Below, one piece after another: positions 1 to 64,000 of a DNA stretch of 64,000 bases. The number at the start of each line of letters is the position of its first letter. The first letter of the stretch is position 1. Source of the DNA: Hexactinellida sp. DTS-2022. Its lineage: Eukaryota; Porifera; Hexactinellida. A program made the translations under genes and the position numbers. The DNA lies in assembly GCA_028753945.1 (NCBI GenBank), contig JAPNXP010000012.1, positions 682,001 to 746,000 of the forward strand, written 5' to 3'. The notes under the pieces are model-generated. The model did not search any database. It was not told the origin of the DNA and was given only the letters and a program-made list of their open reading frames with translations.

Positions 1-3000
1 TCAGCGTCGATACCTACCACACAAGGTCCCTCCGCTTCGAACTCTTTCAAAAGTTGAATAGTTTTAATCTCAAAAGTTTTCATTTCCCGCTCAATATCCC
101 TTTCATATTTTAGGTAGTTTTGGGTTATAAAGTGATCTTGTAGCTCTCTCGCACGTTCAATAACAGTTTGCCAATTCTTACGTAAATTATTGACTTCCTC
201 GAGATATGTTCTCTGGATAGTAACTTCATAAGAGTCTAACAGCTGGTAGCTTGCCTCAATTTGAGAAAAAGTACTCTCGATAGTGAATTCGAGATTGAAG
301 ACATCACGAAGAAATTTCAACACAATGTCAAGGTCAATAATATTTTCAACTTTCTTATCCAAATGAGAGTGAATATTTTCTCGCTTCATTATAGCATCTT
401 TGAGTTGAAATTCGAAGTTTTCGAGTAGGTACGAACTAAATTTATCTTTCCACATTTGAATGAGGAGGGAAAGTGACATTTCAAGTGGAGCTAAAGACAC
501 TTTAAGAATGCCCAAATTGAAGGCAGGTACTAAATTTCGCAAAAAAATTAGAATATCGAATAGAGAGTGGACTATATTTGTAGATAAGTTGAGGTATTCA
601 GAATGAGAGCGTATCTGTTCATAGGTTTGAAATAGCTCTCCACGCCGAATCGAGTCAAAATTGGAGAAAAAGTTGAAAATGCAACGTAGAGGATTTACCA
701 ATTCAATCAAGTTAGATTTAATTGCTGTTCTAATATTATTTGCTTCTGCAAGTAACTTTTCATTATGCACTGAAGATAATTCTCGTGATTCAAACACACA
801 ACTCGAGCTGAATAAAGACGAGAAAACACTGACCAGTTGATCAAAACAAGCAAGAATTGTATCTGAAATTGACTCATACGAAGGAACAGATAACACGAAT
901 GGGACCTCAAAAATAACTTCACATGAAATACGAAGTTTGTGTTTCGTAAAAGACTTCACAACCTCATTGAAATCTGATGAAGTAACGAAAGTGTGTAAGT
1001 TAGCTAAGCTAAGTGAAGATTCTGAATGAAGTTTGGATAATTGTTTTTCTAAAAAATCTTCCTTGTTTCCTTTGCATAAAGTGAAGTTGATAAGACTGAG
1101 GTATTGTTTGAATTGATCCGTGATCCAAGCGAGAATAGTCTCATGCGACCAGGAGATATAGAATTGAATAAAAGATTTTATTGATGAGGATTGAGACTCT
1201 GACTCAAACTTCTTGTTCACTATTTCTAACAACTCTTCAGGGGAATAGTTTTCGTGCTCTTCATTGCTTGAGTTGATTTTCAGATAAGATTGACAAATGA
1301 CAGATTGAAATGTCAATAGAATATTCTTAATTTTAGATTGAGTCTTCGATATGAAGTTTGCGAATAAATTTTGGAATTGTTCAATTGAAATGCTATTATC
1401 TGAAGTTAATAAATCTCTGGTAATGGTAGGTAAACTATTAAGGCTTGATTGGAAATTATCTTTTGCAGAAGAAATGACAACGATTACATCTTTAACGGAG
1501 AGATTCAGTTTATACAATTCTCGGTTTGCGGTTTCGAAAAATATGTCAAGGTTGATATTTTTCCATGCGAGGTGTGTCCAACCTGGCTGCAAGGATTTGA
1601 GGAATAACTTTAAACGCGGTTCATAAAGTGGAATTAGATACTCAGGAATTTGAGAGTGAAATTTCAAAAACTCGCTTTTTACAAAGTTGGCCCTGTCAAA
1701 ATTCAATTTCAAACGTCCATCACTAAAAAGCAATTCTTCAGATTTTAATGGTAATTTAATACCAACTTTGATGAGAGATTTAAGTTCGCGAATTGCTATG
1801 AATATAATTGGATTGAGATTAATCCTAATTAAATCATTCTCTTGTGGGACCAGAAATAGTTTGTTTTGTTGTTGCTTGGCTATTTCTTTAACAGCTTCCT
1901 GACAGAATTTAATCCAAATCTTTTCATATTGTTTCAAGTCTGATTTAAAAGTTTTATACTTATTGAAACTTTCTACATATTCTGGATTCTTCAATACAAT
2001 TTCGTATTTGGATAACCGCTGCATGGGTTGTTCTAACTTATCAAGTAGAAGCCTAGACCAACGAACGGATTCAGTAACACGGCTAATGTCGAGTAGTTTG
2101 GATGGAGTTGTTTTCTCTTCCAGGAATCTTTGCTCAAGAAAAAGCATTTTCTCTTCAAATTGACTAAAAGCTTTAGTGAGATAGAATTTACTGAATTCTG
2201 TTGCTTTCAGGTCAACCGCCCAACCATTGAAAATATCCACTAATGTCAGTTGTTCATTCATACAGAACTGTGAGTTCGTGAGTTCAGTGAACGTAATCTC
2301 GATATTTCCGTTGAGAATTTCAATAGAATAAAGTAAGTTATCCAAGAGTTTGTCAAATGACTCATAATTGGAACTAGTAGGCTCATAAAGAAAAACCGGG
2401 CCAGTAGGAAACCTCTTACACACATATTCCAAGTTATCATCTAACCAACCTTTGATTTGTTCAGAGAATCTGGTGTAAACACGCTGTAAATATTGTCTCT
2501 TTGGTTCAATCTCAAAACTATCACTAAGTCCTTCTGAATCTGAATCACGCCGAGAAAGAGAAGGGGTATCGAAGTTCTTGTCTTCGTCAACCTCCAGCAA
2601 AATACCCATTTTACCGGAACCGATCGGTCGTTTTTTCTGCGAACTTGATGAAGTGGGACTTTCTTGAAGAAAATCATCATCTTGTTCAGGAAGGCTTGCA
2701 ACAACAATTTCTATTGAACTGATAGTCAAAGGGTTATCTTTCCAAGTAATTACAGGACAAGTAGGGTAGATTGTCAGTTGCTTATACAATTCTACCAGTT
2801 TAAGAATATCATTGTTTAAACTTAACAACGATCTAACGTGACCCGAGAATGTTCTCAGAGGAGAAAGTAGAGTTTCAAAGTTAGAGAATTCCTTATAAAG
2901 GTCTTGATCTTCGGTGATAGCAGATTCTCTCTTACCGGACAGTCTAGATAAGTTATGTAAAAGACCCTTTTCTTTCAAGATCGATATATGCTGTGCCAAA

Positions 3001-4214
3001 TTCCTTTCCATATCCAAAACTTGGTTCAGCAATTTTAAGAAGGCCTTGTAACTTTTAGGATCATAGCCTGTGTCCAAATAAAACCATGGTGACGAAACCT
3101 GATCAGCTAGTATGGTAGGTTTGCCATTCAAAAGAAAGGCAGAAGTTAGCCTAATTATTTCACAAACTAGTTTGTAATAAACGTAGCCCAAATAGCCCCT
3201 CTGACTTGGCAGTTGATACCCAACGAACAAAGCTGAACTAGAGTTGATGGCTGATAGACTAGCATTCAGGGCTTCGAGAGATGAGCTGTGTAGTAGCATA
3301 GTTGAAAAGTGTTTGTTGATTGAATTGAGGAAAACAAGTTTGTTTTTGGCAATAGAACTAACCTGGATTACTTGAGTTTCTGTATCAGACCACATATGAA
3401 CAAGATCAGGCTTAGACGTAGACAAAAGTCTGACAATTGACCTAGCATCTTCTCCGCGCATTTGCTTTAGAATCGATGTAAATATTCTTTGTCTTGCGCT
3501 CCATTTTGACAGTTCTTGAAGAGGTGAGCTCTGTGTATCCATCTGCATTTTAGGATCGTCAATCACATCAGTCAAATGTGAATGAATTGTTGACAGCCAG
3601 TCCTGTAGTATTGTTGTGGATAATTCAAAGGCCATTGGAGAGTCCATCCAGTCAGAGTCTCTAACAGGTTTCGTGTGTGCAGATAGAATATTCAAATGAG
3701 GTTCGGATTTTTCTACCAAATATGTCAACTTTTGAAGATGTTCATTGAGAGATTTCTTGTAATTATCAATTTCAAACTGAGGAATATTCTGCAAAGTAAG
3801 CGCTTCTTGTTCAACCATAGGCAAATACAACTGAGATATCAATGCTAGCATGGCCGTGAGGTCAGTTAGCCTCAGCTCGAGACACATCACATCCTGTTGG
3901 AGACCGGTCAGGTCCAACTCCTCTGCCAACACCTCAGGCCGGAAGAACACCACAGCCAAATTTGAGTCCTGATATATCTCCGCCCCGGGAGCGAGCTCAG
4001 TTACCACCGACAAATCCCTTGAGGTGGGTGTGTCGCTAGAGAATGTGTCGTAGAAGATGAGTAGCCGACAGCCCTGTGCGGATAGGAACTTGTTCATCTC
4101 GCGAATGTGGGAGGCGTCCGCGAGGAACTGCTCGTATAGCACCGGACTGTCATTGGTGCCGAACTGGAAAGTTTCTTGAACCCGATTGACAAGCCACCAG
4201 TGTCGGGAATCCAT
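1..4214 (-). CDS. Axonemal dynein heavy chain, N-terminal tail (partial, runs off the window start)
   Basis: An uninterrupted frame of about 1,404 codons opens at 4214 (MDSRHWWLVNRVQ) and is still open at base 1. It is therefore only the N-terminal tail of a much larger motor. Seen: early strand VVFFRP, typical of axonemal heavy-chain N-termini; the DHC_N1-type stretch VTESVRWSRLLLDKLEQPMQ; a second DHC_N1 signature around LKSLQPGWTHLAWKNI; and near the window edge FEAEGPCVVGIDA, which resembles the start of the linker region in axonemal chains. The tail builds the dynein arm by binding intermediate chains and neighbouring heavy chains. The AAA+ motor lies outside the window. The exact class (inner arm DNAH10/DNAH2-like or outer arm) cannot be settled from the tail. 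The absence of introns over 4.2 kb is unusual. It is divergent from the ENO4-like gene. Confidence 0.85.
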   Translation of the reverse strand, partial: MDSRHWWLVNRVQETFQFGTNDSPVLYEQFLADASHIREMNKFLSAQGCRLLIFYDTFSSDTPTSRDLSVVTELAPGAEIYQDSNLAVVFFRPEVLAEELDLTGLQQDVMCLELRLTDLTAMLALISQLYLPMVEQEALTLQNIPQFEIDNYKKSLNEHLQKLTYLVEKSEPHLNILSAHTKPVRDSDWMDSPMAFELSTTILQDWLSTIHSHLTDVIDDPKMQMDTQSSPLQELSKWSARQRIFTSILKQMRGEDARSIVRLLSTSKPDLVHMWSDTETQVIQVSSIAKNKLVFLNSINKHFSTMLLHSSSLEALNASLSAINSSSALFVGYQLPSQRGYLGYVYYKLVCEIIRLTSAFLLNGKPTILADQVSSPWFYLDTGYDPKSYKAFLKLLNQVLDMERNLAQHISILKEKGLLHNLSRLSGKRESAITEDQDLYKEFSNFETLLSPLRTFSGHVRSLLSLNNDILKLVELYKQLTIYPTCPVITWKDNPLTISSIEIVVASLPEQDDDFLQESPTSSSSQKKRPIGSGKMGILLEVDEDKNFDTPSLSRRDSDSEGLSDSFEIEPKRQYLQRVYTRFSEQIKGWLDDNLEYVCKRFPTGPVFLYEPTSSNYESFDKLLDNLLYSIEILNGNIEITFTELTNSQFCMNEQLTLVDIFNGWAVDLKATEFSKFYLTKAFSQFEEKMLFLEQRFLEEKTTPSKLLDISRVTESVRWSRLLLDKLEQPMQRLSKYEIVLKNPEYVESFNKYKTFKSDLKQYEKIWIKFCQEAVKEIAKQQQNKLFLVPQENDLIRINLNPIIFIAIRELKSLIKVGIKLPLKSEELLFSDGRLKLNFDRANFVKSEFLKFHSQIPEYLIPLYEPRLKLFLKSLQPGWTHLAWKNINLDIFFETANRELYKLNLSVKDVIVVISSAKDNFQSSLNSLPTITRDLLTSDNSISIEQFQNLFANFISKTQSKIKNILLTFQSVICQSYLKINSSNEEHENYSPEELLEIVNKKFESESQSSSIKSFIQFYISWSHETILAWITDQFKQYLSLINFTLCKGNKEDFLEKQLSKLHSESSLSLANLHTFVTSSDFNEVVKSFTKHKLRISCEVIFEVPFVLSVPSYESISDTILACFDQLVSVFSSLFSSSCVFESRELSSVHNEKLLAEANNIRTAIKSNLIELVNPLRCIFNFFSNFDSIRRGELFQTYEQIRSHSEYLNLSTNIVHSLFDILIFLRNLVPAFNLGILKVSLAPLEMSLSLLIQMWKDKFSSYLLENFEFQLKDAIMKRENIHSHLDKKVENIIDLDIVLKFLRDVFNLEFTIESTFSQIEASYQLLDSYEVTIQRTYLEEVNNLRKNWQTVIERARELQDHFITQNYLKYERDIEREMKTFEIKTIQLLKEFEAEGPCVVGIDA

Positions 4215-4663
4215 CCTAATCGAACAACTTGTAAGCTAACATCCAATAAATCAGTTCGCAAAAACATAGTAAAAAATCGGGGTATTTCAACATAATATAG
4301 TAAAGGAGTTTGTATTTATGGGTCAGCAAAATGGGGGCTGACTATTGAGGCTGAGCACATTGACAGCACACAAAAATTCAAAAATAAATAAATTAATAAA
4401 AATTCAAAATTAATAAATTACTAAATTAGCAGATCTAGGGGAATTATAAACTATCTGCCAAGTAGGTAATATTTAATATTTATCAATGAGAGAACTTGAT
4501 GTGTTACATTATAGTTTATTTACACAATTCATAGCTTTCCATACCACCCAACAGTCACAAAATTGTCGGGTGCCACTATGGAAGGTTCAGTGGGCCGAGT
4601 ATAACTGTTGTTATTAATTAAATAAATAATTAACCCACTGGTTTCTAGCCAATAATTAGAAAA
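4215..4663. promoter_or_regulatory. Short divergent intergenic region (dynein heavy chain / ENO4-like)
   Basis: These 449 bp separate the start codons of two divergent genes, so both promoters must lie here. The stretch is AT-rich, with runs of aataaataaatt. I see no inverted-repeat element in it. Co-regulation of two flagellum-related genes is an inference from the arrangement, not from a recognised binding site. Confidence 0.45.
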
Positions 4664-6280
4664 ATGATAAGTAAAAAGAACAAAAAGGCTACCCCCATTG
4701 CTCTCCCTACCTCGGAGGAGGAGAAGCGGAGTATCGAACAGCACAAACAGCTGAGTCAAGACGCGCTGCTTTTCTACAAAGAAAACAATGTCCCACAAGC
4801 CGTGCAGCTAGTACTCAATCAGATGTTCTTACAAAAGCCGAAAGATGTCAACGGTTACATTTCGCGATTCTTCTCTTCGCTGGCACTCACTCCTTCAGTT
4901 CACCATTTTGAATGCACTCGGACAATCGATGCTAACTGCGAGCCGGCAATAAAGGTGTCACTTTTCGGTACTATAAAGGGCGAGTGTGAGTTGATAGCAG
5001 AGTCAGCTGTTTCGGATAAGTTCGGTTCAAATGAGTTGGCGGAGGAATGTACCAAGGGGAGTTTGACTCAATCCAAATCTTCTATAACCAGCAGCAAACA
5101 AAACTTAGGAGAGTCTCAGGGTTCAACTGAAAAGTTGACACCCTCACTCACAGACCAGTCCATGTCTAATCGCGAAATAATCAAACGCTTCAACACGTCG
5201 TTAGAAGGAAAGGAATTAATTCCTCTCCAAGATTGTTTGGAGCTAATACACGTAACCTCCGTGTCCCTGCCCCACCCACCCCAGCCGAGTATGTTACTCG
5301 CTCTCTCCCAGTCCATTGTATCAGGCCTGTCTAATTCAACAGGCACCCCGATATATGACGTAATCGCGGGGAATCCTGATAAGCTAGCAGTGCCACACCC
5401 CGTGTACCATATGCTGAATGGAACCGGCGGGAAATGCAAGCTAGCCGACTTCTTCATTGCTATATCACCTAACATAGGAACTCTAGAGGGACTCAAGTAT
5501 GCACAGACGCTCTTTGACAAACTTAAGCACTCAGTTAAGCTGTCCTGCCCCCTGGCGCCGGACGGAGCAGTGAGGTATAATATCGACAAACTGGAGCAGG
5601 GCCTGGAGCTGCTGGCGGAGGCGGGGAAGGGGCTGGAGCTGAGTGTGGGAGAGGACGCGTTTGTGTTTCTTAACGCGGACGCGGGGGTCCGCTGGGACGC
5701 AGATAAGAACAAGTACGAGGCTAACTCGGGGCAGTGGAAGTCTAGCGCAGAACTAGTGGAGATATACAATGAGCTAATTAGGAACTATCCAAACGCAATT
5801 CTAGGCATTTTCAATGCATTCCATGAGGCGGATATTGCTGGGTATTCTGCCGTTAACAAAGCGCATCCGTCAAAGATCTTATTTCTGAACAGTAGCGAAT
5901 CAATCGGAAAGATGCGAATGGAGCTAAGAGAGAAAAAGGAAGAAAGCGACAAAAATGAGGAAATAGGAAATCCAAACTCGTTTGTTCTCTCAAAGCGCAT
6001 TGAACTACCGTTTCACAGCTGGTTAGAAGATGCAAAGGCCCAGTTAACCAGAGAGTTAGGTTTCGCACTTATAAGTAACCCAGAAACTGAGGTGTGCAGC
6101 AGTTTTAATGTGGATCTGGCCACGGGTTTGGGAGGGAGCTTTATACTCACTGGGTCTCCGCGAGATAAAGGGACCAGTTTGTATATCTCTCGCATATTGG
6201 ATATATGCGAAGAGCTGAGGAATAAGAAAAGACTGAAAAGCAACAGAAAACTGATAGAAATATTTCCCAGGGTTAATTAA
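4664..6280 (+). CDS. ENO4: Enolase 4-like protein (sperm/flagellar enolase paralogue)
   Basis: A 538-residue single-exon frame. The N-terminal helical segment (about 20-70, ending LQKPKDVNGYISRFFSS) matches the ENO4-specific N-terminal region. The enolase fold follows: GTPIYDVIAG (about 225-235), the lid and N-domain remains, then a barrel with APDGAVRYNIDKLEQGLELL (about 300-320), which corresponds to the loop that precedes catalysis in true enolases, and GEDAFVFLNADAG. In classical enolase the sequence SIEDPFDQDDW supplies a metal ligand; here the equivalent reads ILGIFNAFHEADIAGY. The KVNQIG catalytic lysine loop reads ILFLNSSES. The protein is therefore probably not an ordinary glycolytic enolase. 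ENO4 in mammals is needed for sperm flagellum structure. The head-to-head pairing with an axonemal dynein gene fits that role. Confidence 0.8.
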   Translation: MISKKNKKATPIALPTSEEEKRSIEQHKQLSQDALLFYKENNVPQAVQLVLNQMFLQKPKDVNGYISRFFSSLALTPSVHHFECTRTIDANCEPAIKVSLFGTIKGECELIAESAVSDKFGSNELAEECTKGSLTQSKSSITSSKQNLGESQGSTEKLTPSLTDQSMSNREIIKRFNTSLEGKELIPLQDCLELIHVTSVSLPHPPQPSMLLALSQSIVSGLSNSTGTPIYDVIAGNPDKLAVPHPVYHMLNGTGGKCKLADFFIAISPNIGTLEGLKYAQTLFDKLKHSVKLSCPLAPDGAVRYNIDKLEQGLELLAEAGKGLELSVGEDAFVFLNADAGVRWDADKNKYEANSGQWKSSAELVEIYNELIRNYPNAILGIFNAFHEADIAGYSAVNKAHPSKILFLNSSESIGKMRMELREKKEESDKNEEIGNPNSFVLSKRIELPFHSWLEDAKAQLTRELGFALISNPETEVCSSFNVDLATGLGGSFILTGSPRDKGTSLYISRILDICEELRNKKRLKSNRKLIEIFPRVN

Positions 6281-6399
6281 AGTAGAAAAAGAGGCAAAAG
6301 GCACTTCGCATTATATATTATGTATGTTACACGTATAACCTCATATTTACACGAGTGTATTTATGCTTATAGCCACTGTCGTAATGTTATTACTGAGTA

Positions 6400-6570
6400 T
6401 GGTGGAACCTCTTTAATACAAACACCAGGGAACCGTTAAATGCATTCGCCTTATCCAAAATTCGTATTAACCGGTGTCATTTGTATTGAAAATGCTTATA
6501 GGGGACTTAAATATTTATGTAATAACCAGAATTTCGTATTAACCGTGTTCGTACTAACGAGGTTCTACTG
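6400..6570. mobile_element. TA-flanked MITE, pogo/Tc1-mariner-like
   Basis: The left end tggtggaacctctttaata is the inverted match of the right end, whose complement reads CAGTAGAACCTCGTTAGTA. TA lies on both sides (6398-6399 and 6571-6572). Internal blocks of the type AATTCGTATTAACCG recur at 45292-45455, 53760-53910 and 56410-56570. There is no coding capacity. It lies in the 494-bp spacer between the convergent ENO4-like gene and the unidentified gene downstream; the rest of that spacer shows nothing else. Confidence 0.6.
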
Positions 6571-6774
6571 TAATTTTGGGAGCGCAAATTAATTCCATAC
6601 GAAACTGAGATAAATGCAAATTCTTCAAAAGTATTTAATTCGGCCAAATTGTTCAGGAAATAGTGTCAAACAATGGTAAAATATATGAGTAATGCTAAAT
6701 TGAAAAGGTAATTTAATGTTAATTAATGATGCGAAGTGAGAAAAGTGAAGAACCATTAAAACAAATTAATTTAA

Positions 6775-7503
6775 TTAATCAATTTCGGCTGCCTGCCCAG
6801 CAGTTATCCAGAAGCTTTCACCGAAAGAAGAACTGTCATTATTCTGCTCCACTAATTCAGTGTTCTTATCCATGGCGCCTAACAAATCTGATTGAGAACT
6901 TGAGAGAGATAAACTGTTGGAAGTTTCTCCACTCTCGCCTGGTGTTTCTTTCTCCTCTACGTCTAGGTGCCGTAGGAATGATTCATTAACAACAAAACCG
7001 AATGAGTCATCAAATATTAGTTTTTTAGGTTTCTTATCTTCTCGTGTAACGTCAAAAAACGCGGCAATTGCCCCCGGCCCGATTTGTGTGCCGTGTGGAG
7101 TGGAGCAGAGCGGATAGCTGTCTCCAATGTCGAATCCTAAGCTAGCAGACTGTGTTGTTTCAGCAGACTTGTGTCTGCTCGCGAGGGACGAAGAGAGAGA
7201 ATCGGAAGAAAAGTCGTTAAATTGGAAATCAGGGACTTCCACTTTATCATTGTTATTATTAATACATTGTATGCGCTTCAAGTCTAATGAAAGACTAGCA
7301 CTGTCATTTAAACTGCGACAGATATCGAATTTCGCGTTTTCAAATAGATAAGAGAGCTCTGTTGAGTTCGGTCTCGATTGACTATAGACTGTGTTCTGTG
7401 TGCTAGGGGCGGACGGATCCCCGCTGGAAAGCTGAACAATAAAGTTATCCCACACCACGCGGCACTGGGGGGAGGTGTTGTTTATAACATTTTTTCTTCG
7501 CAT
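6775..7503 (-). CDS. Unidentified 242-residue acidic, low-complexity protein
   Basis: A single-exon frame starting MRRKNVINNTSPQCRVVWDNF. I do not recognise a family. The protein is Ser/Asp/Glu-rich and looks mostly disordered. Short possibly conserved blocks are QCRVVWDNFIVQL (about 13-25), ELSYLFENAKFDICRS (about 49-64), the central GPGAIAAFFDVTRED followed by KKPKKLIFDDSFGFVVNES, and the C-terminal SFGESFWITAGQAAE. The FDDSFGF block looks like a short linear docking motif; regulatory or cell-cycle proteins often have this layout, but that is only an impression. It is convergent with the ENO4-like gene and has no membrane segment. Confidence 0.5.
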   Translation of the reverse strand: MRRKNVINNTSPQCRVVWDNFIVQLSSGDPSAPSTQNTVYSQSRPNSTELSYLFENAKFDICRSLNDSASLSLDLKRIQCINNNNDKVEVPDFQFNDFSSDSLSSSLASRHKSAETTQSASLGFDIGDSYPLCSTPHGTQIGPGAIAAFFDVTREDKKPKKLIFDDSFGFVVNESFLRHLDVEEKETPGESGETSNSLSLSSSQSDLLGAMDKNTELVEQNNDSSSFGESFWITAGQAAEID

Positions 7504-8029
7504 TCTGAATACTAAAGTTAAATGTTTGTGATGTTAATATATCGTTTGTGATGTTATTTATATTTATTTGTATGTAAGTATTTGTTAGTATGTAACAACT
7601 TATATAAACAGATAGATAGGTGATGAAATCAATACAAGTAATATAACCTATTTAAGTTATAAGTGAAAGAAACCTAAAATATTAAATTACGTAGTAGAAT
7701 GTCACCAAAGCCATACGATACAATGAAATTCTCAAGTTACAAATAATAACATGTGTAGTATTCCATTATTAATATATTTATGATAATAAATTCCTATTGA
7801 AATTGTGTAGCGGAGACCAAAAGTTTTTATTAAAAATAAAACTATCATAAAAACTAGACTGTTGTGTAACAAACCTGCCAACAAACAAACAAAGTTTATT
7901 CCCTCTGTTTGTTTACCAAAATTTTATTAAATGCTAGGGGGATAGAAACATAATTTATATGAAAAGTGGAGACTATAGTAACAAGAATTAAGTTTATTAC
8001 GAATTTAGTATTCACAAATTTAGATGTTA
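7504..8029. other. Intergenic, AT-rich, no gene seen
   Basis: AT-rich spacer upstream of the unidentified gene at 6775-7503. Nothing coding is recognisable. A short caaacaaacaaa run lies near 7880. A MITE begins at 8030. Confidence 0.4.
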
Positions 8030-8212
8030 CAGTGGTGTTTGCTTAAAAGCAAGTCAAATTTAGCAAGAAATTTGCTTGCTAATAGGCGAACTTGCTATTA
8101 GAAGGCCTAGAGCAACAGAATTAACATTAAATTCTCGCTTGGGGACTGAAATAACTTGCAAATAGAGCAATATTGCTGTTAGAGCTGTTGTTATTAGGCG
8201 AACACCAGTGTT
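8030..8212. mobile_element. MITE family A (copy 1), TA-flanked
   Basis: Starts TA|CAGTGGTGTTTGC and ends with the inverted form ggcgaacaccagtg. The interior has paired blocks such as aatttgcttgctaatag and ctcgcttggggactgaaa. The same order of blocks is found at 32292-32445, 43555-43706 and, split by another insertion, at 47388-48135. Shortened or inverted relatives are at 24787-24857 and 32566-32699. Non-autonomous, with no open frame. Confidence 0.7.
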
Positions 8213-8345
8213 AGACTGGTAGCATGTTAGAGATCCGTCGCGAATTGACTGATACTAATAACTTATATACGTTTAAACACCTCAATTGCTACAACTTAAC
8301 TGCCCTTATGTTTGTTTATATCAGTTATACAACAGAAGTGAGTGT

Positions 8346-8834
8346 TCACTTATTAGTAACTCTTGTCCTTTTGTTCCAAGAGAAGTTAGCAGCGTACAGT
8401 TTCTTTATCGGGAGAATAACCGCTGGCTCTTTCACTTTGTATTTAAATCCATTCTCTTCAGCATAACTGATAGCCGCCTCCTTGCTATAGAACTCCATAA
8501 CCAAGTTGGAGAAGGGGTCGCCACTGGACGCCCAGCCCATTGCGGGGTTCTCCCACCTCTGCTGAGTTTCAAACTCGATCCTCCACGTGTGTGTCGCCTC
8601 TGTGCCACTCTGCGCGGTGCAGCGGCCCGGTTTGAATATAACCACGTAGCGCGCCACGTGGTTAGGTGGCAGCCCACTCAACTCCTTGAGAGACACGGGT
8701 GTGTCGATAGCGACGGTTAGTGTATCGGGAACAGGGACAACTGACTTACTAGAGAAAGCTGTGATAGGAACATGCGTGGGACGGTAGACCGACCTGAGTT
8801 GTGCTACGTTACGTAACAGGAGCCTGTAGGCCAT
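8346..8834 (-). CDS. NDUFS4: NADH dehydrogenase (ubiquinone) iron-sulfur protein 4, complex I 18-kDa subunit
   Basis: 162 residues against about 175 in mammals. The N-terminus (MAYRLLLRNVAQLRSVYRP) is Arg-rich and lacks acidic residues, as expected of a mitochondrial presequence. The family core follows: ARYVVIFKPGRCTAQSGT (about 60-78), WRIEFETQQRWENPAMGW, SSGDPFSN, and the C-terminal ETC_C1 block ending YAANFSWNKRTRVTNK, nearly identical to the family terminus. It is an accessory subunit of the N-module, matrix side of the inner membrane, needed for complex I assembly and stability. Intronless. The start is well supported by the presequence. Confidence 0.95.
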   Translation of the reverse strand: MAYRLLLRNVAQLRSVYRPTHVPITAFSSKSVVPVPDTLTVAIDTPVSLKELSGLPPNHVARYVVIFKPGRCTAQSGTEATHTWRIEFETQQRWENPAMGWASSGDPFSNLVMEFYSKEAAISYAEENGFKYKVKEPAVILPIKKLYAANFSWNKRTRVTNK

Positions 8835-9358
8835 GGGGTATTAATTAAATCTAATTGTTATACCATTAATGTTACACTGCTATTAGTCACACGCAAACCT
8901 ATTTAACGGACTTAATCGTTACACAGCTAGATTTAGAAAAAGCAGTTTCATGTGGTGTAGCCAGTGCAGTGTAAGTAGTTTATTTCAATAATTCAAGTTT
9001 GCACAGGTCATTATCAGCTCTACAAACTGTAAATGTTATTTTGATGGAATCATAAGTAGTAACTATAACTAACTCGGGAATTGATTACTTATTCTTGATA
9101 CAAAGTGAAATGATGTAAAAAGGAATTGTATACTGTTCCATTTGTTTCAATACAAGTATGTATAAAAATATTCGATGAAAATTTTATCAATAACTCCCTG
9201 GCATAAATATAAATACTAAATACAAAACCAAATAGAATATCTCGCAAATTCAGAACGAATAACATAAAAAACTTATCTAGTAAGAAATAACTACATCCAC
9301 TATTCCTCAAAAATATAAAAAAACTAGTCAATAAAAACATGCAAACTTTTGTGCAACA
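8835..9358. other. Intergenic, no gene seen
   Basis: 524 bp between the start of NDUFS4 and the stop of the two-pore channel gene, both on the minus strand. AT-rich; it must contain the NDUFS4 promoter and the channel 3' UTR. No repeat recognised. Confidence 0.35.
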
Positions 9359-11809
9359 TCAATGCTGTATATAGAAGTCTCCGATAGGTGATATCTCATC
9401 TTTCTGGACCCAATCTTCAACTTGGTAGAGCAACATCAGAGAATCAAACTGCCCCACATTCCTTTTACCCACATACTCTACCTCGTCTCCTTTGATCTTC
9501 TCAAACACTCCAAATCTCTCCAGGACCTTCTTACTGATACTCACACGGACAGTAAATGATTTCCCCATGGTAGTGGATATGCTATCATACAGGTCTAGTA
9601 CGAATGCAGCCGTCACGTTAGTGATAACCAGTACAATAAATAGATAGAAGAATATGAAAAACATATAAGTCACTTTTGTGTTGGTAATCGCGACATAGCC
9701 TTGAGCGACCACTTGCCAGTTATTCACAATCATGAGTACAAATAGAGTTATGAAGGAATGGACGATGTCATCGAAATTAACCATATAGTAGAGGCCGCCC
9801 TTCTGGTAATCATACTCCACACCACAAGCGGGGAGCCATTTGGGAAGCCCCTCCTTATTGAAGCTGCACTCCTTCAAGCGATCTGCGAAGAATACCATAC
9901 CAATAATCGCGTACACGTAGAATGCTATGCCGAGAGAAATAACGAATCTCATCAGTTTGGGAATACTGAGAGTTAAGATTGAAAATATGCGTCTGAAACT
10001 CTCCTTAGCTTTCAACACCCTCAACAAACGGAAAGTCCTCAGCACAATTATAAACGTAAGGTTTACGTCTAAAATTGCGACAATAGAAGAGCTGGATAAA
10101 ATCGCAAAATCGAAGAGATGCCAGCCATGTGTGAAGTAGTAAAATGGGCCAAGCCCTATGATATGCAGGATAAACTCAATTCCGTATATGGGCAGAAATA
10201 TTGCACTCTCATACCTAAACCTGTCAGTTTTAGCTGCCTCTCCTGGATTGGAATATATTAGCGTATCGACTAACAACAGTAAGCAGTTCGCTAATATTAC
10301 GAGGTTTATCAGTAATTTGAAATAGAAAGATGATACGAGTATATAAGTGTACTGAGCGACTTTCCGTACCCGCTCAACTGGAATCATGCTATGCCATATT
10401 TTGTTGGCATTTGTCATGTCAGATCTTCGCCATTTCATCGACATGACATTAGACAACTGATTAAACTCCTTCCAACTCAATTTTTGTTTGCAATTTCGGT
10501 CCAAAACTTTGAACATAAGTAAGCATTGCGTCTCGGAGAACCTCTTTGAGTACGACGCCATGACTCGTCTGAATAGACTGTAGTCCCACTCACAGGAGGA
10601 CAGCTGGGTGCCCAGGTTGAAGGCTCGCTGGAGAGAAATCCTTCTGAAATCAAGCAACTGCTTCAACTTCTCTTTTTCCAACTTGCTAAAATGGTCCTTA
10701 ACTATGGCGAGCAATAGATTAGTGAGCACATAAATACCAAACGATAAGAAAGCGAAGAACATGATGAAATAGAAAATGCTCACATGCAAGGAAGGCAGCA
10801 TTACGTCTGGATAGTTTACTGTAGTGGACAGCGCGAACAGAGTAATAAAGCTCTGAGCAAAGCTGCCATAATTGGTTTCGTCACTGTCCCAAAGCAGGTA
10901 ATAAGCCAGGAGAGAGAATACGATCACAAACACCATATAGAGAACATACAGGTCAATAATGCGGCGGATAGAGTTGAGGAGCTGGTTGACAACATTTCGG
11001 ATATTTCTATTCTTGTGCGCAGTTAGGAAAAGTATCGGCCGACAAATTCTCAAGAATCGATGCTGGTAGTAGTAAGGAATTGAGATCGCCAGTATGAAAT
11101 CAAGCACAATAATGATTATCCCAGTCAAGCGAAATAATGTTATTTTCTGCCTCAAAAAACGTTTCGCTCCCAACCAGAAGAATCTCAGACCAAGATCAAA
11201 GAAGAAGTAAATAATAAGATTCGATTCTATCACAAATGCAACTACGTGGAGTATATCTGCATCCTTACGCAAGTTCTGATAAAATGGGAACTCGATTCCT
11301 GCCAACAGTAGAAGCATGAGACACATGAACAAATCAATGGTGGTTACAATTGGATGATAAAGCAATTTGTACGACTTTTTGCTTAGATATGAATCGGGAT
11401 GGTGTTTGGGATTGAAATAGTTTTGACTGTGATGCACGTAGATAGCGATTTCATCTATTCTATAGTTCTGCTGCCTCATGGTTTGTGGGTAGAGTTGCTT
11501 GTCATTCTGCGCAAAGCTGTCTACCAAAAAGTAATCATCATCCACAGTTTTTCCGCGCACTCGTTGCTCCAATTCCACATCAAGATTCACATCGCGATCT
11601 TGGTTCTCCACGGATCGAGAATCCAAAAATGGCGACAAAGTGACACGGTCATCTTTCGGAGTTTTTAAGTCTTCTGAAGTTACCAAATCATATCCATCCT
11701 CTGATATTGGACACAACTCAAGACCGTCAATAAACGGAGTCAAGCGAGATCTAGGTTCGTTAATATTCCATTCATTCGATCGGTAACTCTGTTCCAGCAG
11801 ATACGCCAT
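9359..11809 (-). CDS. TPCN: Two-pore cation channel (endolysosomal TPC family)
   Basis: 816 residues, single exon. Two six-helix channel repeats are visible. Repeat I starts about residue 155, with pore segment SFITLFALSTTVNYPDVMLP (about 320-339) and a final helix leading into LLLAIVKDHFSKLEKEKLKQ. The linker has an EF-hand-like FKVLDRNCKQKLSWKEF (about 433-449). Repeat II starts about 485 and has an Arg-rich S4 (VLRTFRLLRVLKAKESFRR, about 589-606) and pore segment SFITLFVLMIVNNWQVVAQG (about 685-704); the VNNW element is characteristic of TPCs. These channels conduct Na+ or Ca2+ out of endosomes and lysosomes in response to PI(3,5)P2, voltage or NAADP-linked signals. Subtype (TPC1, 2 or 3) is not decided. 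The cytosolic N-terminus of about 150 residues is acidic and poorly conserved. Confidence 0.92.
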   Translation of the reverse strand: MAYLLEQSYRSNEWNINEPRSRLTPFIDGLELCPISEDGYDLVTSEDLKTPKDDRVTLSPFLDSRSVENQDRDVNLDVELEQRVRGKTVDDDYFLVDSFAQNDKQLYPQTMRQQNYRIDEIAIYVHHSQNYFNPKHHPDSYLSKKSYKLLYHPIVTTIDLFMCLMLLLLAGIEFPFYQNLRKDADILHVVAFVIESNLIIYFFFDLGLRFFWLGAKRFLRQKITLFRLTGIIIIVLDFILAISIPYYYQHRFLRICRPILFLTAHKNRNIRNVVNQLLNSIRRIIDLYVLYMVFVIVFSLLAYYLLWDSDETNYGSFAQSFITLFALSTTVNYPDVMLPSLHVSIFYFIMFFAFLSFGIYVLTNLLLAIVKDHFSKLEKEKLKQLLDFRRISLQRAFNLGTQLSSCEWDYSLFRRVMASYSKRFSETQCLLMFKVLDRNCKQKLSWKEFNQLSNVMSMKWRRSDMTNANKIWHSMIPVERVRKVAQYTYILVSSFYFKLLINLVILANCLLLLVDTLIYSNPGEAAKTDRFRYESAIFLPIYGIEFILHIIGLGPFYYFTHGWHLFDFAILSSSSIVAILDVNLTFIIVLRTFRLLRVLKAKESFRRIFSILTLSIPKLMRFVISLGIAFYVYAIIGMVFFADRLKECSFNKEGLPKWLPACGVEYDYQKGGLYYMVNFDDIVHSFITLFVLMIVNNWQVVAQGYVAITNTKVTYMFFIFFYLFIVLVITNVTAAFVLDLYDSISTTMGKSFTVRVSISKKVLERFGVFEKIKGDEVEYVGKRNVGQFDSLMLLYQVEDWVQKDEISPIGDFYIQH

Positions 11810-12463
11810 TTACTGCCTCAAATTTCCCAACTATAATTAATGAAAATCAATATGACTATCTTTTTATCTAAGGTATAAGGTAACACAATCTGATATACTA
11901 TCTATGGTATACTAACTGATGTGTAATCCCATGTCAGGCATTATTACGGTGCTTCCGAATTAGACTATTGGAGATATTTCTGACATGGATGACAAAGTGT
12001 AAAATTGTGTAGTTATTATGGGAGGATTATACTCATAGCATTAAGCGTTCCTCAAGTAATGGAGCGGCTAAATTTGCGTTCGTATTGTAACTATCAGAAT
12101 AGTATTTTGCATATGAATATTCGAGATAATATCAGATGGCCATTTATACGAAAATAATTATTTAGCTAATATCTTGGTTTAAATGACCTCATGCCAAAAT
12201 CCCACAAAATTAATAGTAAAACAGAAAAAAACAATTCTCATAAACTGTAGTAGAAATAGCAGTGAGCTCCTCAAATAACGGAAAGCACCACTACTAAGTT
12301 TGCAGAATAAAGCTCAATGATTCCCCTTTTAAACGCCTTTCCATCAATAGCTTCTAATCGACAAGACTTAGAAAAATACTATAACATGAACCAGCCAGGA
12401 TTTGTGAATTTATACTGCAATTGTCTCCAAATATAAATAACAATTATAAAACTGTTAATATAG
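11810..12463. other. Intergenic, no gene seen
   Basis: 654 bp between the TPC start codon and the ELP3 stop codon. AT-rich, no open frame of note and no recognisable inverted-repeat element. Confidence 0.35.
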
Positions 12464-14119
12464 TCAATAGAGTTCTTTGATCATATAAGGTCCCTCCAGT
12501 TCATAGCCCAGCTTCCTATAATAGTTCCTAGTCCCCACCCCAGATATGACCGCCATCTTGCCAGCCCCGTGTTCCTCTCTGGCTATCCGCTCCGCCTCCT
12601 CCATCAGGAGGGTGCCGAACCCTTGGTGCTGGAACTTAGAGGGGTCCCGAGTAGCGACGGGTACAACGCTCCCATACACATGCAGCTCGCGGACCATGGA
12701 CACGCCCCCTTTTAATTCCGGCCGATAAACCTCCGAAGACAGTTTTCTCAGTCGCAACAGCCCCACCAGGATATCCTGAGTCGGATCTTCGTACGATAGG
12801 AATGTTTCCCATCCGCCGTTAGCGCAATAGTCACGTCGGATAAGCTCGACTTCATAAGGCCTAACTTTATTGTGTATTTCCTGTATGCCCACCTCTCTGG
12901 TACGAACGTCTCTGCATTCAGTGCCCAAGTCCCGCATTCTCTTTAGCGCCAGTTCTCTGAGATTCCCGTGCTCTACGCCTGAGCTGACGAGGGGCATCGG
13001 GATATCTCTCTGCACCCTGTAGACACGCGTCCAGGGGGGGACCAATGCGAGAATCCTCGCGACTAGATCAACCAGTATGTCCGGCGGGTAGGATTTGTAC
13101 CGACCTGTCTTCCACAGCTCGTAGAGACCAGTGCCTCGGATCACGAGGGTAGGGTATATCTTGAGGCCGTCAGCTCGAAAAGCCGGATTCTCAAAGAACT
13201 GAATAAACCCTTCGATATCTCTCTCGAAATCCACGTTTGGAAGGTCAGGCATCATGTGAGCCACAACTTTAAACCCCGCGTCCTTTGACCCCTGAAAGGA
13301 CTCGGTAACAGCCTTCACAGTGTGTCCCCTGTTGGTGTCTCTAGCCACGTCCTCGTACACGCTCTGTACGCCTATTTCCAGTCGGGTGCAGCCGTAGGCC
13401 AGCATGGAGGAGAGGTGCTTCCGGAGACAGTAGTCGGGCCGGGTCTCGATTGTGATGCCGATGCACTTAATCTTAGCGCGCTCTGAGAACCTGACCGCCT
13501 CCTCGACAGAGGAGGACGTGTGACCCGAAAGAGCGTCGTGCAAATTGCGAATGAAATAGTCGCGATATTCCTCGTCAAGCGCCATGAAAGTTCCTCCCAT
13601 CACGATGTACTCCACCTTATCCACATTGTGTCCCAGCTGTTTCAGCTGGTCGAGACGGTGTCTCGATTGGAGATACGGATTGTAGCGCGCACGAATAGCT
13701 CTCATGCTCGTAGGCTCATAGCCAGTGTAAGACTGAGTTGAGTATTCGAAATCGCTGTCTGGACCTCCCGGGCAGTATACGCAGATGTTGCCTGTGAAAG
13801 CCAGGTGTGGACACCTGTGCGGCTTGCACATAACGGCTACAATGGCAATACCGGAGGCAGTGCGGATAGGTTTAGCTTTCAATATAGGCAGTAATGCCTT
13901 CTTATGTGCTTCTGGCACAGCGGCTATTATATCCACCAACTTGGGAGCCTGTTTGGCACCTAGTTGCTTACAGGTGTTGGAGCGTATCTTGCTGACGTTG
14001 ACCTTTCCATTCTGAGCGAGCACCCTCACCATCTCCGCTACTATCTGTGCGACCACCAGCACCATGCTGGTCTCCTTGGGAGCAGTGGTGGTCTTATCGG
14101 GACTGGACAGTAGCTCCAT
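12464..14119 (-). CDS. ELP3: Elongator complex catalytic subunit ELP3
   Basis: 551 residues if started at [14 protein letters not shown] (human about 547). The N-terminal substrate-binding segment contains [18 protein letters not shown]. The radical-SAM domain has [19 protein letters not shown], with the iron-sulfur cysteines spaced C-x9-C-x2-C, followed by [20 protein letters not shown] and [13 protein letters not shown]. The C-terminal GNAT acetyltransferase domain ends [23 protein letters not shown]3 makes the carboxymethyl group on wobble uridine 34 of tRNAs. The frame stays open 47 codons further upstream, but that stretch is Tyr/Asn-rich and unlike ELP3. Reading towards the gene, a TATATTTCAG sequence lies just before the chosen start, which looks like a splice acceptor of a 5' intron. 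Confidence 0.95.
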
Positions 14120-14764
14120 TTGGGGTCTGAAATATATGCATAAAGTAAGGTAATTATTATTGTATTCGTATTCATAGGCGTAAAACCCCGTGGGTCCGTG
14201 GCTGCCCGGGCCCCACAACAGAATAACGTTTGTGAATTTTTTGACAAAAATTATTGCCAAAAGTTCAATACTAAAGCATTGAATTCAAAGACATTTATTA
14301 TACTATCAACATGAGGCAAGAGCAGCATTTTGAAATGTCAAAATAGATTGTACATGGTAATCAGGATCGTGGGTAATATATCTCTTAACCTGCCTTGGAG
14401 GAAAGGCCCCCAGATCCCTATTGATAAATCGCCACGCTCGAAATTGGTTCTGCCTGGGAACACACGAGAGATTGTTCTCGCGATATCAATCTCTCGCGGG
14501 ACATCAATTATAGGTGCAAAGTTTTGCTTCCGATATATCGCAAGCAAAACTTTACGTCTATGATTGATTGTATTGCATAACGAATGAATGGTTCGTACAA
14601 ATACAAGTCAATATTAGATATGATATAAATTATTACTCCTATTGAATAAATATAATAAGTGAATTACGATATAAAATAAAAAATGAAGTGAGAACATTAT
14701 AAAAATAGTAGGAAGGGCTTAGCTAGTATATAACATATAATAGAGAGATGAGGTATAATTATTC
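14120..14764. other. ELP3 5' region and spacer, with a small hairpin
   Basis: Holds the presumed ELP3 leader or 5' intron and the 3' flank of sorbitol dehydrogenase. At about 14517-14554 a short hairpin is visible (gcaaagttttgctt pairing with aagcaaaactttac around ccgatatatcgc). No gene is supported. Confidence 0.35.
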
Positions 14765-15850
14765 TTATTGTATTTCGGCGCGAGTAGGGTCGCACTTGAT
14801 CATCACTTTGATTCCTTCCCCGGATTTAGTTTTCTCAAACGCCTCTAATGCCTGCTCCATCGCATACCTATGTGTCACGAGTGGCTTCACGTCGATGAGC
14901 CCCGATGAGATCATGTCCAGAGATTTCTGGTAGCAGCCTCTGTACCTAAACACCCCCTTAATGTCCACTTCTCGCACTGACGCGTTAACAATGGGGATCT
15001 CAGCCGTGGGCGGGCCCAGCCCCACCAACAGAACGGTGCCACCCGACTTGGTAGCGTATATAGCGGTGGAGATTGTAGCGGGAAACGCGACGCAGTCAAT
15101 TGACTTGTCAGGCATCTTTCCCAGGAGTTCCACGGCGCGGGCTGCGGTGGTCTGAGGCTCCCCCTCCACCAGGAGGGTGTGGTTAACGCCCAGAGATTTG
15201 GCGAACTCGAGGCGTTTGGGGTTAATGTCGGTGATGGCGATATTGGTGGCCCCGAAAGCCCGGGCTGCCAGCAGGGTCACCAGCCCGATGGGACCAGCTC
15301 CGCAGATGAGAATCGTGTCGCCACCTGTCACCTCGGCCCTGCGACACGCGTGCACACCCACGCTCAGCGGCTCCAGGAGCGCGCCCTCCTCGTAGGTTAT
15401 GCCGTCCGGGAGTTTGTAGCAGAAGTTAGCGTCGTGGCAGTAGAGCCGCGTGAGCGTCCCATCGTAAGGAGGGGTCGCGCAGAAAAACACGTCCGCACAC
15501 AGGTTGTACTTCCCGTCTATGCACTGAGAGCACTTGTAGCAGGGCACCCCAGGCTCTACGGCTACTCTGTCGCCTAGCTTCAAACTGGTAACGCCCTCGC
15601 CCAACTGTACTACAGTCCCCGAGGTCTCGTGACCTAGGATCATAGGGGAGGTTACTACGAAGTCTCCGATTCGCCCATTGACCCAGTAGTGGACATCTGA
15701 CCCGCATATCCCAACAGAGTGAACTGCTATCTGCACAAAACCCTTGTTGGGCTTTGGGATAGGCTTCTGCTCGAGACGGATGTCGTTTATTTTGTGTAGG
15801 ACCACGGATATGTTATCCTCCGAAGACATACCACTGTCTCTATTTTGCAC
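14765..15850 (-). CDS. SORD: Sorbitol (L-iditol) dehydrogenase, zinc-type medium-chain dehydrogenase
   Basis: 361 residues; the Met at residue 8 (MSSEDNISVVLHK, 15829) is an equally likely start. It oxidises sorbitol to fructose with NAD+ in the cytosolic polyol pathway. Seen: the zinc ligand and signature VGICGSDVHYWVNGRIGDF, GHETSGTVVQLGEG, the family block FFCATPPYDGTLTRLY, EEGALLEPLSVGVHACRRAE with the catalytic-zinc glutamate, the Rossmann motif ILICGAGPIGLVTLL, and IKGVFRYRGCY followed by PLVTHRY. A four-cysteine lobe, CYKCSQCIDGKYNLC, is complete, so this enzyme probably keeps the structural zinc that vertebrate SORD has lost. Intronless. Confidence 0.95.
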   Translation of the reverse strand: MQNRDSGMSSEDNISVVLHKINDIRLEQKPIPKPNKGFVQIAVHSVGICGSDVHYWVNGRIGDFVVTSPMILGHETSGTVVQLGEGVTSLKLGDRVAVEPGVPCYKCSQCIDGKYNLCADVFFCATPPYDGTLTRLYCHDANFCYKLPDGITYEEGALLEPLSVGVHACRRAEVTGGDTILICGAGPIGLVTLLAARAFGATNIAITDINPKRLEFAKSLGVNHTLLVEGEPQTTAARAVELLGKMPDKSIDCVAFPATISTAIYATKSGGTVLLVGLGPPTAEIPIVNASVREVDIKGVFRYRGCYQKSLDMISSGLIDVKPLVTHRYAMEQALEAFEKTKSGEGIKVMIKCDPTRAEIQ

Positions 15851-16326
15851 TAAGTTATATGGTGATTGTTATAACTCTTTCGATACAATTAGTAACTTGT
15901 GAGGACACAGCCTACTTCATGATAAAATAGTACAGAGAAAATACTAAGTGATATTACTACTGCGAATTCGACTTTCTGAGAAATAAAATTACTTACCTGT
16001 CCGATTTTTTAATTTACTATCCTTCTGTAATATCGAACTAGCTTTCGTGAAGGAAATAAGTCCGCGACTTAAATGGCATATTAGTTACAGAATCAAATAT
16101 TATTCAAAAATATTGTTATTTAATTAATAACTTAATTTATCATTAATAATTACATCATAGTAGAACATAATTTACAAACAGGAAAGTAGACTATAAACAT
16201 GGGAAAAGTCTACTGAAGTAGAATAACTCATTCAGTGCTGAGAAGTCTAGGTTACAATAAGTACATAATTAAAAGCGCACAAATTTACATACAAGTTCAA
16301 ACAGCGAAATAAAACTCGCAATTAAT
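15851..16326. other. Intergenic, no gene seen
   Basis: 476 AT-rich bp between the start of SORD and the stop of the SAM-PH-SH2 gene. No open frame or repeat recognised. Confidence 0.35.
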
Positions 16327-18183
16327 TCAAGAAAAGCGAGACTTTGAAGAGTGTAGATTGTAGGGAACCTTTAGAATATAATTGGACCTGGGCAGTGGAG
16401 ACACGCGGTATTGTCTTATCAACTCCTCGAGACTCGAGAAATAGCTCCCTCTATGGAGACAGTAGCCTTTCTCGTGTTTGAACACCTTGTAGTGTTTGCA
16501 TCTGTCCTTACACCAGACAGTCAGCACCATGCTGATGTTCTCTTCGCTGGAATTGCGAATGAGGTACATACCATCGTGGTTGATACTGGTCAACACCTGT
16601 TCGGACTTTTCGCGAGTAAAACCCGACTGAATACACCCGTCGGGTAGCACCTCTATTATGGGAGAAATATACGCGTCTTGGTCGTCCTGATCGCACATAG
16701 CGTTCTCGTATAGAGAGGGTAGCGGGTGTGTGGGAGAGACCGTGAAGGAATTGGGAGAAGCAACGTCGTTAAGCGTGCTAGCAAATGTTTTGCTTAACTG
16801 CGAGAAGTCATCCATGTTCTCCACGTCCTCGTAGCCCTTGAGTTCCTTGAGTTCCTTTGCGCCGAACGAACAGGCGGTGAGTCTCTGCATAACCTCGGGC
16901 AGCGAGTGCTGCGAGTTGTGTTTGAAGAGGGCGGGGGCGCTGATGCGTCTGTCGGTGTTTATGTTCTCCATCGAGAGAGAGGAGGGAACGGAGCGGGCCG
17001 ACTGCTCCGAGGGGAGGTTGGGGAGGTTGGGGAGCGGCCGCACCGAGGGGAGAGCTATGCGGTCTGGAACTGAGGGCAGCTCCCGATGTGTGCCCCCGTT
17101 AGTGATAGGAGAGTTGCTGGGCTTTAGGACTAGGTAGTCGTCCTCTGTGAGATCTGGCATGCTGGCGGGAGAGAGCGGGGATTGGGGCGGCAGGCAGGTG
17201 GGGGAGGACACGCCGGGGAAGGGGACAGAGGGGGAGAGCGGAGAGGTCGCTGGAAAGCCGATAGGCTGGCTGGGTAGCGTGAGCTTAGGCTTCATTGTGC
17301 TCGCATGGAGTATTGGGTAGGAGTTGGGAGGCTCTATTTTGGGAGCTTTTGTGGAGACAGAGCGCGGTTGGTCAGGGCCCCTTTCCCGCGGGAGCGCAGG
17401 GCGGGGGACTACGTTAGTGGGGTTGACGTCATCGTCGTCGTTGTCTTCATCGCTTGCACCTTCGGTCTTCTGGGTCTCTCCCGAGTCGCTAAGCATGGAC
17501 CCGTATATGGGCTGTCCGAGCAGGTTCTCCTCCTTGTAGAGGTCCAGTTCTTTCTGAATGGACTCGATCCATCGCTCCTTCTCGCGCTGGGACGCGGTGC
17601 ATATGAAGTATACGCGCTTGTTCGGGTTCTTGTGAGCCAGCTTTATGCAGCAGTTGGGGTGATCCTTAACCTCGTTAGAGTCTGTCAGAACGTAGCCGGG
17701 CAGAGCGAGCGAACCTTTCTGCTTCTGACTTTTCTCGTTTTCGAAGTAATACAGACAGCCCTTGTGTAGCACCATGTAGCGCCGTCTCCAGGTTCTAATG
17801 CGACCACCTTGCTTTATTATCCACCCACTATGCAGGTTGTCTGGGGAGTGTATCAGAGTCTGCGCTTCTAATTCCGTGCTGGGCTTCGGGGGCGGTCTCT
17901 TTCCTGTCGCAAGGTGTGTCTCTGGGGTTTTATTAGGGGAGGTGGGCACACGACTGTTCATACAGTTCATGTTTGGGAGCTGCTGTAGGGATTCTAGTAT
18001 TAATTTCCGCTCTGCAGCTACGGATACTTTGAGGTATGTTTTCAAAAAAGCATCATCGATTCTGGACAGATGATCACCAGTTATCTTTATCTCATAGAAA
18101 GAATCAATTAGGTGGCCGAGACTTTTGCTGTTGAGCCATTCAGCAACTTGATCCGTCGTCCAACTTTCCCAACCTTGTTCCAT
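16327..18183 (-). CDS. SAM-PH-SH2 adaptor protein, SH3BP2-like with an added SAM domain
   Basis: 618 residues, single exon. Domain order seen: SAM at about 6-69 (WTTDQVAEWLNSKSLGHLI onward), PH at about 117-214 (SGWIIKQGGRIRTWRRRYMV, YFICTASQREKERWIESI), a long Pro/Ser-rich linker, and SH2 at about 517-608 with the phosphotyrosine-binding arginine in YLIRNSS (R543). PH followed by a proline-rich linker and SH2 is the layout of the immune adaptor 3BP2, and the SH2 resembles it (HDGMYLIRNSS versus DGLYCIRNSS). SAM plus proline-rich plus SH2 is the layout of SLP-76/BLNK. Tyrosines in docking-like contexts are DDYLVL (350), GYEDV (451) and LYENAM (492, a Grb2-type YxN). It probably links tyrosine-kinase signals to membrane lipids and downstream effectors. 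Not a CNK: there is no CRIC or PDZ region. Confidence 0.85.
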   Translation of the reverse strand: MEQGWESWTTDQVAEWLNSKSLGHLIDSFYEIKITGDHLSRIDDAFLKTYLKVSVAAERKLILESLQQLPNMNCMNSRVPTSPNKTPETHLATGKRPPPKPSTELEAQTLIHSPDNLHSGWIIKQGGRIRTWRRRYMVLHKGCLYYFENEKSQKQKGSLALPGYVLTDSNEVKDHPNCCIKLAHKNPNKRVYFICTASQREKERWIESIQKELDLYKEENLLGQPIYGSMLSDSGETQKTEGASDEDNDDDDVNPTNVVPRPALPRERGPDQPRSVSTKAPKIEPPNSYPILHASTMKPKLTLPSQPIGFPATSPLSPSVPFPGVSSPTCLPPQSPLSPASMPDLTEDDYLVLKPSNSPITNGGTHRELPSVPDRIALPSVRPLPNLPNLPSEQSARSVPSSLSMENINTDRRISAPALFKHNSQHSLPEVMQRLTACSFGAKELKELKGYEDVENMDDFSQLSKTFASTLNDVASPNSFTVSPTHPLPSLYENAMCDQDDQDAYISPIIEVLPDGCIQSGFTREKSEQVLTSINHDGMYLIRNSSEENISMVLTVWCKDRCKHYKVFKHEKGYCLHRGSYFSSLEELIRQYRVSPLPRSNYILKVPYNLHSSKSRFS

Positions 18184-20239
18184 TGAATATATATTGTATT
18201 GAGTTATTATCCACTATCTTGTTCCTAGATATGCTTGCTAATCTATTTATACCTGTTGTACATAACTAATAGCATTGTGTGCCACTTAGGGAGTATAATT
18301 GAAAGTATATTCTTTTGGTTACAAAATGTAAAAATTAAATCATTATTTTGAACTTAGAGATAAATTAACTTCCATAAACTTATGATTTATATCAGTTCCG
18401 TTTCAAAGCAGTAAAGTCAGGAAAGTATATACTTTTGTTCTTCGTAAATAGTAAAGCTACTTATTCTGTCAACGTGAATCGATTCAGTTAATGATAATAT
18501 ACTACTTGTACAAGTGATACAGCAAGTATGTATAAGAACGCAAATACAGACAATTCGATACACGGATAAAACCCATCTCATGTATCAAAATGTTGGTATT
18601 CCATAAGAATGGGGCTATAAGTGTTTAAGATTAGAGAGACAGTGCCTTATTATACAAAGTAGTGAGACTTAGTATGGGCTAATAGTACCTACATGGCTAG
18701 ATGTCTAACTCTAATAAAATTTTCCACAAATTCTCACTGATTAAATACGATAAGGGTGTTCTTAGTATGTATCTGCGAACTATTTACAAGCTATGCTAGT
18801 GGTTAAATAATGCAATATTTATCTCAAGCTATATTTATGTACATACTTGGTGATTCTCAGCAACCCCATTAATTCATTAAAACATTATTTCGTCTACCTA
18901 ACAAAAGTAGTGGACTCCTGACATGAAATTAGGAACTCCAGGGGACCGTCGAAATCTGTTCGTATTATCTGGAAATTCGTATTGATTGGAGTCAGGAAAT
19001 TAAGAGTCTTCTGTACATATAAATTCCAATAATTAATAATCTGGAAGTATATGCGAGGGCTAGTGCAAGATGTCAAACGTCCGCAGAACGAACAGCTTGT
19101 AATTCATTGATATACCATCGAGATTATTGTCTAATGGGACAGAATGATGGAATTGATGTACTCATTTTGACTTAGACAATTAGTCTCTTTCGACCCATGA
19201 TTGTGAGATCCGGAACGCGATCCTGTTTTGAGGATTGAGATCGGATCAATAATAGATAAATATCTGTAATTTACAATAATATATTTTTTCTCAACTATTC
19301 GTACTAAGACGAGCAACAAAGAAACAAACTCACAATATATTGTCAATATCTGCCTGATTTAATATCAAAGAATCCGAAGGATCTTGATCGGATCGTAGAT
19401 CATAATTTCAACCAAAATCGGGATCGCGATCATTATTTTCAGGATCGGCTAATGCCCTAAGATTTAAGATTGACTAATTATAATAGTCATGCTGCTATTA
19501 TTTGCTAATAATCTGTCATGCTAAAACAGTCGAGACATTCGTGGTGTGAGGACACGTGAGTGCATACAACTGCTAATATTATTCGGAAAATCTCATATTA
19601 TAAATATAAATATTCTATAATTATCCATTGATTGCACCATATACAGCCATATATTGAATTATAATACGAAATTAGCAGCGTGATACTTGAGTGCAGAAAT
19701 AATCACATTTGTGACTAAATTAGGTTGAATTTAGCAACACAGATAAACTGCTATAATAGAAACTTTTCATTATTGAGGTTAATGAATGAATTCATTAACT
19801 TGATACTTATTACACGTAATCTGTTCATCGCATATTCAGATACGGCAAGAGAATTGTATTGAAAGGTAAAATGTGTGAAGTTTTTTAAAAGAAATGTAGA
19901 TCTCGAAAGAAATTGAGTCATATGAATACTCGTAAATCATTAATAAGTAATATTTTAAGACTTGTATTTCAATATGAGATAATCTACAAACAGGAGAGTA
20001 CCAAATAAATACTTTCTGATATTATCATGTGTGATGTTCTTGGAAAGGAGATTATTAGTGTAGCAGTGGACAGAAACACATATAAATAATTAAATAGAAT
20101 AGAATAACTGATATTCAATGAAAATTGCATCTCCTAATTGATACATTGAAAATAAATCTAAGCTCTATTCTTTAGAAAACAAATGAACTAATTATATTTA
20201 ATTGAAAATAACAGCGTTTTCACAAAAAATCTTTACAAA
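18184..20239. other. Two-kilobase spacer with degenerate repeats, no gene seen
   Basis: No supportable reading frame. About 18930-19015 carries a worn relative of the TA-flanked pogo-like family (blocks such as gttcgtattatctggaaatt). About 19199-19452 is rich in GATC, CGATCC and GGATCGG words on both flanks, possibly a degraded inverted-repeat element, but I cannot fix its ends. The rest is plain AT-rich DNA containing the promoter of the SAM-PH-SH2 gene. Confidence 0.4.
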
Positions 20240-21451
20240 TTATACATACGTGTAAGCAGTACAGTGATTCTCAGCACATATAATTCCAGATATTTTCTTT
20301 CCTTCCAGGGACTCTACTTTACCTGGTTTTCGCGTATCCGTATCTCTACCTAGCTTACAAACATAATTTTCACCCCAGCTATAAACTGAGTTATCAGTAC
20401 TTAATGCGAGTGAGGTTTCATGGCCAGCTGACACCTTTTCAAAGAGAACATCTGCATCAACTGGCTTAGGTTTGTCATCAATTGATTCCCTCCCAAGCGC
20501 TCCCTGCGCATTACTGCCCCAAGAATACAACTTGTTTTCCGTGGTTACAGCAAGGGAATGTAATGTCCCACAAGCCATATCCCGGATGGGTAAGTAATCT
20601 CCATTTTTATCCGATTTAATTTCTACACGACACTCCATCTTCCCCTCCTTAAGGTCTTTGTTTGCATTAAAAGAAGGCATTTTGTGGCCTAACTGTCCCT
20701 CACTGTTATCTCCAAAGCTTATCAGCATGCCGCCCTCCATGAGCACCATAGTGTGATTAGCAAAAGTATCAATCTTAACTGGAGCCTTCGGTAGTTCTAC
20801 TTCTTCAGGTTTGGTGTGATTGAGACGAACCTTAGAAGTCCCAGACAGAGGGTACAGCCCAAGTTGTCCGACGTGGTCCCGCCCCCACGAATAAACCTTT
20901 CCTTTATTAGTCATTGCAAGCGAGTGGAAAGCCCCTCCAATAATGGACTTAACTAACCCACAACCTCTCAGCCCTTCGATAAGTTTCGGTTTCAACAATG
21001 AGACCTCGTCCCCATGACCGAGAGCCCCGTAGAACCCGCACCCCCAGCTGTAGGCCCCGTCAGAAGTCACAACAAACGAGAAGGACTGACCACAGCCGAC
21101 TATCAATACCTTTTTGCTAACATCGCCCAGTACAGTCAGCTGTCGGGGCACGCTCTCATCAATCTCCAGCTGGTTATGCCCAAGCTGACCGAAGTGACAT
21201 TTCCCCCACGAATAGCACTCTATCTTATCGCTCTCTCCGGGCCTATGGCATGCGAGGATAGTGTGGGCTGAGCCACAAGCCAGAGAAGTTATCTTTTTAT
21301 CTCCTAACCCTGTGACACGTTTAGCCTCCATTAAGTGTCTATTAACTGTCCCCTGTCCGAGTCTACCGTACCCATCACTCCCCCACACCCACAGCTCCTG
21401 TATGAGCCCCTTGGGCTCTTCGGGCTGTTTCTCTGCCATTAGTAATCCCAA
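20240..21451 (-). CDS. RCC1-repeat beta-propeller protein
   Basis: 403 residues; the Met at residue 5 (MAEKQ, 21439) is an alternative start. At least six and probably seven RCC1 repeats are visible by the recurring W-G-x-x-x-x-G-x-L-G pattern: ELWVWGSDGYGRLGQG, ECYSWGKCHFGQLGHN, GAYSWGCGFYGALGHG, KVYSWGRDHVGQLGLY, LISFGDNSEGQLGHK, KLYSWGSNAQGALGRE and SVYSWGENYVCKLGRD, each followed by a G-x-x-H-(T/S)-x-x-(L/V) strand. The length matches a lone seven-blade propeller such as RCC1, the Ran exchange factor. I see no basic, chromatin-binding N-terminal tail, so it may be another RCC1-family member. Intronless. Confidence 0.85.
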   Translation of the reverse strand: MGLLMAEKQPEEPKGLIQELWVWGSDGYGRLGQGTVNRHLMEAKRVTGLGDKKITSLACGSAHTILACHRPGESDKIECYSWGKCHFGQLGHNQLEIDESVPRQLTVLGDVSKKVLIVGCGQSFSFVVTSDGAYSWGCGFYGALGHGDEVSLLKPKLIEGLRGCGLVKSIIGGAFHSLAMTNKGKVYSWGRDHVGQLGLYPLSGTSKVRLNHTKPEEVELPKAPVKIDTFANHTMVLMEGGMLISFGDNSEGQLGHKMPSFNANKDLKEGKMECRVEIKSDKNGDYLPIRDMACGTLHSLAVTTENKLYSWGSNAQGALGRESIDDKPKPVDADVLFEKVSAGHETSLALSTDNSVYSWGENYVCKLGRDTDTRKPGKVESLEGKKISGIICAENHCTAYTYV

Positions 21452-21918
21452 CTAATGTTCCACTGTTACTATAATTAAATGCCAAATGTTATCAATCTAA
21501 ATCCTTATCCTTGGACCACTTAACGCATCTAGATTTGTTATTTTGGGGTCAGATACTATCGCCTAGGGGTAAAAATAATGACTACATATGCTGATTCTGA
21601 ATTTTTAACCTTTTAAAGTCTTTTCTTGGTAAACTTAATCATTTATCTGACTAAGGTTTTAATTAATTTTATAATTATAAAGAGCATTGCTAATATTATA
21701 CAACAACTTCTTAATGGTGCTGAAAGCTGATTAGTATCGAAATTCTCGAATATTAGTTAATAATAGAACATTGGTATTTGCATAACTTATATGCTATTTT
21801 AAGATATCCACCCTGTCCAAAATAGTATGGCACATTGTGTAATATTTTCTACTAAGCAAATATAATACGTACTAGTACTCATAAATTTCACAAAGCTTAC
21901 GTAGCCAGTAGTATAGTC
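21452..21918. other. Intergenic, no gene seen
   Basis: AT-rich spacer upstream of the RCC1-family gene. Its last 8 bp (gtatagtc, 21911-21918) form the left target-site duplication of the adjacent hAT-like MITE. Confidence 0.35.
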
Positions 21919-22071
21919 CAGGGTTTTTTTAAGGCCGATCTTGGTGTAAATTTTGCACCAAGATTTTTTGGAGTTACACCACGATTCGGGTCGGCCTGGG
22001 CCTGTGCAGTGTTGAGTTACACCAAGGCCGCGCTGAGTTACATCAAGGTCTCAACCTTAAAAAAAACCCTG
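21919..22071. mobile_element. hAT-like MITE, family CAGGGTTTTTTTAAGG, copy 1
   Basis: 153 bp with ends CAGGGTTTTTTTAAGG and its complement, flanked by a perfect 8-bp duplication gtatagtc (21911-21918 and 22072-22079). The interior holds inverted blocks (ggtgtaaattttgcacc; gagttacacca). A second copy in opposite orientation is at 57925-58080, also with a perfect 8-bp duplication. Eight-bp duplications and CAGGG ends are typical of hAT-derived MITEs. Intact duplications imply fairly recent movement. Confidence 0.9.
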
Positions 22072-22431
22072 GTATAGTCCAATTATGAGGAGCGTACCCA
22101 GGTGTGTGGAGGACACACTAGATTGCAATTTACTACAAGCTATGTGAGAAATATTGAGAAAATAAATAATTTTTGTGTATTTTTTTGGTCAAAAATTAAA
22201 CGAAATATTTAGCCAACAAAATAATCATTTTCGTCAAAATGCCTATTTAATATTTTCTCGAATGCAAAATAAACCGGACCTGATCATATATTATGTTAAT
22301 CTATTCTTGTAGGTACAATACGACCGCAAATGGAGTGCGCTCCTCGTTGAGACCTATATAGCGAACCTGGAGAACGCACCTAAATCGAGGAGCGCAAATG
22401 TTCTGACAATATGTGAAAATAACTAGTGTTG

Positions 22432-22700
22432 TAAAATTTCAATTTTTTTTGTTTTGCATGGAAATTTATGGAAAGATTACATATTTCAAATTATGTTTAG
22501 GAACTTCTATTTGAAATTTCCCAAAAATTTTGTGCTACTTAAGTTAATAACAAGCGCACAGTAACAACGATAGATATGGTTTAAACCCCATTTACCAACT
22601 TTCAATACTAGGTACGTACATATATATAATAATTTTTCCATGTAAAATTTCCGGAAATTTTGGAATTTTTTGGAAATTTCCCGAGCTTACAACAATAAAA
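22432..22700. mobile_element. Possible MITE with TGTTGTAAA ends
   Basis: The left end ctagtgttgtaaaatttc and right end cccgagcttacaacaata are roughly inverted. The interior repeats ggaaattt and aaatttcc words. A similar TTGTAAA-ended element is inserted at about 55585-55970. No clear target duplication, so the boundaries are approximate. It lies in the 3' flank of DNAAF5. Confidence 0.35.
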
Positions 22701-22803
22701 ATAACCTTTGGGCTAATTAGTATTTAAGTGACAGAGCCGCATAATATGATCTATAGCATGTATGTAAATAATAGCGACAGGGTTGCAGCACTTAAAACAG
22801 TGG

Positions 22804-25616
22804 CTAATCAACAAGGCTCATAACATGCTCACTAAGCTTCTCACAATAGCGACTAAGTCTATGCTTATGCCGCACACTATCCAACTGCTCTCTCAACAGC
22901 TCCGGACAAACCGTAGCCGCTGTCAATAGGACAGCATACACCTCCTCTTGGATCTCTTGCAGTGGGTCATCGAGGTGTAGGAGCAAGCCATGGTATATGT
23001 CCTTGAAATGCACACTGTATCTCTCTGTGTCGTAGTCTGATGGGAATAGTTGGAAATAACGAGCCAGTATCTTGCAGGTGGCTACTCTGACGTCATCGCG
23101 GTTATCATCAAGTCTCTTGATGAGGTGTGGGTACAGCTCGTGCAGCTGATCGGTTGAGAAGTGGATTCCTGGAACTGAAACTATCTCCCTAAACGCCTTG
23201 CAAGTGGCTAGTCTGGCCGACTCGTGCTCGTCCCCCAGGAGGGTGGGAATAGCCGCGAGGAGGGCGGGGTCGCTGCACAGCTGGGACGGGAAGCTGCCCG
23301 TCTTGGCCAGCGCCCACAGACAGGAGACAGTCGCGGTCCGCATAACTCCAGCTGACTTGCCGACCGACCAGCTGCAGTTAGGCAGTATCAGCTGGTGCAG
23401 CCACTCGGGGATAAACGCACTCAGCTGTCCCTGCGAGTCTAGACTGGCGCGCGGGTCAGAGGTCAGCAGGAGAACCAACACATTGAATATCTCCAGCTTG
23501 ATGACGCTGTCCTTCTTAGGAGCCATGCACGCGACTAGAATAGTAGTTATGAGCTCCAGTAGAGAGCCGAGGTGCGAGCCTGCGTGAGTGAGGACAGAAA
23601 CGAAGACCAGGAACTCGTGAGAAGAGGAGGCCAGCCAGTTGGCAGAGGTAGGCGCTATTAACCGCAGCATGGACTCGGTGTGCACCCTGTAGAGGTCTTC
23701 TACCCGCATGCCCTGTCGAGCCGCGAGAGCGCGCTGTGTGTCCGTGATGCTGTCTCTGAGAGACTTTGTTAGCTTAGATTTAGCAGACATTCCTAGGAGA
23801 CAGGAAAACAGCTGAGCCGAGATAGGCCCACAGTCTTCTCGGCGAGTTTTGTCGATGAAATTATGGATACTTGATACGAGGTGCATAATGACGTCATGCG
23901 TTTCTGAGAGCACGAAATCTGGTGTAGTCAGACACTGTACTATTTCAGGAATGTGGCACTCAATGGTGGGAGCTTTGGCGCCTTTAAGGAGGTGTGAAAA
24001 TACGCGTAACGTAGCAACCATTGAGTGTACGCTCGTGGGGACCGGGGACTGTATCTTGATGCCGGTGGATCCGAGCACAGCTGAGGTGACGAGTGGCAGC
24101 CAAGTGTCCGGACTCACAAAGTACCCGACGACCTCAGCGCTGGCGTCAATCCTCTCCTTAACTGACAGCTCCTCGACTAACATTCCTTTGTAGAACCCGT
24201 GTAGTATGGCAGGCGTGTGCTGAGTGGCGTGGTCTTCTTCGTGGATGAGCAGCGTGTGGAGCAGCTCTGCGGCTTTTACGCGGTTTCTCTCGGTCCAGTC
24301 TGTCATATCGCGGATGAGAGCCGGGAGAATCCGCGAGAAGTTCTCTCTCACCAGCACCCTACATCCGAGCCGCGGTCTGACGTACGGAGTGTCTATGCAG
24401 GTGGTGGCCGGATAGTCTAGCAGGTCTTTAAACTGCGCTTCGTTCTCCCGCTCGTAGCTAGCGCCTATCTGCTCGTAGAGACAGCTGACTTGCTGTCGCA
24501 CCTCGGCCAGCTCGTCGCTGAGTCCGCTGAGGAACACCGGCAGGAGGCGGTACCAGTAGGAGTAGCGGTCCAGGAGATCCAGCAGCCAGGCCCCCAGCAC
24601 CTGGTACAGACACAGACGCACAGCCGGGATCTGGTCAAACGTCCTCTGCGCGAGAGGGAACATACACTCCTCAAGGCGCTTGCCTGTATGGTAAGAAATA
24701 AATAATTACTACTAAAACATAGGAAATTCATTGTAAGTTAATTGAGTAATACGTAATATGTACATAATCAGTGTACTAATTATATACAGTGGTGTTATAG
24801 CGATTGCTCTAATAGCAATAATAATGCTCTATTAGCAAGTTATATTCACCACCACTGTAGTAGGGAATTATGCATTCAGTAGTTGTAATTCGTGTTTGAT
24901 GCCGATATAATCATATCCAGGAAGTACTCTAACTATACAATACCTGCGTTGTTTCCCCCGAACTGCATGGTGACGCCCAGAGCCCGTAGCGTGGCCACCC
25001 TGACCTTAGAGTGCTGGTGTCCGACGGAGGAGAGCAGCGGTGTGAGCAGCCTCTCGCCTGTGACGTAGAACTGGTCGCTCAGGAGCGGGGCGACGTACTC
25101 CACCAAGGAACAGCTGACTTTCTTAACTTCTGCGTAAGGGTCCTTAACTGTGAACTGAAGAATTAATAGAATGTCCTCGTAGAAAGGAGTAATCACTTCT
25201 TTTGAAAGGATTTTCAGGAAATATTCAAAAAATTGGATCATTTGTAAACGGATTTCTTCGCTCGGGTCTTTTATATCCTGGTTAGCCAGCCTAGATACCA
25301 TGACAGGCATTAGGTATGTAAGAGAGCGTTCAATTCCTTCACAGTTTAATCGTTCATAAAACTCTCGGAAAATAGCCAAAGACATTTCGCGGCATTTTTC
25401 AACCTGGTCCGGGAATAGTTTTAGAAGCGGTTTAAGCAGAAAATCTAGCAACAACAGCATTTCCTCCGAGGAGAGCTGCGCCTCTACAAACACACATTTC
25501 CGTATCTTCCCGAGAGAGCTCACTCGCACAGACCTGTTAGAGTCGGAGAGACAGTTCACGTCTCTCTGCAGCTGCTGCTGTAGGCACAGGGCTCTCTTAA
25601 TGGCTTCTTCAGACAT
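22804..25616 (-). CDS. DNAAF5: Dynein axonemal assembly factor 5 (HEATR2), two exons
   Basis: Two exons on the minus strand: exon 1 25616-24944 and exon 2 24683-22804, together 851 codons including stop (human protein about 855 residues). The donor reads GCAG|GTATTG and the acceptor ATACAG|GCAAGC. The joined frame reads MQFGGNNAG-KRLEECMFPLA, aligning with the family block around the fourth HEAT repeat. The protein is a run of HEAT helices (for example DDNRDDVRVATCKILARY near the C-terminus and DPLQEIQEEVYAVLLTAA). DNAAF5 is a cytosolic chaperone cofactor for preassembly of outer and inner dynein arms. It is the only gene in the window with a clear coding intron, fitting the same ciliary theme as the dynein heavy chain. 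Confidence 0.9.
24684..24943 (-). other. DNAAF5 intron (260 bp)
   Basis: GT-AG intron inferred from frame continuity between the two HEAT-repeat exons. It contains a very short TA-flanked MITE (24787-24857). Polypyrimidine-type TTATTTCTTACCATACAG precedes the acceptor. Confidence 0.85.
24787..24857. mobile_element. MITE family A, short 71-bp derivative inside the DNAAF5 intron
   Basis: CAGTGGTGTTATAGC at the left and its inverted partner ttcaccaccactg at the right, with TA on each side (24785-24786 and 24858-24859). The interior consists only of repeated gctctaatagcaa words. It is a reduced form of the family seen at 8030 and 32292. Confidence 0.75.
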
Positions 25617-26026
25617 GCTAGCGACAGTGTTATATTAATTAATAATGCTAATTAATGCAGGATAATAATGTTCGAATGACATTCAGTAGCGCAAAATTGA
25701 GAGTAGTTGAGTAAGAAAATAGGATACAAATCGTTAGGAGTCAATTAAACTAGTCAAGTTCTTAAATACATAATGCATTAAAGTTAGTACATGCTTTAAA
25801 TAAAGAAATAAGATGCAAATATCCGGTATAAAAGCTGGGTACAAAAGTGTGGGATCCACCTAGGGATAATTATCCGGTTGCACCATACGTTTGGAAGCAC
25901 ATAATTGACTCATTATACTATATAAACGTAAATATCTAGGTATATGATGTCTAATATAACAATTAGATTACAACGCATAGAAAATACTAAAAATAATCTC
26001 ACCTATTAGTTGCTAGTAGGATGGAG
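25617..26026. other. Intergenic, no gene seen
   Basis: 410 bp between the DNAAF5 start codon and the KNTC1-like stop codon. AT-rich; presumably holds the DNAAF5 promoter. Confidence 0.35.
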
Positions 26027-29000
26027 TTAGCTACAGGAGTGTGATTGAACTAAATGCTCCAGGATTTGTGCATACGACTCTTGTCCTATGGCATTCATTT
26101 CCCCAATAATACTCCCAATGGTGTTAACAAATTCATTCCTGCGATCAGCTGGTAATTCAGGAAGTGTGTGTGCCAACCGAATGAAGTGCGGAAATAGGTT
26201 TATGTGTTGCGGGAGCGGAATACTAGTTAGGACATTGAATATCAGAGGTGTTAGAAATTCCGCGGAAATATGCTTCATTAACTTTGGCAGAAGTGGGAGT
26301 AGAAACGAGTATCTTTTGTAGAAACACAATTTCTCTAATATTTCCTTCCATATCGCATCAGGTACTTTAGAATATAGGAGCATCCCAATTTTCGCGGCTA
26401 GTTCAAACGCTTGGAAGCTCTCTGCGAAATTTCTCACCAGCCCCTGTATGACGGCCAGCTTGCTGCTCTGCAGGAAGGTGCCTATCCCCATGGGGTACCC
26501 CAGCAGCTCGAGTTCCTCCACAACACACAGCAGATCCAGGAGAAAGTGCAGCGAGAGCAAACTGTCCTCCTTGGCAACCACAGTGTCAAACTGGAATGTG
26601 ATCTGAGTTAAGATATCCAACACAAACTTACTGAAACAAACTTGATGGTGCGAGTGGTGCGAGATGAGAATAATCGCGAGTTGAATAGCAGCCTTACGAT
26701 TGTTGTAAGAATGCGCCTTGCTATCTCGAATAGCAATGTTTATAAGATTGTTTACATGCATGTCTACATCTTGTGAGTGAGCAGAGAGTAGCACAATAAG
26801 CTGTGTGTATATATTGCTCGTAATATCAATAGACTCCTGTACCTCCTCTGTATCTCCCTCGATACAGAAACTGAACGAGTTATTCAGACTCCCCAGTTCC
26901 CGCTGACTGGAAATAAGAGCGCTAATACACTCGGACACCACAGTGTCGATGTTAAGAGAGAACAGCTGAATAACGTCTCTGATTATTTGGTAGAGCTTGC
27001 TGCATTGGTATATGGTCTCTGGCTTGTAAAGTGTAGTGAGCAATCGAATCAGCTCTCTGGGATCCTGGTGCAAGTTGGCTGAGTCGCTATCTCCAGTAAT
27101 CCCCAACTCGCTTAGCCACAGTTTGACCTTAAGCATTTGGTAATGTGTCTGTAGAGTCTCATAGGCCTCACAGGACTTCTGAATCTGGATTTCAGAAACA
27201 ACCGAAGTTTCCTTCCACTGCTCAGCCGCGGCAATCGCGAAAAGTATCGCCTCCAATCGGTCCTCAATGAGTTCCATGTTTGACCCGAGCCATCTGCTAG
27301 CAGCGATTTGTATCTCCTTTGTTTGAAGCTTTTCTAGGTAAGGCTTAACCTGTGGAATGCATAGCAATCTGCCCTGGGAAATGGAATGCAAAACTTCTGC
27401 CTTTATCGCGTTACTGATGAGACGGTCGCTCTGAATATCAAGAAACTGAGTCAGACCCAGGTATATGTCCAAGTATTGGAAAGATAGAAAGTCTTTAATG
27501 AGAGACCACGGGTCATTTCCCAGGAGCTCATTGAATGTGAGTTTATCTGTGTTCAGTAGGGAGGCGTTAGCATCTGCAGATGATTCAATCGATTTTGTAA
27601 GGAAAGGAGATTCTGAAGAAATCAGAAAAGAAACGAGACACATAGCTTTATAAAACAATTGTTTGTATTCAGTCGCTTGGTCTAATTGCATGATAGACTC
27701 TAGTACCAGTTTAATGCCTTTGAAGTTGGGAATCTCCCCGGACTGGTAGAGAGCGTGCAGCGTCTCGAATCTTCTCTCGAGCAGAGAGACCGCTTCCCCA
27801 ACCACCCCGGCCCCCCACCCGTGCTCAACAGCTGATCTTATCCAGAGGATCAGCTGTTTGTCCGCGTCGAGCGAGAACAGCTGGGCAGCTCGCAGAGTCT
27901 CGGCTGGCGAGAAGAGCGGGTCCCGGAGTTTGTGCAGGATAAACTGAGGCGTCCACTCACTGCACTGCGAGTTCAACTTCTGCCTAGTTACGGACCGGAT
28001 GTATGTTATGTACTGACCAGTGGATATAGCGTTGGTGGCGAAAGGCTTGAATGAATGGAGAGCTGCCAGCTCTTGGTAGTAGAAACCGATCCAGGCGAGG
28101 GATAGAAACCAAGAGGGACTGGAGGAATTCGTCTTGCTACGCGCGAATAGCTCTCTCTTAGCCTCGTCACCCGGGATACAGATCAGAAGAGAAAGAATGT
28201 AGGTAATGTCAATGGGACTTTTGCGTAGCAGAGAAGAGAGGAGGGAGGAAGGGATGTTAAGCAGCGATGGAGACACGGTGAGAGCGTGGGTCGAGAACAG
28301 AGATAGGATAAGGTAGCTGAGAGCTGTTTGGGGGAGAAAGAGGTCCTTTAGCGTAACCAGCGCAGAGGTGGAATCGCTAGGAGAGATCGAGGGGTTCGAG
28401 AGAGACAGCACACAGTTGGTGGCAGATGACTTGTCTAGGATATAGCCCTTCTCCTGGTAGCTGTGGTTACGGAACAACTTACGGGACTCTCTCTGCTGCT
28501 GGTGGCTTAGCTTAGGCTTAATCTCGAACTCAGACTGGAGTATAACACCTTTCATTAATCTGATTTTACTTAGGAGAGACAGACAATCTGAGAGCTCACA
28601 GTTCTCACCAGCGGACAGAGAGGATTCCAGAAAGCTCTCCAACTGAGTTAGAGCGTAGACAGGTTCCTCTAGGCTAGATAGGACCATAGGGAGTCTCGAG
28701 ATAATCTGTAGAACTAAACTCGAGACGCAGGGATCTGTGTCAGAGCTCTGGTTCTCAGTTCTGAACTTAAAGAGGAAAATAAATGAGTTTATGTCCGAAT
28801 GCTCGATAGCTGACGCGAGTAAAGTATTGCAAATCTCTGTGCGATGTGTTCTGCTGATTTGATGAAAGTTCTTGAAAATGGACCATGGGTCTGAATTCAA
28901 TTTTATCTTTTTAGTCGGACTGGTGAAACATGTATCATTAGGGTTTGGGATAATTGCGATTAGGTGTGAAAATGTTTGAATAGTAAGTTCCGAGTCAATA

Positions 29001-31363
29001 AGCCTTGGAAGTGATAGATCCATTTCAAATTCTTTCAAGTGATGGAATAGAAATACACCTCTGAACAAGTTTTCAAAATAATCTATATAATACATATATT
29101 CGTTTGTCTGCGTATACTCGTGTGCAGTGAGATGGAAACGTAGTTGGTTGAGGTATTCGAGTAGGTTTTCTGTTTCATACTTAGTTTGTTTCGCGTTAAT
29201 AATAGCTCTTGATATCAGAGGGAGTAAATGGTACGATTTGGAATATGATTCTTCTTCAAAGTTTGGAGAGGAGAGCAGAGCAGAATGCATTAAGTAAGAG
29301 AATCTGTGGTTAGAAAAGCTGCCGTGTTTGGCTAGAGTTCTGATAGAGTTTAGTAATTCAGTATTATCCACCTGTAGAGTTTGTATTACGTCTGCCAGTT
29401 GGTGATGGGAATGGAGGACTGGAATGTCGAAGGAATTCTCCTTAAAAATACTCAGTACGCGAGCCAACTCTATCTCGTATTGCATACCCATTCGAGTTTC
29501 GCTTTCTACTTCAATCGCGAAATCTAACAGCTTACTGTTTATCGGTAATCTCGCATGTCTGAGAAGAAACAAAGCGGATTTGTGTTTGAGGTCATTCGAA
29601 CAGATGTGTCTTGTCACCGCCACGGCTTTGGACTCCAGCAGCTCGGCTAGACACGCCTCCTGGCCCAGCTTACCGGCGAGCGACAGAATGTATTTGTAGA
29701 GAACGCTGTCTAGACTCTCTCCGTGCCGGTTTATAATTGATATTATCTTCGAGGTTAGGAGGGTGCGGATCTGCTCGGGGGAATGTGCGTGACGTAACAA
29801 CTCGTGTAGGAATGAAGAGAGAGAGTAGTCCGCGATGCGAGAGAAAGAGAGACGGATGTTAAGAGTGCTGAATACGATTTGGATATCTTCGATCTGGTTT
29901 TGTACGATCGCCAGTCTCTTGCTGGTCTCCCAAGCGTCGATAGCAGAAATCTGAGAGTTCAGAAACTGTACTAATTTCAAGGAAAGTTGAATCCAATTCT
30001 CAGGGAAAGATTTCTCTAAGTTTTCAATATAATTCTCAGTCCAAGCAAGGAATTGAGTAAAATAGTTGTGTTTTGAATCCTGTCGCAGAGAAATGAATAA
30101 CAGCAGTGATTTCAACCACAAAATTACTCCATCGAGATTATTAACAATAGGAATCTTATTCAGTAGCAAAGCGAAAATACTCTCAGTGATTTCGAGCTGA
30201 ATACAATCATAATGTTTCCAGAGTAGATAGCAAGCTGTCTGGAATTGGGAAAAGCTTACATTGTCAATCACCTCAGTAACCCAATCGAATCCCTGGTCCA
30301 AACAAGCTTGCATAACAGAGAAATTAAGCAAAGTTCTCTCAAGGTTTGCCTCATTATATACGATACTCAAGTCACACGAATGTAGCTTCAAAACTAAATC
30401 GGAATCGAGTGAGTAGAAACAGAATTGGTGCGAGTAGGAATTTGAACTGATCAGCTGACTCGGGAAATTAGCGACAGGATAAGAAGCTACGGTTTCCAAA
30501 CTTTGCAGACTGACTACGTTAAATACCTGTGTCACTTGACACACCAAGTAATAGCAGTCTTCTTCTGACAACAAACTTATTTCCTCAAATATATCATCGC
30601 TCCACACGTCACACAGAGTTAATGTGAAGGAATCGATGAATAGGATTTGACCAGTTTGTGTTAGAATAATAATCAACCCAATTTCCAGAGCATAAATGCA
30701 GTGTTTTATGCCTGCGTTCTGAATAGCACTACAGTAGTTAGCTGCCCTGCTGTCCGTCAGACTGTGAAGCGATAGGGTCGCAGGCGTACAGATAAGCAGT
30801 TTATCCTCATAGCTATGCATGCTCAGAATATCAGGCTTTTTCGCAGAGTGAGTTACAACAAATTCGCGAAACTCAGAATTATCAGAGTTGAAAGTAACGC
30901 TTTCTCCCACTTCCACCCGTATATCAGATATCCGTACCAACTTATCAACAAGTAGCAGGTCCACTGAATAGCTACCATTCGTCTTATCAAGCGTTGCACT
31001 AATCCCATACACCCCCCCAGTGGATACGTACTCCCATGCCAGCTCCCAGCCCCCCTCCCCACACAGGAACCAGTGCACAGACCTGAGAGAGACCAGCAGC
31101 ACACTGGGGCAGGGCAGAGAAGGGACAGAGAACGGCTTAGCTATAGAAATGACGTCATCAGAGAACAGTGTGTTATAATACTTGTGTCCTAGCCAGACGT
31201 GAGTTTGGTTCTGCTCTGAAATACAAGTAATGCCACAATCAGTTCTAGTAACGGAAGAGTGGTATAGGAATGTGCAGTGTATAGGGCTAGATTCGATTTG
31301 TAAGGGAGCATACTGTAAGGCCCTCACACACCTGGGGCTGTCTTCTTCGGAAATTAAACTCAT
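26027..31363 (-). CDS. KNTC1: Kinetochore-associated protein 1 (Rod)-like, RZZ complex subunit
   Basis: 1,778 residues in one exon (human about 2,209). The N-terminal ~350 residues look like a WD-type propeller with repeated beta strands (WHFLCGEGGWELAWEYV-like words, ILFIDSFTLTLCDVWSDD). The rest is helical solenoid. C-terminal stretches align with KNTC1: LWLSELGITGDS with following RELIRLLTTLYKPETIYQCS, and KLAVIQGLVRNFAESFQAF followed by IWKEILEKLCFYKRYSFLLP. Rod forms the RZZ complex with ZW10 and Zwilch, recruits Spindly-dynein and the Mad1-Mad2 checkpoint to kinetochores, and builds the fibrous corona. The protein is shorter than vertebrate Rod; I cannot tell where residues are lost. 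It is divergent overall, so a distant solenoid relative is the alternative. Confidence 0.7.
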   Translation of the reverse strand: MSLISEEDSPRCVRALQYAPLQIESSPIHCTFLYHSSVTRTDCGITCISEQNQTHVWLGHKYYNTLFSDDVISIAKPFSVPSLPCPSVLLVSLRSVHWFLCGEGGWELAWEYVSTGGVYGISATLDKTNGSYSVDLLLVDKLVRISDIRVEVGESVTFNSDNSEFREFVVTHSAKKPDILSMHSYEDKLLICTPATLSLHSLTDSRAANYCSAIQNAGIKHCIYALEIGLIIILTQTGQILFIDSFTLTLCDVWSDDIFEEISLLSEEDCYYLVCQVTQVFNVVSLQSLETVASYPVANFPSQLISSNSYSHQFCFYSLDSDLVLKLHSCDLSIVYNEANLERTLLNFSVMQACLDQGFDWVTEVIDNVSFSQFQTACYLLWKHYDCIQLEITESIFALLLNKIPIVNNLDGVILWLKSLLLFISLRQDSKHNYFTQFLAWTENYIENLEKSFPENWIQLSLKLVQFLNSQISAIDAWETSKRLAIVQNQIEDIQIVFSTLNIRLSFSRIADYSLSSFLHELLRHAHSPEQIRTLLTSKIISIINRHGESLDSVLYKYILSLAGKLGQEACLAELLESKAVAVTRHICSNDLKHKSALFLLRHARLPINSKLLDFAIEVESETRMGMQYEIELARVLSIFKENSFDIPVLHSHHQLADVIQTLQVDNTELLNSIRTLAKHGSFSNHRFSYLMHSALLSSPNFEEESYSKSYHLLPLISRAIINAKQTKYETENLLEYLNQLRFHLTAHEYTQTNEYMYYIDYFENLFRGVFLFHHLKEFEMDLSLPRLIDSELTIQTFSHLIAIIPNPNDTCFTSPTKKIKLNSDPWSIFKNFHQISRTHRTEICNTLLASAIEHSDINSFIFLFKFRTENQSSDTDPCVSSLVLQIISRLPMVLSSLEEPVYALTQLESFLESSLSAGENCELSDCLSLLSKIRLMKGVILQSEFEIKPKLSHQQQRESRKLFRNHSYQEKGYILDKSSATNCVLSLSNPSISPSDSTSALVTLKDLFLPQTALSYLILSLFSTHALTVSPSLLNIPSSLLSSLLRKSPIDITYILSLLICIPGDEAKRELFARSKTNSSSPSWFLSLAWIGFYYQELAALHSFKPFATNAISTGQYITYIRSVTRQKLNSQCSEWTPQFILHKLRDPLFSPAETLRAAQLFSLDADKQLILWIRSAVEHGWGAGVVGEAVSLLERRFETLHALYQSGEIPNFKGIKLVLESIMQLDQATEYKQLFYKAMCLVSFLISSESPFLTKSIESSADANASLLNTDKLTFNELLGNDPWSLIKDFLSFQYLDIYLGLTQFLDIQSDRLISNAIKAEVLHSISQGRLLCIPQVKPYLEKLQTKEIQIAASRWLGSNMELIEDRLEAILFAIAAAEQWKETSVVSEIQIQKSCEAYETLQTHYQMLKVKLWLSELGITGDSDSANLHQDPRELIRLLTTLYKPETIYQCSKLYQIIRDVIQLFSLNIDTVVSECISALISSQRELGSLNNSFSFCIEGDTEEVQESIDITSNIYTQLIVLLSAHSQDVDMHVNNLINIAIRDSKAHSYNNRKAAIQLAIILISHHSHHQVCFSKFVLDILTQITFQFDTVVAKEDSLLSLHFLLDLLCVVEELELLGYPMGIGTFLQSSKLAVIQGLVRNFAESFQAFELAAKIGMLLYSKVPDAIWKEILEKLCFYKRYSFLLPLLPKLMKHISAEFLTPLIFNVLTSIPLPQHINLFPHFIRLAHTLPELPADRRNEFVNTIGSIIGEMNAIGQESYAQILEHLVQSHSCS

Positions 31364-31955
31364 ACAGCTAGCTAGTAATGCAGATATACTGTCTCTGTCT
31401 GAGACAGTGCTAACAAATATAGTGTTATGGTAGGGTTATATAATTACTTTGGCTATTTTAAACACTCAGAAAAGGCAAAAATTATGTATACTACAGTGGT
31501 AATACAAATTGGGCTTATTTATTTATCGGCCAACATCTTTCAATATAAAACCTGGCTTCACAATGGTGAAATTTGATGTCAAAAAAAAAGATCTGAAAAT
31601 TAAATCAGAAAGGTGTGGCCAAAAAAATTAAAGAAATCACATGCAAATTTGGGTATAGTATCAATAATCCACAAGATATTTAACTTGAAAGTCAGGTGTT
31701 TTAGCTTAGATTGACTTTCCAAGAAATAATTTATGGTAAACTGTACAGTGTTTCATAGGTAGATTTCCTTGGAGACATCATTACTAAGTTATTAGAAATA
31801 ATAATATGTTAATTAGTGTCAAGCTTCATATAAGCAATACGAACTTATATAATTAACCCAGTCTTCCAAATTCAATTAGCAAACTTAGAATCTAACATAA
31901 TTTAATAATACTTAAAGAATTCAACAGACAATTAATACGAGTGACTAACACACAA
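31364..31955. other. Intergenic, no gene seen
   Basis: 592 bp between the KNTC1-like start and the LSM7 stop. AT-rich. No inverted-repeat element identified. Confidence 0.35.
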
Positions 31956-32255
31956 TCACTGTTGCGGTATAAAAGGGTTCGGAATGGCTTCAATTGAGTC
32001 TGCCGGACAAATAAGTTGGATGGCAGCGCCCTTACACACACAGATTCCCAACACGCGCGTTTCTCCGGAGAGAGAGTTGAGATCGTTTGGCTCTCTCAGA
32101 TAATCCACTGTCCCATCCAGAACCAAGTTAAGTATGGTGTCGTAACCCTTCAGCACCCCGGCCACCTCGCGCCCGCCGATGAACTTAACGCGGATTCGCT
32201 TGTCTAGGAACTTGTGAAGATCCGCACTGATGACAGAGTCCTTTTTAGTCGCCAT
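31956..32255 (-). CDS. LSM7: U6 snRNA-associated Sm-like protein LSm7
   Basis: 99 residues, close to the family's usual ~103. Sm1 motif: LDKRIRVKFIGGREVAGVLKG followed by YDTILNLVLDGTVDYLR. Sm2 motif: RVLGICVCKGAAIQLICPAD. The C-terminal IEAIPNPFIPQQ is nearly identical to LSm7 and separates it from other LSm proteins. It is part of the LSm2-8 ring that binds the U6 3' end in the nucleus and the LSm1-7 ring for mRNA decapping in the cytoplasm. Intronless; the start MATKKDSVISADLHKFLDK agrees with the family. Confidence 0.97.
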   Translation of the reverse strand: MATKKDSVISADLHKFLDKRIRVKFIGGREVAGVLKGYDTILNLVLDGTVDYLREPNDLNSLSGETRVLGICVCKGAAIQLICPADSIEAIPNPFIPQQ

Positions 32256-32291
32256 TGGTTAATGCCTGTATGCTGCTAGTACATTGAAATA

Positions 32292-32445
32292 CAGTGGTGT
32301 TCGCGTAATAGCAAGTCGCATTTACACGAAATTTGCTTGCTAATAGGCGAACTTGCTATTAGAGGAACAGAATTAACTTTAAATGCTCGCTTGGGGACTG
32401 AAACTAACTTGCTAATAGGCAAATGATATTAGGCGAACATCACTA
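32292..32445. mobile_element. MITE family A (copy 2), TA-flanked
   Basis: Starts TA|CAGTGGTGTTCGCGTAATA and ends ggcgaacatcacta, its inverted form. The interior shares aatttgcttgctaatag and tgctcgcttggggactgaaa with the other copies. It lies just upstream of LSM7, within its likely promoter region. Confidence 0.75.
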
Positions 32446-32565
32446 TATCGATCAGTACAATATCAACTTGCTGAAAGCCGTCTTTAACTGATAATTTAAT
32501 CCCCTCAGCCTCAAGGCTCGAAATACTTATGTGTTCGAAATACTTTGTTCATAATAACCAAAATA

Positions 32566-32699
32566 CAGTGGTCTTCGTCTAATATCGATTGCTCTCATAA
32601 CAAATATATATTGACAATTAGCAAATTACTTTCATCCCAGCGAGCATTTTATGTTTAATATTAGTGCAAATGTGACTTTATATTACGCTAACACACTGT
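32566..32699. mobile_element. MITE family A, diverged copy in inverted orientation
   Basis: Begins TA|CAGTGGTCTTCGTCTAATA. The internal landmarks (gattgctct, agcaaattactttcatccc, agcgagcattttatg) are the complements, in reverse order, of those in copy 2. The right end is cgctaacacactg. Only 120 bp separate it from copy 2. The remaining spacer down to 33110 shows nothing else. Confidence 0.55.
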
Positions 32700-33110
32700 G
32701 TGTACCGTTAATTAAAACGAAAATATTAAAGTTAACAGCATTGCTTAAATTTATTACATATTTTAGGTCTGAAATTGTTATAAAATTAGATTTTAAGATA
32801 AATTAAAGAAAGCTTAAAGCTGTGTTTGAGATGCTGTCCTGGCAATAATTATACATATATTGGATTCGTAGGTAAATAGATTTTGATTTTGATTATCCAC
32901 AGGCAAAGTTAAATCAGATATTTTGGAGAATTGGGGATCAACAGTACACAAATATAATAAATAAACACATTCAATAGTAATTATCCACAAACTTAGTTGT
33001 ATCATGGATTGTTGGTATTCTTTGTTTCAGCTAACCAAGGATAGATAAATTGATGAAATGCCAAACAACATAATTATAGAAATGAAGGGTGAGAATTGAT
33101 TCCAGTTGCA

Positions 33111-34409
33111 TTAATGAGAGTTTTGACTGAATAACGTTTCTTGTTTTGAGTTTTCTAAATTGGCTTCATTTGTCTGTGAAGGGAGTTGGCTGAGTGCCTC
33201 CAGGTGTTGGTAGCAGAGAACTTCCACGTCCTCTCTCAATTTGCGAAATCTCTCTTGTAACAAATCCATTTTGTTATCCCACTCAGTCTTATCTTTGTCA
33301 ATAAACTGCATAATTTCGCGAGCATTGTTCGCTTCTTTAATGAATTTCTGATTTGATTCAAAGAAAGTATTAAGCTCAACGCTAATATCGTAGCAATGCG
33401 GAATCTCAGGTATTTTAGACTGAGCCATTGTATCCTGTTGCTCGTATAGGGAAGGCCGCCGCGATGAAATTGATTCCTTAGTCTTTGGACGTTCTTGTTT
33501 GTCTGGAAATTCTAAACTCAAGTCAGGCATTTCAACTTTAGTAATTGGTTTATCTTTCGTTATAACCGTAGGAATTTCTTTTGTTACAAGCGTAGGAATT
33601 TCTTTTTTTGCGATAAGTTTGGATCCATTTTTAAAATCGTTTTCAGTTAGAGACCTGTGCCTCACTAACGGAAGAGACTTCTTTTGAATAGGAGCCAATT
33701 GTATAGCGAGGGTGTTCCGTGAGTTCGTGCTAGCAACAGATCTAGGGCGGTTCAAAACTGGTCTCTTAGTTCTCGCATCAAGTATAATTGAGGTTTCTGT
33801 CGTTTTCTTCTCAATAATTGGAGATTGTGAGAAAGTGGTGGAAGAAGGGCGAATTAATGCGGGGTTCATTATTTTCGGCGATATTTTTGGAGGTGGAATA
33901 AATTTTGGTGATTTTTTGGTTTGTTTAAGATCGTCGCTACTAACTGTACCTAATATTTGAAACAAGTTAGTATCATTTAGATTCTGATCATCATTAGCTG
34001 ATGGATCCTTAACCCAAGGGGAAACAGTAGAACCTAAGTAGGAGTGGACATCGCTCTGAGCTTTCTTAAACTTTCCTTTAGTTGCACTAATACTCGGAGA
34101 TGAAGTCAGTATCTTAGGTTTAGTGACAGAAGATTTAGGATCGTTGTATACTTTTTCAGCAGGTACGAATATTCCGTGTTCTGGGGCACATTGGAAATAC
34201 CGAATTCCTTTGAAAGACCCGTTATGTTTCCCCTGGGGTGTGTCCAACTCGATTCCACAAAACTGACCACTTGCAAACTCGACTGTCCCAAAAAATCTTA
34301 AAATGCCGCGACGAACCTTCGAAGGACCTTTTTCTGAGACGACAAGCACTGATTTTCCGACAGAGCGAAGAGATACAACTTCCAAGCTATTTACATCATA
34401 CTGGTCCAT
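33111..34409 (-). CDS. CAP-Gly domain microtubule-binding protein
   Basis: 432 residues, one exon. A single CAP-Gly domain occupies about residues 35-86: GILRFFGTVEFASGQFCGIE, GKHNGSFKGIRYFQC and HGIFVPAEKV. The signature GKNDG is GKHNG here, which keeps the glycines used to grip the C-terminal EEY/F tail of tubulin or EB proteins. A basic, Ser/Pro-rich linker follows, with several short basic patches and a repeated KEIPTLVTKEIPTVITK sequence. The last ~90 residues (NTFFESNQKFIKEANNAREI onward) look like a coiled coil. This is CLIP-like in order but much shorter and lacks a second CAP-Gly and zinc knuckles, so no orthologue name is given. Confidence 0.85.
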   Translation of the reverse strand: MDQYDVNSLEVVSLRSVGKSVLVVSEKGPSKVRRGILRFFGTVEFASGQFCGIELDTPQGKHNGSFKGIRYFQCAPEHGIFVPAEKVYNDPKSSVTKPKILTSSPSISATKGKFKKAQSDVHSYLGSTVSPWVKDPSANDDQNLNDTNLFQILGTVSSDDLKQTKKSPKFIPPPKISPKIMNPALIRPSSTTFSQSPIIEKKTTETSIILDARTKRPVLNRPRSVASTNSRNTLAIQLAPIQKKSLPLVRHRSLTENDFKNGSKLIAKKEIPTLVTKEIPTVITKDKPITKVEMPDLSLEFPDKQERPKTKESISSRRPSLYEQQDTMAQSKIPEIPHCYDISVELNTFFESNQKFIKEANNAREIMQFIDKDKTEWDNKMDLLQERFRKLREDVEVLCYQHLEALSQLPSQTNEANLENSKQETLFSQNSH

Positions 34410-34463
34410 TCGTATTTACACGATCTAAATTAGTAGCGATAATGGGCTTAGATAGCAAGAGTA

Positions 34464-35119
34464 CAGCGGCATAGCCATAAAAGTTTCAACAGATTGTTCA
34501 TTTTTTTGATAAAAGCACCAAAATTTGTATAAACATGTACTCTGATGTACATAGTGCGAACATTTTTGGATATTGAGGCAATTGAAAGAGTAGCTATATC
34601 GCCATGACAGCTCGCCAAAGTTACAACGTCCGATAGTGTTCGCCGGACTTGTCCCCATAAAAACTGGTGCAAATTAAGTTATATCGTATTTTTATAGTTG
34701 AATTCGGTTCGAAATAAAATTTCCGTTAATTTGATATATCACATGACCATATTTGGAAGAATTTTTATACTCAGGTAACTGAGTGGATTCGAAAGAGGGG
34801 TCACTTGATTGGGTAAGGACACAAGGAGAATGGAATTTTCTTCCAAATATGGTCATGTGATATATCAAATTATCGGAAATTTTACTTCGAAAATGAATTC
34901 AACAATAAAAAGACGATATAACTTAATTTGCACCAGTTTTTATGGGGACAAGTCCGGCGAACACTATGGACGTTTTAACTTTGACGAGCTGTCATGGACG
35001 ATATAGGCACTTTTTCAATTGCATCAATATCCAAAATGTTCGCACTACATCAAAGTACTTGTGTACAAATTCTGGTGCTTTTTTTGAAAATAATTAACAA
35101 TTGGATGGTTATGCCGCTG
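34464..35119. mobile_element. Long inverted-repeat (hairpin) element, 656 bp
   Basis: Two arms of about 290 bp are nearly perfect complements: the ends are CAGCGGCATAGCCAT and its inverted form, and long blocks such as gttcgccggacttgtcccca and ggtgcaaattaagttatatc recur. The central loop carries ggtaactgagtggattcgaa and gaggggtcacttgattgggt. The same loop text occurs in the otherwise different element at 59110-60039. Both halves are oppositely oriented copies of one sequence, so a transcript would form a long double strand. No clear target duplication. Confidence 0.75.
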
Positions 35120-35869
35120 GACTACAAGTATATTTACGAGTATAAACGTATAAACCGGAGCACCTATGGAAGAATCTAAAATTATAGTTGTGCAATAGTT
35201 TTGTTTGAAAAGGAAACACAATATATACATATGGCATTGTGGTGCCCGATTTAAAAATAAATAAAAAATAAAAAACCGGCACAGGTAGAATTTTAGAATT
35301 TTTTCGCTCAGGACTAGCAAATTGTATAAGAGGATGATATTTGAAAGTACACCAATTCTCTATCTTTCTACTGAAAGATTTTCTTAATCCTAATCCTGTA
35401 TGGCTTAAGCGACACTGAGAAAACGACAAACAAACAAACAAACAAACAGTAAACTAATTAATCAAGGCCTCGAATTCAATATAATGCCACTTTACTATAG
35501 TAATCGTAGTTAAATTTTATGATAGTATTCATAGTTAGAATATTTTATAACAAAAATTTGTCATGCGCTACACTCGATTTTTTTAGTTTTGCTTCTAATC
35601 TAATCAAATACTGTGATCAAATTAGAAATTAGAATTTATGACTTCATAAAATCATAAGAATTTAACATTTCCCAAATATTAATACTAACAGATTCTAATA
35701 AATATTATGTATATTCAATCTGAATTACGTAGAATTATTAAATTTCTAATCAATGCTAATCGCTAAAATTAAAATACCAATAAATCCAAAATTATGTACG
35801 CAAGCCAATGACCATTACTTCTAACTAAAATAATTCAACTGAGAATCAGTACACACATCAAACAACAAG
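35120..35869. other. Spacer and 3' flank of the GST-ARF chimera
   Basis: AT-rich. It contains a caaacaaacaaacaaac run near 35425-35446. From about 35690 to 35869 it is recognisably homologous to 37915-38207, the 3' flank of the ARF gene at 38208; both contain aataattcaactgagaatc. This shared flank shows that the ARF part of the chimera came with its own downstream DNA. Confidence 0.6.
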
Positions 35870-36958
<1,089 letters not shown>

Positions 36959-37069
36959 CTAGTCTCAAACTAATTTCTGAAACTATTATCCGTTAACTTG
37001 GCGGCAGCTTTGGCCTGCCAGTGATTAGTCGTAATATTATTAAGTTTATAGGCATTATTTAAATTGATG

Positions 37070-37268
37070 CAATCAGGTTATTTTATTATGAACATTCAAA
37101 GGACCAAAAATTGTTTTCATAATAGAGAGACTTCATAATAAGCGAACTCAATTTAATACAAACCTTATGCAAGTTGTTAAATTGGGACCATAGGGCTTGT
37201 TCATAATAAAAAATTTTTGATAATAATTAATCAGACGAAAAATTGTTCACAATAAGCAGACCTGACTG
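37070..37268. mobile_element. TA-flanked MITE, family CAGTCAGGTTATT, copy 1
   Basis: Left end aatcaggttattttattatg and right end cctgactg|TA (TA at 37269-37270). The interior contains cataatagagagacttcata, aagcgaactca and attgggaccatagggcttgt. Related copies: 62972-63102 (right end lost) and about 63750-63925. It lies in the 1.26-kb spacer between the chimera start and ARF gene 1, which otherwise shows no gene. Confidence 0.6.
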
Positions 37269-38207
37269 TATATAATATATCTCGCTCAAATTAATTTTAT
37301 AGTTGTTGAATTGGTAACTATAAAGCCCACCATACACGATGCAACCTTGAATGCAACTTTGTTGAATCGTGTATGTTTAATTTTCCTTCCAACAAAGTTG
37401 TATATAACATTGTTGCACTTCATCAATTGATGAAATAAATTACTTCATTTGACACATCCAGTATGTATAAATTTCGTAAGGAGGATCGTCTGTCCAGTGA
37501 TAATTATATAAGGTATAGGCAATTCTTGGTATACTTAGTTAGAACTGGCTATTTATATACACACTGACAGTAACACACTCAAACCTCCCTTATCAGGGCA
37601 CTGTCGTCCGGAGGCTGCCCATAACCTGGGATATGCCCGGATCTCAGAAATACTATGGCATGTCACATGTGTAATCCCAAAGTGTCTAATCCATATTTTC
37701 TAGACTCATTCAAATATTAAAAAACGGTCGTTAACTGGTCGTGGATAATTTAATGTAGTATTTCTAGGAAAATAATATACAGCAATACGATTAGTGCTTT
37801 TAAAACCCTGCTCAACCTTATAATATACATTTCTGATCGTATCATAGGTGGTTTTTTTAGTTTACTAGTATAGTATACTGTTACGTAATTAATTTTTTCA
37901 CAAGAATTAGTCACTTCTCTAATATTAATACTAACAGATTTTAATAGATATTTATGTATAATATATTTAACTGAATTACGTATAATAATTATATTTCTAA
38001 TCAATGCAAATCGCATAAATTAAAATACCAATAAATCCCAAATTAATTAAAGATGCGGATTATGTACGTAAGTTCTTTAATAATTTTATTAATACCAATG
38101 ACCATTACTTGTAACTGTAAAATAATTCAACTGAGAATCAGTACACACAACAAACAACAGAGGAATCATCAACAATGAATAATGTAGGTTAATTATATTT
38201 CCTAAGT

Positions 38208-39574
<1,367 letters not shown>

Positions 39575-39834
39575 CAGGGCCGTAGGAGCAGGTGCGGCAG
39601 GTGCGGACCAATAATTTTGGTGACCAGACAAATATTCGGGACAATTTTAACTCACCGACAACTATAGGTGCGACATAATGGTATTGGTAAACACAACTGA
39701 TACAGGTGTGGCATAGGTGCTGCTGGTACCTCCAAACTGTTCGGTACCATTATAATATATCGTATTTGTAACCATTAGATTATTTAGTGACGTCACTATG
39801 CCGCACCAATAAATGTTGGCGTGCTACGGGCCTG
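39575..39834. mobile_element. MITE with CAGGGCCGTAG ends
   Basis: 260 bp. Left end CAGGGCCGTAGGAGCA; the complement of the right end reads CAGGCCCGTAGCACG. Internal ggtgcgg words recur in inverted form (tgccgcacc). These ends are of the hAT type, but only a 5-bp flanking repeat (ctata) is seen rather than the expected 8, so the flank is probably worn. It directly abuts the 21-bp tandem repeat. Confidence 0.6.
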
Positions 39835-39867
39835 CTATATCAGGCCCCTTTAAAACTTTTCAATAGG

Positions 39868-40098
39868 TTGACCGAGTCGGATGATTGGTTGACCGAATCG
39901 GATGATTGGTTGACCGAATCGGATGATTGGTTGACCGAGTCGGATGATTGGTTGACCGAGTCGGATGATTGGTTGACCGAATCGGATGATTGGTTGACCG
40001 AATCGGATGATTGGTTGACCGAGTCGGATGATTGGTTGACCGAGTCGGATGATTGGTTGACCGAATCGGATGATTGGTTGACCCAATCGGATAATTGA
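39868..40098. repeat. 21-bp tandem repeat, 11 units, with a four-unit higher-order pattern
   Basis: Eleven consecutive 21-bp units of ttgaccgartcggatgattg plus a final g, only the last clearly degenerate. Position 9 of the unit alternates g and a in the order g a a g g a a g g a a, so the array repeats every four units (84 bp). Because 21 is a multiple of three, all frames stay open on both strands, giving false open frames such as LTESDDW repeats. It lies in a spacer between ARF gene 1 and MRPL36, and I do not regard it as coding. Confidence 0.97.
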
Positions 40099-40364
40099 CT
40101 GAGAAATACAGTAGTATCATTTAACCATTTCAACATTAACAAATACCTATTTTCCATTGTATTTGTGTCTTGAAATTAATTTAATGCTTAGTCATCCAAA
40201 CGAACGAATATTCGAATATTCGTTCATTTAGAAAAAGGTCCGTTCGTTACATTTCGAATATTCGTTTCAGCCCTACAAATATTTGTAGTTTATTTTAATT
40301 TTTACATTAAATTTAATGATTTTTGTTGACTGTAACGAATGTATAATACATTAATATAAATGGA
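40099..40364. other. Spacer with GAATATTCG palindromes
   Basis: Contains several closely spaced copies of the palindrome cgaatattcg and cgttcgtt words (40199-40265), probably the tip of a small inverted-repeat element. No gene. Confidence 0.35.
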
Positions 40365-40589
40365 TTATCCCTGTCTCTGTTTGTGAGTTTTCTTTTTCGT
40401 GCAATAAATATAAAACCTTCCTTTCCTCTTCATCGTGTAACAACCATCACAGCGCTTCCTAATAGAAGTCTTCACTTTCATACCACGTGTCTGTTGTGTT
40501 GCCGTGGATACCAGCCCGAGGAATTGGAATGTTTGGGGTTTTATGGATAAGTAGCACAATTGCCTTGTTAAAGATAATAGAGACGACAT
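40365..40589 (-). CDS. MRPL36: Mitochondrial large-subunit ribosomal protein bL36m
   Basis: 74 residues from the Met at 40589 ([19 protein letters not shown]). The frame is open for 21 more codons upstream, but those are unlike the family. The N-terminal half is a mitochondrial presequence. The mature bL36 core is [20 protein letters not shown] followed by [18 protein letters not shown], with the cysteine pair CDGC, the later cysteine, and a final histidine of the zinc site in the expected positions. The KHKQRQG-type terminus is almost invariant in bL36. It sits in the mitoribosome large subunit. Intronless. Confidence 0.93.
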
Positions 40590-41736
40590 TCTAGTTCTAG
40601 TATGTACTGTAAGAAAAGGATTGATTTCTATCTGAAAATTTATAGTGTACACGAGACTAGAATTGTACTAAATTTAGCTTGTAGTCAGTTTAAAATATTA
40701 AGCTAAGGAATGTTCTAAGATAACCATCCAAAAATATTAAAACTATAATGCAAGTATAATTATATAATCAAATTATTAGTTAATTAAGAGTTTGTTATAA
40801 TCGTGTAATAATTAAATCGATTGGGCTTTTAATTCAGGTGAGACTTGGTCAGGAAGCCGGAAGTCTCAATAGTTTTATCTGATGGTTATATAAATATACC
40901 GCATGAAACATAGCTTAGGTAGCTCCTATACATAAATTATATAAATGAATTGAATTAATGTGATACCCACAAGATATGGATACCACCACACTAACAAACA
41001 AGGTCAAGACGGCGGGAGTGTTAGCTCAATACGGTTGATGGAATTTATTACCAACACCAGACAAATACCGTTGTAATTCCTTATTATTACACAGATTTTA
41101 GATTTTAAAATACAGAAAAGGTGTTCAAAACGTGACTTGAGAATAAATTTAACATTTTAAACTAAGATATTGAATATGGACATGCACTAATGCGGGATTA
41201 TTATCAAATTAATAAAATAATAGCTTATATGTAGCCGTCTACTATTTATAGGCCAGGTAGACTCAAATAATTTTACCCATAGAAGGCAGGGGCTTTTTTG
41301 GTCTGGGAAATTTATAGACGGTCTACAGTTTTTAGCTTAGTATGTATGGCCAGTATGGGTTTATATAGACCACCTACATCTAGTAAATATCTGTTAATAG
41401 AGCATTGCATTAGGAATAATTAAGAATAAATAAGGATAAATATAGTAAGGAATAGAGTTATCAAATATCAATTAAAAGGTTAGGTACAACCTCCCTTGAG
41501 GAACTGTCATTTTACAAACATACGTATGTTAAATTTAAAAGTAGTAAAGTGAAATTTATATAAAATATAATTGCCTTATTCTTGGATCTTTCATACTCTG
41601 TTTATCGATCTGAATGTAACTATGGATAATATAATATAATATTTTGGGCATCCACTTTATGGAGCTCTATCTAATTACAGTTAGAATATATAAGAATAAG
41701 TGATATAATCCAATAAATACCAATTATCCCTAACTG
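40590..41736. other. Intergenic, no gene seen
   Basis: 1.15 kb of AT-rich DNA between MRPL36 and the coiled-coil gene. No clear inverted-repeat element and no plausible frame. Confidence 0.35.
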
Positions 41737-42429
41737 TTACCAAGCACCATCATCTGTATAAGGTCTTCTCTGTGAAGCTCCTGACCATCTACCCCTTGTA
41801 CTAACAAACCCATTATTCGGTTCCCTATATCCATTATTCAAGTCTCTGTACCTATTCCTGAACTCACGAGGTTCTACGCCAGCAGACAAAGGACGCTCTG
41901 GAACAGAATCCTCTTCCCTGGGTACGCTCCGAGCTCTGTTCCTACGGTTCCTGCGTCTCTTTGCATTAGCGCCACTGGCAGGAAGAGGTTGAGTCACAGG
42001 TGGCACAAGTGACACGGGTGTATCCTCTTGCGCCATATTAACGACAACTAAATCTGAATCGAATATACTCGACAGAAGATTAGTATTCCACCTAATCTCA
42101 ATCTGGTAATCAGGCTCTCTCGTGCTCTCTATCTGTAAAGTTAACTTAGCAATTCCTTGCTGCAAGTCGCGAATTACATTCTGTTGCACTTCAATCAAGC
42201 TATTATCTCCTAGCTCTTCTTCTGCCCTGGCTTTCATGCTGGCTAGCTTATTTAGGCCCGAAAACTTTTGTTGTTGTTTGTCTTTAAATTCTTTCTCTAG
42301 ACTCGCAATCTCGGCAAACATGTCAACCTGTTTTTTATTGAGACACTGTATAATATTATTTATATCCGACTTTATCCTATCTCTCGCTTCCTGAAATATT
42401 GTGCTACTCGGTACATCGATTGCAGCCAT
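41737..42429 (-). CDS. Coiled-coil protein with a basic Arg-rich tail, family not identified
   Basis: 230 residues. Residues about 10-105 form heptad-like helices (RIKSDINNIIQCLNKKQVDM, IASLEKEFKDKQQQKF, VIRDLQQGIAKLTLQIEST). A short ordered stretch YQIEIRWNTNLLSSIFDSD (about 107-125) resembles the end of the coiled-coil region of TRIM-type proteins. The C-terminal third is low complexity: an Arg-rich run (AKRRRNRRNRARSVPREED), then RFRNRYRDLNNGYREPNNG-like repeats ending RRPYTDDGAW. The tail could bind RNA or act as a nuclear signal. No RING, B-box or other catalytic domain is present. Intact and intronless; function unknown. Confidence 0.6.
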   Translation of the reverse strand: MAAIDVPSSTIFQEARDRIKSDINNIIQCLNKKQVDMFAEIASLEKEFKDKQQQKFSGLNKLASMKARAEEELGDNSLIEVQQNVIRDLQQGIAKLTLQIESTREPDYQIEIRWNTNLLSSIFDSDLVVVNMAQEDTPVSLVPPVTQPLPASGANAKRRRNRRNRARSVPREEDSVPERPLSAGVEPREFRNRYRDLNNGYREPNNGFVSTRGRWSGASQRRPYTDDGAW

Positions 42430-42630
42430 TACCAGCTAAACTAACAGGATTTGTGTGATTCATAACAGAATATCCGTGGTTAATGTATTCAATGAGTAGT
42501 TATGTCTTCTCATGACAGTCACATAAATCCTTCTATGGGGTGTTATTTCGTGAATGACTGTGATTTATTTTTAATAGTTACACATAATAATAAATTAAAT
42601 ATACTACTACATAGATAGAAAATGTTCTAT

Positions 42631-43203
<573 letters not shown>

Positions 43204-43554
43204 CTATCCTCACAACAATTTATAGAGTTTAGTACGAACTGTCAAATTCATGAACGTGGAATTGCTGACGTGGCTGTAATTCACTGACAGGCGTCAATCA
43301 ATACAGATTATAGAGATACCATAAGAACATAAGGGAATCTGGTTTGTGCAGAGAGTAGGGATTCAGGATTGAATGAATTCCAAAGCGCCGTTAGCCTGTG
43401 CCAAATGTCAGATAATTATTACTATACCGTATACGAACTAACATTTGAATCGAATTACAATAATATTTGAGATTTTCTCATTCAAAATAATGTGAATTGA
43501 TTGGGTGTCGTGTTTAATCTTATACCAATCAATGCTCATAAATTTAGCATAAGT

Positions 43555-43706
43555 TACTAATAGCACTTTGCAAGTAGCATTTTTGCGCGAAATTTGCTTG
43601 CTAATAGAGGAACAAAATTATCAATAAATGCTCGCTTGGGGACTGAAAATAACTTGCTAATAAAGCAATATTTGCTATAGATCAATTGCTATTGCGAACA
43701 TCAGGT
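43555..43706. mobile_element. MITE family A (copy 3), worn ends
   Basis: Contains the family blocks gcgaaatttgcttgctaatag, atgctcgcttggggactgaa and gcgaacatcagg in the same order as copies 1 and 2. The left end is changed (aatagcactttgcaagtag), so no TA-CAGTGG start is visible. It lies between ARF gene 2 and the GST at 43801. Confidence 0.6.
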
Positions 43707-43800
43707 TCATTATTTGGAGATGAGAAAAAACTAGTCTAAAACGGAACTATCGGTCTGAAATAAATACTATGAAAAGTGAATTGATCTGAACATGATTTTG

Positions 43801-44409
43801 TCACTTGTGTGTTTTGAGACGCCATTCCCTGATCCTATCCATTGAATCAATGTTAGCAGTGAGCACATTGAATTTAGGAACCCCTTCGAGCAACGAGCCG
43901 AACCCATGCTTCGTAATCTGATAAGCACAAACACTAGCCATGAAGTCAGCCCAGGAGAGCCTGTCTCCCGACAGAAAGTGTTTCTCACTCCTGATTTGAG
44001 TCTCAACTGCTGCCAACCTACCCGGCGTCTCCGCTACAAACTTAACCTTTCTCTCTTCCCTCTGCTCCTCCGACCCGAACACAATCATATACACGTCCGG
44101 TATTATAGGAGCCATTGCGTCGGCGTAAGAAGCGAGCTGTGCGTTTTCAAACGGACCGTTCCCTCCCAACCCATTCTTCTCAGCGACATAACGAGCAATG
44201 GCTAGACTACTCCCAATTTCGACATCTCCTTCATGGTAAAATGGCGCAGTGCCCAGAGGGCTCATGGGTTTGTATTTATTTGGCCAAATCTCACCCTCGA
44301 ATCTAATGTCCTCAAACTCTATTCCTACGTGCGTTAGCAGCACTCTAGTTATCTCAGCCAACCCGGGGCCGTCGAAGTAATACACTTTGGGTTTAATAAG
44401 GTCTGTCAT
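43801..44409 (-). CDS. Sigma-like glutathione S-transferase (GST gene 1, most diverged)
   Basis: 202 residues, intronless. Thioredoxin-fold N-domain: KPKVYYFDGPGLAEITRVLL with the catalytic-type tyrosine, and the glutathione-site region VEIGSSLAIARYVAEKNGL. All-helical C-domain with the folding motif LSWADFMASV. It ends REWRLKTHK. Sigma GSTs conjugate glutathione to lipid peroxides and prostaglandin-like substrates in the cytosol. The usual Gln-Ser of the glutathione site reads Ser-Ser. It differs clearly from the four closely related copies downstream and may be the oldest member of the cluster. Confidence 0.92.
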   Translation of the reverse strand: MTDLIKPKVYYFDGPGLAEITRVLLTHVGIEFEDIRFEGEIWPNKYKPMSPLGTAPFYHEGDVEIGSSLAIARYVAEKNGLGGNGPFENAQLASYADAMAPIIPDVYMIVFGSEEQREERKVKFVAETPGRLAAVETQIRSEKHFLSGDRLSWADFMASVCAYQITKHGFGSLLEGVPKFNVLTANIDSMDRIREWRLKTHK

Positions 44410-44754
44410 TATCCAATCATGGGTCTAGTTATTTGTAAATAACAAATCGTATTACAAACGCCAAGCTAAAAAATATGGACACAAAAGTACACGATATAGT
44501 TTAAGTCAAGTTAGACATCGACTTGCCTCAAGCTGAGCATTTTATACAGAGGAAGTCATTCCTTGTGGGGCTTGAGTTATATTGTGTGGCGATTAGATGA
44601 TCGATTTTTAAATTTTCGGATTTCAATAATTATAACGCATCTTAATTATTATATTGATACTCAAAGTAAACAAAAATAAGTCGGAATTGAGTGGGTTAAA
44701 GGGAAAGTAACATCTACCAAATATTCGTTACAACCCAACACCTTTCAAAAAACG

Positions 44755-44870
44755 GTTCAACATGTAACGAAAAATCTAAAATTACAGCTGTGCAGACATT
44801 TTTTTAATGCAAACACTGAAAATGCTGTCGACACAGCTGTAATTTTAGCTATTCAGTAACATTATGTTTA
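44755..44870. repeat. Worn hairpin element related to the one at 51353
   Basis: aaaatctaaaattacagctgt and its inverted partner acagctgtaattttag flank a short loop. The same arms, better preserved, form the hairpin at 51353-51669, and a half-copy abuts the GST fragment at 45111. Confidence 0.6.
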
Positions 44871-45009
44871 ATCCGTAAATACATTATAATACTATATACG
44901 TGAGGAAAGTTCACGTATTATTTAAATAACATTGGACTAAAGGACTAAACTCTGTTTGCTGCGAAAATAAATTACATAAAATATATTAAGAAAGTACAGA
45001 GAGAATAAA

Positions 45010-45111
45010 TTATTTAGCATCCTTGTGATTCTTTGCCCTCCATTGCTTGGCTTTCTGAATTCCACCAATGTTGGAGGCAGTGGCGGTTAACTTCGGACAG
45101 TCTTTGAGAAC
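45010..45111 (-). pseudogene. C-terminal fragment of a GST gene
   Basis: About 33 codons that read VLKDCPKLTATASNIGG followed by KAKQWRAKNHKDAK and a stop, matching the last segment of the sigma-like GSTs. The upstream side ends abruptly at 45111, where half of a hairpin MITE begins (attagccattgaaccacc onward). Its bases (gcggttaacttcggacag) are closer to the GST part of the GST-ARF chimera than to the GSTs at 51905 or 54229. It is therefore the relic of a sister of the chimera's GST parent. Not functional. Confidence 0.75.
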
Positions 45112-45291
45112 TATTAGCCATTGAACCACCAAATATAGTGCCTCCAAATGAATATGAAGTCGGCATAGCTGTAATTTATATATTTTTATTTTTGAACGAA
45201 TCTAGAAAATATTGATTAGACACCTTGGAATGGCACACGCGGATGTACCATACATAATATTATATACAGTATACTTTCTTTAAATAAGATC

Positions 45292-45455
45292 AACTGGGCG
45301 GGGAACGTCGTAATTGGTTCGAATTATCCTGAATTCGTATTAACAGGGATAACTGGTAAACATTTGCACAGGATAGGGATCTTAAACATTGTATACCTTA
45401 ACCGATATTTGACATACCCGTATTCGCAATAACGAGAGTCTACTGTAACTCTACT
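45292..45455. mobile_element. Worn pogo-like MITE
   Basis: Blocks cgaattatcctgaattcgta and cgcaataacgagagtctact recall the element at 6400-6570 (inverted end CAGTAGACTCTCGTTATTG). The left end is degraded. No coding sequence is present in the surrounding 44.4-48.5 kb spacer. Confidence 0.45.
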
Positions 45456-46116
45456 TATTATTCAAACTTTCAAAGCGCCCACAGATAAAAGTTTACAGTC
45501 TCCGATTGATTAAAGGAATCGTGTTAATCAAATCCAGGGTAGTCCAAATAAATTGATGGTTAGACATATCGTCATCGTAGCTTGGTTTAGTGACACAAAA
45601 TAATTACAGTTCGTCTGAAGAGGATATAATTATTCAAAAGCTAAGCTCATTGATATGCAGCATAAGATTAATAGTAATCGTTTGAAATGTTTTAACCATT
45701 ATTTTCATAATTCTTACCATTCTCTTATAATCTCGAGATCAAAATATACTTCTTTAATTAACAATGATTCTAAACAACTAACATTTCAGCTGATCACATT
45801 CTTGTTATTATCCATTATCGTGTATATCTACTATATCACCTACATGTGATATAATTAGAGTAGATTCATAATTGACAATTCACAAAATCATTTAATAATT
45901 TATTGTTTCTTAGAATAAGTGTCTAGCTGAATAAGGACAAAGGTAATTAACCTATTGAAAATGAGAATAATCGCTGCGAACTTATATACACTAATCTGCC
46001 AGAAGTATTTGTACACATCAAACTGTCACCTTATATTTTCTGGTATCTAGCAACTTGTTATGGGGTACGTACCACTAACTAAGGTTTTGACTTAATAACA
46101 TGTATAAAGTGATATA

Positions 46117-46310
46117 CAGTGAACTCTCGTTATAACGATGTCGGATATAACGAAATACAAGCTTAAAACGAAATGGAGATTCTCCCCAGAGCACTAAATG
46201 CATTAAGCTTACTTAATTAAATTTAAGCATTATCCGCTTATATCGAATATCCGGATCTAACGAAATAATTTACAAGTCAAGCACTTTAAATTTCATTATT
46301 CCCGAAGTGA
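46117..46310. mobile_element. TA-flanked MITE, family CAGTGAACTCTCGTTATAACG, copy 1
   Basis: Starts TA|CAGTGAACTCTCGTTA, contains gtcggatataacgaaat, cccagagcactaaatgcatt and tatccggatctaacgaa. A better preserved copy is at 60561-60731. The right end here is degraded. Confidence 0.6.
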
Positions 46311-46366
46311 TATTCATTAAATAAATCATGGTATAATTAACTTAATAAGCCTTCAATAGGGAAACC

Positions 46367-46520
46367 GGAATATGTCCTGACTGATAGCTGGAATTTGACT
46401 TAATTTCTAGATTCGGAATTTGTCCTAAATCGCTGAGTAAGTACTGGAATGTGTCCTAAAGGAATTTCCAACTTTTGGAATTTGACCTAATAAATAGTTG
46501 GAATTGTCAAAAAAAGAAAA
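46367..46520. repeat. Degenerate short tandem-like repeat of GGAATTTGTCCTAA
   Basis: Five or so imperfect copies of (c)tggaatttgtcctaa spaced roughly 25-40 bp apart, some separated by extra bases. It could be a decayed minisatellite. No gene. Confidence 0.4.
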
Positions 46521-47387
46521 TTTAATTTTTCTCAAGAGATTTTGATTTTTTTACATAAATCAATCCGCTTCTAGCAGCATAATAACATTTGTAGATGCCT
46601 CAAACATGGATATTGACATGAAACGATATATTAGCTAAAAGATAATAACATTATCTTTGAATTTATATATTTATAAACTCATTAACTATATACGTAATTA
46701 GCTAATTAAATATATAATTTCTGAACATTTTGAAACAATTAGAATATAGGAATTCTGATTTAAGATTTGAATATCACATGGTCGAATTACTCTAAGTGAA
46801 TAATTTCAAATCATCACAATTATTTTTCACTGAGATACAGCCAGATTTCCTTTTGCGGCACAAGTGGCACGTGGCATGGACACTCATGCCACTTCATGGT
46901 TATTGGATAAAAATGACTAAAATTCACAATAATATGAAATTTCAGAGTAGTTTAAGCAGCTGTTAATACCAACAAAGAAGTATATTGTCTGGAATAAAAT
47001 TCCTTTGTTCAAATACTTTTGGTGGCTTAGTGCATTATCCAATATCACTATATCCATTATGTACTGTACTATGATAAATAGAAGAATAGTACAATATTAA
47101 TATTAAACATTTTTGTACTATATTGATGCTTCAACTCCGAAGAATCCATCGAAAATATCGAACGGTAATTAACTTTTTTGTTATGGCATTATATATTGCT
47201 TCCCCTATTAAAAAAATTCTAAAGTGGAGTGAATAGGATTTCAAATTAAATATTTGCATAAATGGATTCAACTCGCAAAACTTTGAAGTAGTCAGGTCTT
47301 ATTCCCTTGAAATCCTTGGCGAAACATTGCAGTACAAACTACAAAATGATATACGTATAAGATAATAAGGATCTAATTTGAACTAGT

Positions 47388-48135
47388 GGTATTCGCGTAA
47401 TAATTTCAAGCACGAAATTTTGCACAAAATTGCTTGCAGATAGGCGAACTTGATATTTAAGGGTCTGACTGAATGGTGGGAATGGTGGAATTCTGAATTT
47501 TCGTCGAAATGACTGAATGTGGAAAATGGCTGAATGGTGAAAGGTACATAGAGCATGCTCGTAAAGATCAATGATTTTACCCTAGTATAATAATCACAAG
47601 TATAATATTTACTACTTAAGAATTACATTACAATTTGATCCACACTATAAGTCTATAACAACACTATTATTAATAACAAACAATGCAACGAAAAATAAAA
47701 TCTACACCAAGTCTAATAGTCCACAATTTATAGTGGATTAGTTAAGCCACCAAAGGTAAAATTTGGTGGCTTAAATAAGATATTTGGTGGATAACGCAAC
47801 CAAACCACCTAATTTGTCGAGTACTGACGAGCATGCTCTATGTACCTTATGAGCATGCTCTGTGTACTTTTTGTTATATGCGTTTTCCATCATTCAGCCA
47901 TTTTCACCATTCAGTCGTTTTCCACCATTCAGTCATTTCGAGGAAAATTCAGAAATTCCACCATTTTCCACCATTCAGTCAAGTAGTTTCCACCATTTTC
48001 ACCATTTCCACCATTCAGTCAGAACCCTATTTAAGGAATAAATTTGAGTTAAAATTAAATACCCGATTGGGAACTGAAAACTTGTTAATAGAGCAATTTG
48101 CTATCAGAAGAATTGGTATTATGCGAACATCCCTG
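47388..48135. mobile_element. MITE family A (copy 4), split by a younger insertion
   Basis: Left part 47388-47460 (gtggtattcgcgtaataatt, cttgcagataggcgaacttg) and right part 48028-48135 (acccgattgggaactgaaa, ttatgcgaacatccctg) together give one family A copy in the usual order. They are interrupted by the element at 47461-48027. Confidence 0.7.
47461..48027. mobile_element. Inverted-repeat element nested inside MITE family A
   Basis: 567 bp with ends GGGTCTGACTGAATGGTGG and the complement of ccaccattcagtcagaaccc. Subterminal blocks (gaatggtggaa, ttcaccattcagtc, gagcatgctctatgtacct) are repeated in inverted form. It is flanked by a perfect 7-bp duplication tatttaa (47454-47460 and 48028-48034) that is present once in the uninterrupted sequence. 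Non-autonomous; its superfamily is not assigned. No open frame of interest. Confidence 0.85.
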
Positions 48136-48544
48136 TTTATGATTATTTCGATAATGACAACAAAATAATTCTGAAATTTATTACAAAAAAATCGTTTTCA
48201 ACATATTTTAGCATTTATTCATACTTTTTTTTGAATATCGGTGAATCATTGTACGTATTCCAATTTCAACGGTAAATGTAAATATTATTTTCTCATTCAA
48301 CTAAACGAGTAAATAGAATGAATCAATCAACCATTTATATCGACTATTCAAATTAATAATCTATCAACATGTGGACATAATACTGAAATAAATGCTAAAA
48401 TAATTATTAGTTGGTAGGAATAGTTTATCAGAACATTGAAATCATGTTGCAAATTTATAGATATGTATCTTCCAAAATGGCTTTCGAATCTGTGGCAAAA
48501 GGATTTCATGGCTGAAACTTTTATTATTCGTAATTGTAATTCAA

Positions 48545-50731
48545 ATGTTTCTCATTCTAAAAGTACAGAACACTGATAATATCATAATACTCATGAAAAG
48601 AGACAGAATATTCCATAAGGTCAATCAAATAACAGATCAAGACATCTCAATAAATGCTGCGATAACTGACCTAAATATTATAATTCAACCAACAGAAATC
48701 GAAAAAGAGAAAACAAATGAAACGGTATCAATTGAGTATATTAATTTCTCAAACGAAACAACAACCCTGGCTTATAACAAAAGTATAGAAACATTGTTAA
48801 GTGGGAGTGAAATCACCAATCAGGGAATACACTTGGAATGGGTTGTTTCAAAAATAAGACAAGAAAAAGAAGAATGGGTGATGATAGGAAAGTTATCAGA
48901 GAAAAGAGGGCTACTACAAAAAATCACAAAAAAGACAATTTTACTATTCATGGGTTTACTTGACATCGACATGGGATTGGATGCTCTAAAAGGTGGTGCA
49001 GTTGGGGAACTAGTGCAATGGAGTAGTCTCATAGTTGCATTAAATATGTTAAGTCACAAAATAGAAATTGTTAGGGATGGAGCTCAGTTTGAACATAAAA
49101 TGGTAGAAGGGCGTCATTATGACTTAATTATCACTGATTACTTAGGTTTGAGTAGAATAAGCGAGGCAAGGTATTTCCAGAATATTTGTAAATTCCGTAT
49201 ACTCGATTCATTCGGTACAGATACTCAGTTCAATATTAGAACATACACTATGCCTAGGAATGGACTATATGACAAATGGAATCTTCCTGACATGAGGCAG
49301 ATATGGACATACTATCCACTCAATCAAGACAATAGCTTTATAGGCATCACCATTCCTTCAAGGCAGCTGCAGAAGCAAACAAATACAAAGTTTATTGATA
49401 AGAAAAAGATAGCTCTTGTCTATGGAAAGGTAGCATCATACTTGAATTATTCTTCAAACAATATTAATGTACTCAAGCTTATTAGCGATCATATGGAGAT
49501 TCATTTGACAATGTCACCAGATCAACAAATTGAATATCTCCCCTTTGAAAATACTAATCATGGTGTTTTATCACAAAGTGAGTTGGCAGAACTGTTGGAT
49601 CAAACACACTTATTTGTTGGTCTTGGTTTTCCATTCATTGGTCCTGGCCCATTGGATGCATTAGCACATGGTTGTACATTTCTACAACCAAGTTTCGAAA
49701 TTCCAAAAAATCGTGATACAGATGCATTCTTTCAAGGAAAACCGACAATGCTTACACTCAATTCTCAACATAGCTATTTAGAGAAATTCGGCGATCCAGA
49801 TTATGTATATACAATTGATTATAACAACATCGACCTAGTGAAGCAGGTAGTGGAAAAAATCGTGCAAAAGCCAAAACTACCACCCTATATTCCTTATGAA
49901 TTCACAGGAGTTGGGTTCGTGGATAGACTGGCTATTCTAATTGAAAAGCTAAACACATGCAGTTCAGGTAACGTGGCTTTAGGAATAATACCAATACTAG
50001 CTGATGGAAATTCACTTAATAATGCAGATGGCATTCAACATGTAACAGACGGTGTATGGTCAATGGATAGCTGTTATATGCTAGCGAAACAAGATTTAAA
50101 TAAATCATACATTAATATTGTTTTTGAATACACTATTTGGATATGGGAAATTAAACTGAGACTTTTGCCAACATGGGACAATGTGGGAAACAAGCCGTCA
50201 GCTCACATTGACATTGAATTGTTATCTGAAAATGGAAAATTATTGAAAGTTAGAAGTTTTGTTGTCGACAGAGTAAGCATTGAATGGTTATGGGTTTATA
50301 CAGGCAGTGTGGCAAACGTGAGGATCTACAGTGATGTAAGCATAAACATATGTGAGTTAGAAGTGTATAGCAACGAAGCTTACCAACAGTCATGGCCGAG
50401 TATTGATACGTTAAAGGTGAAATATTCAAAACCAGGCGAATCATGTTCTACAACATGTTTCACACACGAACTCATATGTGCACGAAATCTCTTTCCCATG
50501 CTAGACTCGGTTGACTACTTCCAACAACATTTAAACTGCAGTTATTACAGAACCGATATGGTAGGACCTGCAATAGAGAATTCTCAATCCTCAGAGATAC
50601 ATTGTATCCTTAACACTGATTCAATGTTATACAGCTGCGTAGCATATCAAGACTCTGTTATCAGATTGTGTCCGTGTGTACTCAAACATCCGGGACAGAA
50701 CGGAGTCCCTCTTGCAAATGCTTTTAATTAA
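48545..50731 (+). CDS. GT18 (MGAT5-like) N-acetylglucosaminyltransferase with an inserted lectin-like domain
   Basis: 728 residues in this frame. The catalytic part (about 130-470) matches MGAT5: GAVGELVQWSSLIVALNML with the catalytic-type glutamate (E155), FRILDSFGTDTQFN, IALVYGKVASYL, NHGVLSQSELAELL, LFVGLGFPFIGPGPLDALAH and PYIPYEFTGVGF. Residues about 474-613 are extra compared with MGAT5: a beta-rich segment (GVWSMDSCYML, VRIYSDVSINICELEVYS) resembling F5/8-type or F-type lectin domains. The Cys-rich MGAT5 C-terminus follows (PGESCSTTCFTHELICA, VIRLCPCVL). MGAT5 adds beta-1,6 GlcNAc branches to N-glycans in the Golgi. In frame just before the Met lies LKLLLFVIVIQ, the probable membrane anchor, so the true start is likely in an upstream exon. 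Confidence 0.85.
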   Translation: MFLILKVQNTDNIIILMKRDRIFHKVNQITDQDISINAAITDLNIIIQPTEIEKEKTNETVSIEYINFSNETTTLAYNKSIETLLSGSEITNQGIHLEWVVSKIRQEKEEWVMIGKLSEKRGLLQKITKKTILLFMGLLDIDMGLDALKGGAVGELVQWSSLIVALNMLSHKIEIVRDGAQFEHKMVEGRHYDLIITDYLGLSRISEARYFQNICKFRILDSFGTDTQFNIRTYTMPRNGLYDKWNLPDMRQIWTYYPLNQDNSFIGITIPSRQLQKQTNTKFIDKKKIALVYGKVASYLNYSSNNINVLKLISDHMEIHLTMSPDQQIEYLPFENTNHGVLSQSELAELLDQTHLFVGLGFPFIGPGPLDALAHGCTFLQPSFEIPKNRDTDAFFQGKPTMLTLNSQHSYLEKFGDPDYVYTIDYNNIDLVKQVVEKIVQKPKLPPYIPYEFTGVGFVDRLAILIEKLNTCSSGNVALGIIPILADGNSLNNADGIQHVTDGVWSMDSCYMLAKQDLNKSYINIVFEYTIWIWEIKLRLLPTWDNVGNKPSAHIDIELLSENGKLLKVRSFVVDRVSIEWLWVYTGSVANVRIYSDVSINICELEVYSNEAYQQSWPSIDTLKVKYSKPGESCSTTCFTHELICARNLFPMLDSVDYFQQHLNCSYYRTDMVGPAIENSQSSEIHCILNTDSMLYSCVAYQDSVIRLCPCVLKHPGQNGVPLANAFN

Positions 50732-51352
50732 CCACTCTATCAATTTTAATTATAGACTTTCTAGCTTATTTAAGCATTACGGGACCAAACATTGTTTAGG
50801 GATCTTTGATAATTTGTAACAATTAAATTTCAGATTCACAACTGAAAACCTTACTACCTCAAATACCTTGCAAAACTATTCATTAACACCCCGCTTGAGT
50901 TTTCAATTTTAATTTTCGTGCTATATAATATAGCGTGTAAATATATATTTAACAAATTTAGAACAAGTAGCATCCAAACAATGGATTAATGAGATGGAAT
51001 ATCTATATTATTAAAACTCGATTGTTGTGTGTATGTGTGTGTGTGTGTTTGTGTGTTTGATTGTCCGGATTGTATTAAAGTGATAAAGGAATAGAAACCG
51101 CATTTAGTATATATGAAATATAAACTAACTTCCAAATGTTATAATAGGTAAACAGTATGCTGAACACGAATTTCGCACATATCATTTATAATATGAATAT
51201 TTATTGTTGTTGTTTACACAAAATAGGTAAACAAATTAATGGAGATAAATGCACAGATAAATGCATATACTGAAGACTTTGTCAAACTGGGAATTGATTA
51301 ATAATTACTGCGTGTAGTGGTGATGGTGAAAAATAAATAATACAGATATTTT
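50732..51352. other. Spacer with a TG microsatellite, no gene seen
   Basis: 3' flank of the GT18 gene. A gtgtgtgtgtgtgtttgtgtg run lies at about 51028-51058. Otherwise AT-rich and featureless. Confidence 0.4.
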
Positions 51353-51669
51353 AGCGAATATATCCAAATCGCAGCGCTAGGTGATCCATCGGGACGAGAA
51401 CAAAGGAGTCGTTACATTATTATTCATTCCACCCTAAGGGAGAAAAATCTAAAATTACAGCTGTACAGACAGCATATTCTTGTGGAGGCACTATTAGTCG
51501 TTAAACCACCAAATACGTATAGTGCCTCCACCAGAATATGCTGTCTGTACAGCTGTAATTTTAGATTTTTCTCCCTTAGGGTGGAATGAATATAAATGTA
51601 ACGACTCCTTTGTTCTCGTCCGCTTCCCGATGGATCACTTAGCCGCTACGCATTTTGATATATTCGCTC
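51353..51669. mobile_element. Long perfect hairpin MITE (317 bp)
   Basis: Arms of about 140 bp are almost perfect complements: outer gcgaatatatcc and its inverted form, then ggtgatccatcggg, acaaaggagtcgttac, then inner gggagaaaaatctaaaatta and tacagctgtacagacagcat, closing on a loop of about 25 bases around ttaaaccaccaaat. Related worn copies are at 44755-44870 and 45111-45180. It lies just downstream of the GST at 51905. Confidence 0.85.
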
Positions 51670-51904
51670 AATACTATATGTGATCGTGATTACCGCCGAA
51701 TAGTTAAATTAGAATAGAAAAGGAGTAAAACATGTACATGATATTCTGATAGATATTTGTTTTAGGCATCCCTCCAAACAAATCCAATATTATTTAATAA
51801 AAGAAGATTTTAATGAAGAAAACTTGGCTGCTAAACCGCTAAAATAATTAAGATACTAAACTAAGGACTAAATAACAAACTAAGAAAATAAGTTGAAATC
51901 ATCT

Positions 51905-52522
51905 CTATTTACGAATTTTGTGGGTTTTTTCCTTCCATTCCTTGATTTTCTCCATTCCATCAATGTTGGAGGCAATGGCAGCTAACTTCGGACAATCTTT
52001 GAGAACATCATTCAAATCACCATAACTAAAAAAATCAACAATGTTACAAATTGCGAAATCAGCCCAAGAGATCTTGTTCCCACTCAGAAAGTGTTTGTCA
52101 CTTTTAACTTGATTCTCAAGAAAAGCAAGTTTCCCTGGCATATCCTTAAGGAATTGTTGCTTGCATTCCTCTCTCTTATCTTCTGGTCCAAAAACTACAC
52201 CATAGATTTTACTCCCTATATCAAAAGTAACATCGACATAGGATTCAAGCTGAGCATTCTCCATGGGGCTACTTCCTGCCAACCCATTCTTCTCTGCTAT
52301 GTAGCGACCTATAGCAATACTTCCTCCTAGCTTAACTCCTCCCTCCTCGTAGAAGGGAGCCATTCCCAGCGGGGCTTGAGCTTTGTATGTGCTTACCCAT
52401 TCGTCACGAGTGAACCTGACGTCATCGAATTCAATACACAGATAAACAAACATAAGTCGAGCAATCTCTACCCGCCCGGATATATCAAAGTAGTATAATT
52501 TAGGCTTATCAGCAGCTGCCAT
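51905..52522 (-). CDS. Sigma-like glutathione S-transferase (GST gene 2)
   Basis: 205 residues, intronless. N-domain KLYYFDISGRVEIARLMF with the catalytic-type tyrosine; glutathione site [18 protein letters not shown]; helical domain with [16 protein letters not shown]-terminus MEKIKEWKEKTHKIRK. The usual Gln before the conserved Ser of the site is Gly, as in all close copies here. Arg of the GRAE turn is kept, Ala is Val. It is nearly identical to GST gene 3, because both sit in a tandem duplication. A hammerhead-like sequence lies 295-354 bp upstream of its start on the same strand. Confidence 0.93.
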   Translation of the reverse strand: MAAADKPKLYYFDISGRVEIARLMFVYLCIEFDDVRFTRDEWVSTYKAQAPLGMAPFYEEGGVKLGGSIAIGRYIAEKNGLAGSSPMENAQLESYVDVTFDIGSKIYGVVFGPEDKREECKQQFLKDMPGKLAFLENQVKSDKHFLSGNKISWADFAICNIVDFFSYGDLNDVLKDCPKLAAIASNIDGMEKIKEWKEKTHKIRK

Positions 52523-52816
52523 TGGTATCTAAGATCTCAAACTATTTCTAAAATTAGTATTTATTTAGATTACATATGGCAGACCTGACAGTGATTACAG
52601 GATAATGATTAAGATGGTTATAATCGATATATTCATATATATTGCATATTGTCAGATCAATTTTAAGTTTATGAATTGGTAACTAATAACTATGTCTTTC
52701 TAATTTAGAAACTGTAATAATAATTCAATTATTAAACTTCTGTCGTGAACCTTTGGGACCTCATCAAGTTTCCACAGTCCTTGACTGCGTACGGTCCAAG
52801 AGGTGTCGCCACCAAT

Positions 52817-52876
52817 AAAGGGTTTCGGCCCTCCATAGGCCTCATCAGGAGGACGGTCCAGTCCTCTACCCTCGGT
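52817..52876 (-). ncRNA. Hammerhead ribozyme-like sequence, copy 1 (slightly decayed)
   Basis: Read on the minus strand: stem III 5' strand GAGGGT, cleavage triplet GTA (cut expected between 52867 and 52866), stem I GAGGAC/GTCCTC with loop TGGACC, core CTGATGA (52848-52842), stem II GGCC/GGCC with loop TATGGAG, core GAAA (52826-52823), stem III 3' strand ACCCTT. All invariant core bases are present. The outer pairs of stem III are mismatched compared with copy 2, leaving six pairs including one G-T. Stem III is the open stem, that is type III topology. It lies upstream of GST gene 2 in the same orientation. Confidence 0.8.
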
Positions 52877-53743
52877 ACGTCTTCCTGCGACCGTTGTGCC
52901 CGCCTACTGCCTCCGCTTGCATCCTACGACGCACATATGCCTGCCTCTCTAGTACTCAGTAGCAGGGAATTATCCAGGAGCGCGAGACGCTCCTTTTGGA
53001 GTATGATTCTCGAAACAAAATTAATTAAGAGCGCGAATATTGGAATCTTCTCCTATACCGTAACATTAATTTGTGATTTAGGCGTATGAAAATTTGATCA
53101 GACCAGGATTAGGGCGTATTTACAAATGACTGTATAATACACGCACTGTATTACCGCTCTATGCAGCGCATATACCTCCTGGGATGATGTATGTCTAACT
53201 CCATCACACTGCGATTAGATTATGTACATTAATATGCAGGGAGAAGCGGTTAACAGGGAAAAATTGAGATATACTACAGATAAAGGACCTTCAGTTAAGT
53301 TTTTACCTATTTTCGCGTTTAGTACCAAAGATAAAATCGAATTGTTCAATAGTATTCGGTTTGACAAAATAATATTTGCCATACGTAGTATAGTAGATAT
53401 TCGATTGCTTACTGAATATCATATTCGGTAGATCAAATCTCTTTAATTATTGGTAATATATAGGGATTCATCCAGGCGTGCGAGAACTTGTCTAGGCGCG
53501 CGAAAATCGAGAAATGCTCCCATAGACGTAATACAAATTGAGTATTTTAGGCGCGTGTGAGCGAACTCAAACTTAAACTAGGCGCGCAGAAATTTTTGCT
53601 TGGATGAAAGCCATATTGACGGTTTAGACTTGTTCTACTATGCGTTATTTATTCATAACGATTTCTACATATTCAGAAAACTATAATATCAGCGTATGGT
53701 AATCTAAAGCCTACGTATTTGTTTATCTATCTGGTCAACCGAA

Positions 53744-53912
53744 TACTGCTACAGTAAAACTACAGTAAAACGGTTAATACAAATTCCGGCTAATAGAACA
53801 CTATTTCAGTCCCTTCAAAGCCTTTTCAAAACAAGTAATATTGATTAATACGAATTCCGGATAAGGTGACCACATATTACGGTACCCTGGTGTTCGTACT
53901 AACGAGGTCCTA
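53744..53912. mobile_element. Pogo-like MITE in unit A
   Basis: gctacagtaaaac at the left and ttcgtactaacgaggtcct at the right; the interior aatacgaattccggataag is shared with the 6400 element family. The same insertion, inherited through the tandem duplication, is at about 56404-56572. Confidence 0.5.
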
Positions 53913-54228
53913 ATTTATTTAATTACGGTTAAATCGGTATTAGTTGAAACGGTTTAAACCTAGTTGTTACAATTTACTTGATTTCTGATTATTGTAAGAG
54001 CACTCTCCAGGTGGACAATCAAATTGTTAAGGCATATATCATGCCATGGAGCGTTCTACTTATTACAAATAATGTGTGATAGTCACTGATATCTATTCGT
54101 TGAATCTTCTAAATTTCCAAAAAAACAATAATACTCTATAAATTGAAGTTCTTTTGAAATTACAGACGAAAAACTGATACTATACTATAGACTAAATAGC
54201 AAACTAAGAAAATATATTTTAACCATCT

Positions 54229-54846
54229 CTATTTAAGATTCTTGTGGGTCTTTGCCTTCCATTCCTTGATTTTCTCCATTTCATCAATGTTGGAGCTAAT
54301 GGCAGCTAATTTCGGACAATCTTTGAGAACATCATTCAAATCACCATAACTAAAAAAATCAACAATGTTCCAAATTGAGAAATCAGCCCAAGAGATCTTG
54401 TTCCCATCCAGAAAGTGTTTGTCACTTTTAACTTGTTTCTCAAGAAAAGCAAGTTTCCCTGGCATATCCTTAAAGAATTGTTGCTTGCATTCCTCTCTCT
54501 TATCCTCTGGTCCAAAAACTACACCATAGATTTTCCTCCCTATATCAAAAGTAACATCGACATAGGACTCAAGCTGAGCATTCTCCATGGGGCTACTTCC
54601 TGCCAACCCATTCTTCTCTGCTATGTAGCGACAGATAGCAATACTTCCTCCTAGCTTAACTCCTCCCTCCTCGTAGAAGGGAGCCATTCCCAGCGGGGCT
54701 TGAGCTTTGTATGTGCTCATCCATTCTTCATGGGTGAACCTGATGTCATCGAATTCCTTGCCCAGATAAACAAACATAAGTCGAGCAATCTCTGCCCGCC
54801 CGGATATATCAAAGTAGTATAATTTAGGCTTATCAGCAACTGCCAT
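54229..54846 (-). CDS. Sigma-like glutathione S-transferase (GST gene 3)
   Basis: 205 residues, intronless. KLYYFDISGRAEIARLMFVY keeps the standard GRAE turn. Glutathione site [18 protein letters not shown]. Helical domain with ISWADFSIWNIVDFF. C-terminus MEKIKEWKAKTHKNLK. The helix residue Ser of the HFLSGNK stretch is Asp here (HFLDGNK). It differs from GST gene 2 at only a few percent of positions. A hammerhead-like sequence with complete pairing lies 275-336 bp upstream, same strand. Detoxification of lipid peroxides or xenobiotics in the cytosol is the likely role, from the family. Confidence 0.93.
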   Translation of the reverse strand: MAVADKPKLYYFDISGRAEIARLMFVYLGKEFDDIRFTHEEWMSTYKAQAPLGMAPFYEEGGVKLGGSIAICRYIAEKNGLAGSSPMENAQLESYVDVTFDIGRKIYGVVFGPEDKREECKQQFFKDMPGKLAFLEKQVKSDKHFLDGNKISWADFSIWNIVDFFSYGDLNDVLKDCPKLAAISSNIDEMEKIKEWKAKTHKNLK

Positions 54847-55120
54847 TGATTTCTAAGATCTCAAACTATTTCTAAAATTAGTATTTAGATTACATATGGC
54901 AGACCTGACAGTGATTACAGGATAATGATTAAGATGGTTATAATCGATATATTTATATATATTGCCAGATCAATTTTAAGTTTATGAATTGGTAACTATG
55001 TATTTCTAATTTAGAAACTGTAATAATAATTCAATTATTAAACTTCTGTTGTGAACCTTTGGGACCTCATCAAGTTTCCACAGTCCTTGACTGCGTACGG
55101 TCCAAGAGGTGTCGCCACCA

Positions 55121-55182
55121 ATCAAGGGTTTCGGCCCTCCATAGGCCTCATCAGGAGGACGGTCCAGTCCTCTACCCTCGAT
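55121..55182 (-). ncRNA. Hammerhead ribozyme, copy 2 (all stems complete)
   Basis: Read on the minus strand: stem III 5' strand ATCGAGGGT, then A as the nucleotide 5' of the cut (expected between 55173 and 55172), stem I GAGGAC with loop TGGACC and GTCCTC, core CTGATGA (55154-55148), stem II GGCC, loop TATGGAG, GGCC, core GAAA (55132-55129), stem III 3' strand ACCCTTGAT. Stem III pairs over nine positions with a single G-T wobble; stem I has six and stem II four Watson-Crick pairs. The cleavage triplet is GTA, a permitted NUH. Hammerheads are known in non-autonomous retroelements and as isolated genomic motifs. The surrounding conserved block (about 55040-55290) may be part of such an element. 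Confidence 0.88.
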
Positions 55183-55584
55183 ACGCTCACTGCGACCGTT
55201 GTGCCCGCCTACTGCCTCCGCTTGCATCCTACGACGCACATATGCCTGCCTCTCTAATACTCTGTTACCTGGGAATTATCCAGGAGCGCGAGACGCTCCT
55301 TTTGGAGTATGATTTTAGGAACTAAATTAATTAGGAGCGTGAATATTGGAATCTTCTCCTATACCGTAACATTAATTTGTGATTTAGGCGTATGAAAACT
55401 TGATCAGACCAGGATTAGGAGCGTATTTACAAATGACTGTATAATACACGCACTGTAGTACCGCTCTATGCAGCGCATATACCTCCTGGGATGATGTATG
55501 TCTAACTCCATCACACTGCGATTAGATTATGTACATTAATATGCAGGGAGAAGCGGTTAACAGGGAAAAATTGGGAGTATACGG

Positions 55585-55970
55585 TATATCTGGCAGACAG
55601 ACTTGAGGGTTGTAAATAAATAATTTTTTATTTCTCAAATCAAATCAAATCAAATATTTGAAATTTCAAATAATTTCAAATCAAATCAAATCAAATATTT
55701 GAAATATTTGAAACTTTCAAATCATTTCCGAATCACTGTCAAAAGGTATATAAATTTTGAAAATGATCCTATATATTTGAAATTGAATTGAAAATGACGT
55801 GAAATTAAATTAAAGCGATTTGGAAACGGTTTGAAAATGATTTAAAGAATATGATATGAAAATGATTTGAAAATGATTTGAAATAATTTCATTTCAAATC
55901 AAATCATTCGAGAACTAAAATTATCTTAAATCAAATATTTGAAATATTTGATTTGATTTACAACACTGCC
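55585..55970. mobile_element. AAATCAAAT-rich MITE-like insertion
   Basis: Present in unit B and absent at the matching place in unit A. Ends gggttgtaaataaat and the complement of gatttacaacactg are roughly inverted. The interior is built of aaatcaaat, atttgaaat and gatttgaa words. The target duplication is not clear. It resembles in style the element at 22432-22700. Confidence 0.6.
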
Positions 55971-56892
55971 ACAGAGAAAGGACATTTAGTTAAGTTTTGA
56001 CCGATTTTCGCGTCTAGTACCAAAGATGAAATCGAATTGTTCAATATTCGATTGCTTACTGAATATCATATTCGGTAGATCAAATCTCTTTAATTATTGG
56101 TAATATACAGGGATTCATCCAGGCGTGCGAGAACTTGTCTAGGCGCGCGAATATCGAGAAATGCTCCCATAAGACGTAATACAAATTGAGTATTTTAGGC
56201 GTGTGAGCGAACTCAAACTTAATCTTGGCGCGCAGAAATTTTTGCCTTGATGAAAGCCTGGTAATAAAATATTGACGGTTTAGACTTGTTCTATTATGCG
56301 TTATTTATTCATAACGATTTCTACATATTCAGAAAACTATAATCTCAGCGTATGGTATTCTAAAGCCTACGTATTTGTTTATCTATCTGGTCAACCGAAT
56401 AATGCTACAGTAAAACTACAGTAAAACGGTTAATACGATATTCCGGTTAATAGAACACTATTTCAGTCCCCTTCAAAGCCTTTTCAAAACAAGTAATATT
56501 GGTTAATACGAATTCCGGATAAGGTGACCACATATTACGGTACCCTGGTGTTCGTACTAACGAGGTCCTAATTTATTTAATTACGGTTAAATCGGTATTA
56601 GTTGAAACGGTTTAAACCTAGTTGTTACAATTTACTTGATTTCTGATTATTGTAAGAGCACTCTCCAGGTGGACAATCAAATTGTTAAGAGCATATTTCA
56701 TGCCATGAAGCGTTCTACTTATTGGTACAAATAATGTGTGATAGTCACTGATATATATATTCGTTGAATCTTCTAAATTACCAAAAAACAGTAATACTCT
56801 ATAAATTGAAGTTCTTTTTGAAATTACAGACGAAAAACTGATACTATACTATAGACTAAATAGCAAACTAAGAAAATATATTTTAACCATGT

Positions 56893-57508
56893 CTATTTAA
56901 GATTCTTGTGGGTCTTTGCCTTCCATTCCTTGATTTTCTCCATTTCATCAATGTTGGAGCTAATGGCTGCTAATTTCGGACAATCTTTGAAACAACATTC
57001 AAACCAGCAAAACTCAAATAAGAAAAAACGTTACTAATTGTGAAATCAGCCCAAGAGATCTTGTCTCCACTCATAATGTGTTTGTCACTTTTAACTTGTT
57101 TCTCAATAAAAGCAAGTTTCCCTGGCACATCCTTAAGGAATTGTTGCTTGTATTCCTCTCTCTTATCCTCTGGTCCAAATATTACACCATATACTTTATT
57201 CGCTATATCTAACAAGGCATCGACATAGGACTCAAGCTGAGCATTCTCCATGGGGCTACTTCCTGCCAACCCATTTTTCTCTGCTATGTAGCGACAGATA
57301 GCAACACTTCCTCCTAGCTTAACTCCTCCCTCCTCGAGGAAGGGAGCCATTCCAGCGGGGCTTGAGCTTTGTATGTGCTTACCCATCCGTCACGAGTGAA
57401 CCTGACGTCATCGAATTCAATACCCAGATAAAACAAAAGAAGTCGAATAATCTCTGCCCGCCCAGGTACATCAAAGTAGTATAATTTAGGCTTATCAGCA
57501 GTTGCCAT
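56893..57508 (-). pseudogene. Frameshifted sigma-like GST (GST gene 4)
   Basis: A complete-length copy related to GST genes 2 and 3: [20 protein letters not shown] at the start, [20 protein letters not shown] in the middle, and the standard tail DNA (cttccattccttgattttct) at the end. A one-base loss after KAQAPL shifts the frame, and small length changes near the start of the last helix shift it again, so no full product can be made. The part after the first shift reads normally ([20 protein letters not shown]). It is the third member of the tandem series but has no hammerhead in its 5' flank. A sequencing error for the single-base shift cannot be excluded. Confidence 0.85.
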
Positions 57509-57924
57509 TGATTCCTAAATTTCTAAATAATTAATTGTAAACTTTCTTTCAACAGTCATATATTAGTTTGATTTTATGCATACTACTCAAGTTAGATAGC
57601 TGGCACTATATTAGACACTTACCAAATAATCAGATTAATAAGATTAATTTGGTCGGGGTAAGATTATAACGCCTATATTTGCCATGTGACTAGAAGAAAT
57701 GAGTACTAGTTGTCCAAAATACTAAATTAATTAAAATGAAATACGTAATATTTGGAGGATAATCAAGATCATATCTTACCTGTATTTCTCAGCGAAATAG
57801 AACATTACAAATATATTTACACTACAGTTTAACGAATCCACTAATCGTGTTAATTCTCAGATACGCCATCAAGATAATGGCAGCTGTTCCACAATTATGC
57901 GAAGGGAAATAGAATCTGCTTTAC

Positions 57925-58080
57925 CAGGGTTTTTTTTAAGGTTGAGACCTTGGTGCAACTCAGCTCGGCCATGGTGTAACTCAACACTGCAGTGGCCGCG
58001 GCCGACCCATAATCGTGGTGTAACTCCAAAAAATATTGGTGCAAAATTTACACCAAGATCGGCCTTAAAAAAAAACCCTG
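57925..58080. mobile_element. hAT-like MITE, family CAGGGTTTTTTTAAGG, copy 2
   Basis: 156 bp, opposite orientation to the copy at 21919. Flanked by a perfect 8-bp duplication tgctttac (57917-57924 and 58081-58088). Shares aaggttgagaccttggtg, gagttacacca-type and gtaaattttgcaccaa-type blocks with copy 1. Confidence 0.92.
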
Positions 58081-58440
58081 TGCTTTACAAAATTTCTCTG
58101 TTAATTACGGTACCAGTATTTGAGATGAATGAACTGATACCAAAAAATATTAATTCGTTATCTCTGATGAAGGCATTGAGGGTATTTATGTATATTATAT
58201 TTAGTAATTTTCACTGAATTTATGTAATCAGCTTCATTTCTATCCTGATTAAGAAGAACAAACTTGTCTCTGAATATAAAGGCCATTTCAGTTGATCCAT
58301 TAGGCCTCCTTTCATTATACGATGAAGCAACCTACTTTACCGGTGTTATAAAAATCCCATAAATATTGCCCAGACACTAGTACGAATGGGTCACTGAGCT
58401 GTTAGTAGAACAGCTGACTAGTAAACTGGAAGAGAAGTTC

Positions 58441-58851
58441 CTACTCTGTAGCTATTGCAGCGGATTGGCGAGAGATGCGTGTGTCCTGGAAAAATAAGGG
58501 AAACATGAACTGAGATGCTTTGTATGCATTCTTGAGGGCGTAACCTGGCAACAAGCTCTGTTGAGAAGAGAAGCGATCAACGGGAAACTTGTCAGTTATG
58601 AGTGAATTGAAATCCCAGTTACGAGCAAACAACAGAGTAAAGTTTTTAGAAAAGTTAAGTTTAGATAAGGAGCTTATTTCGGTCGGTGAAAACAAACTGT
58701 TTCCACACTTGTATCTACTAGCAAATTGGAATGCAAGATTAATGATACCAAACATAATATAGATAAGAAAGAGGATACTCTGTAGACTCCCATCTAACCT
58801 ACTGTACACTAACCTATCTATTTGTTCGGAGTCTACCGCAAATGCACTCAT
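58441..58851 (-). CDS. Small single-pass membrane protein, family not identified
   Basis: 136 residues from MSAFAVDSEQIDRLVYSRLD. One hydrophobic helix is clear at about 25-43 (ILFLIYIMFGIINLAF). The rest is polar, with a Phe-rich middle (LFARNWDFNSLI) and a C-terminus ending RISRQSAAIATE. I recognise no family. A short N-terminal arm followed by one helix would fit a type II or type III small membrane protein. It is intact and has a plausible start, but without a homologue it could be one exon of a larger gene. Confidence 0.4.
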   Translation of the reverse strand: MSAFAVDSEQIDRLVYSRLDGSLQSILFLIYIMFGIINLAFQFASRYKCGNSLFSPTEISSLSKLNFSKNFTLLFARNWDFNSLITDKFPVDRFSSQQSLLPGYALKNAYKASQFMFPLFFQDTRISRQSAAIATE

Positions 58852-59109
58852 GATATATGATAGAATGTTTGTGAGAATAACTAAATTTATGTAATGTAGG
58901 TCTACAGGGCTCAGGCTTGGACCGGGTCACCGGGTCACAATATTCGCTAAAACTCCGGATCACTAACGGGTCCGGCTTGGACCGAGTCACCGGATTACCG
59001 GGTCAACCGGGTCACTTAATTTTGATTTTACCCGATTCCTCACAGTAATGCTAATTAAATTTTATTGGTTTGTAGAATTATAACTTAGAAAGTTTCATCT
59101 AATATAGTA

Positions 59110-60039
59110 TAGTTAGGGAATTTTAACTCAAACCTTGAAAAAATTGTTACCAAACAATTTCTACACTAGAGTCTTCTTCTGGACCCAAATAAACTTAGAA
59201 AAAAAGTTGCAAGCCCAAACCCGTGAGAAAAATTATTCGAGATTTTTGAGATTAACTGTAAATCTCGAATAATTTTATAAAATCACGTTTTAGAGCAGGG
59301 GTTCTCAACCGGGGGGGAATTTGGAGGATTTTGGGGGGAAATTTTTTAACAATTTGGTCATACCTTATAATATCTCTACAAAGTAAAATTACATAAATAC
59401 ATACAAAGGTGACCAAAATATACAAGTAACCTATTTACTATTCAACACGATAAGTTTACTACTGATTCTTATTCATATTCTCTTTTGTTTGGAATGAAAT
59501 GAATAATATAATACAATTTACAGTTAACAATTATGGGGGGGGGGGAAATGTCTAGAATTTCGAAAGGGGGGTAACATGATTGTTTCGGTTAAGAACCCCT
59601 GTTTTAGAGTGTCGGTATGTGTATAATTTTTCTCAGGTAGCTGAATGGAGTCGAATGAGGGGTCACTTGATTATGTGGGAACACAATTTGATAATGGAAT
59701 TTTTACACATTCCTAAGACATTCCAGCATTGCTATGGAAAAATTCTTCCAAATATGGACATGTGATATATCAAATTGCTGGAAATTTAACGCAGAGTACC
59801 AATATGGTGATAATAAGTTGATTGGAGCTGATTTGAGAAAGTTAGCTCCAGAAATGTCGGCGATTTACTATGGAAAATCAGAAACTGCAACCCGTGTAAA
59901 AAATTTTCCTCACGGGTTTGGGCTTGCAACTTTTTTTCTATGTTTATTTTGGTCCAGAAGAAGACTCTAGTGTAGAAATTGTTTGGTAACAATTTTTTTC
60001 AAGGTTGACCTATAATTTGAGGTAAAATTCCCTAACTAT
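59110..60039. mobile_element. Long inverted-repeat element (middle level of the nest)
   Basis: Ends TAGTTAGGGAATTTTA and the complement of taaaattccctaacta, flanked by a 5-bp duplication tagta (59105-59109 and 60040-60044). Arms share caaacaatttctacactaga, gtcttcttctggaccca-type and gcaagcccaaacccgtg-type blocks in inverted order. Its core (gaggggtcacttgatta, ttccaaatatgg, catgtgatatatcaaatt) matches the core of the element at 34464-35119 although the termini differ. It is itself interrupted by the element at 59296-59601. Confidence 0.8.
59296..59601. mobile_element. hAT MITE CAGGGGTTCTCAACC (innermost level of the nest)
   Basis: 306 bp with ends CAGGGGTTCTCAACCGG and its inverted form ggttaagaacccctg. 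Perfect 8-bp duplication ttttagag (59288-59295 and 59602-59609). G-runs lie just inside both ends. The terminal sequence is a classic hAT end. It is the youngest insertion of the three. Confidence 0.93.
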
Positions 60040-60560
60040 AGTAAGTCGTTTAATATTTATGAGACATAGTATACTTCAATTGAAATTTCTTTGGTATCGC
60101 TGGTCACTGTATACTTACTTACCGGGTCAGCCGGGTCACCCGGTCTGAGCTTATCGGGTCACCGGGTCATGAGATCTTGACCCGGTCCAAGCCTGATAGG
60201 GCTGTCAATGAGTTTACTAATATTGTGAAAGTTCAGTTGCTCGGTCAGATACTCCAATCTCAATCAGGGGGATCATTCCAGAAATATAGTTAACCATAGC
60301 CTACGAGTTAACCTTTTGTGAATTGAAGACCAAAACTGCTGCTAATATCAAATTTGGTATGAGGGACCAATTACAAACTCAAAATAAATCTGAGAGCTCA
60401 AATTATTTATCCCATTTTGTAGTGTTGAGTAATTACGAAAAATAAAAATGCAAATGTACCAAATATAAAATTATTTTTGACACAACTATTATTTCGTTAT
60501 ATTTCAGATGGAATTCCGGAGTTAATAAGTTTAGTAAGAGGCACACACAAAAGCACATTA

Positions 60561-60731
60561 CAGTGAATTCCAGTTACAATGTAGTCGGATATAGCAAAAT
60601 AATCGCTTATAACGAAGAGATTTTCACCCAGAGCACTAAATGCATTAATTATTATCTGCTTATAACGAATATTCGGATATAACGAAGGAATTTACAAGTC
60701 CTGAGCACTTCATTATAACGAGAATTTACTG
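60561..60731. mobile_element. TA-flanked MITE, family CAGTGAACTCTCGTTATAACG, copy 2
   Basis: 171 bp. TA|CAGTGAATTCCAGTTACAA at the left, cattataacgagaatttactg|TA-type end at the right. Interior agcactaaatgcattaa and tattcggatataacgaa match copy 1 at 46117. Tc1/pogo-type by ends and TA target. Confidence 0.75.
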
Positions 60732-61184
60732 TATATTTGGACAGCCGACCTAAATTAAAATTATGGATAATTATATAACTATTAATTAATAAATAATACG
60801 TATAAGTAGTACTATATACAGTAATATACTTAGTGGTCAATTTTAGCTGTCCACTCAGTTACAAATGTTACTAGAATAGGGGATGATTATTAGGTACAAG
60901 TATCTTGCAGTCAGTGGTGTAGTACTAATTTCAGAAGTGGGGGAGCGGTAGTAATTATTTTTGTATTTTGTTCCTAAATCAATCAAGATATAAATAATCA
61001 AATTTACAATTTTTTACATTTAATAATTGGCGATATATAATTAATATAATGTCCCCAAACATTATAAATAATATTGGTATGAAAGAGAACTTACCATTGT
61101 TTCGAGGTTCTAAATTGGATCATGGATACATGTATCTTATGAAATACTTGGGGTTACTAATTAGTTATTAATTATAAGGGAATC

Positions 61185-61349
61185 CTTATATAGAGCTGAG
61201 CTTTGTAGAGTTCAGATTTTTTCCCATACTAAAAGCCCAGGCTTACTTTCTAAAGGTCAATTTCAAACTCTGGAAAAAAACTGACCTTTCTCAGTGCATG
61301 AATACACATAGTGAAAAACTGAACTCTACAAAGCTCAGCTCTATATAAG
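61185..61349. mobile_element. MITE with 31-bp perfect terminal inverted repeats
   Basis: Left arm 61185-61215 (cttatatagagctgagcttt onward) and right arm 61319-61349 are exact complements over 31 bp. A second, smaller inverted pair (aaaggtca / tgaccttt) lies inside. Total 165 bp, no frame. It lies in the 3' flank of GST gene 5. Perfect arms suggest recent origin. Confidence 0.8.
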
Positions 61350-61549
61350 TAATTTATAATTATAATGTGTCAGTTTGGATTATGTGGAAATACCAGTTAT
61401 TTATATTTTTTATTACATACAACTAAATTGGTATTTGAGAGGTATCTAATAATATCCAAGCAATACACAGCTAATCTAATCAATACGTAATCTACGAACT
61501 AATGTAGCAAATATAGAAAATTCTAATAAAACTAGTTCAATGATAAATT

Positions 61550-62164
61550 CTACAATTTTGGGTAAGTCTTGATCCTATACTCCTTAATCTTTTCCATCTC
61601 GCTAATGTTTGTGGCTACTGCAACTAACTTGGGAAAATCATTGAAGACAGCATCTAATCCAAAATGACACAATGAATTGTGTAATGTGCTCAAACCCAAA
61701 TCAGCCCAAGTGACTCTCTTCTCAGCCAGGAAATTCTTTTCGCACTTAACTTGTTTCTCAAGAAAGGCAAGTTTCCCTGGTACGTTTTTTAAAAAATCCT
61801 GTTTGCAGGTTTCCCGCTGATCCTCAGGTCCCATTGCAATCCCATAGATTTTACTCCCTATATCGAATATAGCATCGACATAGGACTCAAGCTGAGCATT
61901 CTCCATGGGGCTACTTCCTGCCAACCCATACTTCTCTGCTAAGTAACGACTGATAGCAATACTTCCTCCTAGCTTAACTCCTCCCTCCTCGTAGAAGGGA
62001 GCCATTCCCAGCGGGGCTTGAGCTTTGTATGTGCTCATCCATTCTTCACGAGTGAACCTAACGTCATCGAATTCCTTGCCAGCGTAGGCAAGCAGAAGTC
62101 GACCAATCTCTGCCCGCCCAGGTGCATCGAAGTAATAGATTTTACATTTAGGTGCAGCTGCCAT
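61550..62164 (-). CDS. Sigma-like glutathione S-transferase (GST gene 5)
   Basis: 204 residues, intronless. CKIYYFDAPGRAEIGRLLLA keeps the catalytic-type tyrosine and GRAE. Glutathione site [18 protein letters not shown]. The helical domain is more diverged than in genes 2-4: VTWADLGLSTLHNSL and KCEKNFLAEKRVTW. C-terminus KIKEYRIKTYPKL. Middle stretch [20 protein letters not shown] is shared with the other copies at near DNA identity, while the C-terminal half differs, suggesting partial gene conversion between paralogues. Cytosolic glutathione transfer or peroxidase activity is the family expectation. Confidence 0.92.
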   Translation of the reverse strand: MAAAPKCKIYYFDAPGRAEIGRLLLAYAGKEFDDVRFTREEWMSTYKAQAPLGMAPFYEEGGVKLGGSIAISRYLAEKYGLAGSSPMENAQLESYVDAIFDIGSKIYGIAMGPEDQRETCKQDFLKNVPGKLAFLEKQVKCEKNFLAEKRVTWADLGLSTLHNSLCHFGLDAVFNDFPKLVAVATNISEMEKIKEYRIKTYPKL

Positions 62165-62557
62165 ATTAACTCAAACTTAAGGTATTGGTTTTCTAATTCT
62201 AAACAAAATTAAGCACACTTATATAATAAGTACTAGTTGGAGTATGCCGTTGTGCTTATAATACAATAATTTAGATGTATCGATATCTAAGTGGTTTTCC
62301 AGGCTAGATTAATCTCATGTTTGAATATTTTGACATGTATCCTCTAACACCATACTGTGTATTAATGGGAGGTCTTACGAGCCATCTGATCATCAGATTG
62401 TAAAGTTCTATAAGAGTGTAATGATGAAATGGTGGAAACACAGGCACCAACAGCAAAAACCCATGTCTATATTGATTACTAAAGTTCAAACTCAATAACC
62501 ACAATTATGGAATAAGGAATAAAACGTGCCATGTTATATCACATTCGTATTCGTGTA

Positions 62558-62731
62558 CAGTCGAAACCGGTTTTCTCTAACCAATTCTTTGCATGGAAAT
62601 AAAGTAAGAAAAACCCGATAGCTAGAATAAAGTAAACCGATTGAATATAAAACAAAATTGGAATTTCTTACACATTTCGAATAAATTGTTAGTTAGAAAA
62701 AACTGGTCTTTGAAAACACCGGTTTCAACTG
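62558..62731. mobile_element. MITE with CAGTCGAAACCGGTTTT ends
   Basis: Left CAGTCGAAACCGGTTTTCTC after TA, right end complement CAGTTGAAACCGGTGTTTTC. Interior agaaaaacccgatagct-type words. The right TA is lost. Tigger/pogo-like by its ends. Confidence 0.55.
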
Positions 62732-62971
62732 GAACAAGAAATCAGGCATTCGCTTATTTACTGAACATTAAAAGAAGCATGCTTTAGTGAGCGCAGCTCC
62801 AGGAACGCGGGCTCCGTCAATAATTATAAATCTAAATGCTTATTAACTAGAGTGAACATATTATTAAAAGTAAAACGAGTGCAATTTGGAGCGAGCCCCT
62901 TTTATAACAGGAGCACGCGCCAAAATTGAGGATCTATAAATATTCGGCTTATTTACTAATTTTGGATCATA

Positions 62972-63102
62972 CAGTCAGGTTATTTTATTATGAACATTCA
63001 AGGGACCAAAAGTTGTGTTCATAATAGAGAGGATTCGTAATAAGCGAACTCAACTTAATACAAACTCTATGTAGGTTGTTAAATTGGGACCATAGGGCTG
63101 AT
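62972..63102. mobile_element. TA-flanked MITE, family CAGTCAGGTTATT, copy 2 (right end lost)
   Basis: TA|CAGTCAGGTTATTTTATTA at the left, then tgaacattcaa, gtgttcataatagagag, aagcgaactcaacttaatac and attgggaccatagggct as in copy 1 at 37070; it stops there without the closing inverted end. Confidence 0.65.
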
Positions 63103-63234
63103 GGATTATAGAGAAAACAGAATGTAACCATATATTGGACAAGAAGTGATGCCTTCTTAAACCATTTGCCTCACATACAATCTATCCTATTGCCTGTTAG
63201 TTTAAGATATAAGGCTTAGCTATATAGTGTCATA

Positions 63235-63380
63235 CAGTGGAACCCCGCTTAACGGTCAACCCGGAATAGCAGTCACTCCGATATTCCGGGCATTTTTAAA
63301 AATATTAACATTAATTTATTATTTCACAATTCGGCCATTTTTATCAGTCCCGAGGGTGACCGTATTCCGGGGTTCCACAG
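63235..63380. mobile_element. TA-flanked MITE with CAGTGGAACCCCG ends
   Basis: 146 bp. Left CAGTGGAACCCCGCTTAACGG, right complement CTGTGGAACCCCGGAATACG; TA at 63233-63234 and 63381-63382. Subterminal inverted pair ggtcaacccgga / tgaccgtattccgg. Pogo/Tigger-like. Confidence 0.75.
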
Positions 63381-63749
63381 TATAATATTGATGGGTTTTA
63401 AGTTCTATGAATACAATTCTAATTTTATCCAATTACAGAACTTAAGCTGACCTACGAATAGGTTGGTTTCGATCAGATCATGTTGCAGGCTCTAGTTCCA
63501 CATACTCCCTATAAACAATACTGCTTATAATACATTAATTCGAAACCAGCATCAGTCATAATGTTTGACCTTTAACTCATGTTCTCTCACAAGTGTACTT
63601 CCCCTGCACTAATGGGCGGAAAGACATGAATAACATATTTCCTGAGGATGGCTTATAGGACCTAATGTAGTCAGGTTATTCTTTGAAATGTAATATCTTG
63701 TGATATGGAAATGGAACTGCACATGCATTTGAAGGTTACAACTAGCAAC

Positions 63750-63925
63750 TGCTATAATAGGTTCTTCTATTATGAATATTCAAGGTCAAAAATAGTGTTC
63801 ATAATAGACTTCATAATAAGCGATCTCAACTTAATACAAACCCAGGTAAGTTGTTAAATTGGGACCATAGGGCTTGTTCATAACAAAAAGTTTTTCATAT
63901 TAAGCCGACGAAAATTGTATATGCT
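63750..63925. mobile_element. MITE family CAGTCAGGTTATT, copy 3
   Basis: Contains tattatgaatattcaaggtc, gtgttcataatagacttcat, aagcgatctcaacttaatac and attgggaccatagggcttgt, in the order of copy 1. The left end is changed to aataggttcttctatt. The remaining 62.2-64 kb sequence holds no gene. Confidence 0.55.
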
Positions 63926-64000
63926 GATTGAGTTTTGGGTTCATAAAATTAGAATCTGGATATTCAAAAAGGGCTAATTAGCTAATCAGTTGAGCGTCGA

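Follow-up and report, generated by a model that had tools for sequence, protein, structure and literature searches.

The stretch analysed here (the window, 64,000 nucleotides, C4:682001-746000) belongs to a genome of 112.4 Mb in 18 contigs, all of which was searched. Among the genes of the window, those for a GT18/MGAT5-like protein and for ELP3 have animal sequences as their best named matches, the former in the sponge Dysidea (33%), while the matches of the latter include sponges, a brachiopod, corals and a sea urchin at 82-84%; trees of ELP3 and MGAT5 gave no firm phylum placement. Proteins from related assemblies are 85-96% identical. Seven matches to the Ets domain, which is not known outside animals, were found in the genome. 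Together with the gene matches they show the host to be an animal, perhaps a sponge, to judge by the MGAT5 match. The ELP3 gene, the GT18/MGAT5-like gene and a frame of 1778 aa are long uninterrupted frames (4664-50731), and since conserved animal genes occur in this form, the genome may be poor in introns. One further open frame (35870-36952, 360 aa) reads by eye as a GST running into an ARF-like GTPase, possibly a gene fusion or a duplication artefact; two near-identical ARF-like genes adjoin it (38208-38750 and 42631-43176).

Further along in the window, a unit of roughly 2.3 kb is duplicated in tandem, each copy having a GST gene and a hammerhead ribozyme (HHR) inside a fragment of a long terminal repeat (LTR). 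The features are the following:

54229..54846, minus strand: sigma-like GST gene of 205 aa, downstream of the HHR and outside the element (Pfam GST_C_3 and GST_N; PDB GST matches)
51905..52522, minus strand: GST gene of the first duplicated unit, outside the element (open reading frame)
55047..55260, minus strand: remaining LTR portion of the window copy, from the 3' side of a family A LTR (genome matches; alignment with the complete copies L009, L010, L012 and L021)
52741..52955, minus strand: LTR fragment around the second HHR (97% match to the window LTR query, C4:734734-734955, and alignment)
55121..55182, minus strand: type III HHR (RF00008 match, minimum-free-energy fold, simulated windows)
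55182-55174 with 55129-55121, minus strand: stem III, nine pairs, one of them G-U
55172-55167 with 55160-55155, minus strand: stem I, six pairs, loop of 6 nt
55154-55148, minus strand: CTGATGA core
55147-55143 with 55137-55133, minus strand: stem II, five pairs if U-G is counted
55132-55129, minus strand: GAAA, whose A at 55129 closes stem III
between 55173 and 55172, minus strand: predicted self-cleavage site, after GTA (U16.1-H17 position in the fold)
52815..52876 (approximate), minus strand: second HHR, placed by the 2306-nt offset of repeat D5; core intact, CTGATGA starting at 52848

The first-pass annotation had described a complete hammerhead of type III topology on the minus strand, with its conserved core and three stems, and both the fold and the model search agree with it. 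Folded alone, the 68-nt strand has the exact hammerhead as its minimum-free-energy structure (-28.7 kcal/mol; z -3.04, one of 200 shuffles being equally good), the cleavage nucleotide being the A at 55173 of a GTA triplet on the minus strand; stem III is the open stem, which makes the ribozyme type III. The six pairs and six-base loop reported for stem I and the nine pairs with one G-U for stem III stand, whereas the four pairs given for stem II become five once U-G is counted, and the fold predicts the same site, 55172, for the 5'-OH end. RF00008 (Hammerhead_3), run on 54850-55700 with an E threshold of 10, has its sole match there (38.4 bits, E 1.3e-6), spanning model positions 1-54 of 54 and scoring below the gathering score of 48.5 bits; a scan of the whole window with Rfam at gathering scores gave no match.

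Chance had been judged a very unlikely source of such a structure, and the counts uphold this. Under the full type III definition (core, three stems and a U-H cleavage site), exactly two matches occur in the window, both on the minus strand with CTGATGA starting at 55154 and 52848, and none occurred in 3283 simulated 64-kb windows built from the dinucleotide transitions of the window; reversed-pattern controls also gave none, and a chance match was rejected. The loose core pattern alone is uninformative, as its four matches in the window compare with a mean of 1.49 expected and nine of 100 shuffles reach four. An open reading frame runs across the HHR; a coding origin of the stretch seems less likely, as the stems covary (detailed below), which speaks for an RNA instead.

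The ribozyme is one of many. The LTR sequence of the window (minus strand, 55040-55260) has at least 41 matches in the genome (40 of 74 first-look candidates scored), and the 376-nt unit of L012, a family A element, has at least 47 (40 of 71 candidates scored). RF00008 finds at least 68 matches, 64 of them above the gathering score (68 of 12319 candidates scored), and matches in none of 14 control genomes; RF00163, run for type I HHRs, gave no match in the genome among the 73 of 14702 candidates scored, but as this model was also silent in the controls, the result does not establish that type I copies are absent. Exact patterns picked up 38 family A ribozymes (17 + 21) and 236 from other families (116 + 120), the same patterns read backwards giving none; the genome holds at least 274 strict type III HHRs, a lower bound because damaged copies escape the patterns. 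Family B is the largest group of HHR-bearing LTRs found. A scan of viral contigs with one family B pattern gave no match.

In the better-kept copies, the HHR lies inside TG...CA LTRs, mostly of 230-360 nt. L012 is a two-LTR element of 677 nt (1861-2537) in which a 73-nt interior separates the LTRs 1861-2162 and 2236-2537, each of 302 nt, reading TGTCATG...CTTACA and containing the HHR; the target site duplication (TSD) CTAT stands on both sides, the primer-binding site (PBS) begins two bases behind the LTR, the interior ends in a purine-rich tract, the polypurine tract (PPT) GGGAAGAGTGA, and the unit has 59.2% G+C. Its length below 1000 bp, two LTRs, PBS, PPT and non-coding interior are those of a TRIM. 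The PBS, which in L010 reads TGGTGCATTGGCCGGGAA, is complementary to the tRNA-Gly(gcc) 3' end including CCA; the gene for this tRNA was taken from the one genome site that matches the pattern TTCRANTCCCGGCCAATGCA, as called by ARAGORN. Eight such PBS sites occur in 112 Mb (seven exact, one with one mismatch; reversed control, none), and each of the eight follows an LTR end of these elements at a distance of 1-2 nt; two belong to family A and six to family C, whose LTRs read TGTAGTATCGG...TACTACA. The adjoining LTR holds an intact CTGATGA...GAAA core in six of the eight, one of the others being rearranged and one damaged. A tRNA PBS behind the 5' LTR was found in families A and C only, and none was recognised in family B. 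L057, of another family, is a two-LTR copy with 385 nt from start to start, the TSD CTAC/CTAC and the tract AACAAGGGGGGTGA. The PPT junction reads GTGA|TG in L012, L049 and L057, and GGAG|TG in L070 (family C).

Several arrangements derive from this anatomy. L009 is a solo LTR (TSD AAAG/AAAG), and L021, a relative with the same 5' part as the window copy, looks by eye like another (AACT/AACT). L010 and L046 are palindromic insertions, an LTR followed by an inverted LTR, with the TSDs CAGG/CAGG and CGTA/CGTA, and L018 is a two-LTR copy with the non-identical flanks CTTA/CTTC. A compound family B insertion (L049:425-2608) holds five HHR-bearing LTRs in both orientations over nearly 2.2 kb, as an LTR-interior-LTR unit joined to inverted copies. 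In L012:1693-2702 the element is enclosed by two inverted repeats of 26 nt, 958 nt apart and beginning with TACAGTACACCCTCGCTAATCCG, which may recall the terminal repeats of pogo/Tigger-type elements. Near-identical family A LTRs (subfamily A2) occur in the 4-kb loci L023, L024, L027 and L028 inside a larger repeat that aligns over up to 3.5 kb at 95-99%, in which OTU-like and THAP-like frames were seen by eye; judging from these frames it is probably a DNA transposon with the ribozyme as passenger, and the subfamily was rejected as an autonomous partner, its LTR looking like a passenger of the larger repeat.

The TSDs were tested on 76 distinct HHR contexts, in 34 of which end patterns located both LTR ends. 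Identical 4-bp flanks were found in 12 of these 34, whereas 20000 permutations gave 0.70 on average and never more than 6; the end patterns behind this count were revised after the first output and the flanks had been viewed, so that the test was not blind, with all rows kept in both counts. The initial patterns, which also matched CATCTCA and misplaced many of the family B ends, gave five exact pairs in 34 (permutation mean 0.26, maximum 4). On our reading, 14 of the 34 cannot match, because they are inner ends of composites or have a misplaced start; among the remaining 20, 12 match, four are one base off (L030, L033, L034 and L052) and four are unmatched (L026, L029, L039 and L059). L053 and L054 may both go back to a single event. 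The exact 4-bp TSDs include those of L012, L010, L046 and L057.

At family level, these elements thus combine an HHR within the LTR, direct TG...CA LTRs, a non-coding interior, a PPT and a 4-bp TSD, the features of an LTR retrozyme, and the LTR-PBS-PPT-LTR-TSD anatomy is present in several families with solo-LTR and palindromic derivatives. Very probably, the window holds two duplicated and degraded solo LTRs of a non-autonomous element with a type III HHR, an LTR retrozyme of an animal. The TSD, LTR, PBS and PPT of L012, the eight of eight PBS sites, the TSDs at large and the covariation argue for this reading; against it stand the window copy, which lacks a 5' LTR end and a TSD and falls below the Rfam cut-off, the differing flanks of L018, the eight of 20 copies whose flanks are not identical, and family B, in which no tRNA PBS was recognised. 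Of the two alternatives in the first-pass annotation, an undescribed small retroelement or a co-opted ribozyme, the former fits better, the retroelement being a small non-coding one with LTRs.

In pairwise comparison, the HHRs of 19 family A LTRs are 95.9% identical on average, whereas the values are 80.6% for the LTR upstream (position 41 onwards) and 86.8% for the part downstream; four of these LTRs are near-identical copies carried along by another repeat. A total of 62 distinct HHRs were parsed, 45 of them with a cleavage triplet ending in C and 17 with one ending in A; seven further entries were left unparsed (one damaged site seen twice, four HHRs that are damaged or altered, and a core match due to chance). 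Paired positions change together in stem III (III-3: TA 29, GC 24, AT 3; III-4: GC 32, AT 17, TA 2), stem II (II-2: TA 45, GC 17; II-3: CG 55, TA 5; II-5: CG 32, TA 16) and stem I (I-5: GC 41, AT 17), a covariation that largely sets family A against the rest, related copies not being independent events; past its fifth position, stem III is mostly unpaired across families. The predicted 375-nt circle of L012 has -153.1 kcal/mol, 66% of its bases paired and a z of -3.38 against 60 shuffles, and the HHR fold is absent from the minimum-free-energy structure of the whole linear L012 LTR. At family level, the ribozyme is kept above the rest of the LTR, with covarying stems. It could nonetheless be supposed that these are TRIM-type elements whose mobility needs only LTR, PBS and PPT, the hammerhead being a bystander relic: the available part of Kojima 2024 (PMC10886601) reports TRIMs without ribozymes from animals, and ribozyme activity is here only predicted. 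We regard this as quite improbable, as the HHR is the best-kept part of the family A LTRs and compensatory changes keep it across families whose LTR sequences are otherwise unlike.

The copy in the window is a remnant. Its fragment, whose 3' end reads ...TTCACAACA at 55047, has 56.5% G+C compared with 39.1% for the whole window; its 5' part is replaced by other sequence at about 55256-55260, and in the alignment with complete copies neither a 5' LTR end nor a TSD could be determined. The replacement edge (55256-55420; CCTGGGAATTATCCAGG..GCGCG) resembles the sequence that truncates the LTR in L063, and perhaps another repeat was inserted into both LTRs. The HHR stands beside two GST genes because the unit is tandemly duplicated. 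Between the duplicates, the GST frames (51905-52522 and 54229-54846) share 586 of 618 bases, the HHR 57 of 58, the adjoining LTR parts 75 of 76 and 72 of 76, the stretch 55256-55420 152 of 165, and the stretch between LTR and GST 191 of 215; outer stem III is weaker in the second HHR copy (52815-52876). BLASTN of 54840-56600 against 57300-61600, upstream of a third GST copy, gave no match at E up to 1e-3. Beside the GST array lie inverted repeats (51392-51621 and 59138-59998) with arms of 103 nt (97% complementary) and 100 nt (96% complementary).

The position of the ribozyme in the 5' flank of a GST gene, as first noticed, is confirmed by the open reading frame 54229-54846 on the minus strand, whose ATG the HHR precedes by 275-336 nt in the same orientation. 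From this placement, and from the intact core in both duplicates, it might be argued that the ribozyme was co-opted into the GST 5' leaders, where by cutting transcripts it would set or condition expression, as the second alternative of the first-pass annotation implied. The comparison of the duplicates speaks otherwise: with 57 of 58 positions alike compared with 75 of 76 and 72 of 76, the HHR is no better kept than the flanking LTR, and there being no such preferential retention, co-option is unsupported. A single insertion followed by tandem duplication explains both copies, the window copy is an LTR fragment missing its 5' part, and the same LTRs stand at tens of unrelated places in the genome, so that we give co-option very little credence.

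Still less probable is that the HHR belongs to tandem repeats of another kind, be it a metazoan non-LTR retrozyme, a satellite, or an element of the Penelope-like or SINE-like sort. Some copies, tandem or palindromic, do have units of about 375-486 nt, a size range resembling that of the animal non-LTR retrozymes covered by the accessible part of PMC7229834. The HHR, however, is of type III, the elements have a PBS, a PPT, 4-bp TSDs and TG...CA ends, the tandem spacing equals LTR plus interior, and in families A and C such a reading is contradicted by PBS and TSDs alike. A tandem satellite was rejected, many copies being single dispersed LTRs and the tandem ones LTR-interior-LTR. A Penelope-like element or Terminon would be expected to have a minimal type I HHR in its terminal repeats and its own reverse transcriptase, whereas the HHR here is type III; TSD length and LTR anatomy speak against a SINE. 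The association with Penelope-like elements, SINE-like repeats or satellites initially suggested for this hammerhead finds no support, its place being within an LTR that belongs to a TRIM-like retroelement.

As an LTR retrozyme, the element is closest to plant examples in several respects. The parts of Cervera et al. 2016 (PMC4918200) available to us describe LTR retrozymes of plants whose LTRs, some 300-350 bp long, contain a type III HHR, and which have a PBS, a PPT, a 4-bp TSD, a non-coding and G+C-rich body and a PPT/LTR boundary like that of Ty3/gypsy, all as found here, and the 6-bp stem I with 6-nt loop of the family A HHR is that of typical plant type III HHRs (PMC7936874, in part). 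The differences lie in the animal host, in a PBS for tRNA-Gly(GCC) here and for tRNA-Met in plants, and in a unit of 375-385 nt (two copies) compared with the 600-1000 nt given in the same portions of PMC4918200; the very short interior (73 nt in L012), the palindromic insertions and a family B without tRNA PBS also set the present elements apart. Metazoan non-LTR retrozymes, in the sections at hand of Cervera and de la Pena 2020 (PMC7229834), share the animal host, the small non-coding HHR repeat, some tandem copies and a predicted highly paired circle, but have a type I HHR, no LTR, PBS or PPT and a G+C below 50%; for metazoan HHR repeats, the available text of PMC4918200 states that neither PBS nor PPT was detected, save a full tRNA in schistosome repeats. 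TRIMs, including the animal Helenus, are likewise non-coding, shorter than 1000 bp and provided with two LTRs, PBS and PPT, with 4-bp TSDs and an ascription to Gypsy in the case of Helenus, whose LTR holds a tRNA-like sequence and not a ribozyme (PMC10886601, as far as its accessible part goes). Type III HHRs in animals are also reported from delta-like agents, termites and flies; as given in the accessible part of PMC7936874, these differ in an extended stem I with internal loop and pseudoknot, and an LTR context goes unmentioned there. Insect type III HHRs are mentioned as work in preparation in the available passages of PMC7761336 and PMC7936874. The open-access literature as available, preprints and most subscription papers aside, yielded no LTR retrozyme in an animal.

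At least 150 Ty3/gypsy-type integrase zinc-binding domains are present in the genome (150 of 885 candidates scored). Four such regions were fetched, three with an LTR pair and one (L085) without; all three paired elements encode protease, RT, RNase H and integrase domains, in the gypsy order, within a single long frame, exact 4-bp TSDs flank two of them (GTTC and AACT; none in the third as delimited by BLAST), and a GTGA tract stands directly before the TG of the 3' LTR in all three, as in L012, L049 and L057. Given the likeness of PPT junction and LTR ends, Ty3/gypsy elements are candidate helpers, an argument of the kind made for plant retrozymes, whose gypsy mobilisation was also argued from PPT and LTR-end likeness (PMC4918200, available part). 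Against this stands the family C junction, which is GGAG|TG and not GTGA|TG. A tRNA-Gly PBS was found in none of the three gypsy elements, and a search for an autonomous element with this PBS yielded none among the eight PBS sites of the genome. TAAAT stands behind the gypsy LTRs and recalls the TAATA behind some family B LTRs (L032, L049 and L065).

In some family B elements a fold-back hairpin spans the edge of the LTR, its outer arm repeating the LTR end in reverse complement. A script detected it at five of 55 LTR 3' ends, solo LTRs being unable to show one, and those of L025 and L046 were recognised by eye; in some elements of the family the hairpin leads straight into an inverted LTR. 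Behind the family B LTR ends of L025, L032, L046, L049, L064 and L065, the sequence of the hairpins varies while the pairing is kept. Judging from this sequence pattern, the hairpin is a possible self-priming site. Self-priming from it would yield an LTR-hairpin-inverted-LTR product, and such a palindrome could also arise otherwise.

From the likeness to plant LTR retrozymes we infer that the element works as they do, with self-cleavage, circular RNA and mobilisation by Ty3/gypsy. In a transcript across both LTRs, cleavage by the two ribozymes would release a monomer of about 375 nt, whose ends would be a 5'-OH and a cyclic phosphate and which a host ligase could close into a circle. The circle might then be copied by the reverse transcriptase of the Ty3/gypsy elements of the genome, with tRNA-Gly as the presumed primer in families A and C, and the LTR-flanked cDNA would be inserted by the Ty3/gypsy integrase. 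Recombination between LTRs would leave solo LTRs, of which the window copy, probably immobile, would be a damaged example. A wider picture is possible, though on balance doubtful: an animal radiation of LTR retrozymes that supply circular RNA templates to Ty3/gypsy, as has been proposed for plants, and in which the family B hairpin would have replaced the tRNA primer and thereby yielded palindromes.

In the portions of the literature available, retrozymes are divided by kingdom, with LTR elements and type III HHRs in plants and non-LTR elements and (mostly) type I HHRs in animals. Hundreds of type III HHRs in LTR elements of an animal genome break this division. It thus becomes testable whether the LTR retrozymes of plants and animals are of independent origin or came about by transfer, and an animal system is at hand in which to ask whether RNA circles made by ribozymes template LTR retrotransposition. 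The finding also bears on the origin of viroid-like and delta-like agents with type III hammerheads.
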